Of a stretch of 64,000 nucleotides of DNA, positions 1 to 64,000 are shown piece after piece. Position 1 is the stretch's first letter; each line of letters opens with the position of its first letter. The notes under the pieces were generated by a model. The model had not been told where the DNA came from, did not search any database, and saw only the letters and a program-made list of their open reading frames with translations. This DNA is from Hyphomicrobiales bacterium (GTDB lineage: Bacteria > Pseudomonadota > Alphaproteobacteria > Rhizobiales > Rhizobiaceae). The position numbers and the translations under genes are program-made. The stretch covers positions 643,558-707,557 of the forward strand of contig UICE01000003.1 of the NCBI GenBank assembly GCA_900471815.1, written 5' to 3'.

Positions 1-2
1 TT

Positions 3-89
3 TACGGCTTTTACGCGATGGTGGCCCTTGCAGCTATCGGTCTGTTCCTCGCCGTTGTGTCTCTGAGGCTTGAGCAACGCGAGACCTAG
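3..89 (+). CDS. C-terminal end of a membrane protein, probably an MFS transporter (partial)
   Basis: Only the last 28 codons are inside the window, ending in TAG at 87-89. The peptide is one hydrophobic helix (roughly YAMVALAAIGLFLAVVSLRL) followed by a short charged tail (EQRET). This is the usual end of a 12-helix transporter such as the major facilitator superfamily, but the family cannot be proved from this fragment. It converges with the dipeptide epimerase gene, with about 10 bases between the two stops. Confidence 0.5.
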   Translation, partial: YGFYAMVALAAIGLFLAVVSLRLEQRET

Positions 90-99
90 AAAATTTGGT

Positions 100-1083
100 C
101 TAGCCCCATAATTCCAATTTAGGCGGCGAAACCCGGCTTCCGTTAAATTCGAGTCCCGGCGTCCGGTCCTGCTTGAGGATCAAGGGACCGTCCAGATCGA
201 CAAAATCGGCATCTTGAGCCACGATAACAGCCGGAGCCATGGCCAGGGATGTGCCAACCATGCAACCGACCATGATCCCAAAGCCAAGTTCGCGTGCGCG
301 ATTATGCATGCGCAGCGCTTCGGTTAGTCCGCCGGTCTTGTCCAGCTTGATATTGATGCTGTCATAGCGCCCCAGCAATTTGTGCAGATCATCCGTGCCG
401 TGGGCGCTTTCGTCAGCACAAATGGGCACAGGGTGCGGAATTTCAGCGAGGATGGCATCATTTCCGGCGGGCAGTGGCTGCTCGATCAGCGCAATACCGG
501 CCCGCGCGCAGGCAAGCATGTTTTCCAGAATATTGGCATTGGTCCAGCCTTCATTCGCGTCAATGATAATGCGGCTTGAGGGCGCGGCCAGTGCTACGGC
601 TCTTATCCGCTCTGCATCATTCTCGCCGCCAACCTTGACCTTGATCAAGGGTCTGTCGGCAAAGCCGCTCGCTGCCTTTGCCATTGTTGCAGCATCACCG
701 AACGAAACAGTCACGGCGGTGGTCAAATCGTGCAATTCTGGCAGGCCCAGTAGAGAGGTCACGCTTGTGCCTTGGCGCTTGGCTTCGAGATCCCACAAGG
801 CGCAATCTACGGCGTTGCGTGCCGCGCCTGCATGAATGAGCCCCGGCAGATCGTTGCGTGTCGCGCCCTTGCTCAAAGCATCGCGCAGACCTTCAATCTC
901 GGCACAAACCGAGTCCATGCTCTCACCATATCGCGCATAGGGCACGCATTCACCGCGCCCGCTGTGCACGCCGTCACTTAACGAGCACACGACAATTGCG
1001 GCTTCAGTCTTGGAACCACGGGAGATCGTAAACGTTCCGGCAATGGGCCATCGTTCTACCGCTATATCCAAGCTAATTATCAT
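100..1083 (-). CDS. Dipeptide epimerase (L-Ala-D/L-Glu epimerase type), enolase superfamily
   Basis: A 327-residue enolase-superfamily enzyme of the muconate lactonising subgroup. Members racemise the second residue of dipeptides such as L-Ala-D-Glu released from recycled murein. The full catalytic set is visible: KVK with Lys148 and Lys150, metal ligands Asp175 (IIIDANEG), Glu201 (LIEQPLP) and Asp224 (CADES), and Lys246 (NIKLDK) on the opposite face. The start was placed at 1083, because the reading frame upstream (to 1170) has no family similarity and overlaps the divergent gene. Exact dipeptide specificity cannot be read by eye. It is divergent from the Mla operon across about 50 bases. 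Confidence 0.85.
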   Translation of the reverse strand: MIISLDIAVERWPIAGTFTISRGSKTEAAIVVCSLSDGVHSGRGECVPYARYGESMDSVCAEIEGLRDALSKGATRNDLPGLIHAGAARNAVDCALWDLEAKRQGTSVTSLLGLPELHDLTTAVTVSFGDAATMAKAASGFADRPLIKVKVGGENDAERIRAVALAAPSSRIIIDANEGWTNANILENMLACARAGIALIEQPLPAGNDAILAEIPHPVPICADESAHGTDDLHKLLGRYDSINIKLDKTGGLTEALRMHNRARELGFGIMVGCMVGTSLAMAPAVIVAQDADFVDLDGPLILKQDRTPGLEFNGSRVSPPKLELWG

Positions 1084-1133
1084 AATCTGCGCCTTAATTG
1101 TTCCAGTGACATCGGTCGGGAGACTCGATATGT

Positions 1134-2318
1134 GTGTTGTTGATGTTGACCGATAGAGCAAACAATTCAAGTGCTTCTACTGCCGCGCCTCCGCATGTTG
1201 AGTTCAACAAGGACGGGGATCGCGCTACAGTTACACTTACTGGGGCATGGACCACACGCAATGTTCGCCGCGTGGACGAAACCATGCGCGATATCGAAGT
1301 TGATAACGGGTTTTCTAGCGCCGTTATTGATCTGTCCGGCGTGGAATTGCTGGATACTGCGGGAACCTGGCTGGTCGAGCGTCTGCGCACCGCGCTGGAA
1401 AAATCCGGCAAAACAGTTTCCATTGAAGGACAGTCCGAAAGCTGGGGTGCTCTGTTTGAGGCCGTTGGCGATATTGCGGCTGCTCCTCCGGAAGTCATTC
1501 ATATTGACCGCCCGTCCTTGATAACGCGATTCTTTGAATCGATTGGTCGCATGGTCTATGCCTTTGGCGATGATTTCATCAAGGCGATGCACATTCTCGG
1601 CGCAACCGTTCGCGGCGCGCAGATGAAGGGCAGCAGCAGAAGCAGTATTCGCCCGGCGGCAATTATTCATCAAATAGACAGTATGGGCATCGGCGCGGTG
1701 CCGGTGGTTGTGCTTATGTCGACCATTATTGGTGCAATTATCGCGCAGCAGGGCGCTTTCCAGTTGCGCTACTTCGGTGCCGAAATATTCGTTGTCGATC
1801 TTGTTGGCATTTTGGTGCTGCGTGAAATCGGTGTGCTTTTGACGGCAATCATGATTGCAGGCCGCTCGGGTAGCGCGATCACCGCCGAAATCGGCTCAAT
1901 GAAAATGCGCGAAGAAACCGATGCACTGACTGTTATTGGTCTCAATCCCGTCGGTGTTCTGGTTTTCCCGCGTCTCGTTGCATTGGTGATCTCGCTGCCA
2001 TTGCTGACAATTATTGCGGATTTCGCGGCATTGGGCGGCGCCATGGTCATCACATGGGCCTATTCTGGAATTCCGCCGGATGCCTTTATCCAGCGTTTGC
2101 GCGATGCGGTCGATCTTTCCAGCTACCTTGCCGGTCTGATCAAAGCGCCTTTCATGGCCATGATCATCGGGGTGATGGCTTCGGTTGAAGGCATGAAGGT
2201 CGGTGGCAGCGCTGAATCTTTGGGACAACGGGTTACAGCATCTGTGGTCAAATCGATTTTCGTCGTCATTGTGGTCGATGGCATTTTCGCCATCTTCTAC
2301 GCGTCCATCAATTTTTAA
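1134..2318 (+). CDS. mlaE: MlaE-family ABC transporter permease with fused N-terminal STAS domain
   Basis: A 394-residue inner-membrane permease of an MCE/Mla phospholipid transport system. Residues about 20-125 form a STAS domain (VIDLSGVELLDTAG), which in E. coli is the separate protein MlaB. The remainder is the MlaE fold, with hydrophobic helices and the conserved stretch GRSGSAITAEIGSMKMREETDAL. The GTG start at 1134 follows a GGGAG at about 1118; ATG at 1143 is an in-frame alternative. It is first in a same-strand set with mlaF, mlaD and a lipoprotein, separated by 45-60 base gaps. The STAS-permease fusion is common in alphaproteobacteria. Confidence 0.92.
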   Translation: MLLMLTDRANNSSASTAAPPHVEFNKDGDRATVTLTGAWTTRNVRRVDETMRDIEVDNGFSSAVIDLSGVELLDTAGTWLVERLRTALEKSGKTVSIEGQSESWGALFEAVGDIAAAPPEVIHIDRPSLITRFFESIGRMVYAFGDDFIKAMHILGATVRGAQMKGSSRSSIRPAAIIHQIDSMGIGAVPVVVLMSTIIGAIIAQQGAFQLRYFGAEIFVVDLVGILVLREIGVLLTAIMIAGRSGSAITAEIGSMKMREETDALTVIGLNPVGVLVFPRLVALVISLPLLTIIADFAALGGAMVITWAYSGIPPDAFIQRLRDAVDLSSYLAGLIKAPFMAMIIGVMASVEGMKVGGSAESLGQRVTASVVKSIFVVIVVDGIFAIFYASINF

Positions 2319-2363
2319 AACTGAAGCCCCAGGCAGAAGCCTGCTTAAAGTAGATCGAGGCGC

Positions 2364-3242
2364 ATGAATCCGAAAGAAAGTAACCAGAGCACGCACACAA
2401 AGGCTGACGACGTCATCCTTTCTGTGAAAGATGTCAGTGTCTCCTTCGGTCGTTCGACTGTGCTCAACAATCTTGATCTTGATGTTTATCGCGGCGAAAT
2501 CCTTGGTTTCGTCGGAGCGTCAGGAACGGGTAAGTCTGTTCTCATGCGGACGATTCTGGGCCTCAACCAGAAGCAAAAGGGCAAGATCAGCATTTTCGGT
2601 CACGATATTGACGAGGCGAGCGAGCAGGACAAACTCGCTGTCGATATGCGTATGGGGGTGCTTTTCCAGCATGGGGCGCTGTTTTCGTCCTTGACCGTGC
2701 TTGAAAACATTCAGGTGCCGATGCGTGAATATCTCGATATTCCTCAAAAGCTTATGGATGAGCTAGCTCGGCTCAAGATCGAACTCGTGGGACTCAAGCC
2801 CGATACCGCAGAAAAGTTTCCATCGGAGCTTTCAGGCGGAATGATCAAGCGTGCGGCCTTGGCCCGCGCCCTGTCGCTTGATCCCGAAATCGTCTTCCTC
2901 GATGAGCCGACATCAGGTCTTGATCCTATTGGTGCCGCTGACTTCGACGAATTGATTGCCGATCTGCGCGATACGATGGGGCTTACCGTCTATATGGTCA
3001 CCCATGACCTCGACAGTCTGTTCGCTGTATGTGACCGAATCGCTGTATTGGGCAATAAGAAGGTTCTGATCGAAGGAACCATTGAGGATATGTTGGCGTT
3101 TGACGATCCGTGGGTGAAAGAATATTTCCGTGGAAAGCGTGCTCGTCAAATTGTATCCAATGGCGATAACAGGCGGCGTTCGCCGCGTAGTGAAGCTGCG
3201 CCAACGCCAAATGTACCACCGCAGCACAGGCTAGTGGAGTGA
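2364..3242 (+). CDS. mlaF: MlaF-family ABC transporter ATP-binding protein
   Basis: A 292-residue cytoplasmic ATPase that powers the MlaE permease. It has Walker A GASGTGKS at residues 51-58, the signature LSGGM at 156-160, Walker B VFLDEP at 177-182 and the switch histidine in MVTHDLDS. Its LSGGM (not LSGGQ) signature and the following IKRAALARAL are characteristic of MlaF/TtgA-type ATPases. The last 40 residues are basic and proline-rich and are not part of the nucleotide-binding fold. It sits between the permease and the MCE protein in one operon. Confidence 0.93.
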   Translation: MNPKESNQSTHTKADDVILSVKDVSVSFGRSTVLNNLDLDVYRGEILGFVGASGTGKSVLMRTILGLNQKQKGKISIFGHDIDEASEQDKLAVDMRMGVLFQHGALFSSLTVLENIQVPMREYLDIPQKLMDELARLKIELVGLKPDTAEKFPSELSGGMIKRAALARALSLDPEIVFLDEPTSGLDPIGAADFDELIADLRDTMGLTVYMVTHDLDSLFAVCDRIAVLGNKKVLIEGTIEDMLAFDDPWVKEYFRGKRARQIVSNGDNRRRSPRSEAAPTPNVPPQHRLVE

Positions 3243-3289
3243 ATTTTATCAGACCACTAGCGGAACAACAGGGTCGAGCAGAGTAATTC

Positions 3290-4282
3290 ATGGAAACAAA
3301 AGCCAATTATGTTCTGGTCGGTATTTTCACGCTTGCTGTCTGCATGCTGGCCTTCGGATTTGTTTACTGGATTGCGCGTTATGGTGACAAAACCGAGACT
3401 GCAACTTTGGAAATCCGTATTCTCGGCTCGGTAACAGGTTTGGCTGACGGCAGTCAGGTGCTGTTCAACGGTATCAAGGTTGGTACAATCCGGCGCTTGA
3501 AAATTGACGACAATAATCCTGATGCTGTGATTGCGCAGGCGGAAGTCGATGCAACAACACCTATTACGCGTTCCACCCAAGCCACGCTGGGCTTTGCTGG
3601 TCTGACCGGCCAGGCCTTTATCGAGTTGAAGGGCGGAAAGCTTTATGAACCGATGCTGCTTGTGGAAGCGGCAAAGGAAGATTCCATTGCCCGCATTGAT
3701 GCCGATCCGTCTGTCGTGAACAACCTTCTGCAAAAGGCCCAAACCATCCTTGAACGCGTCGATGGCGCGGTGGGATCGATTGAGAGCTTTATCACGGAAG
3801 TGAAGGGGCCTTTGGTTGATACGGTCAACAATACCAAGCAGTTTACCGATGCGCTTGCAAAGAATTCCGATGTCATCGAAAAGTTCAGCCGCAGTGCTGA
3901 AGATGTTCAGGCTGTCGTGGCTGAAGCACGGCAGATGATGGAAAAACTGAATAATGCGTCAACGCGTGTGGACGGCGTATTGGCCAAACTGGACAAACAG
4001 CTTTCCGACGAGGATGGCAGCGTTGTACGCGAAGCCCGTCAGACGCTGCAATCCTATCGTTCCGTAGCAGACAATCTGAATGCGAGACTTGGACCAATCA
4101 CCGACAATCTCAACCGCTTTTCAGGGCAGGGATTGCGTGACGTGCAGTCTCTTGTCAATGAGAGCCGGCAGTCGGTTCAACGCATCGAGCGCGCTATTAC
4201 AGATCTTGAGAAAAACCCGCAGCGGGTGATTTTCGGCGGTAGCGGCAATGTTCCTGAATATGACGGACGGACGCGCCGTTGA
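3290..4282 (+). CDS. mlaD: MlaD-family MCE-domain protein
   Basis: A 330-residue substrate-binding subunit: one N-terminal transmembrane helix (about residues 7-27), an MCE domain (about 38-118, including VTGLADGSQVLFNGIKVG and ATLGFAGLTGQAFIEL), then a long periplasmic helical tail of about 180 residues with coiled-coil character. Family members form hexameric rings that carry lipids through the periplasm. At 330 residues it is much longer than E. coli MlaD (about 183), so the tail may span more of the periplasm. No mlaC or mlaA homologue lies next to it. Confidence 0.92.
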   Translation: METKANYVLVGIFTLAVCMLAFGFVYWIARYGDKTETATLEIRILGSVTGLADGSQVLFNGIKVGTIRRLKIDDNNPDAVIAQAEVDATTPITRSTQATLGFAGLTGQAFIELKGGKLYEPMLLVEAAKEDSIARIDADPSVVNNLLQKAQTILERVDGAVGSIESFITEVKGPLVDTVNNTKQFTDALAKNSDVIEKFSRSAEDVQAVVAEARQMMEKLNNASTRVDGVLAKLDKQLSDEDGSVVREARQTLQSYRSVADNLNARLGPITDNLNRFSGQGLRDVQSLVNESRQSVQRIERAITDLEKNPQRVIFGGSGNVPEYDGRTRR

Positions 4283-4340
4283 CTTTGATGGATTCGCATC
4301 GCATGAAAGTTAATGAACTGTTACGCGTGGGATTGGTTAA

Positions 4341-4928
4341 GTGGTGAAATCGAAGACAGTAATTGCAGCGTTGGTTATCGCCTTGTCCTTGTCGGCCTGT
4401 GCCAGTTCCAAGAAGCTCGATACATTTGATCTTTCTAGCCCATCGCCGGAAGTCACCTCGTCAAGGAAGCAGGGCCGTCAGATATTGATCGCTGCCCCGT
4501 CCGCATTGAAAGCGCTCGACGGTGAAAATGTCGTTGTTCGTTCCGGTCCCAATTCAATTTCCTTTTTGAAAGGTGCGCAGTGGGCGGATCGTCTGCCCAA
4601 TATTGTGCAGTCTCGCCTCGCACAGGCATTTGAAAGCACTGGACGGCTTGGCGGTGTTGGTCGCCCGGGCGATGGCCTTGCCATCGATTATCAGGTGATC
4701 AGCAATATTCGCACTTTCAACATTGATGCTTCCGGCAGTGAAACGGCCGTTGTTGAGATTGCCGTAAAGATACTGAATGACAAGAATGGCACCGTGCGTG
4801 CGACAAAGGTCTTCCGTTCAACATCGCCCGTAAGGGGCGCAGGCAACGCATCCTATATTGCCGCGCTTGATAGCGCCTTCGACACTGCCACCAGCGATAT
4901 CGTCACCTGGACGCTTTCGGTCATTTAG
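4341..4928 (+). CDS. ABC-type transport auxiliary lipoprotein (PqiC/LptE-like family)
   Basis: A 195-residue lipoprotein. Residues 1-19 are a lipoprotein signal peptide and the lipobox LSAC puts the lipidated Cys at position 20. The mature part resembles the ABC-type transport auxiliary lipoprotein family found at the end of MCE operons, including a region like WADRLPNIVQSRLAQAFE. It probably acts at the outer membrane as partner of the MlaEFD complex. The GTG start at 4341 has a second GTG directly after it. It is the last gene of the operon, followed by a palindromic repeat element that may also end the transcript. Confidence 0.82.
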   Translation: MVKSKTVIAALVIALSLSACASSKKLDTFDLSSPSPEVTSSRKQGRQILIAAPSALKALDGENVVVRSGPNSISFLKGAQWADRLPNIVQSRLAQAFESTGRLGGVGRPGDGLAIDYQVISNIRTFNIDASGSETAVVEIAVKILNDKNGTVRATKVFRSTSPVRGAGNASYIAALDSAFDTATSDIVTWTLSVI

Positions 4929-4967
4929 AGCGTAAGCTCAATACCGGCTATTTTGCATTCCATTCAA

Positions 4968-5090
4968 TGCGTGGTTCGACGGGGCTCACCATGAGGAAGA
5001 TTAGTGATCTGCAAAGCTAGCCTTTAATGTCGGTGATCTTGTTCATGCAACCCATGAACCCTCCTCATGGTGAGCTTGTCGAACCACGCA
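4968..5090. repeat. Palindromic intergenic repeat, Bru-RS-like, full-length copy
   Basis: Two inverted arms (4968-5000 and 5060-5090) start TGCGTGGTTCGAC and contain CTCACCATGAGG; the centre of about 60 bases is unrelated to the arms. Other copies lie at 6680-6798 and 13088-13207, with short derivatives at 16744-16780 and 21503-21522. The size and palindromic form agree with the Bru-RS repeats known from Brucella; that identification is from memory, not from a search. It lies between the convergent lipoprotein and rhodanese genes. Confidence 0.85.
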
Positions 5091-5131
5091 GTAAATTGGT
5101 GCCAGTTTCAGCAACTCGATGAGATGAGTGA

Positions 5132-5554
5132 TCAAGCTGCTTGCTTAAAGCTGCCAGCTTCCGGTCCAGTTGCAAACGGCAATTCTTCGTCGGCCCAACC
5201 GGTTATTCCACCGATCATGATTTTCACAGGCCGCCCAAGGCGCGCCAGCTTAAGCGCAGCCTGGTCTGCACCATTGCAATGGGGTCCGGCGCAATAGACG
5301 ACAAAAATCGTATCCAGAGACCATTCAGCCATGCGTTCGGCTGAAATATCTCGGTGGTTCAGGTGGATTGCAGTGGGAATATGGCGACGCTCATAGGCAG
5401 CGCTTGTTCCTACAACATGCAAAAGGGTGAAGTCGGGTCCATCCTTCAGCGCCTGTGCCACGTCGGCGCAGTCGGTTTCCAGCGATAGACGCCTGGAAAA
5501 ATGATCAATGACCTGATCGGCTGGGGCCGGGGCAATCTCGGTTACGTAGCTCAT
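5132..5554 (-). CDS. Rhodanese-like domain protein
   Basis: A single-domain rhodanese of 140 residues. The candidate active-site loop is VVYCAGPHCNGA, with Cys88 in the usual place, and the C-terminal strand region GRPVKIMIGGITGWADEELPF is typical. These proteins carry persulfide sulfur or serve in detoxification; the substrate is unknown. The start at 5554 is preceded by a strong GAGGAGAGA on the minus strand, whereas the longer reading frame to 5644 runs into the divergent regulator. It probably shares a control region with the GlxA-type regulator, which may regulate it. Confidence 0.85.
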   Translation of the reverse strand: MSYVTEIAPAPADQVIDHFSRRLSLETDCADVAQALKDGPDFTLLHVVGTSAAYERRHIPTAIHLNHRDISAERMAEWSLDTIFVVYCAGPHCNGADQAALKLARLGRPVKIMIGGITGWADEELPFATGPEAGSFKQAA

Positions 5555-5642
5555 TCTGTCTCTCCTCGTGTTGGATGAGCAAGAAGTAAAACAGGTGATA
5601 AATTGCTGGTAGTTGGCAAGAATGCCATATATCGTCAATATC

Positions 5643-6644
5643 ATGTCAAACGCCTCAAATCCGCCCCGTCTTGATAATCCGCTTGTGGTCGCCGTTGCTT
5701 ATGACGGTCTTTGCACTTTCGAATTCGGTGTTGTGGTCGAGATGTTCGGGCTACCAAGGCCTGAAATGGGCGATGACTGGTATAAATTTGCTGTCGCCAG
5801 CATTGAAATGGGCGAGCTACGCGCCACAGGCGGCGTGCGCGTGCTTGCCGATGGCGGTCTTGACCTGTTCGAGCAGGCTGGAACGATTATCATGCCGGGC
5901 TGGCGCGGCGTTGAACATTCTGTCCCGGAGCCGTTGGTACAGGCTCTGCAAAAGGCCCATGCCAAGGGCGCGCGCATTCTTTCAATCTGCTCGGGCGTCT
6001 TTGTGCTTGCCGCCGCTGGCCTTTTATCGGGACGGCGCGCAACGACCCATTGGCGCTACGCCGATCTGTTGACCGAGCGTTATCCGGACATCGAGTTTGC
6101 GCCGAATGTGCTTTATGTGGACGAGGGCAATATTCTGACCTCAGCTGGCAGTGCGGCGGGCATTGACCTTTGCCTGCACCTTATTCGCCGCGATTTTGGT
6201 ACCGAGGCCGCCAATAAGGTTGCCCGGCGCCTTGTTGTGGCTCCCCACCGTGATGGCGGGCAGGCTCAATTTGTCGAGCAGGCAGTCCCCACAGCCCATG
6301 AGGGAGTGAGGCTTTCTCCGCTGCTGGAAACGATGCGGAACAATATTCAGAAGGACTTTTCCATCGCCAGCCTCTCCAAAGCTGCGGGTATGAGTACACG
6401 TACCTTCCTACGCCGCTTTGAAGCTGCAACTGGCACGACGCCTGCCAAATGGCTATTATCCGAGCGGTTGGGTAAAGCACGCGATCTTTTGGAAAACTCT
6501 ACGCTTTCTATTGAGACGATTGCCTTGCACACGGGTTTTGGCACTGCCGCTACGCTGCGGCATCACTTCCGCCAGCAATTGGCCACCACGCCCACAGCCT
6601 ACAGGGATATGTTCGGGAAGGTGTCAGAGCTGGAAGGGGCTTGA
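5643..6644 (+). CDS. GlxA-family transcriptional regulator (DJ-1/PfpI domain plus AraC-type HTH)
   Basis: A 334-residue regulator. Residues about 12-190 form a DJ-1/PfpI amidotransferase-like domain with the nucleophile elbow SICSG; residues about 225-325 form an AraC-type double helix-turn-helix (SIASLSKAAGMSTRTFLRRFEAATG, then SIETIALHTGFGTAATLRHHFRQ). Members usually sense nitrogenous or carbon metabolites. The ATG at 5643 is preferred to the TTG at 5613 because the domain begins shortly after it. It is divergent from the rhodanese gene with about 88 bases between starts. Confidence 0.9.
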   Translation: MSNASNPPRLDNPLVVAVAYDGLCTFEFGVVVEMFGLPRPEMGDDWYKFAVASIEMGELRATGGVRVLADGGLDLFEQAGTIIMPGWRGVEHSVPEPLVQALQKAHAKGARILSICSGVFVLAAAGLLSGRRATTHWRYADLLTERYPDIEFAPNVLYVDEGNILTSAGSAAGIDLCLHLIRRDFGTEAANKVARRLVVAPHRDGGQAQFVEQAVPTAHEGVRLSPLLETMRNNIQKDFSIASLSKAAGMSTRTFLRRFEAATGTTPAKWLLSERLGKARDLLENSTLSIETIALHTGFGTAATLRHHFRQQLATTPTAYRDMFGKVSELEGA

Positions 6645-6679
6645 GTGTTGTATCATCCAGATTAGTTGCATTTGACTTG

Positions 6680-6798
6680 TGCGTGGTTCGACGAGGCTCA
6701 CCATGAGGAGGATTGCTATTTGCAGGGCGTTATATCCTGCAAGTTTGGCAAATAATCTGCAATCAACCACCTTCTAGTGAGCCTCGTCGAACCACGCA
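6680..6798. repeat. Palindromic intergenic repeat, Bru-RS-like, full-length copy
   Basis: Inverted arms at 6680-6714 and 6765-6798 begin TGCGTGGTTCGACGAGGCTC. The right arm has CTTCTAGTGAGCC where other copies have CCTCATGGTGAGC, so this copy has begun to diverge. It sits between the convergent regulator and the large coiled-coil gene. Confidence 0.85.
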
Positions 6799-6851
6799 GC
6801 TACCGGAATGCGAGACTACGTTGATCTCAGCAATCAACCACGCATACTAAC

Positions 6852-6885
6852 AAAAAACGCGGTCCGAAGACCGCGTTTTTGTTTT
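6852..6885. terminator. Bidirectional intrinsic terminator
   Basis: The stem is AAAACGCGGTC / GACCGCGTTTT with a CGAA loop, flanked by A-rich sequence on the left and TTTTTGTTTT on the right, so it can work on both strands. It lies about 16 bases beyond the stop codon of the minus-strand coiled-coil gene at 6901. Confidence 0.9.
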
Positions 6886-6900
6886 CATACCAATTGGCTC

Positions 6901-9900
6901 TTAACGCAGGCGATTACTCGCATGGGCAAGCATGGTGTAAACCTTGCCTGTGTCGGAGGTCAGATAGGCTTGGGTCGTTGTGTTGTCGCGATCGTTGCGT
7001 GTGACATCCTCAAGCAGGCGCTCGAAGTCATCCATGTAACGATCAACAGCACGTTTGAACTCGCTATCAGACGAGTACTTACGCTTGATCTCGTCAAAGG
7101 TCTGCTGCCCCTTCAGCGTGTAGAGACGGCGGGTGAAGACATTGCGCTCACCAGCCCGGTAACGCTGCCAGAGTTCAACAGAAGCCTCGTGGTCGATGGC
7201 GCGGGTGATGTCAATCGATAGCGAATTGAGCGACTCGACAACCTGACCGGGTGAGCGGCCTGCCGGTGCCTTTGGCGCTGCTTCGGCTTCATCGGTCGAA
7301 GCACGGCGCAGGAGATCGGACACCCAGCCATTACCGGCAGGACGAGCCGGTTCAGCATTGCCACGTGTGTCGAGTGTGCCGCGCATTGCAGGCGCAGCCG
7401 GTGCTGATGCTGTTGGTGCCGCCGCAGGACGCGGTGCCGGAGCGACCGCTTCGGTCCGTTGTGGCTGTGCTGCCACTGCGGCTGTTGCGCGGGCTGGCGC
7501 TGCGCGCTGTGCCCGTGCTTCGCCAACGTCAGTAAGACGCCCGGATTTCTGAACGATTTCCGAGAGTTCCTTCAATGCGTTGATCTGTTCGGAAACAGCC
7601 TTGCGCATCTGTGCCGTGGATTGCTTGGCTTCTTCAGGCATATCCATCACACCGCGTTGCAATTCGGAACGGGTCTGTTCAAGCTCCGTACGGATCGCTG
7701 CGGAAGAACGACGGATTTCATCGGTCGCGTTGGCAAACTTCTGCGATGCCTGTTCCACAACTTCGGAGATGGAATTGCGGATCTGTTCGGTTGTCTGGTT
7801 TGCACGGCCTTCGGCGCGGTCGAATGCCGAGGAAACAAGCGATTCGAACGAACGCATTGTCTTCTCGATTGTTTCCGACTTGGCGATGAGACCTGATGCC
7901 AATGCCTGCAAAGCTTCCTGGCGCTCGTCAAAAGTCGAGGCGAGGTTGGTTTGCGATGCGTTGATCAGTTCCGATGCCTTGTTGAGCATGTTGCCGTGCT
8001 CGTCAAACCGCTGAGCGATGGAAGCAATGTCGGTTAGCGTGCTGTTGGACAATTGTGACAGTTTGCCGAGATTGCCATCAATCAGACGGGTTGAGGTCTC
8101 GAAGGATTCAGCAGCCTTCGTCGCGTTCTCCGCAAAGGCCGTCGTCGTGTCGAGCAGGCGTCCGTCAATATCGCCAAGGTTCTTGGTCGCCATATCGATG
8201 AGTTCCCCAAGCTTCGCATTTGAAGAGGAGAGGCGGTCGATAAGGTTGCTCACATCGTCGGTCAGACCAGCCTTGGCCGCTTGAACGGCAGTGATCGTCT
8301 CCGCAGTACGGCTGGCAATAGCATTGATCAGAGCCGCATTTTCAACCCGCAGACGTTCAGTTGCGGATGTCGTTGCTTCCACGAGCTGCGAGGCGAGCGT
8401 ACGGCCATTATCGGCAAGGCTCTCGACCAGCGGCTGAGCCGTATTGTCGAGAATGCTGATGATTTCCTGCGAACGGGCCGAGAGAACCTCGTTCAATTCG
8501 CGGGTGCTTTCCGCAAGCTTCGATGCGGTCGTATTGGTGGCTGCCGAGAAGCGGGCCTCCAAAGCCTCGAGATTGGCGGCGGCCTCCGTTGCGCGCTGAC
8601 CAAGCCGTTTTTCGGTTTCCGCCAGGCTTTCATTCATGCGCTGGCTGAATGCCTCGCCATGGCCGTCAAGAGCTTCGCCGGCCTTCTGTGCTTCACCGGT
8701 AAGGGTAGAAGCAGCTTCTGTGATTTTCTCACGCAGCGTGCGGGCGACAACCGAAGCACTCTGTTCGAGCGATTTGCGAACATTATCGACACCAATGGCC
8801 AGTGCATTCTGCATGGTTGTGGTGCGTTCGTCGATTGTACCGCCATGGTTTTCGAAGGCCTTGGCAAGCACGTCTGCGCTGTCTTGCAGGACCGCCTGCA
8901 AGGCTACCGTACGGTCGCCAATAGCACCTGCCTTGTCGTCCAGCGTCTGACCCAGAGCAGCATTGCCCTGTTCCATCGCTGCGCGAATGGCTGCAATGCG
9001 CTGGTCGAGAATGGTCGCATGATCGTTGAGCGTTTCGCCGACGCGGGTATCGCTTTCGGCCAAGGCTGCGCGAATAGCGGCAGCGCGCTCGTCCAGCGTT
9101 CCGATATGGGAAGCCAGCGTGTCGCCGATCTGCATATTGCTGCTGTCGAGCACAGAACGGATGCCTGCTGTGCGCTCTTCAATATCGCTAGCATGCTGTG
9201 CCAGTGTCTCGCCGATGCGGGCATGGGTATTTTCAAGCGCTGCCTGAATACCGGCTGTACGCTCATCCAGCGAGGAAGCGTGCGAAGCCAAAGTCTGGCC
9301 GATACGCTGATCGCTATTGCTGAGCGCCTGCTCGATTCCCGCTGTCCGCTCGTCGATGGAACTTGCATGCGAGGAAAGGATATTGCTGATGCGCGAGTCG
9401 CTTTCGATCAGGGCCTGACCGATACCGGCCGTACGCTCTTCAATGGCGCTGGCATGCGAGGCCAGAACATCGCTGATACGCGCGTCACTGCTGGTCAAAG
9501 CCGACTCGATGCGACCTGTACGGTCATCCACACTGTCGATAAAGCCGCTCAATGTGCCGTCGATACGTGTGCCGCTATTAAGCAGCGTGGCCTGAATTTC
9601 TGCGTTGCGTGCATCAATAGCCTGCGTATGAGCAGCAAGCGTTTCGCCAAGTTTGGCATCGCTGCCGGAAAGAGCCAGCTGGATTTCCTGGTTGCGCTCA
9701 TCAAGGCTTCGATTGTGCTGGTCAAGCGTCTGCGCAATCTTGGCATGTGTTTCAACAAATGCCGCACGCATTCCAATGGTGCGCTCATCGATGATCTTGG
9801 CATGGGCATCAAGTGTCTGGCCAATGCGTGTGTCGGTGGCGTGTATCGCTGTTTCAATATTGGCGCTACGCAGATCGATGTTGCGAGCATGTTCGTCCAG

Positions 9901-11988
9901 CGTGTCGCGAATGCGTGTATCAGTGTCCGCAAAGGCAGCGTGCATGCCGGCTGTGCGATCTTCGATTGCTTTAGCGTGCTGTTCGAGTGTTGCACCAATA
10001 CGGGCTTCATTGTCTTCAAGCAGCGTATGAATGCCGGCAGTACGGTTTTCAATTGCCTTGGCATGTTGTTCGAGCGTGGCACCGATGCGGGCGTCATTAT
10101 CCACAAGCGATGCACGCAGACCAGCAGTACGCTCTTCGAGGGTCGAGCCATGGCCTTCGATGATCTGACCAATAGCTGCAGTGCTGCTTTCCAAGATGGA
10201 TTTAAGGTTTGAGGTGTGATCGCCGATCTGTCCTGCCTGATCGCGAATAACGATGGCAGCGCGGTCGGTTTCCTGAATCAATGTCGCGGCGAGGGCATCG
10301 CGTTCTTCAGCAAGTTTGGCAGCGAGCGCTTCACGGCTTTCCACAAGGCGGTCGGAAAGAGCCGCCGCATTGGTGGAAAGAAGGCTGCCTACCTGCTCGG
10401 AAAGCGTCGACAGATCATTGCCGATCTTTGCTTTTGTCTCATCGACAATGCCGTCAATCGAAGCGCGGCCATCGGTAAAGGTCTTGGCGATGTCGCGAGT
10501 GCGTTCGATCAACTGTTCGTTGATCTGGCGCGCACGGGCTTCGAGGGCCGAATTGAGACGCTCGGTGCTGGCATCCAGCGAATGGGCGCGTGTTTCGAAC
10601 TCTGCAAGCAGTGAGCGTCCGCGTTCGTTGATTGTTGTATCGAGCCCGGCGAGACGTGTGTCGAATTCGCCAACCAGCGTCTGCGTGGCATTGCCCAGCA
10701 GCGACAACATGCTGTTGGTGCGGCCGTCGAGCGTATCAGCCAGTTTCATTGTTACAGAATCTGTCTGTTCGGACAGAGCTGCAATGCGCATTTCCAGAAG
10801 ATTTGCAAAGGCTTCGCCGGAAGTGCTGATCTTGTTTGATATGTCGTCCGAACGGGAAACGATCTGCTCGGAAATTACCTGTCCGCTCTGTGTCAGTCGT
10901 TCAATGAGCGACTCACCAGACTGGTTTATCGACATGCTAAGATTGGTGGACGCGCTGGAAAGGTGTTCGCGCAAGGAATCGCCTGCCAGTGAAAGCTCGT
11001 CTTTCAACTGCTCATGGGCACTGGAAATAGAAGCGCGCACGCGTTCTGCGTGGCCGATTACCGATTCGCGTTCACCGCCGAGACGGTCAACGAGGGTACG
11101 GATGCGGTATTCATTGTCGGTGTAGACGCGTTCAAGCTGGTTCACTTCGGTCTGGACCAAGGTTTCCAGTTCAACGGCGCGCGCCAGCGTGCGCTCGACA
11201 CCTTCGCTCATGGCCGCAACTTCGCGGCGCACAGCCTGACCCAGCGAAGCAACGCGGTCGGATGAGAGCATTTCCGGTTCGGACAGGCGCATTGCTGCTT
11301 CCGCCATGGAACGCGCAGCATACTGCATTTCCTGGCCACGACGGATCATGATCGCGAATGCCCAGAAAAGCATGATTGGAACGATGATCGCTACCGCTAG
11401 GCCAATTGCGTAAGGCGCTGCGGCAAAATCAGAGAAGGACCGGATCGACCAGAGCGATGGACCGTAAAGAGCATTGCCAAGTGCCAAGACACTGCCGGCC
11501 CAAAGAACACTGATGATCCCTGTGATCAGACTATAGGATTTTGGCTGCACAACGGAACTGGTGGAGTGCGTGGTCTTGGCGGCTTGAAGCAGGTCGTCAT
11601 TCGCTGGCCGGAAGGAGGGCTGCGATGGAACAGCCGGAGCCTTTGGTGGCGCGGGTGGAGCTGCGGGAATGGGATTGGCAGCCTTGATCTGCGGCTTTGG
11701 CGCAGGCAATGGAATGGTGGCAACAGGCGGCGTTGTTACCTCAGGTTCGGGCAATTTTACAGGTTCGGCCGCGGCAGGTGTCTCAAATTTCTCGGCGGCA
11801 AGCTCTTGCGCTGCCTGTGAAATCTGGGCTTCGAGATCGTTCAGGGACAAGAGATCATCGTCAAGTGGAGACAGATCCATATCCATCCCGAGCGTTGACT
11901 CGTCGAAATCGATTTCTAGAGCCTTTTCAAGGGCTTCACCGAGCTCGTCTTCGGCTTTGAAAGCCTTGCTTTTCGGGGCTGTGGCCAT
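6901..11988 (-). CDS. Giant membrane-anchored coiled-coil protein with 29-residue tandem repeats (kinesin-like / apolipoprotein-like)
   Basis: A 1,695-residue protein. An acidic, proline/alanine-rich N-terminus (1-140) is followed by two transmembrane helices (about 150-175 and 191-216). About 1,200 residues of helix come next, then an Ala/Pro-rich linker and a compact C-terminal domain of about 105 residues (from SIDITRAIDHEASVELW to the end). Residues about 588-1080 are about 17 tandem copies of a 29-residue unit with near-consensus DERTAGI, ARIGETL and QHA. The start at 11988 has GAGGAAA upstream. Homologues in Hyphomicrobiales are often labelled kinesin-like or apolipoprotein A1/A4/E domain; those names reflect low-complexity helix, not function. 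A structural role in envelope or cell-shape organisation is inference. Confidence 0.85.
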   Translation of the reverse strand: MATAPKSKAFKAEDELGEALEKALEIDFDESTLGMDMDLSPLDDDLLSLNDLEAQISQAAQELAAEKFETPAAAEPVKLPEPEVTTPPVATIPLPAPKPQIKAANPIPAAPPAPPKAPAVPSQPSFRPANDDLLQAAKTTHSTSSVVQPKSYSLITGIISVLWAGSVLALGNALYGPSLWSIRSFSDFAAAPYAIGLAVAIIVPIMLFWAFAIMIRRGQEMQYAARSMAEAAMRLSEPEMLSSDRVASLGQAVRREVAAMSEGVERTLARAVELETLVQTEVNQLERVYTDNEYRIRTLVDRLGGERESVIGHAERVRASISSAHEQLKDELSLAGDSLREHLSSASTNLSMSINQSGESLIERLTQSGQVISEQIVSRSDDISNKISTSGEAFANLLEMRIAALSEQTDSVTMKLADTLDGRTNSMLSLLGNATQTLVGEFDTRLAGLDTTINERGRSLLAEFETRAHSLDASTERLNSALEARARQINEQLIERTRDIAKTFTDGRASIDGIVDETKAKIGNDLSTLSEQVGSLLSTNAAALSDRLVESREALAAKLAEERDALAATLIQETDRAAIVIRDQAGQIGDHTSNLKSILESSTAAIGQIIEGHGSTLEERTAGLRASLVDNDARIGATLEQHAKAIENRTAGIHTLLEDNEARIGATLEQHAKAIEDRTAGMHAAFADTDTRIRDTLDEHARNIDLRSANIETAIHATDTRIGQTLDAHAKIIDERTIGMRAAFVETHAKIAQTLDQHNRSLDERNQEIQLALSGSDAKLGETLAAHTQAIDARNAEIQATLLNSGTRIDGTLSGFIDSVDDRTGRIESALTSSDARISDVLASHASAIEERTAGIGQALIESDSRISNILSSHASSIDERTAGIEQALSNSDQRIGQTLASHASSLDERTAGIQAALENTHARIGETLAQHASDIEERTAGIRSVLDSSNMQIGDTLASHIGTLDERAAAIRAALAESDTRVGETLNDHATILDQRIAAIRAAMEQGNAALGQTLDDKAGAIGDRTVALQAVLQDSADVLAKAFENHGGTIDERTTTMQNALAIGVDNVRKSLEQSASVVARTLREKITEAASTLTGEAQKAGEALDGHGEAFSQRMNESLAETEKRLGQRATEAAANLEALEARFSAATNTTASKLAESTRELNEVLSARSQEIISILDNTAQPLVESLADNGRTLASQLVEATTSATERLRVENAALINAIASRTAETITAVQAAKAGLTDDVSNLIDRLSSSNAKLGELIDMATKNLGDIDGRLLDTTTAFAENATKAAESFETSTRLIDGNLGKLSQLSNSTLTDIASIAQRFDEHGNMLNKASELINASQTNLASTFDERQEALQALASGLIAKSETIEKTMRSFESLVSSAFDRAEGRANQTTEQIRNSISEVVEQASQKFANATDEIRRSSAAIRTELEQTRSELQRGVMDMPEEAKQSTAQMRKAVSEQINALKELSEIVQKSGRLTDVGEARAQRAAPARATAAVAAQPQRTEAVAPAPRPAAAPTASAPAAPAMRGTLDTRGNAEPARPAGNGWVSDLLRRASTDEAEAAPKAPAGRSPGQVVESLNSLSIDITRAIDHEASVELWQRYRAGERNVFTRRLYTLKGQQTFDEIKRKYSSDSEFKRAVDRYMDDFERLLEDVTRNDRDNTTTQAYLTSDTGKVYTMLAHASNRLR
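8746..10225 (-). repeat. About 17 tandem 87-bp units encoding 29-residue repeats
   Basis: Inside the coiled-coil gene the motif D/E-x-R-T-A-G-I followed by A-R-I-G-x-T-L and x-H-A recurs every 29 residues without insertion for about 17 units. Units 1 and 2 (about 9960-10130) are also close at the DNA level, while outer units have drifted, pointing to old plus some recent duplication. The opposite strand is open for 643 codons here (8281-10212) as a by-product of the repeat. Confidence 0.9.
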
Positions 11989-12292
11989 GTTTTCCTCACA
12001 ATATTGGGCGGTGGCCACATGTGGGGCCAACCGCGCCATACTCTTTACGCCGCTACTTTAATGTACTGGCACATGGTTTGGAAAGAAACAATGGATTCAG
12101 GAAATGCTTAAAAGTTTAAACACAAGGTTAATTTTTGGGCCTCTCATAAAATTTCAATTGTAGGCAAAAATTTACCCGGCATTCACCATAAGGCACCATT
12201 TAAGCACGATTTCCGCCCCGTTTTAACCTTGAATCAGCGTCATCAGCTTAGGCTCGTGAGTTCAAATGTAAAAGCGTTCAGGAGAATATCCA
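11989..12292. other. Intergenic control region, no gene seen
   Basis: About 300 AT-rich bases separate the divergent coiled-coil and Hpt-like genes, so both promoters should lie here. It holds AT-rich stretches such as TTTAAACACAAGGTTAATTTTT (broken by mixed sequence), but I could not assign a specific promoter or operator. No RNA gene or credible small ORF was seen. Confidence 0.5.
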
Positions 12293-12661
12293 ATGGCCCA
12301 ACAGGCATCGATGGCATTTGCTTCGCCAGGTGGTGAGCGATCGAAGCCAGCGCGCAAGCGCCCGATTGATCTTGTTCACCTTACCCGTGAAACATTCGGC
12401 AACCGCGCTCTCGAAACCGAAATCCTCAACCTGTTTTCCCGTCAGACCTGCGGCATCGTGGACAGACTTATCCACGCAAATCCTGATGATCGCGTCCGGC
12501 TTGCCCGCTCGCTCAAGGGTTCGGCCAATGCAATTGGCGCATTTCGCGTGGCCGAACTGGCAGAGGCGGTCGAGCAGGCTCCAGCCGATTCGAAACTGGT
12601 CAGGGACCTTCGCCCTGCCATTGATGATGCGCGCGATTATATAGCGGCAATAACGCGCTGA
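12293..12661 (+). CDS. Hpt-domain-like protein lacking the phosphorylatable histidine
   Basis: A 122-residue helical protein. The core ARSLKGSANAIGAFRVAELAEAVE matches the histidine phosphotransfer signature, in which the usual sequence is H-x-L-K-G-x-A/S. Here Arg stands at the histidine position (codon CGC), so phosphotransfer by the normal route is not expected. The GGAG at about 12281 supports the ATG at 12293. It could be a binding or inhibitory Hpt-fold protein. It is followed by ferredoxin on the same strand with 85 bases between, so the link is uncertain. Confidence 0.7.
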   Translation: MAQQASMAFASPGGERSKPARKRPIDLVHLTRETFGNRALETEILNLFSRQTCGIVDRLIHANPDDRVRLARSLKGSANAIGAFRVAELAEAVEQAPADSKLVRDLRPAIDDARDYIAAITR

Positions 12662-12746
12662 AGTTTGCGCTGCGTCAGGGAGTACAATTGACTTACGCCT
12701 TTAAAGCCCTATGTCAGCGGTAACTTGATCACTGGGGCCTTAATTC

Positions 12747-13067
12747 ATGGCGAAAATCACCTTTGTCACTCATGGTGGCGAACGCATCGAGGCGGACGCC
12801 GAAAACGGCTCTACCGTTATGGAAAGTGCCATTCGCTTTGCTGTTCCGGGTATTGATGCGGAATGTGGCGGCGCCTGCGCTTGCGCCACCTGTCATGTCT
12901 ATGTGGATGAAGAATGGAAGGCTGCGACTGGCGAACCCGAGGCCATGGAAGAAGACATGCTCGATTTCGCCTATGATGTGCGTCCCAATTCACGGCTTTC
13001 CTGCCAGATCCACGTTTCTGATGAACTGGATGGCCTTGTGGTACACGTTCCGGAACGTCAGTCCTGA
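12747..13067 (+). CDS. 2Fe-2S ferredoxin, adrenodoxin type
   Basis: A 106-residue electron carrier. The cluster ligands are Cys40, Cys46, Cys49 and Cys86, in the C-x5-C-x2-C...C pattern of vertebrate-type/adrenodoxin ferredoxins ([11 protein letters not shown]); Cys44 is an extra cysteine. It is cytoplasmic. Partners can be P450s or Fe-S assembly enzymes. A ferredoxin reductase gene lies 370 bases downstream, separated by a repeat element. Confidence 0.93.
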
Positions 13068-14466
<1,399 letters not shown>

Positions 14467-14495
14467 GGGGATAGTTTACTATTGAACACAAAACT

Positions 14496-14590
14496 CTCCG
14501 TCATCCTCGGGCTTGACCCGAGGACCCGGAGTTGCGCTACACAACAAAATTGACTGATAAATCCCCGGTTCAAGCCCGAGGATGACGGAG
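14496..14590. repeat. Palindromic intergenic repeat of a second family
   Basis: Left arm 14496-14529 (starting CTCCGTCATCCTCGGGCTTG) and right arm 14563-14590 are nearly perfect inverted copies, and the left arm has its own inner hairpin CCTCGGGCTTGACCCGAGG. This motif is scattered widely in alphaproteobacterial genomes and is unlike the TGCGTGG family. It lies between the convergent reductase and DUF922 genes and could act as a terminator. Confidence 0.8.
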
Positions 14591-14626
14591 ATGTTTGTAC
14601 TTTATTGATGGCGGCGCACTACCTTC

Positions 14627-15250
14627 TCAAGGCTTAGACAGTTCCTTCACCATGCGGTAAGTCAACAGGCGCTCGAAGCGTGTCTCGAAATTGACTGTTT
14701 CAATGCGGTCGAAACGCACCTGATCTGCATCGTGTTTCTTGAGCAGTTTTGCCGTCAGCGCGTCAATATCGGCTTTCAACTTCATACAATCGCTACGCCA
14801 GGGCAGGGCTTTGACCTGACGCTCCATATCGCCAGCTGCGGTGCGCGCAATGACGATATGGCTTTCCTCATGCCGCTTGATATCCGCCGAAAGCGTGTCC
14901 CACACAAGCGCGAGATCCCGCTTTGCGCTGCGGCGCTGTTTCCAGCGGGGCAGGTAAACAGTTGCGCGCACGGTGATATCCGCATTGACGACCTGACAGT
15001 TCTTGCCATTGGAGCCAAACTTCACCTTGCTGTCAAAGCGCATCCGCGTCATGCCGGGATGCCGTGTACCGGTCTTCGCCAATACTGGTCCCCTGCGGCT
15101 CAACTCCTTGTCGAGTTCGGCTGCATTGTCTGCATTCAATGTGAAATACTGGTATTTTCGCAGGACGGTTGCGGCGTCGGCGGGAGCAACGAAACTGGAG
15201 GCAATAGCGACCGCAATCGAGCTGGCGGCTAATCTGGCCAAAATATGCAT
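14627..15250 (-). CDS. Secreted DUF922-family putative zinc protease
   Basis: A 207-residue protein with a signal peptide (cleavage likely after PADA, residue 26). The HEESH sequence at about residues 125-130 fits the HExxH zinc-binding motif of metalloproteases, and the surrounding LVWDTLSADIKRHEESHIVIA matches DUF922. It should act in the periplasm. No substrate is known. Its gene is divergent from folP. Confidence 0.82.
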   Translation of the reverse strand: MHILARLAASSIAVAIASSFVAPADAATVLRKYQYFTLNADNAAELDKELSRRGPVLAKTGTRHPGMTRMRFDSKVKFGSNGKNCQVVNADITVRATVYLPRWKQRRSAKRDLALVWDTLSADIKRHEESHIVIARTAAGDMERQVKALPWRSDCMKLKADIDALTAKLLKKHDADQVRFDRIETVNFETRFERLLTYRMVKELSKP

Positions 15251-15378
15251 TCAGCTTTTCCTTTTCTTTGGCCAGTGTGCATCATTCAAACAGTATCGTC
15301 AAAAACCTTGCAGATGAATTGACGTTCCGCGCAATGTGATAAAAAACCAGACAGCGAATAATCAATGGGAGCGTAGGA

Positions 15379-16218
15379 ATGGATCGGGAATGGCAACTGG
15401 CACATGGCCGGTCTTTGACCTTGGGGCCACGCGCATTGATTATGGGCGTGCTCAATGTGACGCCCGATTCGTTTTCCGATGCCGGTGTGCATTATTCGCT
15501 GGATCAAGCTTTGCAGGGCGCGCGCAAGATGATCGAAGATGGGGCATCGATCATTGATGTGGGCGGCGAATCCACACGGCCAGGCGCGGCGCGGGTTGAA
15601 CCTTCGGTAGAGCAATCGCGAATTTTACCGGTCATCGGCGCTTTGGCGAAGCAGGACGATATAATTATCTCGGTTGACACATATCGCGAGGAAACGGCGC
15701 GGCTTGCCGTGGAGGCTGGAGCCCATATCGTCAATGATGTATGGGGGGTACAGCGGGAGCCCGCCATTGCTGATCTTGCTGCGCGCACCGGCGCGGGGCT
15801 TGTCATCATGCATACGGGCCGCGAGCGTGAACGCGATCCGGACGTGATCGCCGATCAGTTTGCCTTTCTCAATCGGTCGCTGGAAATCGCACGGCTTGCT
15901 GGCGTATCGGATAGCCAGATCGTGCTTGATCCCGGATTTGGTTTCGCCAAGGATACGGATGAGAATATTGCGTTGATGGATCGCTTTTCAGAACTTGCCG
16001 CCTTCGGCTACCCATTCCTTGCGGGGACGTCGCGCAAGAGATTCCTCGGCGCTGTTTCCGGTGGTGAAGCCAATGAAAGAGACGTGGTGACAGCTGCATC
16101 ATCGGCTATTTTACGGCTTGCCGGAGCCGATATTTTCCGTGTGCATGATATTGCCATGAGCCGCAGCACGCTCAACCTCGCCGATGCAATGCTGGATAAT
16201 CGCGGCAAGCGCCCATGA
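15379..16218 (+). CDS. folP: Dihydropteroate synthase
   Basis: A 279-residue enzyme that joins p-aminobenzoate to hydroxymethyldihydropterin pyrophosphate in folate synthesis; it is the target of sulfonamides. Visible motifs are MGVLNVTPDSFSDAG (residues 22-36), DVGGESTRPGA (about 60-70), DPGFGFAKD and the C-terminal FRVHD. Its last bases overlap folK (ATGA at 16215-16218), so the two are probably translated together. The folB aldolase gene often found in this cluster is not between them. Confidence 0.96.
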   Translation: MDREWQLAHGRSLTLGPRALIMGVLNVTPDSFSDAGVHYSLDQALQGARKMIEDGASIIDVGGESTRPGAARVEPSVEQSRILPVIGALAKQDDIIISVDTYREETARLAVEAGAHIVNDVWGVQREPAIADLAARTGAGLVIMHTGRERERDPDVIADQFAFLNRSLEIARLAGVSDSQIVLDPGFGFAKDTDENIALMDRFSELAAFGYPFLAGTSRKRFLGAVSGGEANERDVVTAASSAILRLAGADIFRVHDIAMSRSTLNLADAMLDNRGKRP

Positions 16219-16730
16219 CTATCTTGCGTAAAGCCTGGCTCGGTCTTGGCGGCAATCTTGGCGATCCGATCGTGGCCATGGGGCAGGCTCTGCGCGCGCT
16301 GGATAGCCGGGCTGATACCTCGGTCAACGTCGTGTCGCCGGTCTATAATACGCCGCCATGGGGCAAGCGCGATCAGCCTTCTTTCTACAATGCCTGCGCG
16401 GAGCTTGCGACTGAGCTCGAACCGGAATCCCTGCTGGCGGTCTGTCTCAATATTGAACTGGTAATGAAACGCGAGCGGCTGGAGCGCTGGGGCCCGCGCA
16501 TTATCGATATTGATGTGCTGGCCTATGAGGGGATAGATCGCTTTGAAAGCTCAAGCCTTATCCTGCCGCATCCGCGCATGACGGAACGCGCATTCGTGCT
16601 CGTGCCGCTTGGTGATATCGCCCCCGATCTGAAGATTGAGGGAATGAGCGTTTTGCATTGGGCGGCGCTGGCAGATAGTACCGGAATGACAAAAGCCCGC
16701 GATGATGCGGGCTGGTGGTCCGTTCAATAG
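16215..16730 (+). CDS. folK: 2-Amino-4-hydroxy-6-hydroxymethyldihydropteridine pyrophosphokinase
   Basis: A 171-residue enzyme that pyrophosphorylates the pterin used by FolP. It has the GLGGNLGDP N-terminus, RWGPRIIDIDVLAYE with the two metal-binding aspartates, and LPHPRMTERAFVLVPLGDIAPD, all standard for HPPK. It overlaps folP by four bases. The 3' end of the gene holds a hairpin that looks like the terminator of the gene on the other strand. Confidence 0.95.
   Translation: MTILRKAWLGLGGNLGDPIVAMGQALRALDSRADTSVNVVSPVYNTPPWGKRDQPSFYNACAELATELEPESLLAVCLNIELVMKRERLERWGPRIIDIDVLAYEGIDRFESSSLILPHPRMTERAFVLVPLGDIAPDLKIEGMSVLHWAALADSTGMTKARDDAGWWSVQ
16691..16713 (-). terminator. Minus-strand intrinsic terminator inside the 3' end of folK
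   Basis: Read on the minus strand, AGCCCGC-ATCATC-GCGGGCT is followed by TTTTGT. It lies about 80 bases past the stop of the minus-strand secreted-protein gene at 16795. On the plus strand no T-run follows, so it should not stop folK transcription. Confidence 0.6.
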
Positions 16731-16743
16731 CAGAACAGAAAGG

Positions 16744-16780
16744 TGCGTGGTTCGACATGGTGAGCTTGTCGAACCAAGCA
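16744..16780. repeat. Internally deleted copy of the TGCGTGG palindrome
   Basis: Only 37 bases remain: TGCGTGGTTCGAC joined directly to ATGGTGAGCTTGTCGAACC. The 60-base centre and parts of both arms are missing compared with the copies at 4968, 6680 and 13088. Confidence 0.8.
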
Positions 16781-16794
16781 GGACATATATACAA

Positions 16795-17337
16795 TCAGTT
16801 CTTAGCGACGCTGCCCACGGCAGTTGTATCAACGCGCTTCAAGGACATGCCGACAACAGGAATCAACTGGTCTTCCAGATGAACGGAAATCGTTACATTC
16901 ATGCTGTTATCATTGTTGAATTTCGCCTGCATGGCACCGCTGAGCTGTCTGCGGTTGATTGCAAGAACAACGCGATTGCCTGAGACATTGCCGCCGGTAA
17001 TGTCGAGACCCTTGCCAGCCGAACCGTCTAGGAAGGTGCCCTTGTAGCTATTGCCGCTGCGGGCGATCGTTGCCTTCATCGGTTGATTGAAAATACCGAC
17101 ACGGCAGTTGCCATCCAGCGTCATGCCTGTTGCGGCGGCCGGTGTGGAGCCTTCCAGCGTGCAGGTAAATTTTGTACCCTTATATTTGCCCGCCACGATT
17201 TCTCCGGGGCCAACCCACTGGCCTTGGACATTCTCGAAGAATTCCGCATCTTTATCCTTAGCTTGCGCCGGCAGCGCCAATAGCGCGCAGGCGAAAAGGG
17301 ACAGGGCGGCGACTGCTGCGCTTGTTTTCATCGACAC
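16795..17337 (-). CDS. Secreted protein of unknown function
   Basis: A 180-residue protein with a clear signal peptide (cleavage after LPAQA, about residue 26). The mature part looks beta-rich, with WVGPGEIVAGKYKGTKFTCTLEG, DGNCRVGIFNQPMKATI and GNRVVLAINRRQLSG, and contains two cysteines that could pair. I do not recognise a named family; a lipocalin-like or beta-barrel fold is only a guess. The start may be at 17337 or at the Met two codons later. It converges with folK. Confidence 0.75.
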   Translation of the reverse strand: MSMKTSAAVAALSLFACALLALPAQAKDKDAEFFENVQGQWVGPGEIVAGKYKGTKFTCTLEGSTPAAATGMTLDGNCRVGIFNQPMKATIARSGNSYKGTFLDGSAGKGLDITGGNVSGNRVVLAINRRQLSGAMQAKFNNDNSMNVTISVHLEDQLIPVVGMSLKRVDTTAVGSVAKN

Positions 17338-17453
17338 GGACTCAAACTCTAATCATTGGAATGGCTGCTTCGAACCAATCATGGGTTGGAATGGTTAACA
17401 GATGGTTGCCAATGCCATAAAACTTGGGGATATGAAATGCTTCTATTGCCCGG

Positions 17454-18533
17454 TCAGGGCTTTTTAACACCGCCGATCCTTGCCAGATCGCCGATGAAAT
17501 CACCAATTCCCGGTCGCTTTTCAGCGTTGAACGGGAAGGGCCGCACCAGATCCATCGCTGAAATGCCGATGCGAGCCGTCATCAAGCCATTGATCACACC
17601 TTCGCCAAGCCGGGCTGAAAGCCGGGCGGCGAGACCATGGCCAACCAGTTGCTGAATGATGCTGTCGCCCATTGCCACTGTTCCTGTCACGGCAAGGTGG
17701 GCGATGACATTGCGCGTGAGCTTAAGGAAGCCAAGCGTTCCCGGCCTGCCTCCATAGAGTTCAGATAGCCGCCGGATAAGCCGCGCTGATTCGAAAATGA
17801 CATAGCCGATATCGACAAGAGCGCGGGGGCTGACAGCCGTGACAATCGAAACGCGCTTTGAGGCGGCAAGGATCATTTCGCGCGCCTGCCGGTCAAGCGG
17901 GCGCAGCAATTCGGTTTCCGTCAGGCGTATCAAATCGAGCCCATCGATCACATCATCACGCAAGTCGTGCAGAAGCGCGCGGCCCTTGGCGGTGGCGGGC
18001 AGGGTTTCGGCAATGCTGACGAGCTTGGCCACAGCGGCCTTTGCCTGCACCGGATCATTTTCCATCGCCGCCTTGGCTGCCTCGTCACGCAAATGCTGCA
18101 CTGAGGCGAGGCGGCGCAAGGCCAGTGTTTCGCGCACAATAATAGCGATTAGCGCCAAGGCACCGAGTATCGTGACCCCAAGCGCCACCCAGCCCAGCCA
18201 TGGCGCACGTTCAAAAAGCGTGCGGATAAGATTGTCGGCCCAAAGGCCCAGCGCCAGCGATGCAAGCACCCCAATTGCGCCGGTAAAGACTGTGGCGAAT
18301 GAAAACTTCTTTCTATTCGCCAGAGCTGGCGGCGGGGTCAGGGCATCCAGCTCATTGGCAGCCTCAGAATCTAGGTCAAACACATCGACCGCAGCGGGCG
18401 TTACAACAGCAATATCCTTGATCGCTGTTGGCCTGCGCTGTGCCGCTGGTGCTGCCTCGACAGCCTTTGCAGAGGCTTTTTCTTCCTCCGGCTGGTCCAT
18501 GCGAAACGAAGCTGGCTTGCGTTTTTCACTCAT
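17454..18533 (-). CDS. ycjF: YcjF-family (DUF697/TIGR01620) inner-membrane protein
   Basis: A 359-residue protein. An N-terminal charged, disordered part of about 80 residues is followed by two transmembrane helices (FSFATVFTGAIGVLASLALGL and GWVALGVTILGALALIAIIV) and a DUF697 domain at the C-terminus (TRNVIAHLAVTGTVAMGDSIIQQ). It overlaps the upstream ycjX by four bases (18530-18533), and this pairing is widely conserved. Its function is unknown; in enterobacteria the pair responds to envelope stress, which I take as background only. Confidence 0.88.
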   Translation of the reverse strand: MSEKRKPASFRMDQPEEEKASAKAVEAAPAAQRRPTAIKDIAVVTPAAVDVFDLDSEAANELDALTPPPALANRKKFSFATVFTGAIGVLASLALGLWADNLIRTLFERAPWLGWVALGVTILGALALIAIIVRETLALRRLASVQHLRDEAAKAAMENDPVQAKAAVAKLVSIAETLPATAKGRALLHDLRDDVIDGLDLIRLTETELLRPLDRQAREMILAASKRVSIVTAVSPRALVDIGYVIFESARLIRRLSELYGGRPGTLGFLKLTRNVIAHLAVTGTVAMGDSIIQQLVGHGLAARLSARLGEGVINGLMTARIGISAMDLVRPFPFNAEKRPGIGDFIGDLARIGGVKKP

Positions 18534-20005
18534 GCGAGGCGATCTCCAATGAGGAATTGTATGGCCCGATCCAGCCTTATGTGCGGCAGTGAAAGCGTAA
18601 AGCCTTCTGCCGTTTTCTCCAGTTTGGGAGGGCGGAAACGGACAAAGCGGATAGAAGGATCTTCAGATACTGATTCCGGTCCTTCAAATATTGAATCCGG
18701 TTTTTCCGGTAAGTCACCGGGAAATATGGCTGTTTCGGTTTTTCCGTCGAATTTCTCGCCGTCTATTGTCTCGCCTTTCAGTGGTGTCCCGACGATGACC
18801 GGCAATATGTCTTTGCCTTGGGTGACAGTTGCCTCGCGGGTTGTTCGCACAGCGGCCATTGCCAACACCTCGACGCTGGCGCTGGTAAAATCAGCGCGGC
18901 TTATCGCGCGATCGACAAGGCGGCGTACGATGGCCTGCAACCGGTCATGGCTCTCATGGTGCAAATGATCTGCCTTTGTTGCTGCAACAAGAATGCGGCT
19001 GATGCGCCGCTGTACGAGCCCGGTCAGAAAATTCGTGCTGCCGGGACGAAAACAGGAAAGGATTTCCGTCAATGCCCGTTCAAGATCGGCAACAGCGGAA
19101 GGCCCGGCATTCATTGCCTGCATGGCGTCCACTAGAACGATTTGTCGGTCAAGCCGCGCAATATGCTCGCGGAAGAACGGCTTTACCACGTGCGTCTTAT
19201 ACGCCTCGTAGCGCCTTTCCATCATGGCGCCCAGCGAGCCGGACTTGTGTTTTTCCTGTCCCAATCCGGGTAAGGGCGCGAATGTCAGTGCGGGTGAGCC
19301 TTCCAGATCGCCGGGCATCAGGAAACGGCCCGGAGGCAGCGTGGAGAGTGCCCTTTCATCGGCCTTTCCCGCCTTTAGATAGGCGGTAAAGCTTTTTGCC
19401 AGTCTCTGCGCTGTCATTTCATCGGCATCGGCAGATGCATTTGCTGACGCTGCGGCTTTGAGCCAATCTTCAGCCAGATCGCGCCTGCTTTCCAGCTGCG
19501 CCAATTCGAATGAATCCTGCGAGAACTCATTATAGTTCTTGCCGAGTAGCGGCAGATCGAGCAGCCATTCGCCGGGGTAATCGACAATATCGACAGAAAG
19601 CTTGCCGCCGGAAAACATGCGTCCCCATGCGGATGCGGATTCATACTCGATTGTCAGGCGCAATTCGGAGATCGCCCGCGTTGAATCCGGCCAGATGCGG
19701 TCCTCGATCAATGCTTTCAGGTGGTCTTCATATTGAAATCGTGGAACGGCATCATCCGGTTGCTGCTCCAGATAGGCTTTGGCAATCCGGCCGGATTTCT
19801 GCGCTTCAAACAGCGGCAAGCGCCCGCCATGGATCAGATTGTGCACGAGCGCCGTGATGAAGACTGTTTTGCCTGCGCGGGAAAGTCCTGTCACGCCGAT
19901 GCGGACGGAGGGGGAGGCTAAGGAAGTTGTACGCTCGGTCAGCGTATCCAGCGCAATTCTTGCCTCGTCGGCCCAACTTGTCAGTCCTGTGGTGAATGTT
20001 CCCAA
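18530..20005 (-). CDS. ycjX: YcjX-family P-loop GTPase-like protein
   Basis: A 491-residue DUF463/YcjX protein. The P-loop is GLSRAGKT at residues 40-47, in the typical context RIGVTGLSRAGKTVFITAL; VDIVDYPGEWLLDLPLL supplies the switch aspartate, and ATKADH gives a specificity-like motif. The predicted start is TTG at 20005, chosen because the family begins about 30 residues before the P-loop. It is translated together with ycjF through a four-base overlap. Its cellular role is not established. Confidence 0.9.
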   Translation of the reverse strand: MGTFTTGLTSWADEARIALDTLTERTTSLASPSVRIGVTGLSRAGKTVFITALVHNLIHGGRLPLFEAQKSGRIAKAYLEQQPDDAVPRFQYEDHLKALIEDRIWPDSTRAISELRLTIEYESASAWGRMFSGGKLSVDIVDYPGEWLLDLPLLGKNYNEFSQDSFELAQLESRRDLAEDWLKAAASANASADADEMTAQRLAKSFTAYLKAGKADERALSTLPPGRFLMPGDLEGSPALTFAPLPGLGQEKHKSGSLGAMMERRYEAYKTHVVKPFFREHIARLDRQIVLVDAMQAMNAGPSAVADLERALTEILSCFRPGSTNFLTGLVQRRISRILVAATKADHLHHESHDRLQAIVRRLVDRAISRADFTSASVEVLAMAAVRTTREATVTQGKDILPVIVGTPLKGETIDGEKFDGKTETAIFPGDLPEKPDSIFEGPESVSEDPSIRFVRFRPPKLEKTAEGFTLSLPHIRLDRAIQFLIGDRLA

Positions 20006-20093
20006 TCGACAATCCTATTGCGGCGTTCTTCTGCGACCCATTTGGGGGCTGCTTGTGTCAAACTCAAGGTACGTTGTTTTGCAGGATTGTTGT

Positions 20094-20105
20094 GCGAACC
20101 ACGCA
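20094..20105. repeat. Remnant half-arm of the TGCGTGG repeat
   Basis: The sequence GCGAACCACGCA between ycjX and sixA equals the terminal part of the right arm of the palindromic family, without a recognisable partner arm. Confidence 0.4.
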
Positions 20106-20127
20106 CAAAGTGTGTGCAATCCGAATC

Positions 20128-20643
20128 TCACAAATGCTCCGAGGGTGAAAAGAACTCTCGCAGCGTTCCTTTGCCAGGACGAATTTCCGCCAAGGGTTCC
20201 TCAAACTCGATCACCGCGAGACCGGCTGTGGGAAATCCGGAGACAAATGTCGGGTGCGTAGGGGGATCGCCACGACCAGACAGTGCCATGGCCACTTCCT
20301 CCATCATGGGGTTATGGCCCACCAGCATGACCGATTGGCTGCCCTCATGCTCCAGACCGGCCATACGAATGGCCATCAGATAGGTGTCTGGACCGCCGGA
20401 ATATAGTTTTTCGAGTTCCTGTAATATAAAGGGTGGCTCCAACCCTACATATTCCAGCGTCTGGCGGGCGCGGATTGCAGTTGAACACAGCACGACATCC
20501 GGTTTCAGTTGTGCTCGCTTCATCTCAAGCCCGAGGATTTGGGCCGCTTCCGTGCCATCCTTGTCCAGCGTACGGTCAAAATCCTTCTGACTCGGTGTTG
20601 GCCAGACCGCCTTGGCATGACGGAGAAGGTAGACGAGACTCAT
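20128..20643 (-). CDS. sixA: SixA-like histidine phosphatase
   Basis: A 171-residue member of the histidine phosphatase superfamily. The catalytic motif LRHAK has His9, and a second histidine lies in VMLVGHNPMMEEVA. SixA of E. coli removes phosphate from histidine phosphotransfer domains or the nitrogen PTS protein, but many relatives have other substrates, so the symbol marks family similarity only. The ATG at 20643 begins directly at the beta strand before RHA. The gene is single, with over 100 bases on each side. Confidence 0.85.
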   Translation of the reverse strand: MSLVYLLRHAKAVWPTPSQKDFDRTLDKDGTEAAQILGLEMKRAQLKPDVVLCSTAIRARQTLEYVGLEPPFILQELEKLYSGGPDTYLMAIRMAGLEHEGSQSVMLVGHNPMMEEVAMALSGRGDPPTHPTFVSGFPTAGLAVIEFEEPLAEIRPGKGTLREFFSPSEHL

Positions 20644-21023
20644 TTACTTATCTCCGTTCTGGAACAGGCTGGAAAGGTGCCATGCTTCACTCTTTGACGC
20701 AAATATCCGCTTTGGATCATGCGGCAAATGCACCATTTCTCAAATAAGTGTGCAAAACCTGCCTGCGAATATTCTGTGCGAGGTGCAATTTTGCGAGGCA
20801 AAGCGCAACCGCAAGTAGAGCTCTGAGGGTGAGAAATGCCAAGTTTTGGCCTTGTTTCCCTGCTCTGACGTCGCGAAAATTCCATTTATCCGGCTTAAAT
20901 GCCACTATTTTAAGCGATTTCGCCCTGCTTCTTTATTGATTTGCTATGTCTTTTTGTAGTTGTGCGCTCATCGGACACGACCTATATAGGCCTCCTCGCG
21001 TCTAAAAGGTGCAGGGTGATTCA
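20644..21023. other. Intergenic region upstream of dksA, no gene seen
   Basis: The 380 bases between the divergent sixA and dksA genes contain only short open frames without family resemblance. The dksA promoter is expected in its right half, where TTGATTTGCTATG and an AT-rich stretch occur near 20938. I do not see an RNA structure. Confidence 0.45.
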
Positions 21024-21443
21024 ATGATGAATAAACTTATCGATCTTGACTATAAGCCCACGGATGACGAGCCCTTCATGAGTGATCGGCAGAAATCCTA
21101 CTTTCGTGAAAAACTGATTGACTGGAAGAACGACATTTTGCGGGAAGCCCGTGAAACGCTCGAAATCCTACAGCAGGAAAATGCAAATCTGCCGGACATT
21201 GCTGATCGTGCTTCTTCAGAAACAGACCGCTCCATCGAGCTTCGGGCTCGTGATCGTCAGCGCAAGCTGATTTCAAAGATTGATGCAGCCTTGCAGCGCA
21301 TCGATGATGGAACATATGGCTTCTGCGAAGAAACAGGCGATCCCATCAGCCTCAAGCGGCTTGATGCACGCCCAATCGCAACGTTGTCCATCGAAGCTCA
21401 GGAACGTCACGAGCGACGCGAGAAAGTCTACCGCGACGATTGA
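21024..21443 (+). CDS. dksA: RNA polymerase-binding transcription factor DksA, single-cysteine form
   Basis: A 139-residue secondary-channel factor that adjusts transcription with ppGpp. The long coiled coil runs from about residue 30 to 95, and the tip motif DxxDxA is intact (Asp58, Asp61, Ala63). The zinc-finger region keeps one cysteine (Cys101 in YGFCEETGDP); the other three positions are Thr, Ser and Ala, so zinc is unlikely to be bound in the classical way. Single-cysteine DksA proteins are known in alphaproteobacteria. The start is ATG ATG at 21024, behind AGGGTGATTCA. A strong terminator follows. Confidence 0.93.
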   Translation: MMNKLIDLDYKPTDDEPFMSDRQKSYFREKLIDWKNDILREARETLEILQQENANLPDIADRASSETDRSIELRARDRQRKLISKIDAALQRIDDGTYGFCEETGDPISLKRLDARPIATLSIEAQERHERREKVYRDD

Positions 21444-21454
21444 GCTCAAGTTTT

Positions 21455-21490
21455 AAAAAAAGCCCGGGAAACCGGGCTTTTTTTATTTTT
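21455..21490 (+). terminator. Intrinsic terminator of dksA
   Basis: The stem AAAAAGCCCGG / CCGGGCTTTTT has a GAAA tetraloop and is followed by TTTTATTTTT, 12 bases past the dksA stop. The A-run on the left means it could also act on the minus strand. Confidence 0.93.
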
Positions 21491-21502
21491 GTAGATTATT
21501 TC

Positions 21503-21522
21503 TGCGTGGTTCGAACCACGCA
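21503..21522. repeat. Minimal perfect palindrome of the TGCGTGG family
   Basis: TGCGTGGTTCGAACCACGCA is a perfect 20-base palindrome made of the two outermost ends of the longer repeat fused together, between the convergent dksA and FliO-like genes. Confidence 0.8.
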
Positions 21523-21552
21523 GATGCTCTTATGCAATCGGACCGTACTCCT

Positions 21553-22665
21553 CTAACGGTCCGGTCGCGACAGATCGCCGAGCAGGCGTTCCATCTCATC
21601 CTCGATATCGTCAGCCTTTTTCGGTTGCTCTTCCCTGTCGACCTCTTCACCGGGGGCGATATTGAGTTCGCTCGCCAATTCCGGATCGAAAGCATCCGAA
21701 AAATCAGCGTCGCTTAGCGTGATCTCCGGCTCGGAAGTCTCCTCAGGCTCGATATTGTCGAGTGAAGGCTCGCGGTAGACCGCTTCATTGCGTGCGGCAA
21801 ACGGGAATGCCGCGGCTGTGCTGGCTCTTTGTTCGCCGGAAAACTGCCTGACGGGTTCCGGCGCATCGATTGGCGGCTCCGGTGCATCCACCACGGGCTC
21901 AGCCTTGCTTTCGCTGCCAAAAGACGGCGAAGCGGTGCGTTCCCAGCCATTGCTGGCGTCACGCACTGGCACTGTAATGGTGGGAGCCGCTTCTGCTGCA
22001 ATTGCTGCTGCCGCAGCGACCGTCGGAGGCATATAGGGCAGTGGCCGTGCAGGCTCAGGCGTTGCTGTAATGGGCGGAATGGGTGCCATTGGCGGGATAG
22101 GAGGCAAAGGCGCCGTCGCTGGCTGCTGGCGCGGCTCAGGTGGCCTGACATCGCGAGGCGGCGTCGGCTGTGGCGCTGGCGTTGGCGTGCGCAGCGGTAC
22201 TTGCGGCGCCTGTTGCAAGGGTGGTGCCGGCCGTGTCACTGGCGCGGTTGCCTGTGGTGCCGGAGAAACCGGCTCGGCGCGCGGCGGCTCAACGGGTTTG
22301 CGCTCTGTTTTTAGCTCAGGTTCGGGGGAAGTAGTTGCCGCAGGTTCGATACGCGAGGACTGTTTGGCAAATTGCCGGATGTTCTGCTCGATGACGATAT
22401 CGCTGGGCCCACCGATGAGGATCAGATGCTCGACATCATCGCGCCGCACGAGCACAAGCCGCCGGCGGTTGTCGACAGCAGCGGCATCGGTCACCGAGAG
22501 CCGAACCTGCCGGTTGCGCCCACCCGCCACGAACGTGCCGCCTGTTACCCGCCGCAACACGGCAAACACAAGCAAGAGCAGCGCAATGACCAGGGCAAAC
22601 AGAAGAATGAATCCCACAATGGGGGCGGCAGTATCGCCGACGATAGTGGCAAGCCATGCATTCAT
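21553..22665 (-). CDS. FliO-like membrane protein with long proline-rich tail
   Basis: A 370-residue protein. One transmembrane helix (about residues 14-38) precedes a FliO-type domain (RLSVTDAAAVDNRRRLVLVRRDDVEHLILIGGPSDIVIEQNI, about 50-95). The remaining 270 residues are proline- and glutamate-rich and probably disordered. FliO helps assemble the flagellar export gate, but no other flagellar gene is in the window and the tail is far longer than in classical FliO (about 120 residues), so the flagellar role is uncertain. The start at 22665 has GAGGAGAG upstream. Confidence 0.72.
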   Translation of the reverse strand: MNAWLATIVGDTAAPIVGFILLFALVIALLLLVFAVLRRVTGGTFVAGGRNRQVRLSVTDAAAVDNRRRLVLVRRDDVEHLILIGGPSDIVIEQNIRQFAKQSSRIEPAATTSPEPELKTERKPVEPPRAEPVSPAPQATAPVTRPAPPLQQAPQVPLRTPTPAPQPTPPRDVRPPEPRQQPATAPLPPIPPMAPIPPITATPEPARPLPYMPPTVAAAAAIAAEAAPTITVPVRDASNGWERTASPSFGSESKAEPVVDAPEPPIDAPEPVRQFSGEQRASTAAAFPFAARNEAVYREPSLDNIEPEETSEPEITLSDADFSDAFDPELASELNIAPGEEVDREEQPKKADDIEDEMERLLGDLSRPDR

Positions 22666-22940
22666 GACAAACTCTCCTCTATAATATTCCACCAAGCCCG
22701 AAAACTTGTTCCCCGACACGGGCTTCGCAGCATAATTTCGCGTGACACTACAGAGTGGACTTCACAGTCGCAACCCTGATGATTTTAAAACAGTTTTACC
22801 CTATAAGGCGTGGAATAAAGCTTATCCGATAAAGGATAGGGTTTAACGCCGGTGAAAGATATGATCCAACCGATTCGAGAAGTATGACACAAGCAGCAGG
22901 CCAAACGGCAGCATGCTGGTTGGGCGATGAAAAAGGGGCC

Positions 22941-22995
22941 TGAGACATATGTCTCAAGAAGCGAATAGTAGACATATGTCTCGAGAAACGAATAG
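22941..22995. repeat. Duplicated palindrome containing the cckA start codon
   Basis: TGAGACATATGTCTCA (22941-22956) is a perfect 16-base palindrome whose ATG is the first start codon of cckA. A second copy, AGACATATGTCT at 22970-22981, carries another in-frame ATG 27 bases later. The 25-base segments 22944-22968 and 22971-22995 differ at only two positions, so this is a tandem duplication. Confidence 0.85.
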
Positions 22996-25573
22996 CGATC
23001 TTTATCCGGAACCGATCATCGCCAACACGAAATCGAACAGGGCAGGCTTGCGCCTGATCCTGCTGGGTATCGTGCTGGTCGGGATTTCCGTCCTCTATTT
23101 CATCTATCGCGACCAGCTCGGCCAGCAATTCCTGCTTGGCCTGCTTGGTTTGCTTGCCATGACCGGCGTTTTCTACCTGTTTGGCTCGGCCATTAATGTC
23201 ATTCAGTTTACGCCACGCGGCACGAGTGATGAGCTGACCCGCGCCTTTGTCGATACTTACCCGGAAGGTACGGTCGTCTGCGACCAGAAGGGGCGCATTG
23301 TTTATGCCAATCGTGCCTATGCCGAGATGACGGGTGTAACGAGTTCGGATGATGTGCGCCCGATCGAACATATTCTTTCCGGTGAGCCAGCTGCATCCGA
23401 TCCGATTTACCGCCTTGCCAATGGCTTGCGTGATGGAATTTCCGGACAGGAAGAGATTCGCCTGTCGCGCCCGCTTGATCCATCGCGTGAACCGGTGCCG
23501 ACCTGGTACCGCGTCAAGGCGCGCGCCGTTGCCGGCATTCCCGATCAGACCGCCCCTGTCTATGCCTGGCAGATTTCCGATATTTCCGCCGAGCGCGCCG
23601 AGCAAGAGCGCTATTTTCAGGATATTCAGGAGGCCATTGATCACCTCGATCATGCGCCCGCCGGTTTCTTTTCCGCCGATCCCGATGGCCGCATTATCTA
23701 TATCAATGCGACGTTGGCCGAGTGGTTGGGCATTGATCTGACACGCTTCACACCCGGCTCCATGACCGTGCGCGAGATCGTAGCCGGCAATGGAATGGCG
23801 CTGATAAATGCAGTCAAGACGGAAGCGGGAACAAGCCGCAATACGGTTATCGATCTTGATCTGGAAAAGGCCAATGGCCAGAGTCTTGCCGTTCGCTTCT
23901 ACCACCGGGTTCAGGCACAGCGCGACGGCAAGCGTGGTCCGACGCGCACAATAGTCCTTGATCGGGCCGAGGGCGAAGATACCTCGGCGGCGCTGCGTGC
24001 TGCGGAAGTAAGGTTCACGCGCTTTTTCAATTCCGCCTCTATGGCTATTGCCGCTGTCGATTCAACCGGCAAGATATTGCGCACCAATGCGCGTTTCCTT
24101 GGCCTTTTTGCTCCCGTGGTCGACCGGGATGATATTGACCGGCGCATCCCGCTGGAAACCGTTGTGCATGAACGTGACCGCGAGGCGTTTGATCGTGCAT
24201 TGGCCTCAGCCTTTGCCGGAAAAGCAGAAATTTCTCCAGTCGATACGGTTATTCCGGGCAATGAGGACCGGCATTTGCGGTTCTACATCAGCCCCGTTTT
24301 CGATGCCGGTGGAGAGGATGGAGCTGAAGAGGCTGCCATTGTCTCCGTGGTTGAAACCACCGAGCAGAAGGCGCTTGAAGCCACCATGGCGCAAAGCCAG
24401 AAGATGCAGGCTGTCGGGCAGCTTGCAGGCGGCATTGCGCATGATTTCAACAATGTACTGACGGCAATCATCATGTCGTCCGATCTGCTTTTGACCAATC
24501 ATCGCGCATCGGACCCGTCCTTTGCCGACATTATGAATATCAAGCAGAATGCAAACCGGGCGGCATCTCTGGTGCGACAGCTTCTGGCATTCTCGCGCCG
24601 CCAGACATTGCGTCCGGAGGTTCTCAACCTTACTGACGTCATTGCCGATGTGCGGATGCTCTTGACGCGTCTTGCCGGCACGCAGGTCAACCTCAGGATC
24701 GAGCATGGCCGCGATCTTTGGCAGGTCAAGGCCGATCTTGGCCAGTTTGAGCAGGTCGTGGTTAATCTGACCGTTAATGCGCGTGATGCCATGCCGGAAG
24801 GCGGCGATTTGATCATCCGCACTCGCAATATGGGTGAGGCGGAAACGGCCCGCCTTAATTACCGCGATGTCGTGCCCGGCGATTATGTGGTGGTCGAGGT
24901 TGTCGATAGCGGCACAGGCATGACGCCTGAAACCATTGCCAAGATCTTCGAGCCCTTCTTCACCACCAAGGAAGTGGGCAAGGGCACAGGCCTTGGCCTT
25001 TCCATGGTCTATGGCATCATCAAGCAGACTGGCGGCTCCATCCATGCCGAATCCGAGCTTGGCAAGGGATCAACATTCCGCATCCTGCTGCCACGCTTCG
25101 TGGAAGGTGCCGAGCCGCAAATATTGAATGCCGAAGGCGAAGTCATTCAGATCGAAGCGCCGAAGAAAGAAAAGAAGCCCGAAAAGGCAACCGACCTTTC
25201 CGGCACTGCAACCGTGCTTCTGGTTGAAGATGAAGACGCCGTGCGGATGGGCGGCCTGCGCGCGCTTCAATCCCGTGGCTACACGGTGCATGAAGCGTCA
25301 AGCGGCGTTGAGGCGCTGGAGGTCATGAAAGAGCTGGATGGGAAGGTCGACATTGTTGTGTCTGACGTTGTCATGCCGGAGATGGATGGTCCGACCTTGT
25401 TGCGTGAACTGCGCAAGGATTACGGAGATATCAAGTTCATCTTCGTTTCCGGCTATGCGGAAGATGCCTTTGCCAAGAACCTGCCGGAAGATGCGAAATT
25501 CGGCTTCCTGCCGAAACCGTTCTCGCTGAAGCAACTGGCAACAGCGGTCAAGGAAATGCTGGAGAGCGAATAG
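22949..25573 (+). CDS. cckA: Cell-cycle hybrid sensor histidine kinase CckA
   Basis: An 874-residue kinase that, in alphaproteobacteria, phosphorylates CtrA and CpdR through ChpT and so controls the cell cycle. In order: two transmembrane helices (about residues 32-52 and 56-78), PAS domains (about 90-450), a HisKA domain with phospho-acceptor His498 in [14 protein letters not shown], an ATPase domain ([28 protein letters not shown]), and a C-terminal receiver with Asp806 ([10 protein letters not shown]). The N-terminus may begin at 22949 or at the duplicated ATG at 22976. It is monocistronic and converges with the AbgT gene. Confidence 0.95.
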
Positions 25574-25603
25574 CGTTTATTGCGATCCGCCCTCCGGGTT
25601 CGT

Positions 25604-27094
25604 TTATTTCGTGAACAGACCAACGCCCGGTGCCAGCGGAAGCCCGACTTCAATCCAGAAAACGAGGAAGGCTGTCCAGGCAACCAGGAATCCGATGGAT
25701 ATGGGCAGCGTCATCGCGGCCAATGTCCCGATGCCAGCATCTTTCTGGTAGCGCTGCAGGAAGGCAAGGCAGACCGCAAAATACGGGCTCATGGGCGAAA
25801 TTACGTTGGTAGCGGAATCCGATATTCTGAAAGCCGCTTGCACCAGCGCTGGTTCCAGCCCCACCAGCATCATCATCGGCACGAATATGGGTGCCATCAG
25901 CGACCATTGAGCAGAACCTGAGGTGATGAAAACGCTCATGACGGTCGCCAGCATGATGAAGGCAAGCACAAGGGGCGTACCGGCAAAACCGCTGGCATCA
26001 AGCACGTGCGAGCCGCTGATCGCGATCCATTCGCCAAGATTCGTCCATTTGAACCACGCAAGAAACTGCGAGATTGCGAAGAACAGCACCAATGTCGGCG
26101 CAAGGTCCTTCAACGCTTCTGACATCAGGGAAACCGCATCACGGGCATTCTTTATCTTGCCGACGGCTTTGCCGTATATCCAGCCGACAAGCAGGAAGAA
26201 GACGGCCAGCAGCGCGACAATGGCTTCAAGCAGCGGCGAGGGTACCAACCCCCCTGTCTCATTGCGCAGAGGCGAGGCGGCAGGCAAGGTAATGGCAACC
26301 ACGACAATAACGAAAGCCAGCGCTGCCCAGCCTGCCAGCTTCAGGCCGCGCATCTCAGTTGCACCGATAGGTTCCAGATTGAGAACCACATCGCCGTGAT
26401 ATTTACCAGCCAGCGGTTCGACAATCCGCTCAATGACGAATGTACCCACAAGCGAAAGCAGCACGGCCGAACAGGCGATGAAGTAGTAATTGTCAAGCGG
26501 CGAGACATAGGCCTGCGGATTGATCGTATGAGCGGCGCTTGTCGTTATTCCTGAGAGTATCACGTCAACCGGCGTAATCAGCAAGCTTGCATCGTAGCCA
26601 GCGCCCACTGCAACATAGCCCGTTACAGCGCCGACGAGCGGGTTGCGCCCCACAGCCTGAAAGATCATCGCTGACAGCGGGATCAATACGATATAGGCAG
26701 CATCGGAAGCGACATGGCTGCACATGCCGACGAGGAAAATGACGAATGTCGTCAACTGCCGGGGTGCTTTCATGACACTGATCTGCATCAGGCTGGCGAT
26801 CAGTCCGGCACGGTCGGCAACGCCGATTGCCAGCATGATGACGAGGATCACGCCGAGCGGCGGGAACATGACATAGTTCTTGGCGATGGTGGTGAGGGCG
26901 AATACGAGGCCTTCACCGGAAATGAGGCTTTGTACGAAAACCTCCTTGCCTGTTTTGGGATTGATGCCGCTCGCACCACCCATAGCCATCAGCCAGGATA
27001 CTATGGCGACAACAACGCAGAGAATGAGAAAGAGAATGAATGGATGGGGCAAGCGATTGCCGGCCCGTTCAATAACGCTGAGAAATCGCTGCAT
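25604..27094 (-). CDS. AbgT-family transporter
   Basis: A 496-residue polytopic protein of the AbgT family (p-aminobenzoyl-glutamate uptake; some members export sulfonamides). Family features include GNRLPHPFILFLILC, the LTTFVIFLVGMCSHVASDAAYIVLIPL segment, the GYVAVGAGYDASLLITPVDVIL hairpin, and FITSGSAQWSLMAPIFVPMMM. About 12 hydrophobic segments are seen. The start at 27094 has AAGGAT upstream. It lies 34 bases after an M20 amidohydrolase on the same strand, a pairing that suggests uptake and hydrolysis of an amidated substrate, as in the E. coli abg locus. Confidence 0.9.
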   Translation of the reverse strand: MQRFLSVIERAGNRLPHPFILFLILCVVVAIVSWLMAMGGASGINPKTGKEVFVQSLISGEGLVFALTTIAKNYVMFPPLGVILVIMLAIGVADRAGLIASLMQISVMKAPRQLTTFVIFLVGMCSHVASDAAYIVLIPLSAMIFQAVGRNPLVGAVTGYVAVGAGYDASLLITPVDVILSGITTSAAHTINPQAYVSPLDNYYFIACSAVLLSLVGTFVIERIVEPLAGKYHGDVVLNLEPIGATEMRGLKLAGWAALAFVIVVVAITLPAASPLRNETGGLVPSPLLEAIVALLAVFFLLVGWIYGKAVGKIKNARDAVSLMSEALKDLAPTLVLFFAISQFLAWFKWTNLGEWIAISGSHVLDASGFAGTPLVLAFIMLATVMSVFITSGSAQWSLMAPIFVPMMMLVGLEPALVQAAFRISDSATNVISPMSPYFAVCLAFLQRYQKDAGIGTLAAMTLPISIGFLVAWTAFLVFWIEVGLPLAPGVGLFTK

Positions 27095-27128
27095 GCGAAT
27101 ATCCTTCAATCAGAATGGAAGAAATAAA

Positions 27129-28286
27129 TCAGCGCGGCGCAAGGCGTCGGGCTGCTATGGCCGTAAACATTCCCGCCGCCACGGGAAGTATTTCATCGCG
27201 GTAGTCGTAAAGCGGGTGGTGCAGATAGGCGCCGTCCTCGCCATTGCCGACGAAGAAGAAGCAGCCGCGTATGCGTTCCAGATAGAATGCAAAGTCTTCC
27301 GCGCCCATGGTTGGAAGCGTATCGATCCTGCCAGCCTTATCAGCGCCTACGGTATCTATGGCGGTTGCAATCACAAATTCGGTCTCCTCCGCATTGTTCA
27401 CAACAGCGGGGATACGCATTTGCTGGCTAATCATGGCTGTCGCATTATGCGCTTCGCAGATCTGCGCTACGACCAGCCGCAGTTCCTTGTCGATCACCGC
27501 ATAGGCGGCGGGCGATCCGTCGCGTGTGTTGATGATCAGCGAGGCGCTGACGGGGATAATGTTGTGGCTGTTTCCACCGTGAAATTGTGTGACGGTGACC
27601 ACGCCGGATTCGAGCGGCGAGAGGCGACGTGAGATCACGCTTTGCAGGCCCTGTACCACTGCGGTTCCCACGAAGATCGGATCGACAGCAAGATCGGGTC
27701 GCGACGCGTGTCCGCCTTTGCCGGAAATTGATATTTCATAGAGCGAACTACCGCCCATGGTTGGGCCGGATTTGGCAAAGACACGGCCAAGTGGATATCC
27801 CGGGCGGTTATGATAGCCATAAATGGCTTCCACGCCCGTCAACGCACCCGCTTCAATCATTCGGGCTGCCCCAAGCCCGCCTTCTTCAGCTGGCTGGAAA
27901 ATGAGCTTTAGCTGGCCTGTAAACCGGTCAGCTGATTCCGCCAGCCCTTCGGCAGCCAGAAGCAGCGAGGCCGTGTGCCCGTCATGGCCGCAGGCATGCA
28001 TCTTCCCATGGATTTTCGAGGCGTAGGGTAGTCCTGTTTCCTCGATGATCGGTAATGCGTCCATATCCGCGCGGAACGCAATTGTTGGGCCGGGACGTCC
28101 AGTATCCAGAGTGGCGACAACACCCGTCTCGGCAAGGCCTGTAACAACATCATAACCCAACCTGCGAAGTCGGCTTGCCACCAGATCGGCAGTGCCATGC
28201 TCCTCATATTTCAGTTCAGGATTTGTATGAATGTAGTGCCGGGTTTCCGTTGCATATTTGATGGCTTCGATAGAAAACGCGTTCAT
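27129..28286 (-). CDS. M20-family amidohydrolase (AbgA/hippurate hydrolase-like)
   Basis: A 385-residue metal-dependent amidohydrolase. Metal-site motifs are ACGHDGHTASLLLAAEGL, QPAEEGGLGAARMIE and MGAEDFAFYLE. It resembles N-acyl-amino acid and aminobenzoyl-glutamate hydrolases. The start at 28286 is preferred because the family begins with residues like IEAIKYATETRHYIHTNPEL; the frame upstream is non-coding. It is upstream of, and probably cotranscribed with, the AbgT transporter, and divergent from a LysR regulator that is its likely controller. Confidence 0.9.
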   Translation of the reverse strand: MNAFSIEAIKYATETRHYIHTNPELKYEEHGTADLVASRLRRLGYDVVTGLAETGVVATLDTGRPGPTIAFRADMDALPIIEETGLPYASKIHGKMHACGHDGHTASLLLAAEGLAESADRFTGQLKLIFQPAEEGGLGAARMIEAGALTGVEAIYGYHNRPGYPLGRVFAKSGPTMGGSSLYEISISGKGGHASRPDLAVDPIFVGTAVVQGLQSVISRRLSPLESGVVTVTQFHGGNSHNIIPVSASLIINTRDGSPAAYAVIDKELRLVVAQICEAHNATAMISQQMRIPAVVNNAEETEFVIATAIDTVGADKAGRIDTLPTMGAEDFAFYLERIRGCFFFVGNGEDGAYLHHPLYDYRDEILPVAAGMFTAIAARRLAPR

Positions 28287-28413
28287 CGAGACTCCCAATT
28301 TAATGTTCCACACGGCCTGATTGACCTTTTTGACGTTGATATCAGCGTCACAAACATGCCACAATCGCTTTAATTCGTATAAACCATTGCCAAAATGGCA
28401 ACGCAGGAGCGCC

Positions 28414-29334
28414 ATGCAAAGCACGTCACTTCGTTACTTTCTCGAGGTCGTAAAGTCGGGTTCAATTGCCGATGCATCCTACCGGCTTAATGTAGCAAGC
28501 TCTGCAATCAGCAGGCAAATTGCCAAGCTGGAGCGGGAATTGGGTGTCGAATTGTTCGAGAGACGGCCGCGCGGCATGGTTCCGAGCGCGGCGGGCGAGG
28601 TTCTGTCTGCTCATGCACGGCGAACCATGCTTGATGCTGAACGCGTCACCGCCGAGATCAAAGCATTGCAGGTGCCGGATCGGGGATTTGTGCGTCTGGC
28701 CAGCTATGAAGGCTTTGCCGTCGATATTCTTTCCGAAGCCATCGCCGAATTCCGCAAGCGCTTTCCCGGCGTAACCTTTCATCTGTGGGTTGGAAACTCG
28801 GTGGAAGTGGCGCAGCTCATTCAAGACGGCGAAGCCGATATAGGTACGACCTTTAATCTGGCGCCGCCTCGTGGCGTAAAAATCGAGCAGGTTGTCCGCC
28901 GTCCGATGCACGCGTTGATTCCAAAACATCTCCCGCTTGCGAGCCTCGAATCCGTGACCATGACACAGACACTGAACTATCCTGTTGCCTTGCCGGACAA
29001 GGGGCGAACACAGCGCCATCTGATCGATGCAGCTTTTGCCATGCAAGGGCTTGTCGTGGAGCCTGTCATGTCCACCAACTGCATTTCAGCCTTGCGACGC
29101 TTTTCTGACGCTGCCGACTGCATACACTTTACCAGTGCAATCCGTACGCCCGGGCGTACGGACATGGGGGACTTTATCGCTGTTCCAGTTGATGACGAGG
29201 TCATGACTGACAGCGTATTGCATATACTGACAATGGAAGATCGCACTTTGCCTGTCGCGGTCCGCGCTTTTCTCGACATGCTGTTGGATAATTTGCATCC
29301 CTCTGAGCGCGGAGAGACAGACAAGTTTGCCTGA
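28414..29334 (+). CDS. LysR-family transcriptional regulator
   Basis: A 306-residue regulator. The N-terminal helix-turn-helix (residues 1-60) contains SGSIADASYRLNVASSAISRQIAKLERELGVELFERRPRG broken over the usual LysR positions, and the rest is a periplasmic-binding-like effector domain. The start at 28414 has CAGGAGC upstream. About 127 bases separate it from the divergent amidohydrolase start, and a LysR-controlled promoter for the amidohydrolase-AbgT pair is likely there. Confidence 0.9.
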   Translation: MQSTSLRYFLEVVKSGSIADASYRLNVASSAISRQIAKLERELGVELFERRPRGMVPSAAGEVLSAHARRTMLDAERVTAEIKALQVPDRGFVRLASYEGFAVDILSEAIAEFRKRFPGVTFHLWVGNSVEVAQLIQDGEADIGTTFNLAPPRGVKIEQVVRRPMHALIPKHLPLASLESVTMTQTLNYPVALPDKGRTQRHLIDAAFAMQGLVVEPVMSTNCISALRRFSDAADCIHFTSAIRTPGRTDMGDFIAVPVDDEVMTDSVLHILTMEDRTLPVAVRAFLDMLLDNLHPSERGETDKFA

Positions 29335-29445
29335 TGAGTGCGATTGAAAATCCTTGAATACTTATAGGCTTGCCCGCGAGCACTGTTGAATGACGTGTTC
29401 GTTGTTGGGCTGGACGGCACCTTGCAGATTGGGTAGCTTGGGCCC

Positions 29446-29883
29446 ATGGCGCTCAAACGGATGGACAATGTAGGAATCGTCGTCGAGGACCTCGAAGAGA
29501 CGATTGAATTCTTTACTGAGCTTGGCCTTGAGTTTGAAGGTCGGGCCACGATCGAAGGAGAATGGGCAGGGCGTGTGACAGGGCTCGGCGATCAGCACGT
29601 CGAGATTGCCATGATGCGTACGCCTGACGGGCACAGCCGGCTCGAATTATCCCGCTTCCTCGCACCGGCTGTTGTCGCGGACCACCGCAATGCTCCGGTA
29701 AACGCCTTGGGCTACCTTCGCGCCATGTTCACCGTGGATGACATCGATGAGACGCTTGAACGGCTCTATAAACGCGGCGCGCAGCTCGTAGGTGAAGTCG
29801 TGCAATATAAAGAGATATACCGGCTCTGCTACATACGCGGTCCTGAAGGACTTCTCATCGGACTAGCGCAAGAACTCAACTGA
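29446..29883 (+). CDS. VOC-superfamily protein (glyoxalase-like)
   Basis: A 145-residue protein with two beta-alpha-beta-beta-beta modules of the vicinal oxygen chelate fold: MDNVGIVVEDLEETIEFFTELGLEFEG at the start and LRAMFTVDDIDETLERLYKRGAQLVGEV in the second half, ending with the typical YIRGPEGLLIGLAQ. Likely metal ligands include His in GLGDQHVEIAM and the Glu in the final strands, but the substrate cannot be predicted. It stands between the LysR gene and a convergent MocR gene. Confidence 0.85.
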   Translation: MALKRMDNVGIVVEDLEETIEFFTELGLEFEGRATIEGEWAGRVTGLGDQHVEIAMMRTPDGHSRLELSRFLAPAVVADHRNAPVNALGYLRAMFTVDDIDETLERLYKRGAQLVGEVVQYKEIYRLCYIRGPEGLLIGLAQELN

Positions 29884-29933
29884 GCGCGCCTTTAAAGACC
29901 TTAATGAAAGCCACGCGAGTATCCCGCACGGCT

Positions 29934-31367
29934 TCACGAATAGCTGTCATAACTCGCATTATCCGTGTCCATCAGGCGGCGGACGATTGAAAACCCTTGG
30001 GTCAGTTCCTCACGGGTTGCAGGCACTGTTATCCCAAGCCGCACGCGATGAAAGGTCTTTTCCGTACGGCCGGGCTTGAATTCATCCTCGTCATCAATCA
30101 GCACGCCTTCATTGAGGGCGGCATTCTTGAATGTCGCAGAAAGCCAGGGATCAGGAAGTTTTACCCAGAGGAATGTTGCAAGCGGCTGTGAGTTGAAATC
30201 CAATCCCGCAAATATGCTGCGCGCAATTGCTTCACGAGCTCGGATCTCTTCGCAAACCTTGTTGCGGATTACATCCGCTTCACCTGAATTGACCAATTGT
30301 GCGCCAAGTTCCGCCATAGTGAACGGCATTCCGCCGGTAAGCATTTTATGGGCGGTGTAAACGCGGGTCGCCAGGTTTGGCGGGCAGGCCACCCAGCCGC
30401 CGCGCACGCCAGCTGCGACCGATTTAGATAGGCCGCCAATGTAAAATGTGCGCTCAGGCGCCAGACGCGCGATGGCTGTAAGTTCACGCTTCATCACCGA
30501 ACCATATAAATCATCTTCAATGATCCAGACATTATAGCGGCGTGCGATATCGGCAAATGCGTGGCGATAGTCCTCAGGCATGGTTGTCGCTGTAGGATTA
30601 TGCAGTGACGGCATGAGGAAGACGAGTTTCGGATGTTGTTGCGCACAAAGCCGCTCAAAATCGTCTGGTGTCGCATATCCGGCCTGTGTGTGCATGATGA
30701 TGCTGCGTCGCCCCATGAGATTGACGCTGCGCGCGGCAGAACAATAGGTCAGATCCTCAAAAGCGATTTTGTCACCGGGGGCAGTGACCGCTGCAATGAT
30801 CGCAAGAATTGCCGAATGGGCACCAAGTGTTGGCACGATTGATGCGGGCTCTGGCGCCCAATCTGCGGTTGAGAGCCATTTGCTTCCAGCCTCAAGCCAG
30901 CCTTGGGGCAGGGTGCGGGAATAGCTGGTTACCTCGCGGGGGTATTGTCGCACAATGTTTTGCAGCAACCGTTCTATCGACTCAGATTGGCCGACATCAA
31001 TGGCAGCGGTCGAGTCGAGGCGGATATTACCCGGCTCAATAATTGCGCCGCGCGTTCCGCCAAAGGGCGTAGACTGATTTGAACGCTCCACCAGTGGAAC
31101 ATCCTTGTGGCTGGTGACATAGGTGCCACGCCCGACTTCTCCCGTGACCAATCCTCGTTCGCGAATGAGATTATAAGCGCGGCCCACCGTGCCGATCGTC
31201 ACGCCAATATCGAAGGCGAGATTGCGTTGCGGCGGCAGCTTGGTGCCGGGCGGAAGAACCCCTTGCGCTATGTCGGATTCAATCCGGTTTGCCAGCCGCA
31301 TATAGAGCGGGCCGCGGCGTTGTTGGGGTTCAATGTCAGTTTCGAGGTTCGGAAGCCAATTTGTCAT
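29934..31367 (-). CDS. MocR-type regulator: GntR HTH fused to PLP-dependent aminotransferase domain
   Basis: A 477-residue fusion. Residues about 20-90 are a GntR winged helix (LANRIESDIAQGVLPPGTKLPPQRNLA... VGRAYNLIRERGLV), and residues about 110-470 have the fold-type-I aminotransferase, with the PLP lysine in GGLSKSVAAGVRGGW and the conserved NPTATTMP and EDDLYG motifs. Such regulators commonly control PLP, amino-acid or GABA genes. The start at 31367 is preferred to the TTG at 31394. The neighbouring upstream gene on the opposite strand is the DUF1127 protein; the true target is unknown. Confidence 0.9.
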   Translation of the reverse strand: MTNWLPNLETDIEPQQRRGPLYMRLANRIESDIAQGVLPPGTKLPPQRNLAFDIGVTIGTVGRAYNLIRERGLVTGEVGRGTYVTSHKDVPLVERSNQSTPFGGTRGAIIEPGNIRLDSTAAIDVGQSESIERLLQNIVRQYPREVTSYSRTLPQGWLEAGSKWLSTADWAPEPASIVPTLGAHSAILAIIAAVTAPGDKIAFEDLTYCSAARSVNLMGRRSIIMHTQAGYATPDDFERLCAQQHPKLVFLMPSLHNPTATTMPEDYRHAFADIARRYNVWIIEDDLYGSVMKRELTAIARLAPERTFYIGGLSKSVAAGVRGGWVACPPNLATRVYTAHKMLTGGMPFTMAELGAQLVNSGEADVIRNKVCEEIRAREAIARSIFAGLDFNSQPLATFLWVKLPDPWLSATFKNAALNEGVLIDDEDEFKPGRTEKTFHRVRLGITVPATREELTQGFSIVRRLMDTDNASYDSYS

Positions 31368-31459
31368 GGTGACAATGAATATATTGCGATTCAAACGGAG
31401 TCAATTCATTAGAGTATCGAACAATGTTCGAGTCAATTTCGACTTGAAAGGTGATAAAA

Positions 31460-31687
31460 ATGAGTACAATTGACACAATTGATGCCTGTTGCAAGACAAA
31501 CGAGTTCGTTGAGCCGCGCCATAGCCTATTCAATCGGGTTTCGGCAGCGCTCAACTGGTTCAGCTTGGCTATGATGAAGCGGAGAACCCGCATTCATCTC
31601 AGTGAACTGACTGATGATCAACTTCGGGATATCGGCATTTCAAAACGCGAAGCTCGCCGCGAAGTTGAACGGTCCTTTTGGGATTGA
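31460..31687 (+). CDS. Small DUF1127 protein
   Basis: A 75-residue basic protein. The C-terminal part RRTRIHLSELTDDQLRDIGISKREARREV is the DUF1127 signature (L-x-L-x-D-x2-L-x-D-I-G-I). In alphaproteobacteria such proteins take part in RNA turnover and phosphate or stress adaptation. The ATG at 31460 is 8 bases after an AGGT; the GTG at 31451 is an alternative. It has its own strong terminator, so it is a single-gene unit, divergent from the MocR regulator. Confidence 0.88.
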   Translation: MSTIDTIDACCKTNEFVEPRHSLFNRVSAALNWFSLAMMKRRTRIHLSELTDDQLRDIGISKREARREVERSFWD

Positions 31688-31735
31688 AGGCCGTGATGGT
31701 TGAGCGCTCGTCTTGTCCAATTCTTGGCTTGAATG

Positions 31736-31775
31736 AAAAAGAGGAATTGAACGATCGTTCAATTCCTCTTTTTTT
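31736..31775. terminator. Bidirectional intrinsic terminator with perfect 28-base palindrome
   Basis: GAGGAATTGAACGA / TCGTTCAATTCCTC (31741-31768) is a perfect palindrome flanked by AAAAA and TTTTTTT. It lies 49 bases past the DUF1127 stop and can serve both strands. The minus-strand purB gene ends about 150 bases further on. Confidence 0.9.
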
Positions 31776-31926
31776 GTTATTTTCAGTATTTATGCCGTTT
31801 TTGCTAGCCAAAAGGCCTTTTTCCACCAGTCAAATTGAAATTCTTCCGGGATATTGCGCGAGATTTCTGAAATCTTGCTGAAGAATGCGCAAATTTTGCT
31901 GCATTTTTTCAATCGGAAGCTTCAAT

Positions 31927-33243
31927 TTAGTTGTTGTTGGTTGAGCCAAACACCCGGTTAAAAATCGTATCGACATGTTTCGTATGATAACCGAGGTCAA
32001 ACTTCTCGCGAATGACTTCCTCCGGAAGAGAAGCTCGAACATCAGCATCGGCCAGCAGTTCTTCAAGGAAATCTGCGCCGTGTTCCCACACTTTCATCGC
32101 ATTGCGTTGGACGAGGCGATAGGAGTCTTCACGCGAAACGCCGGCCTGCGTCAGCGCAAGCAATACGCGCTGAGAATGAATCAGGCCACGGAATTTATTC
32201 ATGTTTTTCAACATGTTATCTGGATAGACCAGCAGCTTTTCGATCACGCCAACCATGCGGGCCAAGGCGAAATCCAGGGTGATTGTCGCATCCGGACCGA
32301 TCATGCGCTCAACCGATGAGTGTGAAATATCGCGTTCGTGCCAAAGCGCCACATTTTCCATTGCAGGAAGTGCGAAGGCGCGAACCATGCGGGCGAGGCC
32401 GGTCATGTTCTCGGTTAGAACCGGGTTCCGCTTGTGCGGCATGGCTGAAGAGCCTTTTTGCCCGGGTGAAAAATACTCTTCCGCTTCCAATACTTCCGTG
32501 CGTTGCAAATGGCGTATTTCGACCGACAAACGCTCAACCGAAGAAGCAATTACACCCAAGGTTGCAAAATACATGGCGTGACGGTCGCGCGGAATAACCT
32601 GCGTGGAAACTGGTTCTGCCTGCATTCCCAATGCTTTAGCCACGTGTTCTTCTACGCGTGGGTCGATATTGGCGAAAGTTCCGACAGCGCCGGAAATGGC
32701 GCAGGTTGCAATCTCCTCACGGGCAGCCACCAGTCTGTTGCGGCATCTTTCGAATTCCGCATAGGCCTGAGCCAGCTTTACGCCGAAGGTTGTCGGTTCG
32801 GCGTGAATGCCGTGGCTGCGACCGATCGTGACTGTATCCTTGTGCTCGAAAGCGCGAACTTTCAAGGCTGCCAATAGCCGATCCAGGTCATCCAGAAGGA
32901 TATCGCTGGCACGCATGAGTTGCACATTGAAGCAGGTGTCGAGAACGTCAGATGAGGTCATTCCTTGGTGCACGAAACGCGCATCCGGTCCGACGATTTC
33001 GGACAAATGTGTAAGGAAAGCAATGACATCGTGCTTTGTCTCCCGCTCGATTTCATCGATGCGATCAATGTCGAATGTCGCCGCGCCGCCTTTTTCCCAG
33101 ATCGTTTTTGCAGCTTCTTTCGGGATCACGCCCAGCTCGGCAAGTGCGTCGCAGGCGTGTGCCTCGATTTCAAACCAGATACGGAATTTTGTCTCGGGAG
33201 ACCAGATTGCGACCATCTCGGGCCGCGAATAGCGCGGGATCAT
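31927..33243 (-). CDS. purB: Adenylosuccinate lyase
   Basis: A 438-residue enzyme that releases fumarate in two steps of purine synthesis (SAICAR to AICAR, adenylosuccinate to AMP). The fumarase-superfamily signature GSSAMPHKRNP (about residues 263-273) has the catalytic serine loop, and TSSDVLDTCFNVQL and GRSHGIHAEPTTFG supply the other active-site segments. Length matches the family. It appears to be the last gene of a minus-strand run with DUF2259, rpe, a P1 peptidase and a binding protein, with about 100 bases before it. Confidence 0.97.
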   Translation of the reverse strand: MIPRYSRPEMVAIWSPETKFRIWFEIEAHACDALAELGVIPKEAAKTIWEKGGAATFDIDRIDEIERETKHDVIAFLTHLSEIVGPDARFVHQGMTSSDVLDTCFNVQLMRASDILLDDLDRLLAALKVRAFEHKDTVTIGRSHGIHAEPTTFGVKLAQAYAEFERCRNRLVAAREEIATCAISGAVGTFANIDPRVEEHVAKALGMQAEPVSTQVIPRDRHAMYFATLGVIASSVERLSVEIRHLQRTEVLEAEEYFSPGQKGSSAMPHKRNPVLTENMTGLARMVRAFALPAMENVALWHERDISHSSVERMIGPDATITLDFALARMVGVIEKLLVYPDNMLKNMNKFRGLIHSQRVLLALTQAGVSREDSYRLVQRNAMKVWEHGADFLEELLADADVRASLPEEVIREKFDLGYHTKHVDTIFNRVFGSTNNN

Positions 33244-33344
33244 ATGTTTTCCTGTCGGCGGGTGTGTCTTGGATTTCTGTGCGGTCTATCAGACCGGGGC
33301 GCATCACTCAATGCCAGTTTGCGGCTGGCATCGGTTGGTGTGGA

Positions 33345-34082
33345 TTATCGCTGTTTCGTCACCGCCAGCCATCTGTAGTCAGGGCCCTCAAAACCAACGC
33401 CGCGAACCGAAATCATGACAGCGACAACGGCCTTGCCATTGTCCGGATAAAAGGTCTGGACAGCGCCGATACTATAGCCGAGAGGGCAACCGCGACTGGT
33501 GGGAATAGCTTGGTCTTCATGCAATAATTCGGGCTTGGCGTCAGGCTTATCCTCAGCAAGCGTAAGCCGGAACCCTTTGATTTCACCCATTTTATTGCAT
33601 GTTTCACTGGCGGGGGCAGGGATCTCCTGAAGTGTAATTGTCAGGCTGGTATCGAGTGCCGGAAAGACCGGTCTTGGGTTGACGATCACCTTGAATGGAT
33701 CGGAAGAAAGCTCTGTTACAGGATTGAATGCAACCGTATGACCAGCGTTTTTGCGTAGCTCGGTATCAGGCAAAGATGTCAGATTTTGACCGTCCTGTTC
33801 CGCCTTGCTGCGAGCCTTTTCGACGGACGAATTCTCATCGTCCAGCCTTATACGTACCGGCGTTTTTGCAAGAAATTTGTCAGTGGCCGTGTCGATATAG
33901 AACCGGTTTGCATATGGAAAGCCCGAGCCATCCTGTATGCCATATTCTTCAAAGGCGAAAATGCCGCCATCTTTGGAAAAACCAATAATATCAAGCTTTG
34001 CTGCATCGCCAGCCTGAGCCATGTTTGGCATCGTAACCATTACGGCCAACAGGCTCAATCTCGATAATTGGCGGTATGGCAT
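33345..34082 (-). CDS. Secreted DUF2259-family protein
   Basis: A 245-residue exported protein with a signal peptide that ends near MAQAGDA (about residue 25). The mature part has the DUF2259 features FSKDGGIFAFEEYGIQDGSGFPYANRFYIDTATD and a C-terminal GYSIGAVQTFYPDNGKAVVAVMISVRG. It is periplasmic with unknown function. It overlaps the rpe stop by one base (TAATG), which suggests translational coupling. Confidence 0.85.
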   Translation of the reverse strand: MPYRQLSRLSLLAVMVTMPNMAQAGDAAKLDIIGFSKDGGIFAFEEYGIQDGSGFPYANRFYIDTATDKFLAKTPVRIRLDDENSSVEKARSKAEQDGQNLTSLPDTELRKNAGHTVAFNPVTELSSDPFKVIVNPRPVFPALDTSLTITLQEIPAPASETCNKMGEIKGFRLTLAEDKPDAKPELLHEDQAIPTSRGCPLGYSIGAVQTFYPDNGKAVVAVMISVRGVGFEGPDYRWLAVTKQR

Positions 34083-34756
34083 TACGATCCCTTTTTAATC
34101 GAGCTCCGTATCAGGTCGATATTAGCTTTATAATGCGCTTCTGTCCCGCCTTTATAAACTGCTGAACCTGCAACAAGCGCATTGGCTCCGGCGGCGACCG
34201 CCAATGGCGCTGTTTCTGCCGTAATACCGCCATCGACTTCGATATCGATAGGCCGGCTGCCTATCATCGTTTTGATTTTCCTCAATTTATCCTGCATTTC
34301 AGCGATAAATTTCTGCCCGCCAAAGCCCGGATTGACAGTCATCACCAGGATTAGATCAACATTATCGAGAACATATTCGATTGCGGATTCGGGCGTAGCG
34401 GGGTTGATCGCAACGCCAGCTTTTTTCCCAAAGGTGCGAATGGCTTGTAAGGAACGATGCAAATGTGGTCCTGCTTCCGCGTGAACCGTAATGATATCTG
34501 AACCCGCCTTGGCAAAGGCTTCAATATATGGGTCGCATGGGGCGATCATCAAATGCGTGTCAAACACCGCATCGGTCAGAGGCCGGATCGCTTTCACAAC
34601 ATCCGGGCCGAAGGTGATATTGGGCACGAAATGTCCGTCCATGACATCAATATGTATCCAGTCTGCACCAGCGTTCAGCACGGAGGTTATCTCTGAGCCA
34701 AGCTTGGAAAAATCCGATGCCAGAATGGACGGGGCGATAACGAGCGGACGGCTCAT
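34082..34756 (-). CDS. rpe: Ribulose-phosphate 3-epimerase
   Basis: A 224-residue TIM-barrel enzyme of the pentose phosphate pathway. Diagnostic motifs are [34 protein letters not shown] with catalytic Asp and metal-binding His, [14 protein letters not shown], and [26 protein letters not shown]. The start at 34756 is preceded by CCGGAGACT. It is in the minus-strand run upstream of DUF2259 and purB. Confidence 0.96.
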
Positions 34757-34819
34757 GGTAGTCTCCGGATAGGAAAATGGTTGGCGCGGACCTATCATGT
34801 GCAGCTTTACCGCACAAGC

Positions 34820-35827
34820 TTAGCTCAGAGAACGCCAGACAGGGTGGGGATCATTATCGGCCGGGGTGGCGGCATAGACACCGCGTGCCACAGCCCTCGC
34901 CATTGTGGAGGCAGCGGTTGCACTAAGTTCAATGAACTCCCCAATTTCCGGTGTCCTTCCGGCTGTTCCTGTGGCAAGCGCAAAGATCAGGTCGCCGTCG
35001 AAAGGCGTGTGGGAAGGCCATATAGCCCGGGAAAAACCGTCATGGGCTGCGATTGCCAAACGTTTGGCCTGCGCCTTGGTAAGAATAAGGTCGGTAGCAA
35101 TCACGCCGATAGTGGTATTGCCGCCGCGCTGTGCATCGCTGAACTTGGTTCGTACATCAGCAGCCTCGCCGGGTAGAGGGTGGGGCAGGCCAAGTCCGCC
35201 AAATTCATCAGCAATTTCAAAGGGAGAAGCCCAGAAGTGTCGCGTATTTCCGACGGTAACCATTCCAAGCGCATTGACAGCCACCAGAGCGCCGATTGTT
35301 GTTCCGTTGTCCAGAACCGCTGAGGCGGACCCCAATCCGCCTTTCAAGCCGGCCACTGTTGCGCCTGTTCCGGCACCAATCGTGCCAAGGGTAAAATTCC
35401 GCGATGCTGTGTGAACCGCGTCATATCCCATCTCACGATAGGGCGGGTATCGGCCCCAATTCTTGTCGCCGCCATTGAGCATATCGAAAAGGATTGCTCC
35501 AGGAACAATGGGAATCCTTTGAGTGCCGACTTCAAAACCCACGTCCATTTCGCGCAACGCCGCTTGAACACCCGATGCGGCATCAAGTCCGAAAGCCGAG
35601 CCGCCAGACAAAACAAGTGCGTTAATGGCTTCAACCGTATTATGCGGCTCCAGCAAATCCGTTTCACGCGTGCCAGGCGCTCCGCCAAGTATTTGGACTG
35701 CTGCTGTTGCCGGTGTGTCGCAAAGTATGACGGTGCAGCCGGACTTCACATGTTCGCTTGAAGCATTGCCAACCTTAAGGCCGCCAACATCGGTAATGAG
35801 ATTGAGAGCTCCGGCCCGCAGTGCCAT
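34820..35827 (-). CDS. P1-family peptidase (DmpA/BapA-like N-terminal nucleophile hydrolase)
   Basis: A 335-residue member of the S58/DmpA family of aminopeptidases that self-cleave to expose a Ser or Thr nucleophile. The expected segments are present: GLKVGNASSEHVKSGCTVILC, LSGGSAFGLDAASGV, and GNTTIGVIATDLILTKAQAK, where the first Thr of NTT is the probable nucleophile after cleavage behind Asn. Substrate could be beta- or D-amino-acyl peptides. Its ATG overlaps the TAA of the upstream binding-protein gene by one base, so the two are cotranscribed. Confidence 0.87.
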   Translation of the reverse strand: MALRAGALNLITDVGGLKVGNASSEHVKSGCTVILCDTPATAAVQILGGAPGTRETDLLEPHNTVEAINALVLSGGSAFGLDAASGVQAALREMDVGFEVGTQRIPIVPGAILFDMLNGGDKNWGRYPPYREMGYDAVHTASRNFTLGTIGAGTGATVAGLKGGLGSASAVLDNGTTIGALVAVNALGMVTVGNTRHFWASPFEIADEFGGLGLPHPLPGEAADVRTKFSDAQRGGNTTIGVIATDLILTKAQAKRLAIAAHDGFSRAIWPSHTPFDGDLIFALATGTAGRTPEIGEFIELSATAASTMARAVARGVYAATPADNDPHPVWRSLS

Positions 35828-36909
35828 TAATTGGTCTCCGGAACAAATTGTTTTCCATCGTATTTTTGCAAGCGATAAGTGTCGGCAATACGTTCGCCCG
35901 CAGCATCGAACTGCACAGGTCCGAGCGCTGTTTCAAAAGTAGTTTTGCGGAGCAGCTCGTTAATTGAACCCGCCTGGGACTTTGCGGCTTGCAGCACGCC
36001 CAAAGCAACTTCTCCGGCGGCATAGGCAGCGATCGTATAGCCCTCTGGAACTTTGCCTGCGAGCTCAATGGCGTTCTTGGCGGCGCGAGCGCTCTCCAAT
36101 GTTTGCGGTGCACGGGGCGCGATCATGAGCGTACCCACTGCAAGGTCATTTTCATTGCCTAAGGCGTTTAGCGCCTCACTTCCGATAATCGTCAAGGGGT
36201 AATCCAATATCGCGGCGCTACGACCAATTGCTGCGACATCATCACGTTCCCCACCAACGAACACCTGAGTGGCACCAGCGCGTTTGAGGCGTCCGACGAG
36301 GGCATTCTGATTGTCGAGGCCCGGCCTGTACGTATCTGAAAATACCGGCTTTAGGCCTTTCTCTTCAAGCCGCGCACGAATACCGGAGGTTAGCTCACGC
36401 CCGAAGATTGTTCCGTCATCAATTATGGCAAAGGGCGTGGAACGCCAACGGTCAGCCAGTATGGCGCTGGTTTCGTTCACTTCATTCCGGTTTGAAGGAG
36501 CAAGCCTAAAAACAGGATAACGTTGGTCGGTTCGTAGCTCCGTCAGCGTTTGCGAACGTATAGCTGGCGTGATGATTGCGATACCTTTTTGACCAAGAAT
36601 GGGCAAAGCGGCCTCAAGCGCTTCTGTACATAGAAATCCCACGACAATCAGCACATCCGATTGAAGCAGTTGTTTCGCAGCCTCAGCGCCGCCCGTTGCC
36701 GTACAAGTGTCGTCAGCGGTTACTATTGATGCCCCTTGCCCGCTTTTGTCTGATGCGATTGCTATTGCAGCGCCGTCCACCAACTGATTGCCCAAGCGCG
36801 AAAACGTGCCCGAGATTGGCGCGACAACACCAATTTTGTCTTCGGCATATGCGGTAGTGCAGAAAACCAAGCCAAGGGCGAAGGTTGTCGCGCGGATCAG
36901 TAAAGTCAT
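35827..36909 (-). CDS. Periplasmic binding protein of the branched-chain amino acid (LivJ) type
   Basis: A 360-residue secreted protein with a signal peptide ending near TTAYA (residue 22). The fold is type I periplasmic binding (KIGVVAPISGTFSRLGNQLVDGAAIAI, IVVGFLCTEALEAALPILGQKGIAIITP, and ending FDAAGERIADTYRLQKYDGKQFV). No permease or ATPase genes are adjacent, so it either serves a transporter encoded elsewhere or only scavenges or senses a ligand. It is coupled to a P1 peptidase, which suggests a peptide-related ligand; that is inference. Confidence 0.85.
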   Translation of the reverse strand: MTLLIRATTFALGLVFCTTAYAEDKIGVVAPISGTFSRLGNQLVDGAAIAIASDKSGQGASIVTADDTCTATGGAEAAKQLLQSDVLIVVGFLCTEALEAALPILGQKGIAIITPAIRSQTLTELRTDQRYPVFRLAPSNRNEVNETSAILADRWRSTPFAIIDDGTIFGRELTSGIRARLEEKGLKPVFSDTYRPGLDNQNALVGRLKRAGATQVFVGGERDDVAAIGRSAAILDYPLTIIGSEALNALGNENDLAVGTLMIAPRAPQTLESARAAKNAIELAGKVPEGYTIAAYAAGEVALGVLQAAKSQAGSINELLRKTTFETALGPVQFDAAGERIADTYRLQKYDGKQFVPETN

Positions 36910-37044
36910 CGAAAAATTGCCGTTTCCTCGTATCTGTAACCAATAGCCTGTTTTCGGTAACTGTTTCCTTCACTTAGTGCAATCCGACCCTATATAAATG
37001 ATACATCTTGCGGTAGTGATGCGAGGACAAATGGAAAAAGTACT

Positions 37045-37551
37045 GTGTTTATCGCCAAAGACCAGAAGATAGAGCCCCTCGCATTTCGCAATGCGATGAG
37101 CCATTTTGCTGAAGCCGTCCATATCCTGACCACTGATGGCCCAGCCGGGCGTCGCGGCGTAACAATATCGGCTGTCTGTTCGGTATCTGACGACCCTGCG
37201 ACCATGCTCGTTTGCCTAAACCGCAAGCATGAGTTCAATCATCTCTTTATCGAAAATCAGGTCTTCGCCTTGAATACGCTGTCTTATAGGCAGCAAGCGC
37301 TGTCGGAAGCGTTTTCAGGCAAGGGTGATCTCTCACAGGCTGACAGATTCGCACTTGGAAACTGGCATACGGCGCAAACTGGCGCCCCCGTATTGGTAGA
37401 TGCGCTTGCAAGTTTCGATTGTCGGATTATCGATACCCATGAAGTCGCCACCCACTACGTCATTTATGGCAAAGTGACCGCTATCAATATGGGCGATTAT
37501 GAAAACTCGCTAGTCTACCTCAACCGTGGCTATCATTGCGTTGGAGAATAG
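37045..37551 (+). CDS. Flavin reductase-like domain protein
   Basis: A 168-residue FMN-binding split-barrel protein of the flavin reductase family (RutF/HpaC type). The conserved N-terminal part AMSHFAEAVHILTTDGPAGRRGVTISAVCSVSDDPATMLVCLN and the ending DYENSLVYLNRGYHCVG are typical. It may supply reduced flavin to a monooxygenase. The start is GTG at 37045. It is first in a close-set group with the two XdhC genes and a hydrolase. Confidence 0.85.
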   Translation: MFIAKDQKIEPLAFRNAMSHFAEAVHILTTDGPAGRRGVTISAVCSVSDDPATMLVCLNRKHEFNHLFIENQVFALNTLSYRQQALSEAFSGKGDLSQADRFALGNWHTAQTGAPVLVDALASFDCRIIDTHEVATHYVIYGKVTAINMGDYENSLVYLNRGYHCVGE

Positions 37552-37554
37552 GCC

Positions 37555-37881
37555 GTGGTTCTACAACAACCGCCAGATCCGCTAATCATTGCCGAGCGCT
37601 GGATGCTGGAAGGCCGGGATGTTGCAATAGCCACGGTCATAGAGACATGGGGATCGTCACCGCGCCAGGCAGGAAGTCAGTTGGTTATTGATAATTCGGG
37701 GAATTTTGAAGGTTCCGTGTCCGGAGGATGCGTTGAAGCTGCCGTGATCGCAGAAGCTGCCGATGTGATCCGCCACGGTAAACCGGCTATGCTTGAATTT
37801 GGAGTTGCCGATGAAACCGCTTGGAAAGTGGGACTGTCGTGTGGTGGACGGATCAAAGTTTACGTTGAGCGCCTGGGCTAA
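37555..37881 (+). CDS. XdhC/CoxI-family protein, N-terminal domain part
   Basis: A 108-residue protein with the XdhC/CoxI N-terminal domain: AERWMLEGRDVAIATVIETWGSSPRQAGSQLVI, GSVSGGCVEAAVIAEA and KVGLSCGGRIKVYVE. XdhC proteins protect and insert molybdenum cofactor into xanthine dehydrogenase-type enzymes. Here the N-terminal part is its own gene (GTG start) with the C-terminal part two bases downstream. It begins 3 bases after the flavin reductase stop. Confidence 0.87.
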   Translation: MVLQQPPDPLIIAERWMLEGRDVAIATVIETWGSSPRQAGSQLVIDNSGNFEGSVSGGCVEAAVIAEAADVIRHGKPAMLEFGVADETAWKVGLSCGGRIKVYVERLG

Positions 37882-37883
37882 CT

Positions 37884-38585
37884 ATGGATCCCTTTTGCCT
37901 GAAGAAACTCAATAAAGAGCGGCTTGAACGTCGCGCCGCAATTCTCTTGACTGACCTCACAGATGGGCGCGATCGGGTAGTAAAAGAAACGGACCCTGTA
38001 GCTGGGAAATTGGGCGAGGCCATCAGAAAAGCATTTTTGACAGGGCAATCCGGCGCTATCGAGATCGACGGCAGCTCTTTTTTTCTGAACGTCTATCTGC
38101 CGTCACCGCGCCTCGTTGTCATAGGTGCCGTTCATATCAGCGAAGCACTTGCTCCAATGGCAAAGGCCGCTGGTTACGAGATGGAGATCATCGACCCCCG
38201 ATCCGCATTCGCGACACCAGAGCGCTTTCCAGATGTGGCGGTCTATGCCGACTGGCCGCATGATGTGCTGCTCGAGCGCCCTCTTGATAGCTATTGCGCC
38301 ATGGCGGTTTTATCACATGATCCAAAGATTGATGATCCGGCATTGGAAATGGCCCTGAAAGCCGGGTGTTTTTATATCGGAGCCCTTGGTAGCCGCACCA
38401 CTCATGCAAAACGCATTGAACGATTGAAAACGCTGGGATTTAATGACGATCATACAAGCCTGATCAATGCCCCGATCGGTCTGGATATCGGTGCTGTTGG
38501 CCCGCAGGAGATTGCAGTTGCGATCATCGGGGGTGTAATCAAGGCGTTTCGCGCTCGCGACAATCTAGGCAAGGATGGAAATTGA
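37884..38585 (+). CDS. XdhC-family protein, C-terminal Rossmann part
   Basis: A 233-residue protein with the XdhC C-terminal Rossmann domain: RLVVIGAVHISEALAPMAKAAGYEMEIIDPRSAFATPERFP, LDSYCAMAVLSHDPKIDDPAL and the closing GLDIGAVGPQEIAVAIIGGVIKAFRARD. Together with the preceding gene it makes a two-gene version of XdhC. The cognate molybdoenzyme is not in the window. It overlaps the next gene by four bases if that begins at TTG 38582. Confidence 0.87.
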   Translation: MDPFCLKKLNKERLERRAAILLTDLTDGRDRVVKETDPVAGKLGEAIRKAFLTGQSGAIEIDGSSFFLNVYLPSPRLVVIGAVHISEALAPMAKAAGYEMEIIDPRSAFATPERFPDVAVYADWPHDVLLERPLDSYCAMAVLSHDPKIDDPALEMALKAGCFYIGALGSRTTHAKRIERLKTLGFNDDHTSLINAPIGLDIGAVGPQEIAVAIIGGVIKAFRARDNLGKDGN

Positions 38586-39460
38586 ACAAGCTCGGTTTTT
38601 TGGCGGCATTGATCATTATATTTTTTTGCGGCCCAGCGTCAGCAGCTCAAATCGCTCCATATAAGGATAGTTTATTTGCCTATCCGGAAATTTTGAAAAC
38701 AGGTGACAACGGCGATTATGTCGTCATCAATTACAATGAAATGCGCGATATTAACGGGCGCGACCAAATCCCGGAGCGGCGTGTCAAGCAAACCTATCTG
38801 TCAATGCAGCCCAAACGTACGCAGAAGGATCTGACGGTTACCACAGATGCCGGTGCGATGAAGGTTATGACGGTTGGCAAAGCTACCGGCGGTGCCTCAT
38901 TTATAGTAATCTATCTCCATGGTCAGGGCGGCAACCGTCAACAAGGGATGAACGACTACACTTTTGGGGGTAATTTCAATCGCCTCAAGAACCTGCTGAA
39001 CGAGAATGACGGGCTGTATCTTTCTCCGGATTTTAGCGATTTCGGGGAAAAGGGCGCGAACGAAATTTCAAGTCTCATCAGCTATTTTAAAGCTCAATCA
39101 CCCAGAGCGAAGCTGATCGTCGCCTGCGGTTCGATGGGAGGGCAGTTGTGTTGGCGTTTGGCAAACGACACTGCGGCTTCCAAAAACATATCTGGTTTGA
39201 TCTTGCTCGGTTCGTTATGGGACGACGAGTTTTTTAGTTCTGCGGCTTTTAAACGCCGACTTCCCGTCTTTTTCGGCCACGGGAGTCGTGATCCTGTGTT
39301 TTCGATCAGCAATCAAGAGGCATTCTATCGGAAAATTCGGGCGCAGGGGTCCGCGTATCCGGTGAAATTTCACAGATTTGAGAGTGGTAATCACGGGACA
39401 CCTATTCGCATGACCGATTGGCGACTGGTGTTGAATTGGATGCTATCCATTCCCTCCTGA
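38582..39460 (+). CDS. Secreted alpha/beta hydrolase
   Basis: A 292-residue exported hydrolase. An N-terminal signal peptide (MNKLGFLAALIIIFFCGPASA) precedes an alpha/beta hydrolase fold with an oxyanion region VIYLHGQGGNRQQG, a nucleophile elbow ACGSMGGQL, a likely acid in HGSRDPVFS and a catalytic His in SGNHGTPIR. It should work in the periplasm; the substrate is unknown. The start is TTG at 38582, chosen because it gives a complete signal peptide and overlaps the xdhC stop. Confidence 0.75.
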   Translation: MNKLGFLAALIIIFFCGPASAAQIAPYKDSLFAYPEILKTGDNGDYVVINYNEMRDINGRDQIPERRVKQTYLSMQPKRTQKDLTVTTDAGAMKVMTVGKATGGASFIVIYLHGQGGNRQQGMNDYTFGGNFNRLKNLLNENDGLYLSPDFSDFGEKGANEISSLISYFKAQSPRAKLIVACGSMGGQLCWRLANDTAASKNISGLILLGSLWDDEFFSSAAFKRRLPVFFGHGSRDPVFSISNQEAFYRKIRAQGSAYPVKFHRFESGNHGTPIRMTDWRLVLNWMLSIPS

Positions 39461-39574
39461 ATGAATGTTGCAATAAAGTCCCATTGTGGCAGTTGTGCCA
39501 CTCGACAATTGTTAAAAAGCGAATAGTTTCCGCCTTATACAACACCCTTCGAGACGACTTTTGCGGAGAGAGCA

Positions 39575-40003
39575 ATGCGCCTGCCCAACAACATCCTATG
39601 CCGGATTGCCCCATTGGCGATTCTTATCCCTTTGGCAGCGTGTTCCACGACGAGCGAACCGAATATGCGGCCTACAATCATGCCGACCTTTGCCCCTGTT
39701 CGGCCACCTGTTGATGCAGCGCTGGCTGATCCATGCATATCTGCTGCGGCGTCGAAATATTTTCTAACGGAAAATCATATAACTGCTGTGGATGCTGAAC
39801 CAATTGGCGGCGGCGTAAATCAGGTGCGCCTGAGGGCGGATATTCGCGATGCCATGTGTACCGTTACCGATAAGGGCAAGGTGCGTTCGATAGTCGATAC
39901 CATGCCGAAAAGTGCAGATCAGGTTGCTGCTGAAGAAGCCGCAGCTGCGAAGAAAACTGCGGTCCAGGCAGCACCTGTGCAAAAGTCAAAGAAGAAGAGC
40001 TAA
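39575..40003 (+). CDS. Small lipoprotein of unknown function
   Basis: A 142-residue protein. The signal peptide ends in the lipobox LAAC with the lipidated Cys at residue 23. The mature part is short: a proline-rich linker, a central domain with two cysteines (DPCISAAASKYFL and DAMCTVTDKGKV) that could pair, and a lysine/alanine-rich tail. I do not recognise a family name. A gap of 114 bases separates it from the hydrolase, so it may have its own promoter. Confidence 0.8.
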   Translation: MRLPNNILCRIAPLAILIPLAACSTTSEPNMRPTIMPTFAPVRPPVDAALADPCISAAASKYFLTENHITAVDAEPIGGGVNQVRLRADIRDAMCTVTDKGKVRSIVDTMPKSADQVAAEEAAAAKKTAVQAAPVQKSKKKS

Positions 40004-40015
40004 CTCAGCATCATT

Positions 40016-40960
40016 TCAGAGAGGCGGGGCGCCTTCAGTCGCCCTGTCTTGTTCCTGATCTGGTCTTAGCGGGACCAGCACTTTCAGCTGGCCTGCATGT
40101 ATCTTAATTTCCACGTCTTTGGGCAACGCTATCAGTTCTCCATCGATCGTTGCCTTGGCGCTTCTTCTCTTGTGCGGGAAGTGAAGTTGTACTTCTTTCG
40201 CCAATACCTCCTCGACATCTGCATTCCGGCGCCACGAGCCCGTAATAACCGACAAAGTCAGCTTCATAAGTGTCCCAGACGTGAGGCTGCCCGCGATATA
40301 GACTCCCAGCTCACCCTTATTTACGTCATCTGGAACGGGCAGCATGGTCTGACCGTATGGATTATTGGATACTGAAATCGCCGATACCGTTCTTTCGGTG
40401 GGAAATCCGTCGATGGTCATTCTAACGGAAAAGCGTGGTGGTTTGGCCATCGCTTTGAGAAAAGCGCGAAAACTCGCCAATCGCTTACCCCAACGGGAGT
40501 GATATGTGAGCGTATTGCGAAATTTGATCATCTGCGGTTGAAAACCGATGGATATCTGGTGCACGAAGCTTTCATCGTTGGCAGTAGAGATATCCACTGC
40601 TTCGATCTGCCCGCTCGCAAGACTTTCGAGAGCGGCATTGAGCTCCAATGGAATTTTTAATGCCCGTGCGAACAGGTTCATCGTGCCGGCAGGCAGCACT
40701 GCAAGTGGCACTTTTGCCTTCCAGGCGATGTCGGCCGCCGCGGAAATTGTGCCGTCACCGCCGCCAGCCATGAGTACATGTGCACCAGCCTCAGTTGCTA
40801 CACGTTTCAAGGCTTTTACAACATCCTTCCCCGCAACGACTTCGCTTTGAAAACTGTGCCCGTGCTTTTCGAAAATGTCCTTTGCGGTCTGTGTAAACAG
40901 ATTCATGTCCATCGTGCGGAATGTGCCGCCATCGCGGTTGAAAACGGCGTGAACTTTCAT
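40016..40960 (-). CDS. Diacylglycerol kinase-family lipid kinase
   Basis: A 314-residue enzyme of the DAGK catalytic family. The nucleotide-binding motif GGGDGT lies at residues 66-71, followed by LAVLPAGTMNLFARALKIP, which is typical of YegS/sphingosine-type lipid kinases. C-terminal beta sandwich motifs include ATIDGELIALPKDVEIKI. It probably phosphorylates diacylglycerol, possibly recycled from membrane lipid turnover. It stops convergently 12 bases past the lipoprotein stop. Confidence 0.88.
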   Translation of the reverse strand: MKVHAVFNRDGGTFRTMDMNLFTQTAKDIFEKHGHSFQSEVVAGKDVVKALKRVATEAGAHVLMAGGGDGTISAAADIAWKAKVPLAVLPAGTMNLFARALKIPLELNAALESLASGQIEAVDISTANDESFVHQISIGFQPQMIKFRNTLTYHSRWGKRLASFRAFLKAMAKPPRFSVRMTIDGFPTERTVSAISVSNNPYGQTMLPVPDDVNKGELGVYIAGSLTSGTLMKLTLSVITGSWRRNADVEEVLAKEVQLHFPHKRRSAKATIDGELIALPKDVEIKIHAGQLKVLVPLRPDQEQDRATEGAPPL

Positions 40961-41004
40961 TACCGGCCCCTGGATTGAATTGAACTTAATTGAAAACTGG
41001 TTGG

Positions 41005-42327
41005 TTATATGAACTGACGCAATGGCTCAGCGGTGATTTGGTTCCCCGGATTTTCCATATGCGGGCTTTGAAAACCCAGTTTCAGCAATGCGTGCTTTAT
41101 CTCCGGAGCGCTCATGAATAGCTTCCAAAGCAGGCCGCTCCGATGATTTTCTATCATGGCGATAATGGGCCCTTGATCGATTGCAAGATAAGTCCGTGCA
41201 TACCATTCAGTAGCAGGCGAGAATGCGTCAACGAACCCGAACCGACCTGTCATCTTGCCCTTTGGCAAGCTGAGAAAATGGCGAAGTGCCTGCATGGATT
41301 CTCTGGGTGTGTAGGGCATGCTGCTTAAAGCAGCCGTCGGTGCGATCACCCCGAAATCGGATGCCGGTGAACTGGCTAGATACCCTTTTGGTCCGTGGCT
41401 CGATGTCAGCCCCCAGCAATTGGCGCCATAACCCTTATAACCATGTGGGTTATGGACACTATGCAGATAGTTGATCCGACTGTGATTTTGATTTTGCTCC
41501 CAATAATCCGCATATTGATCGGACAGTCCTCGCGGATCCAGTCCACAAAATGAATAATGTGCAAAGAATAGAGGGCCGCCATAATCGGCTCCTAGAGGTA
41601 ATTTTACACCATAGTAGTCACGTCCGTTGAGAAATACTCCGTTGCGTGCAAATCCATCATGATAAGTATCGGATTGAATGCCGTATTCTTCAGAGCAGGC
41701 TGCCAGAACATAGGTGACCAGTGCTTCGTTCCATCCCTGAATTGGCACATTCCGGGCGAAGCGATATTTCGGACTATGATGCCAGTATAAAACGTTACGA
41801 CCTGGTTTTACGTGGCTGTTCCACTGCACATCTCTCCAGATGCGATTAATACGCTCTCGTATCGCCAGATCTTCGGCGCTGGCAGATTTGAAATATTGCC
41901 TTACACAAACCAGCCCTTGAATGAGAAATGAAGTCTCAACGAGATCGCTTCCATCATCCAGTCTTGAAAAGGGAACGGTAGAACCATCGTTGCCATTGAT
42001 GAAATGGGGAAAAACACCTCGATATCTTTGTGTGTGTTCCAACGCAGACAGCATGATATTAACGCGCTCGCGGGCTTGCCGGTGCGAAATCCAGTCGCGC
42101 TCCACAGCAACCAGAATCGCCATAAATGCAAAACCCGATCCGCCAATCGCTACGAGGTCATTGGCTGGATCAGCCGTTCGGCCAGATCTGTCCCGCGCCA
42201 AGCCGCTCTTCGGGTGTGCGCCGTGCCAAAAATAGGCGAAGCTTGCGTGCTGGACCTGTTCGAGCAGAATGTCGTCGTCAGCTTGGGCAACTTCTGCTGG
42301 ATACGCCGGATCAAATTTCAGATGCAT
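41005..42327 (-). CDS. Glucoamylase-family protein (COG5368-like)
   Basis: A 440-residue (alpha/alpha)-barrel-type protein. Features of the COG5368 family are ASFAYFWHGAHPKSGLARDRS, GSGFAFMAILVAVERDWISHRQA, a central NVLYWHHSPKYRF, and YGANCWGLTSSHGPKGYLASSP... GVIAPTAALSSMPYTPRES in the C-terminal half. Members are related to enzymes acting on beta-glucans and are often cytoplasmic; no signal peptide is seen. The substrate is not determined. It could act on the cyclic beta-1,2-glucan of Hyphomicrobiales, but that is inference. Confidence 0.82.
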   Translation of the reverse strand: MHLKFDPAYPAEVAQADDDILLEQVQHASFAYFWHGAHPKSGLARDRSGRTADPANDLVAIGGSGFAFMAILVAVERDWISHRQARERVNIMLSALEHTQRYRGVFPHFINGNDGSTVPFSRLDDGSDLVETSFLIQGLVCVRQYFKSASAEDLAIRERINRIWRDVQWNSHVKPGRNVLYWHHSPKYRFARNVPIQGWNEALVTYVLAACSEEYGIQSDTYHDGFARNGVFLNGRDYYGVKLPLGADYGGPLFFAHYSFCGLDPRGLSDQYADYWEQNQNHSRINYLHSVHNPHGYKGYGANCWGLTSSHGPKGYLASSPASDFGVIAPTAALSSMPYTPRESMQALRHFLSLPKGKMTGRFGFVDAFSPATEWYARTYLAIDQGPIIAMIENHRSGLLWKLFMSAPEIKHALLKLGFQSPHMENPGNQITAEPLRQFI

Positions 42328-42442
42328 GAAAGACGCAAGTCCCCGCTGCGACGTGTGGCATTGGCTTGATGAACGTTTTCTGGTCTTGATAGCATGTAGT
42401 AGGGATGATCTAGTCCAGAAAGAGTCCAGCGATCAATAAGCG

Positions 42443-43147
42443 GTGAAAACAATCATGCACGATGAGTATATTTTTGAACCTGTCCCACAACCAGGACTGG
42501 AGATTTCCGGCACGGACAAACTTTTCCCTGTACATCGAATATATTGCGTTGGGCGCAATTATGCCGACCATGCAATCGAAATGGGTCATGATCCGAATCG
42601 TGAACCACCATTTTTCTTTCAGAAGAATCCAGACTCGCTCGTAAGACAGGGCCAGGATTTTCCTTATCCACCGGCGACGAGCGATGTTCATTTCGAAATG
42701 GAACTCGTGATTGCTATCGGGAAGGATGGGATCGACATTGCCAATGATGCAGCCCTTGATCACGTATTCGGCTATGCTGTTGGGCTGGATATGACGCGTC
42801 GTGACTTGCAAGGAGAAGCGAAAAAACTCGGTCGTCCGTGGGAGGTCGGTAAAGCGTTCGAATCATCTGCACCATGTTCACCGATTGTACCAGCTTCAGT
42901 AATCGGCCACCCCGAAAAAGGCGCGATATGGCTCAACGTAAATGGGGTTGAACGTCAACGTGGTGATCTCAGTCAGATGATTTGGAAAGTGCCCGAAACT
43001 GTTGCTTATCTCTCGACATTGTTCAGCCTTAAAGCCGGAGATCTCATCTTCACAGGAACGCCGGCTGGCGTTGGAGCAATACAACGCGGGGATAAAATGG
43101 TCGGTGGCGTGGACGGGGTTTCGGAAATTGAAGTGGGCGTTGTTTGA
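42443..43147 (+). CDS. Fumarylacetoacetate hydrolase-family protein
   Basis: A 234-residue FAH-family hydrolase. It has the RIYCVGRNYADHAIEMG start, metal-ligand Glu residues in VHFEMELVIAIGKDG, the Asp in GYAVGLDMTRRDLQ and the final IFTGTPAGVGAIQRGD. Enzymes of this type hydrolyse acylpyruvates or open/decarboxylate aromatic breakdown products. The ATG at 42443 is the first in-frame start. The gene stands alone between the divergent glucoamylase-like gene and a gene of unknown function. Confidence 0.9.
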   Translation: MKTIMHDEYIFEPVPQPGLEISGTDKLFPVHRIYCVGRNYADHAIEMGHDPNREPPFFFQKNPDSLVRQGQDFPYPPATSDVHFEMELVIAIGKDGIDIANDAALDHVFGYAVGLDMTRRDLQGEAKKLGRPWEVGKAFESSAPCSPIVPASVIGHPEKGAIWLNVNGVERQRGDLSQMIWKVPETVAYLSTLFSLKAGDLIFTGTPAGVGAIQRGDKMVGGVDGVSEIEVGVV

Positions 43148-43397
43148 TGCAATCTAAATTTTGCCAACAAAGATGATTGTTTTTGCTGCAAACAAGCAGG
43201 CTGTTTGGAAATATTTTTTTCGGTCGAAATGCCAGTAAGGGTTGTAGAAAAGCGTTTAAAATCGACCTGGAGTGAAGTATTTGCCGGCTAACTAAATTCG
43301 CAGGGGGATTTGATTGAAAACTCGTGTGTTGTCTTTGAAAATAAATGCTTTATCTAATAAGTGACGACACCCGAATTGGCTCGAAAGTTGGCGCTTG

Positions 43398-43877
43398 ATG
43401 AACTACCAAATACTGTTTGGCTCATATCCCATCCCACGTTTTGCCGGGATAGCCAGCCATAATTTTGTTGTGATGTGCGATGAAACCGGCAGGCCGATTT
43501 TCGAGATAAATGGTGGTGCCTCCAATTCAGATGGCAGTTTTAATTATTGCGCCATTCGAGGGCCTTTGACGGCCGTCGTTACCGATTATGCTCATCGTGA
43601 TCTGCGATACTTTCCAGAGTTCTATTTGCGGCCAACGTCGATAACGTCACTTCTTTTAGAAGGCAGTTATAGTTCGGTCGCAGCTCGCTGGCGCGCCGCA
43701 GTTGATCTAGCAGAGCGCATCCGCCAATCTGGCCTCCGTTATTCCTTTTGGCTCCAAAACAGCAATTCTGTGGCGAGCGCGGTAACCGAGGCGATGAAAT
43801 TGACGCCGCCTTCAGCCGCCGTTGGTAGGGTAAAGGCTCCTGGAAGTTATCGGCGCCTCATACTTGATGCGGCGTAA
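43398..43877 (+). CDS. Protein of unknown function, possibly a permuted papain-like fold
   Basis: A 159-residue soluble protein without signal peptide. I do not recognise the family with confidence. It carries IASHNFVVMCDETGRPIFEINGG near the start and QNSNSVASAVTEAMKLTPP near the end. A histidine early and an N-x-N-S helix late resemble permuted NlpC/P60-type proteins, but the usual cysteine position is Ser here. The upstream 250 bases are AT-rich. The start codon is weakly supported: TTG at 43395 and ATG at 43398 are adjacent and no clear ribosome site is visible. Confidence 0.55.
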   Translation: MNYQILFGSYPIPRFAGIASHNFVVMCDETGRPIFEINGGASNSDGSFNYCAIRGPLTAVVTDYAHRDLRYFPEFYLRPTSITSLLLEGSYSSVAARWRAAVDLAERIRQSGLRYSFWLQNSNSVASAVTEAMKLTPPSAAVGRVKAPGSYRRLILDAA

Positions 43878-44038
43878 AACAGAGCCCCGCCTAGAAGATG
43901 TTGAGCGCCATCCGTTTCAGCGCATCGTTTTTTTAAATTTTGGCGCAATCCCGCCATTATTGGATTGCTAGTGACGCTACCCCAATTTCATGGTGAACTT
44001 GGCAGTATTTAGAAACCGTTTTTAAGCCGGTACCTGCA

Positions 44039-46663
44039 ATGACGCCAATTGTTGATAGTGAAAAGCAAATCCGCAAAATAGAAGCACGAACGGAATCCAG
44101 TAACCCCTGGAGCGTTAAAGCCCGGTCTGCTCTGTTTGCATTTCTCGGTATCGCCGTCGCCGGGATAAGCTTGCTCGTCCTCAGTCATTTATCGAGCGAT
44201 ATCTATCTTCATGACGTTCGCCAATCGCTACGCGAAATACCGAGAAATCTGGTTTTTCTGGCTTTTGCCTTCACTATTTTGAGCTTCGCAGCCGTTGCCA
44301 TTTATGATGTCGTTGCTGTTGAGACAATTGCTCCGGGACGAATACCTTACCGAATTTCCGCGATGGCTGGAGGTGCTGGTTACGCTATCTCCAATGCACT
44401 TGGTTTCTCTCTGCTCACAGGTGGCGCATTACGCTACAGAATCTATGCTGCCGAGGGGATAGATACAGCCGATATCGGCCGGATCATTGGTACATCCTGG
44501 ATGGCCATATGGTTTGCATTCATCATTCTTATTGCTGTTGCACTTGTTATTGATCCTTCGCGAATTCCATGGGTTGTTTCGTTCGGACCCATTGTGGACC
44601 AAATTATCGGGGCTGGGGTACTCGCTTGCGTAGCGTTGCTACTGTATTGGCTTTCTAGACGTGAGCGGACTCTGCGGTTGGGCAAAATGTCAGTCAAGCT
44701 CCCTTCGACGCAGGGAGCGCTGCTGCAGATCATTTCCGGTTTGGTTGACGTCGCTGCTGCTGCGGCAACGCTTTACGTCCTGCTTCCTGCCGGATCGGTT
44801 AGCAGTATTCCTGCCTTTGCTCTCGTCTATGTCGTCGCCGTAGCACTCGGCATTGTGAGCCATGCGCCGGGTGGAATTGGTGCTTTTGAGGCCACCATCA
44901 TCGCTGGTCTCGGGCTTGGGCAAAATCCCGATGCAATTGCTGCACTGGTGGCTTACCGCGCCATCTACACCCTCTTTCCCTTTTTGATTGCCGTTGTCGG
45001 CTTTGCCTTGTCTGAAATCCTGCGGAAACGGCACGTGCTCACTGCATCAACCCAGACTGCCGTGAGGATGTTTGAGCCGCTCATCCCTCCGTTGTCGGCA
45101 GGAATAGCCTTTCTAGGCGGGATTGTGCTTCTAATTTCGACGGTGATTCCCGGCACGCATTATCGGCTAGAAGCGCTGTCGGGTATTGTTCCGATGCCCT
45201 TTCTCGAAATGTCGCACTTGGGTGCGAGCTTTGTTGGGCTAGCTCTTCTGATCGTGGCAAGAGGATTGGCGCGTCGCCTTTGGCGCGCTTGGCTTGTTGC
45301 GCTCGGACTGTTCAGCGCGGGTGCTGTATTCGCTTTGATCAAAGGTCTTGCATGGGAAGAGGCGCTGCTGCTCACATTGATGGCGGGTATTCTGCTGCTC
45401 TTTCGTGAATCCTTCTATCGTAAGCCACTTGGCGAGAGTTTTGCCTTGTCGTGGGGATGGCTGGCCAGCGTTGGAACGACAGCCTTTGCTATCATCTGGT
45501 TGGGATTCTTTGCCTATCGCCATGTTGAATATGCCAATGAGCTTTGGTGGGAATTTGCATGGGATGCTCAGGCATCGCGGTTTCTGCGCGCTCTGGTTCT
45601 GGTTTTAACTTGTCTTGCTGCCATAACAATTAACACGATCATAAATGGGGTAGGGCGTATCAAGCTACGTGCCCAGCCGATACCAGATGAAGTGCCCGCA
45701 TTGGTTGCTCAATCGGCACGTGCATCAGATGCATTGGCTTTGCTCGGTGACAAGCGCTTTTTGATGGATGATGCCGGGCATGGTTTTGTCATGTATGCCC
45801 GTTCAGGCGGAAGCCTGGTTTCCATGGGTGAACCCGTTGGTACCGATGATAAAACTGTCTCTGATCTTGCTTGGGCTTTTCGCGGGCTGGCTGATCGGAC
45901 GGGAACCAGAACGGTATTCTACGGCGTCGGACCAGAGCGCTTGCCACTATTTCTTGATATGGGATTAACTGCGTTAAAGCTCGGTGAGGTTGCACGGGTT
46001 GATCTCACCGAATTTTCGCTTGAGGGATCGAAGCGCCAACCGCTGCGTTATGCGGCGCGGCGTTTGGAGAAAGAGGGAGTGACTTTTGAAATACTCCCAC
46101 GAGAGCGAACTAGTGAAGTCATGCAGGAGTTGCGTGCGATTTCGGATGCCTGGCTGGCCATGAAGTCCGGATCAGAGAAAAGATTCTCGCTGGGTTCGTT
46201 TGAAAATGCCTATCTTGCCCATTTCGACATCGCAATCTTGCGAAAAGAAGGAGCAATTGTTGCTTTCGCAAACCTTTGGCGCGGTGCAGGGCAAGGGGAA
46301 GTCGCTGTGGATCTCATGCGACATTTACCCGATGCCTCAAGTGTCGTTATGGATGGGTTGTTTGCGAACCTGCTGGTTGCCGCCAAAAATGAGGGATACC
46401 GTTGGTTTAACCTCGGGGCCGCGCCGCTTTCGGGGCTTTCCGATAGCCATCTCGCATCACGTTGGAATCGCATCGGTTCATTCATTTACCGGCGCGGAGC
46501 TGAGTTTTACCGATTTGATGGACTTCGCGCTTTCAAGGATAAATTCGGTCCAAAATGGACTCCATACTACCTAATCTGCCCCCCGGGGCTTGCAACACCC
46601 CGCTCGCTTATTGATGCGACCAATCTTGTGAGCGGAAGCCCCTTCGAGGTTTTCAAACGATGA
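44039..46663 (+). CDS. lpiA: Lysyl-phosphatidylglycerol synthase/flippase (MprF/LpiA)
   Basis: An 874-residue membrane protein that transfers lysine from Lys-tRNA to phosphatidylglycerol and flips the product. Residues about 25-540 carry some 14 hydrophobic helices, including the flippase motif HAPGGIGAFEATII; residues about 555-865 form the cytosolic transferase domain (DAGHGFVMYARSGGSLVSMGEPVG, FYGVGPERLP, WFNLGAAPLSGL and the tail RFDGLRAFKDKFGPKW). In Rhizobium and Agrobacterium relatives this confers acid and cationic peptide resistance. It overlaps acvB by four bases, so lipid synthesis and hydrolysis are encoded together. Confidence 0.95.
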   Translation: MTPIVDSEKQIRKIEARTESSNPWSVKARSALFAFLGIAVAGISLLVLSHLSSDIYLHDVRQSLREIPRNLVFLAFAFTILSFAAVAIYDVVAVETIAPGRIPYRISAMAGGAGYAISNALGFSLLTGGALRYRIYAAEGIDTADIGRIIGTSWMAIWFAFIILIAVALVIDPSRIPWVVSFGPIVDQIIGAGVLACVALLLYWLSRRERTLRLGKMSVKLPSTQGALLQIISGLVDVAAAAATLYVLLPAGSVSSIPAFALVYVVAVALGIVSHAPGGIGAFEATIIAGLGLGQNPDAIAALVAYRAIYTLFPFLIAVVGFALSEILRKRHVLTASTQTAVRMFEPLIPPLSAGIAFLGGIVLLISTVIPGTHYRLEALSGIVPMPFLEMSHLGASFVGLALLIVARGLARRLWRAWLVALGLFSAGAVFALIKGLAWEEALLLTLMAGILLLFRESFYRKPLGESFALSWGWLASVGTTAFAIIWLGFFAYRHVEYANELWWEFAWDAQASRFLRALVLVLTCLAAITINTIINGVGRIKLRAQPIPDEVPALVAQSARASDALALLGDKRFLMDDAGHGFVMYARSGGSLVSMGEPVGTDDKTVSDLAWAFRGLADRTGTRTVFYGVGPERLPLFLDMGLTALKLGEVARVDLTEFSLEGSKRQPLRYAARRLEKEGVTFEILPRERTSEVMQELRAISDAWLAMKSGSEKRFSLGSFENAYLAHFDIAILRKEGAIVAFANLWRGAGQGEVAVDLMRHLPDASSVVMDGLFANLLVAAKNEGYRWFNLGAAPLSGLSDSHLASRWNRIGSFIYRRGAEFYRFDGLRAFKDKFGPKWTPYYLICPPGLATPRSLIDATNLVSGSPFEVFKR

Positions 46664-48042
46664 AGTTTTTACGCAACCGCTACACATTGATCGTCGCGGC
46701 TCTTCTGGCTGTCAGTATTGTTTTGGTTGCCGGGTTGCACTTTGCACCACAGCTGGGTTTCCGCTCATCGGGCAGACCTGTGCTCGTTTCAGCGGAACGT
46801 CTTACTGACGTGCCGCTTCTACAACCTTCGGGCAAACCAAAGGCACTGGCGATTCTTGTTTCGCAGAGGGGTGGTCTTGCCGCTGGTGATACGAAGTTGG
46901 CGCAGCTACTTCTCGATCGAGGTTTTCTTGTTCTTACGGTTGATCTGGAAAAATGGCGCAAGGTGCTCAACGAGGATACGGGCGATTGCACCTATTTCGT
47001 GTCGGACTTTGAGGGAATTGCCAAGGAGGCGCAGAGAATGATCGCTGTTGATGTTTACATGCATCCCGTGATTGTTGGGATAGGTGAGGGTGGTGTATTG
47101 GCCTATGCGTCGGTTGCAGATACGCCTGCGGCAACAATTGCCGGCGCAGTAATTGTTGATCCATCGGCTGCCCTCAATACGAAGCTGCCGTCTTGTGAAG
47201 GCGCAGATTATGAAGCAGTTGCAGGGCAGGGCTTCAGTTATTCTTACGATGCAGACCTGCCAAATCCGGCGACAATAATACGCGAGAAATCTGATACTGA
47301 GCCGAAAGGGCCGCCTAGCGCCGGATTCTTTTTAGCGCAGGAAAAAATAGGCTCGTCGATAGCAGAACGGCTGGAGTTGGCGGCGGACGCTGCCGTGGAT
47401 ATAGCGAAAGAAGATGCTTCCGCGGAAGCACTACCAGTGATCGATATTCCTTCAGCCAATGGCCCGGCAAAATATGTGGCTCTATTCTTTTCCGGTGACG
47501 GCGGATGGCGAGATATCGACAAATCGGTTGGCGATATAATTTCAAAAGAGTCCACCCATGTGGTTGGCATCGATTCACTGCGTTACTATTGGTCGCTTCG
47601 CAAGCCGGAAGGCATTGCGAAAGACATACAAAGAATGGTTGCCAAGGCCGATCCTAGCGGGAAATTACCTGTATTATTGCTGGGATATTCCTTCGGAGCC
47701 AATACGGTTCCTTTTGCGTGGCCCTATCTTCCCAAAGAGCTTCAAGACCGTATCAGCCTTGTCGGGTTAATCGGTACGGAAAAGACGACTCCTTTTCAGG
47801 TCTCTGTTGGCGCTTGGCTGGGATTGGGCGGCGACAATGAGGTTGCGCCAGCAATCACTAAAGTACCGACTGCCAAGGTGCTTTGCGTCTATGGATCAGA
47901 GGAAGACGACACGGCATGTACCGATCCGTCGCTAAGTGCCGTGGAAAAAATCGAGCTTCCGGGCGATCATCACTATGATGAGAAATACGAACTTCTTGCC
48001 GCAAAGCTGATGGAGGCAGTGGCAGCTCGTCAACTCAAATAG
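46660..48042 (+). CDS. acvB: AcvB/VirJ-family periplasmic lysyl-phosphatidylglycerol hydrolase
   Basis: A 460-residue protein with an N-terminal membrane anchor or signal (about residues 6-26) and two VirJ-type alpha/beta hydrolase halves. The C-terminal half has an intact nucleophile elbow GYSFGA (Ser about 344) and a closing GDHHYDEKYELL. The N-terminal half has GIGEGG, so its serine is replaced by glycine, leaving one active half. AcvB of Agrobacterium hydrolyses lysyl-PG made by LpiA. The ATGA overlap with lpiA and an 8-base convergent overlap with the next gene make this a very compact region. Confidence 0.92.
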   Translation: MKFLRNRYTLIVAALLAVSIVLVAGLHFAPQLGFRSSGRPVLVSAERLTDVPLLQPSGKPKALAILVSQRGGLAAGDTKLAQLLLDRGFLVLTVDLEKWRKVLNEDTGDCTYFVSDFEGIAKEAQRMIAVDVYMHPVIVGIGEGGVLAYASVADTPAATIAGAVIVDPSAALNTKLPSCEGADYEAVAGQGFSYSYDADLPNPATIIREKSDTEPKGPPSAGFFLAQEKIGSSIAERLELAADAAVDIAKEDASAEALPVIDIPSANGPAKYVALFFSGDGGWRDIDKSVGDIISKESTHVVGIDSLRYYWSLRKPEGIAKDIQRMVAKADPSGKLPVLLLGYSFGANTVPFAWPYLPKELQDRISLVGLIGTEKTTPFQVSVGAWLGLGGDNEVAPAITKVPTAKVLCVYGSEEDDTACTDPSLSAVEKIELPGDHHYDEKYELLAAKLMEAVAARQLK

Positions 48043-49012
48043 CGTTAGACGCTTTGATCAGTTTGTTGGCGTAGCGTTGGGCGATGACGGCGCAGGCCAT
48101 CAATTGAATCTGGTGGAATAGCATCAATGGCAGCATGATGCTGCCTATGCTCTGCCCTGCAAAAACTATCGTTGCGATGGGAACGCCGCTCGCCAAACTT
48201 TTCTTGGAGCCGCAAAAGGTAATCGCGATTTCATCTTCTCGCGAGAAACCGGCCCACCGGCTGCCAAACATCGTGGCGGTGAGCACAATCGCCAGCAAAA
48301 TGATATCGATGGCGATGAGCATGACGAGATCACTGATCGAGATCGTCCGCCACAGGCCTTCAGTAACAGATTCGCTGAAAGCAAGATAAACGACCATCAG
48401 GATTGATCCTCGATCAATCGGCATCAAAATTGTTTTCTTGCTGCGAAGGAAGTTACCAATCCACGGCTGAAGTATCTGCCCCAGAATGAATGGTGCCAGC
48501 AGTTGAAGAAGTATCGACCGGAGTGCTTCCAGCGAAAAGTCTGCATGACCTTGGGCTGATAATAGTATGCCCGCGAGAACCGGTGTTAAAAACATGCCGA
48601 AGATATTTGATGCTGTTGCCGCGCAAATTGCTGCGGGCACATTGCCGCCGGCAATTGAAGTAAACGCAATCGACGACTGAACCGTAGATGGCAAGACGCA
48701 AAGGAAGAGGACACCTGCGTAGAAGGTCGGTGAAAGAACAGCCGGTACCAAGGCGCCAATTCCCAACCCAAGCAGAGGAAATAGCACAAAGGTTGACGCA
48801 AGAATGGTCAAATGCAGCTTCCAATGAAGAAAACCGGCAATGACCACATCGCGAGAAAGACGCGCGCCGTGGAGAAAAAATAAAAGACCAATCGCAATCT
48901 TGGTGGCGTATCCGAAATATTCTGCGGTCGTTCCGCTGACCGGAGCAAAAGAAGCAATGATCACTGTGAGGACAAGCAGCACGGTGAAGGTATCAGGTAG
49001 AAAACGTGACAT
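48035..49012 (-). CDS. Bile acid:sodium symporter-family (BASS) transporter
   Basis: A 325-residue protein with about ten hydrophobic helices. The conserved family segments are ATKIAIGLLFFLHGARLSRDVV, LFLCVLPSTVQSSIAFTSIAGGNVPAAICAATASN and FCGSKKSLASGVPIATIVF, which together fit the SBF-like/YfeH group. The start at 49012 has TTGGAAAA upstream and begins with the usual SRFLPD; the frame continues to 49093. Substrate is probably an organic anion. Its 3' end overlaps acvB by eight bases. Confidence 0.87.
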   Translation of the reverse strand: MSRFLPDTFTVLLVLTVIIASFAPVSGTTAEYFGYATKIAIGLLFFLHGARLSRDVVIAGFLHWKLHLTILASTFVLFPLLGLGIGALVPAVLSPTFYAGVLFLCVLPSTVQSSIAFTSIAGGNVPAAICAATASNIFGMFLTPVLAGILLSAQGHADFSLEALRSILLQLLAPFILGQILQPWIGNFLRSKKTILMPIDRGSILMVVYLAFSESVTEGLWRTISISDLVMLIAIDIILLAIVLTATMFGSRWAGFSREDEIAITFCGSKKSLASGVPIATIVFAGQSIGSIMLPLMLFHQIQLMACAVIAQRYANKLIKASNAI

Positions 49013-49146
49013 GATTTTTCCAAGACGAGACAGCCTAATACGCTGCATGAACCGCACCGCCCAGTGCCAATAACGTCGCAGCAAAACAAGCACCGTTTGC
49101 CACTTATCGGCCCGATCTATTGTAGGGAATAAATAGGCGTGTTGGC

Positions 49147-51750
49147 CTAATCGGCGATAAGCGTTACCGTAGAAAAGTCACGCATCGCATCAGCAGCGAG
49201 CAGCGCGTCGCCTGGCAAAATCGTCTCACCTGTCAGGACGTTGTGAAACACTGCCGATGATATCGTTTCCGGCACATGGATGGTGGTGTCTCCCCAAGCG
49301 GGAATGGGCATGAACGGCTCCTGAAATTTCGAGACCGCCTCAAATGGCAAGCGGGGAACCGCGACAATACATGAACTGGATTCGTTGCGGCGCAAGAAGG
49401 CCAAAAGGTGGTCTGAATAGATACCGCTGATCTGTAGAGGAATGTAATCTCCCCGCAAAAACAATTCCGGATATTGCTGTCTTAGTCGAAGGTGAGTTGT
49501 GATAATACGTTGCTTCAAAGCGCCCGAATGCCAATCCGCCAATAAATTGGTGAATGGAGATTGCTCGGCATAGTTTAGTTGCGCACTCAGTTTTTCAAAG
49601 CCAGCATCGTCAGGCGCACCTGTCTGAGAAAGCGAAAAATCCCAGGTTTCAGAACCAGTTTGTATGACCGGCATGCCAGGCGTTGTCATTTTAAGGACGG
49701 TTTGTGAAAGGCTGTTGACTGCTCCCGCAACCCAATACGGCCTCATTCTATCTGCGAACTCCATCAGAAATGTACGATCGAGGAAGACGCTGCCAATATA
49801 GTCGGCAACTGCCATTTCATAGGGGCGGTTGACCTCCGTCCAAAAGGCGTCCTTTCTCATTTCCCGGATAGCTCTGATTACAAAGCCTGTTAATTCATCT
49901 TGAACAGCCAAGAGCGACTTTTGATCATCGAGATGGAGTTGGGGAGGCCAAATTGCAGCCATGGTCTGATAAATCAGCCATTCTGTTTCTGGATGTGGAA
50001 CCAGGGCGCCCTCAATCATCTTGACGTTTTGAGCGAAGCGTATTCGCCAGTCCGACACGCATTGTATCCAGTTCGCCGGAGATTCTGTGAGCGCCAAAAG
50101 ACGCATGCGGGCATCTTCACCAAATTTAGTAGCGTAGGAAAAGCTGGTGGCATTCATGCCCAAAGGCATCATTGCAGCCTTTTGGGCCATGTGTGTGTGA
50201 AACGCCTCAACCGGTCGTTTCGCATCGGCAGAGAAGACCGTAATTTCATCAACCGAAATCGGGCCACGGTCATAACGATAGGATTCTTCGACCGCTTGAG
50301 CCATAACTGCAGCCGATAGCTGTTGGTAGCGAGTATCAAATTCGTCATATATTTTTGGCGGCAGGGTCGATCTTGTTATCCCTGCGGTTTGCAAAATCAT
50401 TGTGTAGTGATCCTGTCGATCACTCGGGTAAGTTCGAAACACTGGTAGTTCCGTGATAGTTTCGGAAATTGCGCGCCTTGTTTCAAGTTCATCAATGTCC
50501 GCGGGCGAGAACTGCAAAAGAAAACGCGCCAACGCGTTCAATTCCGGCGCGAGTTTCTTGTGAAGAATGGCGTGCTTCGCATCCCGGTAATGGTTCTCCC
50601 GAGACCGTTCAACTCCCGCTACTGTCGCATGGGCTTGTTCTAGAGTTGGAAGCTGTGCGTGATTCACCAGGACATTTGATGCGACGGCAATAAACTCATA
50701 GCCGGCCGTTCCATCCACATCCCACTCTTCTGACTGCACCTCTCCATTCAGAAAAATTTTGTCGGTGACAATGTAAGCATTGCTGCCGGTGGCGTGACGC
50801 AATTGTTTCAAATATCCAGCAGGATCTGCAAGACCATCTATTTGATTCACTCGAAATCCGCTTACTGCACTTAGTTTGATTAGTTCCAATGCTGTTTTAT
50901 GAAAGTCATTGAAAACATCGGGGTCCTCCACATTTGCCCCCACAGAATAAAGGGAGTCGTATGAGTGTCGGTAAGTTAAGTGTTTGCGGGCGTCAGCGAT
51001 GGTCATTAAAATCCAATGCTGCTCTGTCAGAACTTTCTTTAAGGATGAGATGTCAACGGTTAGCCTGTTGAGGTGATCAGCCAGAGCAAGACGATTGGAA
51101 ACGCTGCTCCGTCCGTATATTACCCGCAAGTTTTCATGAAACTGGTCGGGATGGGATGGCTGAGCTTTGGCTGCTGCTTCACGAAATTGGTTGGCCAGTT
51201 CGCTATCGAGTCCTTGCAAGACTGTCGCATAAGATGGCGGTGACAAGGGATATAGATTTTGCGCGTGTGATATTCCCAGCACATTCGCCGCAGTATCAAA
51301 TACCAAGCTGATCGCACTATTATCGAGTTCTTCGACAAGCGGGCGCTCCAGCACCGGCAGGCTTAGCCGACTGCTCCAGTCGACGTCAAAATACTTGGCG
51401 TATTTGGCATCCTTACCCCACTCAAGCAGCGATCTCCACCACGGGTTTTCGTAAGAAGCAGGAATTTGATTAGGATTGATATCGATCAAAAGACTGATAC
51501 CCGCGTTTTCCAATGCGCGGATAAGTCTTGCAAAGCCCTGTTCGCCGCCCGATTTCCGATCCAGCGTAGTTGGGTCAAAAGATCGACGCCCGTTTCCAGC
51601 ATCGCTTGTATCGAAAACAGATGAAACGCTGACGCAGTCTATCCCCAGTCGTTTCAGATAGGGCACTCTCGACGTCAAATGATTGAAAGTAACACCATTC
51701 TTCAAAAGCAAGCGATAGGCTGATGTCGGTACGTCATTCCGTTTTGGCAT
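49147..51750 (-). CDS. TreY-like protein (malto-oligosyltrehalose synthase fold) with substituted catalytic residues
   Basis: An 867-residue protein matching malto-oligosyltrehalose synthase over its whole length (SAYRLLLKNGVTFNHLTSRVPYLKRLGID at the start, MPVIQTGSETWDFSLSQTGAPDD near the end). The GH13 active-site residues are changed: region I has DINPNQ where His is expected (Gln95), the nucleophile Asp is Asn302 (GFRVNQIDG), the acid/base Glu is replaced by Asp330 (IVTDKI), and the stabilising Asp in THDTKR is Ala540 (SYATKF). Catalysis by the normal mechanism is not expected. It lies 29 bases after otsA on the same strand. It could bind glycan or regulate OtsA; both are inference. Confidence 0.85.
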   Translation of the reverse strand: MPKRNDVPTSAYRLLLKNGVTFNHLTSRVPYLKRLGIDCVSVSSVFDTSDAGNGRRSFDPTTLDRKSGGEQGFARLIRALENAGISLLIDINPNQIPASYENPWWRSLLEWGKDAKYAKYFDVDWSSRLSLPVLERPLVEELDNSAISLVFDTAANVLGISHAQNLYPLSPPSYATVLQGLDSELANQFREAAAKAQPSHPDQFHENLRVIYGRSSVSNRLALADHLNRLTVDISSLKKVLTEQHWILMTIADARKHLTYRHSYDSLYSVGANVEDPDVFNDFHKTALELIKLSAVSGFRVNQIDGLADPAGYLKQLRHATGSNAYIVTDKIFLNGEVQSEEWDVDGTAGYEFIAVASNVLVNHAQLPTLEQAHATVAGVERSRENHYRDAKHAILHKKLAPELNALARFLLQFSPADIDELETRRAISETITELPVFRTYPSDRQDHYTMILQTAGITRSTLPPKIYDEFDTRYQQLSAAVMAQAVEESYRYDRGPISVDEITVFSADAKRPVEAFHTHMAQKAAMMPLGMNATSFSYATKFGEDARMRLLALTESPANWIQCVSDWRIRFAQNVKMIEGALVPHPETEWLIYQTMAAIWPPQLHLDDQKSLLAVQDELTGFVIRAIREMRKDAFWTEVNRPYEMAVADYIGSVFLDRTFLMEFADRMRPYWVAGAVNSLSQTVLKMTTPGMPVIQTGSETWDFSLSQTGAPDDAGFEKLSAQLNYAEQSPFTNLLADWHSGALKQRIITTHLRLRQQYPELFLRGDYIPLQISGIYSDHLLAFLRRNESSSCIVAVPRLPFEAVSKFQEPFMPIPAWGDTTIHVPETISSAVFHNVLTGETILPGDALLAADAMRDFSTVTLIAD

Positions 51751-51779
51751 TCTGATTCACTACTCCTGATCACGCTCAG

Positions 51780-53204
51780 TTAAGTTGTCAGGTGGATGGG
51801 CGAGTGTTTTGTGAACTGATGTATGAGCTGAGGTCGTTCAGTTTTGCCGAGAAGCGCATCAAGGTATTCGCGCTGCCACCATTGAGCATCATGCTCTGTG
51901 ACGCGTTTTAAAAGCTTGCGGTGCCGCAATTGCCGTTCGGCGAGTGGCATAGTCGCTGCTTTTTGAATAGCTTGTGCCACGTCATTGATATCGTAGGGAT
52001 TTACGATCAGAGCTTCGCTCAACTCCTCGGCGGCTCCAGCAAACTTGGACAGTATGAGAATCCCGGGATCTGCATCGTCCTGCGCAGCGACATATTCTTT
52101 CGCGACAAGGTTCATTCCATCGCGGAGTGGCGTAATCAAGCCTATCAAACTTGATTTGAACAGTGGGGCAAGTTTAGAGCGCGCAATGCTGCGATTGATA
52201 TATTGGATCGGCGCCCAGTTGAAATCGGCAAACTTGCCGTTGACTGCGCCAGCGAGTTGTTCAAGTTCTGATTTTATGTCGCCGTAAGCTGTTACGTCTT
52301 CACGTGAAGGAGACGCAATTTGTAGGTATTCAGCATGCCCCTGGTACTCAGGATAAAGGTCAAGAAACTTTCGAAATGCTTTTATGCGATGTGGCAAACC
52401 CTTGGAGTAATCGAGACGGTCAGCAGATATGATCTGGAACCGTTTTAACATTTTCCGGCGGATGCGTTCGAGTTCCACCGTGTCATCCGATTTGCTGGAT
52501 GTCTGGGCAAATTGCTTCACATCGATCCCGATTGGAAAATGCCCGATATGAATTGTACGACCGTCAACCCGCACTAATTCCGGCGAAATTATATCTGCGT
52601 CGGAATGTTCTTTAAGATAACGATGAAAATTCTGAACGTCGTTTACCGTTTGAAACCCTATGAGATCATATTGGAGTAGACATGATCGCAGCCATTCATG
52701 TCTTGGAACGGCCGAAAATACGTCAATGGAAGGAAAGGGGATGTGCAGGAAAAAGCCGATCTTATTGCCACAACCTTTCTGGCGCAGTTTCGCTGCCATA
52801 GGGATCATGTGATAATCATGAACCCAGATCACATCATCCTGCTTAAGCTGGGGGGCAAGCGTGGCCGCAAAACGCTCATTGACTGAAGCGTAGCAATCAG
52901 CAAACTCAGTGCGATAGTCCATTAAATCCAGCCGATAGTGAAAGGCTGGCCAAAGCACCTTGTTTGAAAATCCGAGATAATATTTCTCGTGCTCTTCTGG
53001 GGTAAGGGATGTCGTCAGCGTTGTTACGTTGTCGTACTTTTCCTGTTTTGGGGCTGAAATATCTTCCGAAATACGTCCATCCCAACCCATCCACAGGCCG
53101 TCTTGGCTTTTCAAAGCATCGACAATTCCGACTGTTAATCCCCCTGCCTGTGATTTTTTAGTGAGGTTCGCCGTTCGGTTTGAAACAACAACCAACCGTC
53201 CCAT
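51780..53204 (-). CDS. otsA: Trehalose-6-phosphate synthase
   Basis: A 474-residue GT20 glucosyltransferase that makes trehalose-6-phosphate from UDP-glucose and glucose-6-phosphate. Intact motifs are VVVSNRTANL with the AGGLTVG loop, VWVHDYHMIPMA, SADRLDYSKGLPHRIKAF and the donor-site region ILSKFAGAAEELSEALIVNPYD. The start at 53204 matches the family's MxRLVVVSNR. It is followed by the TreY-like gene, and otsB is divergent 149 bases away, so a shared promoter region is likely. Confidence 0.96.
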   Translation of the reverse strand: MGRLVVVSNRTANLTKKSQAGGLTVGIVDALKSQDGLWMGWDGRISEDISAPKQEKYDNVTTLTTSLTPEEHEKYYLGFSNKVLWPAFHYRLDLMDYRTEFADCYASVNERFAATLAPQLKQDDVIWVHDYHMIPMAAKLRQKGCGNKIGFFLHIPFPSIDVFSAVPRHEWLRSCLLQYDLIGFQTVNDVQNFHRYLKEHSDADIISPELVRVDGRTIHIGHFPIGIDVKQFAQTSSKSDDTVELERIRRKMLKRFQIISADRLDYSKGLPHRIKAFRKFLDLYPEYQGHAEYLQIASPSREDVTAYGDIKSELEQLAGAVNGKFADFNWAPIQYINRSIARSKLAPLFKSSLIGLITPLRDGMNLVAKEYVAAQDDADPGILILSKFAGAAEELSEALIVNPYDINDVAQAIQKAATMPLAERQLRHRKLLKRVTEHDAQWWQREYLDALLGKTERPQLIHQFTKHSPIHLTT

Positions 53205-53353
53205 AGATTAAGTCCCTTGCATTCGAGTTGAATAAACCCAATCCGCTCGGGCGCAGATGGTTCCCATTTTTTTCGAATTAGTAATGAACCATTTGTGTCG
53301 CGTGGAGTTTAAACAGCACCACCCTAGCTCCACCAACACGGCGAAATTTATAG

Positions 53354-54157
53354 ATGAAATCTGATTCAACGGGAGTACTTCCAAAAGATCTCCATAACTG
53401 GGCCTTGTTTCTGGATGTTGACGGAACACTGATCGATCTTGCCTCCACGCCCACGGGCGTAAAGATACCGCAAGAATTGCCGGGACAATTATTATCGCTT
53501 TTCACGCAGCTGGATGGAGCCATGGCTCTGGTAACCGGGCGCTCGATTGAATCTGTCGACGCCATGTTTGCCCCTTTTCAATTTCCTGTTGCAGGGATGC
53601 ACGGCTCGGAAGTTCGGGATGGGTCAGGAAATCTCGGTAGAAAGCTGATTAATCGCTTGGCGCTTGATCAAGCACGCCAGGAGCTGGAAAAGCTGACGGC
53701 GCGTTGGCCGCAAACCATTATTGAAGACAAGGGCTTGGCTATCGCGATGCACTATCGTTTGGTTCCCGAGGCTGAAAGGGCGGTGCAGGCCACGATGTCC
53801 ACGGTTCATTCCAGACTTGGCGAGGGATGGAAACTCCAGAACGGGAAAATGGTTGTGGAACTGCTGCCGTCGGGTACTGATAAAGGATCTGCAGTAGCAG
53901 ATTTTATGACAATGGCTCCCTTTAAGGGTAGAAAGCCGCTGGCTATTGGTGATGATCTCACGGATGAGGCCACGTTCCGTTTTGTTAACGGATCAAACGG
54001 TCTTTCCGTCAGAGTTGGTCGGCCACTTTTTCAAAGTGATGCGCAATATAAGGTCAACTCCCCCAACGAGGTGAGGGGATGGATTGCAGCTCTGACGGGA
54101 GCCCCAAAACAAACGGATAAATCGCCTGAGTTGTTTCCACTTTCTAATCAGGACTGA
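53354..54157 (+). CDS. otsB: Trehalose-6-phosphate phosphatase
   Basis: A 267-residue HAD-superfamily phosphatase. Motif I is [13 protein letters not shown], with nucleophile and acid aspartates, motif II is ALVTGRS, and motif IV is [12 protein letters not shown]. The [17 protein letters not shown] segment is typical of OtsB. It completes trehalose synthesis by dephosphorylating the OtsA product. It is divergent from otsA, and its 3' end overlaps the convergent sugar-dehydrogenase gene by 14 bases. Confidence 0.95.
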
Positions 54158-55475
54158 CGCGCCAGATCGTATTTCCCACATCATCAGCGACAAGGAGCGC
54201 ACCGTTCCTGGCTATCGCTACGCCAACTGGTCGACCTAATGCTTCGTCGTTGCCGCTTATGAATCCCGTAAGAATATCCTTTGGCGGGCCATTGGGTTTG
54301 CCATTGGCAAACGGCACATAAATCACTTTGTAGCCGCTTCTAGGTTTGCGGTTCCACGATCCATGTTGGCCGATAAATGCACCATTTTGATATTCCGCCC
54401 CTAGGAGCGATCCCGTATTGAACGTCAATCCGAGCGAAGCAGTATGCGGGCCGAGCGCATAATCCGGTTTGATAGCCTTCGCGACCAATTCCGGGTTTTG
54501 CAGCTTTACTCTCACGTCAACATTTTGACCGTAATAGCTGTAGGGCCAGCCATAAAATCCACCGTCTTTGACAGATGTCATGTAGTCCGGGACAAGATCG
54601 CTACCGATTTCGTCACGTTCATTGACTGCGACCCAAAGCTGGCCGCTGTCAGGATTCCAGGAAATGCCGTTGGGATTGCGCAGTCCAGATGCGAAGACAC
54701 GCTGTTGGCCGGTTGCTAGATCAATTTCGAGAACGCCCGCCCGGTTCTTCTCTGCATCCATGCCGTTTTCACCAATATTGCTGTTGGATCCGACTGTTAC
54801 ATACAGTTTCTTGCCATCGACACTCGCAATCAGATCTTTAGTCCAATGGCGATTGATTGGGCCCGCGGGCAAATCAATGATCTTTTCCGGTGGGGCTGTA
54901 GATTCGGTATCGCCATCCAGATAGGGCACTGCGACGATACTGTCGGTGTTCGCAATATAGAGTTTCCCATCTGCAAGTGTCATACCGAAGGGAGAACGCA
55001 AACCTTGCAGAAATGTCTTGCGTATCTCCGCAACACCGTCATTGTCGGCGTCGCGTAACAGCGTGATCCTGTCTGCGCTTTTAACCATTGCACCAGCTTG
55101 ACCCATCACCATGCCTTCCAGCCAGTTTCGAATATTGAAACCTTGATTTTCCTTCGTGGGCGCATTGCTTTCGGCAACGAGAACATCGCCATTAGGCAGC
55201 ACATGAATCATGCGTGGATGATCAAGGTCTTTGGCAAAAGCATTGACTTTCAAACCTGGCGCGGCTTTTGGCGTGACGCCTTCCGGCCATTTGCTGGCTT
55301 TCGCAACGTTTACAGTTGGTATGGGCTTGGGATTGGGTGCAGGAAGTGTGGGGTTGGGACCATAGCCTTGTTCAATCGCGATGGTTGCTGATTCTTGTGA
55401 ATAGACATAGACGGCTGCAGCGCCAAGTCCGGCAAGCACAACGAAGACCAACACGATTTTAGCAAGGGTTTTCAT
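54144..55475 (-). CDS. Membrane-anchored sorbosone/glucose dehydrogenase-like beta-propeller protein
   Basis: A protein of about 443 residues with one N-terminal transmembrane helix ([22 protein letters not shown]) and a PQQ-dependent sugar dehydrogenase-type beta propeller outside the membrane. Motifs are [65 protein letters not shown] and [26 protein letters not shown] synthesis genes are not present here. Members also include proteins whose substrate and cofactor are unknown. Start at 55475 (second Met) or 55478. Confidence 0.85.
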
Positions 55476-55612
55476 CAATTTATCCTCTCATCGGCGTTAA
55501 ATCATAATGCCTGTAAAGGGTGAGTGTTCCAATAACTCCGTCCAGCTGAAACAGCATCAGCTACGGAACCTCATTGTTATGTCGACGTTAAGTTTCGGAC
55601 AGGAGAAAACAA

Positions 55613-55927
55613 ATGACTGAAACCACATTGCTTACAGACCACCAAGCCATTCGCGATTGGGCCGGTACCCGTTCAGGAGTGCCTGCCATACGTGACCCAG
55701 CTGCCCTTATCGGCATTACCGAACCGGTTTTGATGATAAAATTCGGACAAGAGGCGTACGCGGACAATGACGATAGCGGCGCCGACCGTCCGGACGAATT
55801 GGGACGCCCCCGCCTTGTGGAATGGGATGAATGGTTTGATCTGTTTGACAAAAACCAATTAGCCCTTGTGGTATCGACAGAGATTGAAGGGCAACCGGAC
55901 GAATTTCATGAGTTTGTTCGCAAATAA
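55613..55927 (+). CDS. Small acidic conserved protein
   Basis: A 104-residue acidic protein. The plan TDHQAIRDWAGTRSGVPAIRDP... LVEWDEWFDLFDKNQLALVVS resembles a short conserved family that some databases wrongly label as a glucan branching enzyme; the label has no support in the sequence. It has no signal or membrane segment. Start at 55613 is behind a GGAGAAAAC. The gene is single. Its location near trehalose, cold-shock and DUF6481-type genes suggests a stress role, but that is inference. Confidence 0.65.
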   Translation: MTETTLLTDHQAIRDWAGTRSGVPAIRDPAALIGITEPVLMIKFGQEAYADNDDSGADRPDELGRPRLVEWDEWFDLFDKNQLALVVSTEIEGQPDEFHEFVRK

Positions 55928-56084
55928 GCCGGTCAGAATTTTACACGTAAAAACAAATCCTGCCGTGGGTTGATCCCTGCGGGTTGGGCCTGTAAATAGA
56001 AGCATTGGATTTTGGATCGTCTGACTTTGTTTTACGCTTTCTAGCGCTTCGACAAGCTCCTTCTTCAAAACTCGATTATTAGGA

Positions 56085-56104
56085 GGCACCTTTAGTTGGG
56101 TGCC
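56085..56104 (+). promoter_or_regulatory. Hairpin in the cspA leader
   Basis: GGCACC (56085-56090) pairs with GGTGCC (56099-56104) around a short AT-rich loop, 28 bases before the cold-shock start. An AGGAGG at 56081-56086 overlaps its left arm. Cold-shock leaders often have temperature-dependent structures; a role here is not shown. Confidence 0.4.
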
Positions 56105-56132
56105 AGTTGTTGTTGCTAGACGGAGGTCCATC

Positions 56133-56342
56133 ATGGCCACAGGCACAGTTAAATGGTTCGATTCAACAAAAGGTTTTGGTTTCATTCAGCCGGATGACGG
56201 CGGCACCGACGCTTTTGTTCACATCTCTGCAGTTGAACGCGCCGGCATGCGTAATATCGTTGAAGGTCAAAAGATCAGCTACGAGCTAGTTCGCGACAAG
56301 AAGTCTGGCAAGATGTCAGCTGATCAGCTCGCAGCTGTATAA
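56133..56342 (+). CDS. cspA: Cold-shock protein (CspA family)
   Basis: A 69-residue single cold-shock domain. RNP1 (KGFGFI) and RNP2 (AFVHIS) are intact in the GTVKWFDSTKGFGFIQPDDGGTDAFVHIS arrangement. It binds single-stranded RNA as a chaperone. The ATG at 56133 is directly behind GGAGGTCCATC. A leader of about 100 bases with a hairpin lies upstream. The symbol indicates family, not a specific orthologue. Confidence 0.94.
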   Translation: MATGTVKWFDSTKGFGFIQPDDGGTDAFVHISAVERAGMRNIVEGQKISYELVRDKKSGKMSADQLAAV

Positions 56343-56476
56343 TAATAATGGCCACGGTGTTCGCTGCCAGCGACTTCCGTGGTAGGATTAAAGGAAAGGC
56401 TGGGCATGTGTCCGGCCTTTTTCCATCTACTGGCAATTGAAAAGCCGATTGCTTGCAACGACAGGACTACTTTCTA

Positions 56477-56839
56477 TTGAAAAATCTTAAAGAATTGAAC
56501 GAACGCCGCGCCGCGGCGATAGAAGCAAAAAAGCTTCTGCTGAAGAAATTTGAGTCAGCACCAAAGGCCGATGACCCTGAGGTGGTTGCCAAGCGGGCTG
56601 AACGTGAAGCTATCGTTGCCGCCCGTGAAGCAAGAAAAGCTGATCGTGATCGTTTGGCCAAGCTTGAAGAAGAGCGCAAGCTCGCGGAGACTCAAGCTCT
56701 TGCGGATGCTGCAGCGGCGGAAGCCGAAGCACTTGCTGCCGAAGCAAAGAATCGCATCGCCAGAGTTGTTCTGGATGAAGCCGAACGTAAGGCGGAACGT
56801 GACCGCCGTTATGCCGCTCGCAAAGCCAAACAGCGCTAA
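56477..56839 (+). CDS. Small alanine/lysine-rich helical protein, DUF6481-like
   Basis: A charged 120-residue helical protein. The pattern LKNLKELNERRAAAIEAKKLLLKKFESAPKADDPEV, followed by RAEREAIVAAREARKADRDRLAK, agrees with the DUF6481 family often found beside cold-shock genes in Hyphomicrobiales. The TTG at 56477 is chosen because it fits the family start and has AGGA about 10 bases before; TTG at 56453 is the upstream alternative. No membrane segment is seen. It could bind nucleic acid, which is only inferred from charge. Confidence 0.7.
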   Translation: MKNLKELNERRAAAIEAKKLLLKKFESAPKADDPEVVAKRAEREAIVAAREARKADRDRLAKLEEERKLAETQALADAAAAEAEALAAEAKNRIARVVLDEAERKAERDRRYAARKAKQR

Positions 56840-56867
56840 CTGTCAGCCTTTCTGTCCCGTTTATTGT

Positions 56868-56900
56868 GCCCCACAGCTTTAAACCGTGGGGTACTTTTGG
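56868..56900 (+). terminator. Weak intrinsic terminator
   Basis: CCCCAC (56869-56874) pairs with GTGGGG (56886-56891) around an 11-base loop, followed by a short TTTT. It follows the DUF6481-like gene by 30 bases and directly precedes the first molybdate-type operator. Confidence 0.5.
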
Positions 56901-56922
56901 TTATGTTTCTTCGAACATAACG
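56899..56922. promoter_or_regulatory. Candidate ModE-type operator (Mo-box), upstream copy
   Basis: GGTTATGTT-TCTTCG-AACATAACG has the 9-6-9 inverted form of ModE operators; the inner 8 bases of each arm are perfectly inverted. The match to the published consensus is from memory. It lies 61 bases before the modA start. Confidence 0.65.
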
Positions 56923-56941
56923 CTGGCTATCTGTTGACCAC

Positions 56942-56965
56942 CGATATATTCATAAGAATATTACG
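56942..56965. promoter_or_regulatory. Candidate ModE-type operator (Mo-box), downstream copy
   Basis: CGATATATT-CATAAG-AATATTACG is a second 9-6-9 inverted repeat, with two mismatches between arms. Its centre is 43 bases from that of the first copy, about four helical turns. It ends 17 bases before the modA start and would block transcription or translation initiation when bound. Confidence 0.65.
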
Positions 56966-56982
56966 GTGGAGCAGAGAGTTTG

Positions 56983-57777
56983 ATGAGTGTTCAATGGCGT
57001 GACTGGTTGAAATATTTTACAGCCATATTGGCAGCTATTTCATTGGCAATATCTTTTCAGATCAATCAAGCCCAAGCGGTTGAGAAGGTTACGATTTTTG
57101 CAGCCGCAAGTCTTAAGAATGCGCTTGATGAGGTTACGTCAGCATGGAAGGCTGAAACTGGCAAGGAAGTAACAACTTCTTATGCTGCGAGTTCAGCATT
57201 GGCCAAACAAATCGAATCCGGTGCTCCGGCAGATATTTTCATCTCCGCAGATTTGGATTGGATGGATTATCTTACGGCAAAGAAGCTAATTAATGAAGCC
57301 ACACGCAAGAGCCTTCTTAGCAATAGTATCGTTCTCGTAACATCAAAAGACAATGTTGAGCGGGTAGACATCAAAAAGGGTTTGGATCTGGCAGGGCTTC
57401 TCGGTGACGGCCGTTTGGCGATGGGCGCGATTGATTCGGTACCGGCAGGCAAATATGGCAAGGCTGCCCTGGAAACGTTAGGCATATGGTCGTCAGTGGA
57501 AAGTAAGATCGCTGGTGCAGAGAATGTGCGTGCTGCGTTGCTTCTCGTTTCTCGTGGCGAAGCACCATACGGGATCGTCTACAAAACTGATGCTGTAACT
57601 GACAAAGAAGTGGCGATTGCCGGTACCTTTCCGGACGATAGCCATAGGCCAATCGTCTACCCGATTGCGATGCTTGCTGACAGTAAGAATACTGATGCTG
57701 TGTCACTGCTTGACTATATAAAATCAGATAAAGCTGTGCCGCTGTTCGAAAAACATGGTTTTACCACACTCAAATAG
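56983..57777 (+). CDS. modA: Molybdate ABC transporter, periplasmic binding protein
   Basis: A 264-residue secreted protein with a signal peptide ending near NQAQA. The motifs EKVTIFAAASLKNALDEVTSAWKAETGKEV and SSALAKQIESGAPADIFISADLDWMDYL are those of ModA, with oxyanion contacts in AASL and SSALA. It captures molybdate and tungstate for ModB/ModC. The start is ATG 56983, preceded in frame by TTG. Two ModE-like operators lie upstream, so repression by ModE with molybdate is likely. Confidence 0.95.
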   Translation: MSVQWRDWLKYFTAILAAISLAISFQINQAQAVEKVTIFAAASLKNALDEVTSAWKAETGKEVTTSYAASSALAKQIESGAPADIFISADLDWMDYLTAKKLINEATRKSLLSNSIVLVTSKDNVERVDIKKGLDLAGLLGDGRLAMGAIDSVPAGKYGKAALETLGIWSSVESKIAGAENVRAALLLVSRGEAPYGIVYKTDAVTDKEVAIAGTFPDDSHRPIVYPIAMLADSKNTDAVSLLDYIKSDKAVPLFEKHGFTTLK

Positions 57778-57825
57778 GCGCGGACTTCCGGCAAGGGACC
57801 GCCACAAACACAGCGAGCTTTCGAT

Positions 57826-58527
57826 TTGAATTGGTTCTCGTTAAGCGCAGAAGAATGGACGGCTGTTCATCTCAGTGTGCGTATTGCATCTGTTGCTACG
57901 ATTGCCAGTCTACCTTTTGGCATAGCGGTCGGCGTGTTGTTGGCCAGAGGGCGTTTTTGGGGAAAGTCACTTTTGAATGGCTTGGTACATCTGCCATTGA
58001 TTTTACCACCTGTTGTCACCGGCTTTCTCCTGCTGATCCTTTTTGGGAGGCGCGGACCACTCGGGGCATTTCTTGCCGAGAATCTCGGGATTGTTCTGTC
58101 ATTTCGATGGACTGGTGCCGCCTTGGCCTGCGCTGTGATGGGTTTCCCCTTATTGGTTCGTAGCATCCGCCTTTCGGTTGAAGCAGTAGACAGGGGATTG
58201 GAGGATGCTGCCTCAACATTGGGCGCTAGCCCGGGCTGGGTTTTTATGACCGTAACTTTGCCTCTGATCTCGCCGGGCATTATTGCTGGTATGATACTTT
58301 CATTTGCAAAAGCAATGGGAGAGTTTGGAGCAACGATCACCTTTGTTTCCAATATTCCAGGTGAAACGCAAACTTTGTCAGCGGCGATCTATACCTTCAC
58401 GCAGGTGCCTGGCGGGGATGCTGGCGCATTCAAACTGACTATTATCTCCGTGATCATTTCGATGGCCGCTTTAATGGCTTCAGAATTCATGACCTATCTC
58501 TTCGCTCGCAAAGTCACATCACCATGA
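57826..58527 (+). CDS. modB: Molybdate ABC transporter, permease
   Basis: A 233-residue inner-membrane protein with about five helices. It has the permease-loop motif DRGLEDAASTLGASPGWVFMTVTLPLISPGIIAG of binding-protein-dependent transporters and the ModB pattern AMGEFGATITFVSNIPGETQTLS. The start is a TTG at 57826, 48 bases after modA. It overlaps modC by four bases. Confidence 0.94.
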   Translation: MNWFSLSAEEWTAVHLSVRIASVATIASLPFGIAVGVLLARGRFWGKSLLNGLVHLPLILPPVVTGFLLLILFGRRGPLGAFLAENLGIVLSFRWTGAALACAVMGFPLLVRSIRLSVEAVDRGLEDAASTLGASPGWVFMTVTLPLISPGIIAGMILSFAKAMGEFGATITFVSNIPGETQTLSAAIYTFTQVPGGDAGAFKLTIISVIISMAALMASEFMTYLFARKVTSP

Positions 58528-59606
58528 AGTTGGTTTTCGAGGCGCGACGGAAGCTCGGTGCATTTCAGTTGGATGCGGCATTTACGTCCGAAGGCGGCGT
58601 AACTGCGCTGTTTGGTCCTTCAGGATCGGGTAAAACCTCCATCATTCGCATGTTAACCGGGCTGGCTCACCCTGATGAGGGGCGTGTGATTTTTGATGGC
58701 GATGTTATTGTCGATACCACCCGAGGCATATCTATTCCGAAGCACAAACGCCGTTTTGGTGTTGTTTTCCAAGACAACCGGTTGTTCCCCCATTTGTCGG
58801 TTCGTCAAAATCTTAACTACGGTCGATGGTTCGTTTCAAAGCCTAAGAACGATGATAGTTTCGCCTCCATCGTTGATTTGCTGGGACTAGATTTCTTGCT
58901 CGACCGGCGGCCGATAAATCTTTCAGGCGGCGAAAAACAGCGGGTGGCAATTGGCCGTGCGTTACTTTCTTCGCCTCGTCTGCTCTTGATGGATGAGCCG
59001 CTTGCTGCATTGGACGAGACGCGGAAATTGGAAATATTGCCATATCTCGAAGCGCTGCGCGATCAGATGAACATTCCGATCATCTACGTTAGCCATTCAG
59101 TGACGGAGGTAGCGCGATTGGCCGATAAAGTTGTTGTACTGGACAATGGCAGCGTTACGATGGCTGGGCCGGTGGCTGATGTGCTAAATCAACCGTCCGT
59201 TTCCTCGATGCAAAACCGGAAAGACAGAGGAACGCTGATCGAAGGGAAAGTCATCCAGTACGATATAAAGCACAGACTGATGACAATCGAGTTCAATTCC
59301 CATCATTTCTTTGTTCCCGGGCCTGAGATTTCGATCGGCAAGACCGTCCGCATGTATATTCTTGCAAAGGATGTCATGCTTTCCACCGTTTATCCGGAAG
59401 GCGTGAGCGCTCTTAACATCCTGCGAGGAGAGGTTGCGATAATCCTTTCCAATTCAGATGGCACAGTGGATGTGCATATTGAATGCGAGGGAACGGCTCT
59501 GGTTTCGCGAATTACCTCGCTTTCGAGCGACCGGCTAAAGCTCACGGACGGAATGACGGTTTATGCCATTATTAAAACGGTCGCCTTGGAATCACGAGGA
59601 CCATAA
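58524..59606 (+). CDS. modC: Molybdate ABC transporter, ATP-binding protein
   Basis: A 360-residue ATPase. Walker A is GPSGSGKT at residues 31-38, the signature LSGGEKQRVAIGRALL, and Walker B LLLMDEPLAALDE; residues about 290-355 form the molybdate/TOBE-type domain (GVSALNILRGEVAIILSN... ITSLSSDRLKLTDGMTVYAIIKTVAL) that senses the oxyanion. It finishes the modABC operon. No T-rich terminator is evident after it. Confidence 0.95.
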   Translation: MKLVFEARRKLGAFQLDAAFTSEGGVTALFGPSGSGKTSIIRMLTGLAHPDEGRVIFDGDVIVDTTRGISIPKHKRRFGVVFQDNRLFPHLSVRQNLNYGRWFVSKPKNDDSFASIVDLLGLDFLLDRRPINLSGGEKQRVAIGRALLSSPRLLLMDEPLAALDETRKLEILPYLEALRDQMNIPIIYVSHSVTEVARLADKVVVLDNGSVTMAGPVADVLNQPSVSSMQNRKDRGTLIEGKVIQYDIKHRLMTIEFNSHHFFVPGPEISIGKTVRMYILAKDVMLSTVYPEGVSALNILRGEVAIILSNSDGTVDVHIECEGTALVSRITSLSSDRLKLTDGMTVYAIIKTVALESRGP

Positions 59607-59624
59607 GAGATTCAGGGTCTGTGC

Positions 59625-60521
59625 CTAAAAGGATAGTCCTTCCAGAGCTTGCGCGATGCGGTTGTACTCAGACTTTTCGATCGGCAATATGGGGCGTGGC
59701 GGATTGGAATGTGTTAGTCCCATTATGTTGGCGATAGCATACATGACGCGAATGCTGGAAAGCTCTTTAAATAAATCCCACAATGGTTGCAAAAGTTGGT
59801 CTAACCGTTGAACTTCGCCATCTTTTCCGGCCTGAGCGGCACGTGTTAGTGCAAGACATGGAATAGGCAACAGACCTCCAGCCACACTGTACCAAGCATG
59901 TCCGCCAGCCATCAAGGCATTCGCCGCATTCCAATCGCCACTAAACCCAATGGCAAACCCCGAGGGAAGTGCATTGCTGAGCGGCTGGATTATGGAAGGC
60001 ATTTCAGAAGCTGGTGCTGCCGGATTTTTAAGCGCAACTATGTTGTCAATTTTTGACAGCCGCTCAATGAGTGGAACGCCAAACGTAAAATGTGTTGTGG
60101 TCGGATTGTTGTAAATGCAAAGGGGAAGGCGGGTAGCACCAGCCACTGCAGTATAATGCTGGAAGACTTCTTCATCGTTCAGCGGCGTATATGAAACTGG
60201 TGCAAGAAGCAGTCCTGAAGCGCCGGCCTGCTCGGCATGCTTTGCAAATTGCTCTGCTTCGTCGGTACGCATGGCACCAACTCCGACGACAATTGGCACA
60301 GTCGAGTTGCCAGCTTTCACAGCGATCTCGACTGCGCGTTGCCGTTCCGCCGGGTCAAGATACATATATGTGCCAGTGCTTCCCAGAAGGCCGATAGAAT
60401 CCACGCGGGCATCTGCAAGGTTACTGATGATCTTTGAAAGATCACCTTCATCTACGCGGCCGTACGGATCACAAGGAGTAATGGGAAAGGCCGATAATCC
60501 ATGGAAGATTGAAGAGTTCAT
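59625..60521 (-). CDS. DapA-family (dihydrodipicolinate synthase-like) aldolase/lyase
   Basis: A 298-residue TIM-barrel enzyme of the DHDPS/N-acetylneuraminate lyase family. It has GLLGSTGTYMYLDPAERQRAVEIA in place of the usual G-T-T-G-E, catalytic Tyr in LCIYNNPTTTHF, and the Schiff-base Lys in NIVALKNPAAPAS. The altered substrate-binding loop means its substrate is probably not aspartate semialdehyde. It converges with modC, with about 18 bases between the stops. Confidence 0.85.
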   Translation of the reverse strand: MNSSIFHGLSAFPITPCDPYGRVDEGDLSKIISNLADARVDSIGLLGSTGTYMYLDPAERQRAVEIAVKAGNSTVPIVVGVGAMRTDEAEQFAKHAEQAGASGLLLAPVSYTPLNDEEVFQHYTAVAGATRLPLCIYNNPTTTHFTFGVPLIERLSKIDNIVALKNPAAPASEMPSIIQPLSNALPSGFAIGFSGDWNAANALMAGGHAWYSVAGGLLPIPCLALTRAAQAGKDGEVQRLDQLLQPLWDLFKELSSIRVMYAIANIMGLTHSNPPRPILPIEKSEYNRIAQALEGLSF

Positions 60522-60530
60522 GCTGCTATC

Positions 60531-60914
60531 CTAGCTTTCCGCGCTGGCGCTTAACGGTGCTCCGGGAAGATAAAGCAATATCTCCCGGATTTCGTAAACG
60601 GCTGTCGGATTGGCGCGGCGCAGTTCGCGTGCGGTTTCTACTGCAGCAGTAAGCGACGGGCAATCAACAACATATAGACCAAGCAATTGCTCTTTGGTTT
60701 CGGCAAAAGGACCATCGATTACTATTTCGGCGTCCTTACCGCGCAGCGTTACTGCACGGCCTGTGGGACCAAGACGTGCGGCTGGCCCGAGAGTTTTTTC
60801 ACGAACGAGACGTTCATTAATCTCCAAGAGCTCGGTCATAAGGGCCGTGTCTTCCTCTTTGGTCCAGGAAGAGACGACTTCCTCTTCGTGATAGGCCAGA
60901 ATTGCATAAAACAT
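60531..60914 (-). CDS. YciI-like DGPF-domain protein
   Basis: A 127-residue dimeric ferredoxin-like fold protein with the DGPF motif (IVIDGPFAETKEQLLGLYVVDC) and a conserved start MFYAILAYHEE. Such proteins are often encoded next to ECF sigma factors, but none is present here; the next sequence is a decayed SDR tail. Its function is unknown. Confidence 0.87.
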   Translation of the reverse strand: MFYAILAYHEEEVVSSWTKEEDTALMTELLEINERLVREKTLGPAARLGPTGRAVTLRGKDAEIVIDGPFAETKEQLLGLYVVDCPSLTAAVETARELRRANPTAVYEIREILLYLPGAPLSASAES

Positions 60915-61656
60915 GGATTATGATCCTCTTTAACTCATGGCCGGGGATTCTATTCAAGTCAGTTGGCTCTGCAACTGACAGGGGTTGGCCTCTTGCGCTT
61001 CCACGACAATGCATGCCTTATTATAGGTCAGAGCAAAAGCTCAATTTTCCTTGAGCCAAAGAAGAAAATGTTCTCCATGACAGTTATCCCGGTCGGGAAA
61101 ACTGCACAATGGCAATAGAATGGCTTCCCCGTGCCAGTGCTTGGTCATGAGCTGCCACCATCAAATTATGGGCTTACCGCCAGTGACGGCAATCGTTGCT
61201 CCAGAAACATAACTCGACAACGGATCGCTTTCCGGTCAATTTTCCCGAGCCTTTGTACGAATTTTCACGGTGGTCCGGAATAGGATTCATCCCTTTGCTT
61301 AATCCGGGCATTGATTGTTTGGGTGTAAAGCATCGACCAGCATCGACACACGCCGCGCCAGGCTTTTTCGCCATGCATTGCTTCCGACTGATACAATAGA
61401 AGGTGTGGCATTGCGTCGTCTGAAATTGCACCGGCAGAATGTTGTCCCTTCTACTCCTTTGCACCGCCACTCTGACGTCCATTCGTTTGATGCCCACGAT
61501 TTGAAACCTGCGTGGTGTAGCCATTGTCTTCGCGCCTCGGACGCTAGGCCATGGTCTCCCTTCCAAGACGAAAAACCCGTTAACCCGCCCATTGTTCCAG
61601 ATGCCATGCCTATGCATTCGCAATTGCGGCTACGCCCAGAGGCAGTTCTTGATTGG
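60915..61656. other. Long intergenic region with decayed coding sequence
   Basis: The 740 bases between the YciI gene and the SMR-like gene contain no convincing intact gene. Short frames on both strands (61174-61623 minus, 61315-61683 plus) show no family resemblance. The only clear protein-like signal is an SDR C-terminus at 61162-61240 on the minus strand. Confidence 0.6.
61162..61240 (-). pseudogene. Remnant C-terminus of a short-chain dehydrogenase/reductase
   Basis: On the minus strand the frame ending in TGA at 61164-61162 reads PESDPLSSYVSGATIAVTGG then KPII and stop. The SSYVSGATIAVTGG sequence is the standard C-terminal end of SDR oxidoreductases. An in-frame TGA stands directly upstream of PESDPL, and no Rossmann GxxxGxG segment is found in the neighbourhood, so only a fragment of about 24 codons is left. 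Confidence 0.8.
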
Positions 61657-61986
61657 CTATTCCGACGGGGCGAACGTAATTAGTCCCACGGCAATGATTG
61701 CCAGCATTATTCCGGCAAGTTGAGTTGTTGGCAGTTTCTCGCCGAAATAAACTATTGCAATTGCGTTGATGGCCACCAGTTGCAGCAATGCAGAAAGGGT
61801 GAAGGCCGAGGCCATTCCAAACTCACGCACCAGCCGAAGCATAATCAGATTGCCGATAGTATATAAAATCAGCGTTATAGCCAGCTTCGGGAATGTGGGC
61901 GATATTGCCCAGTGTTTGGCTCCGACAGCCGCAAGTAGAAAAACAAGTGTCGACGCCGCAAGCTGCAGCATGCCTGAGATTGTCAT
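61657..61986 (-). CDS. Small four-helix transporter, SMR/EmrE-like
   Basis: A 109-residue protein with four hydrophobic helices, a size typical of small multidrug resistance/DMT-type proteins. The C-terminal helix pair AIAIVYFGEKLPTTQLAGIMLAIIAVGLITF shows the usual YFGE and G-rich pattern. The conserved Glu of EmrE helix 1 is not evident in the first helix (MTISGMLQLAASTLVFLL), so drug export by that mechanism is uncertain. The start at 61986 has TGGAGATG upstream; the longer frame to 62094 is not needed. Confidence 0.75.
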   Translation of the reverse strand: MTISGMLQLAASTLVFLLAAVGAKHWAISPTFPKLAITLILYTIGNLIMLRLVREFGMASAFTLSALLQLVAINAIAIVYFGEKLPTTQLAGIMLAIIAVGLITFAPSE

Positions 61987-62188
61987 AACATCTCCATTGA
62001 AGAAGAGCGGGCGCTCGAAATAACACCGTTTGATCGGGTTCAAAAATAGCATTGGATTTTTGGCCGCACCATCCGCGCGATAGATCGCCGCCATCGTAAA
62101 AGTTCCGGCTTAACCTAGTCAGTTATCGCAACTGTAATGCACCATAAAAATTCATTCGTTTGACTTATTATTTCCTGCGATGTAGATT

Positions 62189-62893
62189 ATGGATATGGAA
62201 AATATAACCAAGCAGAGGAAACGTCAGTCCGCTCGCGGAGAAATTGCCCGCGAAAAGCTCATCGTCGTCGCGCTCGACCTGTTCGGCCGATATGGCTTCG
62301 AGGGCACGAGTACGCGGATGTTGCGTGATGCAGCAGGTGTGAACCTACAGGCCATCCTTTATTATTTCGGGAGCAAAGAAGGGCTCTATATAGCCACGGC
62401 GGAATATCTTGGCGGAGAGATCAATTCCCACGTTTCAGGCTTGCGAACCAAGGTGAAAGGACGACTGCAAGAATTGGCGGCAGCCGGGCAAAGTCTGTCA
62501 CGCGAAGAAGCAAAAGCTTTCCTGACAGAGATACTCCAAAAGATGGCAACTGTGTTTGTAAGCAAGGAATCCGAGCCGTGGGCACGGTTTTTGATACGAG
62601 AACAGATGGAGCCGACAGTGGCATTCAACAGAGTATATACCGCAGTCATGAAGCCTATGCTTGAGGCAGGCATCCAACTCATTAGCGTCTTGCTTGACGA
62701 AGATCCTTTATCCGAACATGTGCGCTTACGAATGATTTCTCTTTTCGGCAGTGTTCTTGTGTACCGCACAGCCCACGCCTCTGCGATGCTGCAGCTCGAG
62801 TGGAGCAGTATTGGTGCAAGCGAAGTTAAAACTATACAGAATTTAGCGGAGGAACTTGTTGCTGCCATACAGCCCGTCAAGGTGCGATCATGA
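62189..62893 (+). CDS. TetR-family regulator, CecR (DUF1956)-like
   Basis: A 234-residue repressor. The N-terminal helix-turn-helix is at about residues 20-62 ([47 protein letters not shown] in the TetR pattern). The C-terminal part [32 protein letters not shown] is of the DUF1956 type, as in E. coli CecR (YbiH). It overlaps the next gene by four bases and, as in E. coli ybiH-ybhGFSR, probably controls its own exporter operon. Confidence 0.88.
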
Positions 62894-63903
62894 AGCGGCT
62901 GATCATTATATTGATCTTTGTTGTTGTGGTTGCCGCAGGCTTGGCGTGGTGGTTTGAGCTTCCACGCAAAATGGGCTGGGTTGAATCGGAAGCGACGCAA
63001 CTCACGCTTTACGGCAATGTAGATATCCGTCAGGTGCCACTTGGTTTCAGGGTCAATGGCCGCATGGAAAGACTGATGTTTGACGAGGGTGATACCGTTG
63101 CAGCTGGCGCAGTTATCGCGAGCCTGGATACAGCGCCCTATCAACAGTCTGTTGATGCCGCAAAGGCTGAAGTGTCTGCGCTGCGTGCGACACTTGAAAA
63201 GGCAATAGCAGGGCCACGCCAGACTGAGATAGTGCAAGCAGAAGCCGCGCTGAATGAGCGGCTTGCCGATCTTGAAAATGTAACTCTCTCCTATGAGCGT
63301 GCCCTCCGCCTCCGCCCGAATGGAACCATTTCCCAGTCCGGTTTGGATGAGGCAATTGCAGCAAAATCGATAGCGAATGCACGGACTGCTTCGGCGCGGG
63401 CAGCTTTGGCGCTTCTTAAAGAAGGAACACGTAAAGAGGACATTGAAGCAGCGAAAGCCAACCTTGCAGCTGCAGAAGCGAAACTTTCCAGCGCCGTGAC
63501 TTCGCTGGATGATGCTCAAATGCATGCGCCTAATGATGGGGTAATTCTTTCCCGCGTTCGTGAGGCAGGTTCCATCGTCGCGCCAGGTGATCCTGTGGTT
63601 GTATTGTCGCTGCTGAAACCCGTCTGGGTTCGCAGTTATATTTCTGAGGTTGATCTAGGCCGCATACATCCTGGCATGGTGGTCGATGTGTACTCGGATA
63701 CGAAACCCGGTAAACCCGCTAAAGGGAAGATCGGCTTTATATCGCCTGTGGCTGAATTCACGCCCAAATCAGTGGAGACGCCGGACCTACGCACAGATCT
63801 CGTTTATCGGTTACGCATCATTGTTGATGAGGCAACCCAAGATTTGCGACAGGGAATGCCTGTCACCCTTCGAGTGCCGATGGAACCAGGCCGTGAGCTA
63901 TGA
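62890..63903 (+). CDS. HlyD-family membrane fusion protein (YbhG-like)
   Basis: A 337-residue periplasmic adaptor with an N-terminal anchor (about residues 3-22). It has the barrel-sandwich halves [29 protein letters not shown] and [29 protein letters not shown] around a coiled coil of about 120 residues, followed by a beta barrel ending [12 protein letters not shown]. It links an ABC exporter to the outer membrane. Four-base overlaps with the regulator and with the following ATPase make one operon. Confidence 0.9.
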
Positions 63904-64000
63904 CCGACCGGATTCCATCCACCGATGATGATGCCCGATCCGAATTTGTTCGTCTCGCAGATGTCAGCAAGAGCTTTGGTCAAGCTGCGCAAGCATTGAA
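63900..64000 (+). CDS. ABC transporter ATP-binding protein, N-terminal end (partial)
   Basis: The window ends after about 33 codons, reading [17 protein letters not shown] then [16 protein letters not shown]. The latter is the usual first strand of ABC ATPases (V-x2-V-S-K-S-F-G). The Walker A site falls outside. By position it corresponds to YbhF of the ybhGFSR-type exporter. It overlaps the hlyD stop by four bases. Confidence 0.75.

Follow-up and report, generated by a model that had tools for sequence, protein, structure and literature searches.

We describe a family of homologs of the malto-oligosyltrehalose synthase TreY, here termed TreY', which is encoded directly behind the trehalose-6-phosphate synthase gene otsA in 13 of 20 genomes of the genus Phyllobacterium and in which the Asp/Glu/Asp catalytic triad, kept in all 52 canonical TreYs compared, is retained in none of the 13 members. 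One of these members lies in the stretch of 64,000 nucleotides of Phyllobacterium DNA analysed here (the window), where an ORF at positions 49147..51750 on the minus strand, supported by family and structure matches, codes for a TreY-fold pseudoenzyme of 867 aa. Judged from its sequence, TreY' very likely lacks TreY activity, and we posit, as a proposition that we hold to be about evenly balanced, that it serves OtsA-dependent trehalose synthesis as a partner or regulator that has a TreY fold but no catalysis of its own. A role of this kind is favored by the constant place of the gene, the close or overlapping frames of otsA and treY', their joint absence from certain genomes, the agreement of their trees, and the dearth of alpha-glucan enzymes in most of the genomes that carry them.

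Catalytic centre and fold of TreY'

We compared the window protein with canonical TreYs at five positions, which correspond to the catalytic positions of the GH13 family. The codons were read directly, and the alignments were made with phmmer to the structures 6lcu and 1iv8 and with MAFFT together with the relatives. All five positions are changed: Gln95 (codon CAA, 51466..51468, minus strand) replaces the histidine of the PNH motif, Asn302 (AAT, 50845..50847, minus) the Asp that serves as catalytic nucleophile, Asp330 (GAC, 50761..50763, minus) the acid/base Glu, and Tyr539-Ala540 (TAC GCT, 50131..50136, minus) the His-Asp of the THDTKR motif. The substitutions at positions 95, 302, 330 and 540 had been proposed in the initial annotation, and they are borne out by the alignment with 6lcu, 1iv8 and the 52 canonical TreYs, in which the Asp, Glu and Asp of the characterised enzymes are absent at the TreY' sites; Tyr539 is a further change beyond those four. 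The same set of catalytic positions is named for the isoamylases in a study of these enzymes (PMC3787081).

The five columns read H-D-E-H-D in 52 of 52 canonical rows, some of which are near-duplicates, as opposed to 0 of 13 TreY' rows; excluded from this count were L077 (broken frame), L079 (no ORF found), L081 (partial), and hits in the genomes G038 and G053. The corresponding strings in TreY' are QNDYT (seven copies), QNDYA (three), and HNDYA, QNDHA and RNDYA (one each). The triad changes are universal: the nucleophile position is Asn and the acid/base position Asp in 13/13, and position 540 is Thr in seven copies and Ala in six. At the two histidines there are single exceptions, with position 95 being Gln in 11 copies, Arg in one and the original His in one, and position 539 being Tyr in 12, the second His surviving in one copy. 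The replacement of Glu by Asp330 is a conservative change, though one that is fixed in all 13. As the same triad changes recur in 12 further genomes, chance or sequencing error appears very unlikely to lie behind them.

The window protein had been taken at the outset for a TreY-length homolog, and this view is upheld by its match to the TIGR02401 model (556.7 bits against a cut-off of 498.65), which covers model positions 1-836 of 838, and by a predicted structure that aligns with 1iv8 at a TM of 0.89 normalized by the target (0.75 by the query). Together with four further TreY' proteins (L052, L054, L059 and L061) it scores in the range 543-617, with 5/5 above the cut-off, while two canonical TreY controls reach 884 and 975. 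The first five matches among solved structures are the TreY entries 6lcu, 6lcv, 1iv8, 5zcr and 3hje, and Foldseek searches with the AlphaFold2 model of TreY' (26 alignment rows, pLDDT 87.5, pTM 0.88) likewise rank five TreY entries at the top, with TM by target length of 0.85-0.89. We found no additional domain in TreY'. The model falls under a pLDDT of 50 at residues 1-4, 502-508, 634-638 and 710-716; a canonical TreY control modelled from the same 26 rows attains 92.0 with zero stretches under 50. Nevertheless, the loop disorder of the TreY' model is modest evidence, since canonical TreYs make up 15 of the 26 rows and the DPDNRR block is weak in the control as well (69, versus 59 and 78 in the two blocks of TreY'). 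In sum, TreY' is like TreY (TIGR02401, EC 5.4.99.15; 1iv8, 6lcu) in its full-length alignment and predicted fold, but differs from it in the replaced catalytic positions, in the loss of the HGYD, NYRRFF and LVDPDNRR motifs, in sitting with otsA, and in that TreZ is absent from 11 of the 13 carriers.

The otsBA-treY' locus across Phyllobacterium

In the window, otsA (51780..53204, minus strand), which codes for a trehalose-6-phosphate synthase of 474 aa with intact motifs, is separated from treY' by a spacer of 29 bases (51751..51779, minus). The trehalose-6-phosphate phosphatase gene otsB (53354..54157, plus) is transcribed divergently from the other side of an intergenic region at 53205..53353, to which no strand is assigned. 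The ORF coordinates agree with the gene order and spacing first reported, as they do with the intact frame of 867 codons. The arrangement is the same in the 12 other carriers, with otsB divergent and the treY' frame open and free of internal stops in 13/13. The gap between otsA and treY' runs from -4 to +50 across the 13 copies, a range that depends on the start codons chosen in the analysis; it is -4 in six of them and +5 in P. zundukense with the RefSeq start. At the treY' stop codon lies a hairpin that resembles a terminator (49134..49149, minus); it is weak evidence, the number of such sites being close to that in shuffled sequences (9 found versus 6.6 expected, sd 2.3). Rfam yielded no matches.

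Beyond the genus we found no further case of TreY' among 394 genomes of the family, 397 of the order and 385 of the class, samples that overlap and were surveyed at cut-offs of 1e-100, 1e-205 and 1e-215, respectively. The best score of the TreY' profile outside the genus is 731 bits, as against 1377-1662 for TreY' itself. Residues were read in 25 of the 120 non-genus hits of the family sample and in three of the seven other genomes of the order sample; the remaining 95 hits (<=731 bits) and four genomes were judged by score. A search of named genomes with two peptide patterns recovered 32 loci; ten of these have 40-70% identity, and all ten come from Phyllobacterium and are loci already counted, hence no extra evidence. 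Among plasmids 337 records matched; of the best 15 of these 337, only that of P. zundukense (50%) comes near, and it is the locus already counted in genome G013; in P. zundukense otsA and treY' reside on the plasmid NZ_CP104969.1.

OtsA (at E 1e-30) is present in 14 of the 20 genus genomes: 13 have it with TreY', one has OtsA only, none has TreY' only, and six have neither (Fisher p 1.8e-4, uncorrected for descent). A tree-based pairing test, for which the independent events are too few, gives p 0.25. Mapped on rpoB, otsA and treY' are missing together at three points of the tree, namely G017, G014 (88% complete, which makes absences there less firm), and a clade of G012, G003, G015 and G011; each joint absence may reflect the loss of one DNA segment. 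G016, which sits within this clade on rpoB, has otsA and otsB as a divergent pair without TreY' (L140, G016:C5, 7196-9537) and constitutes a natural control; no treY' remnant is evident within 17 kb of its otsA (best tblastn E 5.8). Since G016 has OtsA and a divergent otsB with no TreY', this type of OtsA can persist without TreY'. In the OtsA tree G016 groups with the TreY' carriers G004, G006, G008 and G019 (90/85), and rpoB places it elsewhere; in this genome TreY' may have been lost, or otsA alone may have been transferred. OtsA is alike in 11 motifs across all 13 carriers and G016. G019 also has a second, distant OtsA (L141, G019:C37, 6839-9183), 53% identical to that of the window. An ORF resembling otsB lies upstream of it in the same orientation, and no TreY' was seen near this locus, which is close to a contig end. 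A regulator of OtsA would fit the adjacency of the genes, their close or overlapping frames, and the presence of TreY' only with this type of otsA.

Two of the carriers, G001 and G005, have a canonical TreY with intact residues elsewhere in their genomes and are the sole holders of TreZ among the 20. In these two alone, the canonical TreY has TreZ and other GH13 genes in its neighbourhood (G001:C2, 404-419 kb; G005:C7, 312-337 kb); we would guess that this cluster was separately acquired. Descent of TreY' from these two canonical copies is unsupported, as the tree puts them elsewhere.

Selection and descent of the locus

The treY' gene shows dN/dS values (Nei-Gojobori, NG86) of 0.061-0.103 among G001, G005, G007, G009, G013 and G018, and of 0.117-0.142 among G006, G008 and G019. 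Comparisons of G010 with the first six give 0.226-0.269 at a dS of 1.66-1.99, which is near saturation, and the pairs that involve the window's own copy are saturated in dS. Given values of 0.06-0.14 in the nine best-measured copies and 0.23-0.27 near saturation, we take treY' to be a constrained gene and not a decaying one, in keeping with the original contention that it is kept as a protein; dN/dS is well below 1 in all measurable pairs. In the same two sets otsA has values of 0.028-0.075, those of G013 and G018 being affected by otsA starts set too far upstream in the dN/dS run. In the pairs compared treY' evolves faster than otsA, with a dN about 1.0-3.6 times as high.

All TreY' proteins form one clade (SH-aLRT 100) apart from the canonical TreYs of Phyllobacterium, and the stem that leads to it measures 1.02 changes per site; this is a quick tree with ten named rows omitted, and the length of the stem makes its attachment point unsure. 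The trees of OtsA and TreY' agree in uniting G010 with the window and G002, and G004 with G006, G008 and G019. Unlike these two, the rpoB tree groups G010 with G004 and G017 (99/98). As the OtsA and TreY' of G010 side with those of the window and its rpoB does not (loci L033 and L167), a transfer of the otsBA-treY' locus from one species of the genus to another seems to have taken place, with otsA and treY' traveling together as a unit.

Remodelling of the former active site and possible functions

Of the 132 columns conserved at >=93% in canonical TreYs, TreY' keeps the consensus in 83 and loses it in 49, with many of the lost columns falling in HGYD, PNH, NYRRFF, the strands of the nucleophile and the acid/base, THDTKR, YQG and LVDPDNRR. 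Conservation was scored within nine TreY' rows, with four near-copies omitted. On this measure the 49 lost columns stand at 0.57, versus a protein average of 0.56 and 0.98 in canonical samples, and the HGYD and DPDNRR columns at just 0.35; however, 12 hand-picked columns of the catalytic centre reach 0.86 (mean 0.56; canonical 0.97) with new residues, and N92, N302, D330, S538 and F543 are fixed in 13/13. We read this as an outer substrate cleft that was eroded around a centre that was retained and re-fixed. Folding constraint alone could explain the conserved centre, since canonical TreYs show a similar level of conservation in strands beta4 and beta7 (0.85 and 0.87 against 0.87 and 0.92).

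Neither glycogen synthase GlgA nor glycogen phosphorylase was detected in any of the 20 genus genomes, and TreZ occurs in two of the 20; its absence, as first reported, holds for the window's genome at E 1e-30. GH13 domain matches at E 1e-10 are restricted to three genomes, all of them carriers (G001, G005 and G010), with none in the other 17; in this search the two canonical TreYs match and TreY' itself falls below threshold, so that highly divergent GH13 proteins may have escaped notice. Ten of the 13 carriers, among them the window's strain, gave no hit to the alpha-glucan enzymes sought, namely GlgA, GH13 and glycogen phosphorylase. This scarcity in most carriers weakens a role in maltodextrin binding. 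The initial annotation had pictured a pseudoenzyme that might bind glycans or regulate OtsA. Its first part is strongly supported by the triad changes in 13/13, the low dN/dS, the retained fold and the single clade; the glycan-binding part is weakened, because 17/20 genomes have no GH13 match at E 1e-10, GlgA and phosphorylase are found in 0/20, and the HGYD and DPDNRR motifs are eroded.

Hence, in our preferred scenario an ancestral malto-oligosyltrehalose synthase would have lost its GH13 machinery a single time, ahead of the split among the copies sampled from Phyllobacterium, and TreY' would have stayed alongside otsA as a protein without catalysis. By binding OtsA, or an OtsA-OtsB assembly, it might stabilise this partner or adjust its activity, and a small ligand might occupy the former active site, in which the central strands are kept with new residues. 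In this scenario the co-expression of the two genes, the contact between TreY' and OtsA and the direction of any regulation are inferred. The more specific form of this proposal, in which an enzyme of the TreYZ pathway was converted into a regulator of the OtsAB pathway, with TreY' serving a bacterial trehalose-6-phosphate synthase as its non-catalytic subunit or as an allosteric partner and possibly being ligand-gated through its rebuilt pocket, falls a little short of an even chance in our estimate.

The new fixed residues of the former active site would equally suit a ligand sensor or a glycan- or trehalose-binding protein without contact to OtsA, its pocket holding trehalose, trehalose-6-phosphate or an imported sugar. 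We consider this unlikely, as 10/13 carriers are devoid of the alpha-glucan enzymes sought, the outer sugar-binding motifs are eroded, and a sensor needs an output, yet TreY' has no other domain that we could find. Rather more doubtful is the gain of a new catalytic activity by rebuilding of the active site: the new invariant polar residues and the purifying selection speak for it, but Asn stands in for the nucleophile and Ala or Thr for the third Asp, the sequence comparisons brought out no compensating carboxylate, and the AlphaFold2 model shows poor order in the loops that surround the site. That TreY' remains active as a TreY through a displaced catalytic set, as its score above the NCBI equivalog cut-off and the conservative nature of Asp330 might intimate, is highly improbable in light of the differences at 5/5 catalytic-centre positions in the window protein, the consensus lost in 49/132 columns, and the lack of TreZ in 11/13 carriers and of alpha-glucan enzymes in 10/13. 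Comparably remote is a functionless gene decaying or hitch-hiking with otsA, for although treY' is absent from 7/20 genomes (one of them with otsA) and outpaces otsA in evolution, the carriers are spread across the rpoB tree of the genus, and the low dN/dS in every measurable pair and the 13 open copies speak against neutral decay.

There are parallels for non-catalytic components in related settings. The yeast proteins Tps3 and Tsl1 derive from synthase/phosphatase domains, whereas TreY' derives from a GH13 isomerase. In PMC9635654, Tps3 and Tsl1 are called putative regulatory proteins of trehalose synthesis, that is, proposed non-catalytic helpers of the trehalose-6-phosphate-dependent pathway, as we propose for TreY'. 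The plant protein ISA2, according to PMC3787081, belongs to the alpha-amylase superfamily, has 6/8 active-site residues replaced, and complexes with the catalytic ISA1; like TreY' it was retained despite its replaced catalytic residues, and it offers by analogy a precedent for a GH13-superfamily pseudoenzyme acting as a subunit. However, the partner of ISA2 is a related isoamylase, whereas the putative partner of TreY' is OtsA, an unrelated GT20 glycosyltransferase. Neither comparison shows anything about Phyllobacterium itself.

In the searchable literature, outside which most subscription journals lie, we found no paper on an inactive TreY and none that mentions Phyllobacterium together with the TreY enzyme name. 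A review (PMC11046441) has nothing on inactive TreY in the parts covered, and PMC10886315, to the extent covered, deals with otsA of Mesorhizobium, not Phyllobacterium. The P. zundukense copy (WP_262290624.1, on NZ_CP104969.1) is named treY in RefSeq, which is probably a misannotation. As the TIGR02401 equivalog cut-off admits TreY', predictions of maltodextrin-derived trehalose that are based on this label may be wrong. Should the proposed role hold true, an enzyme of one trehalose pathway would have become part of the other, for the most part in bacteria without the first pathway, and partner-mediated control of bacterial OtsA would become testable in a tractable plant-associated genus.

On the far side of treY', a gene for an SBF-like transporter (PF13593; window 48035-49093, minus) lies on the same strand, 53 bases downstream. 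Since about 5 kb separate the two genes in two relatives (L032 and L033), the transporter gene probably falls outside the conserved otsBA-treY' unit. Elsewhere in the window, at 44039-48042 on the plus strand, an mprF-like gene (NF033480, 871 bits) is followed with a 4-base overlap by a VirJ-type gene (PF06057), a pair that we take to resemble the rhizobial lpiA-atvA/acvB acid-tolerance operon.
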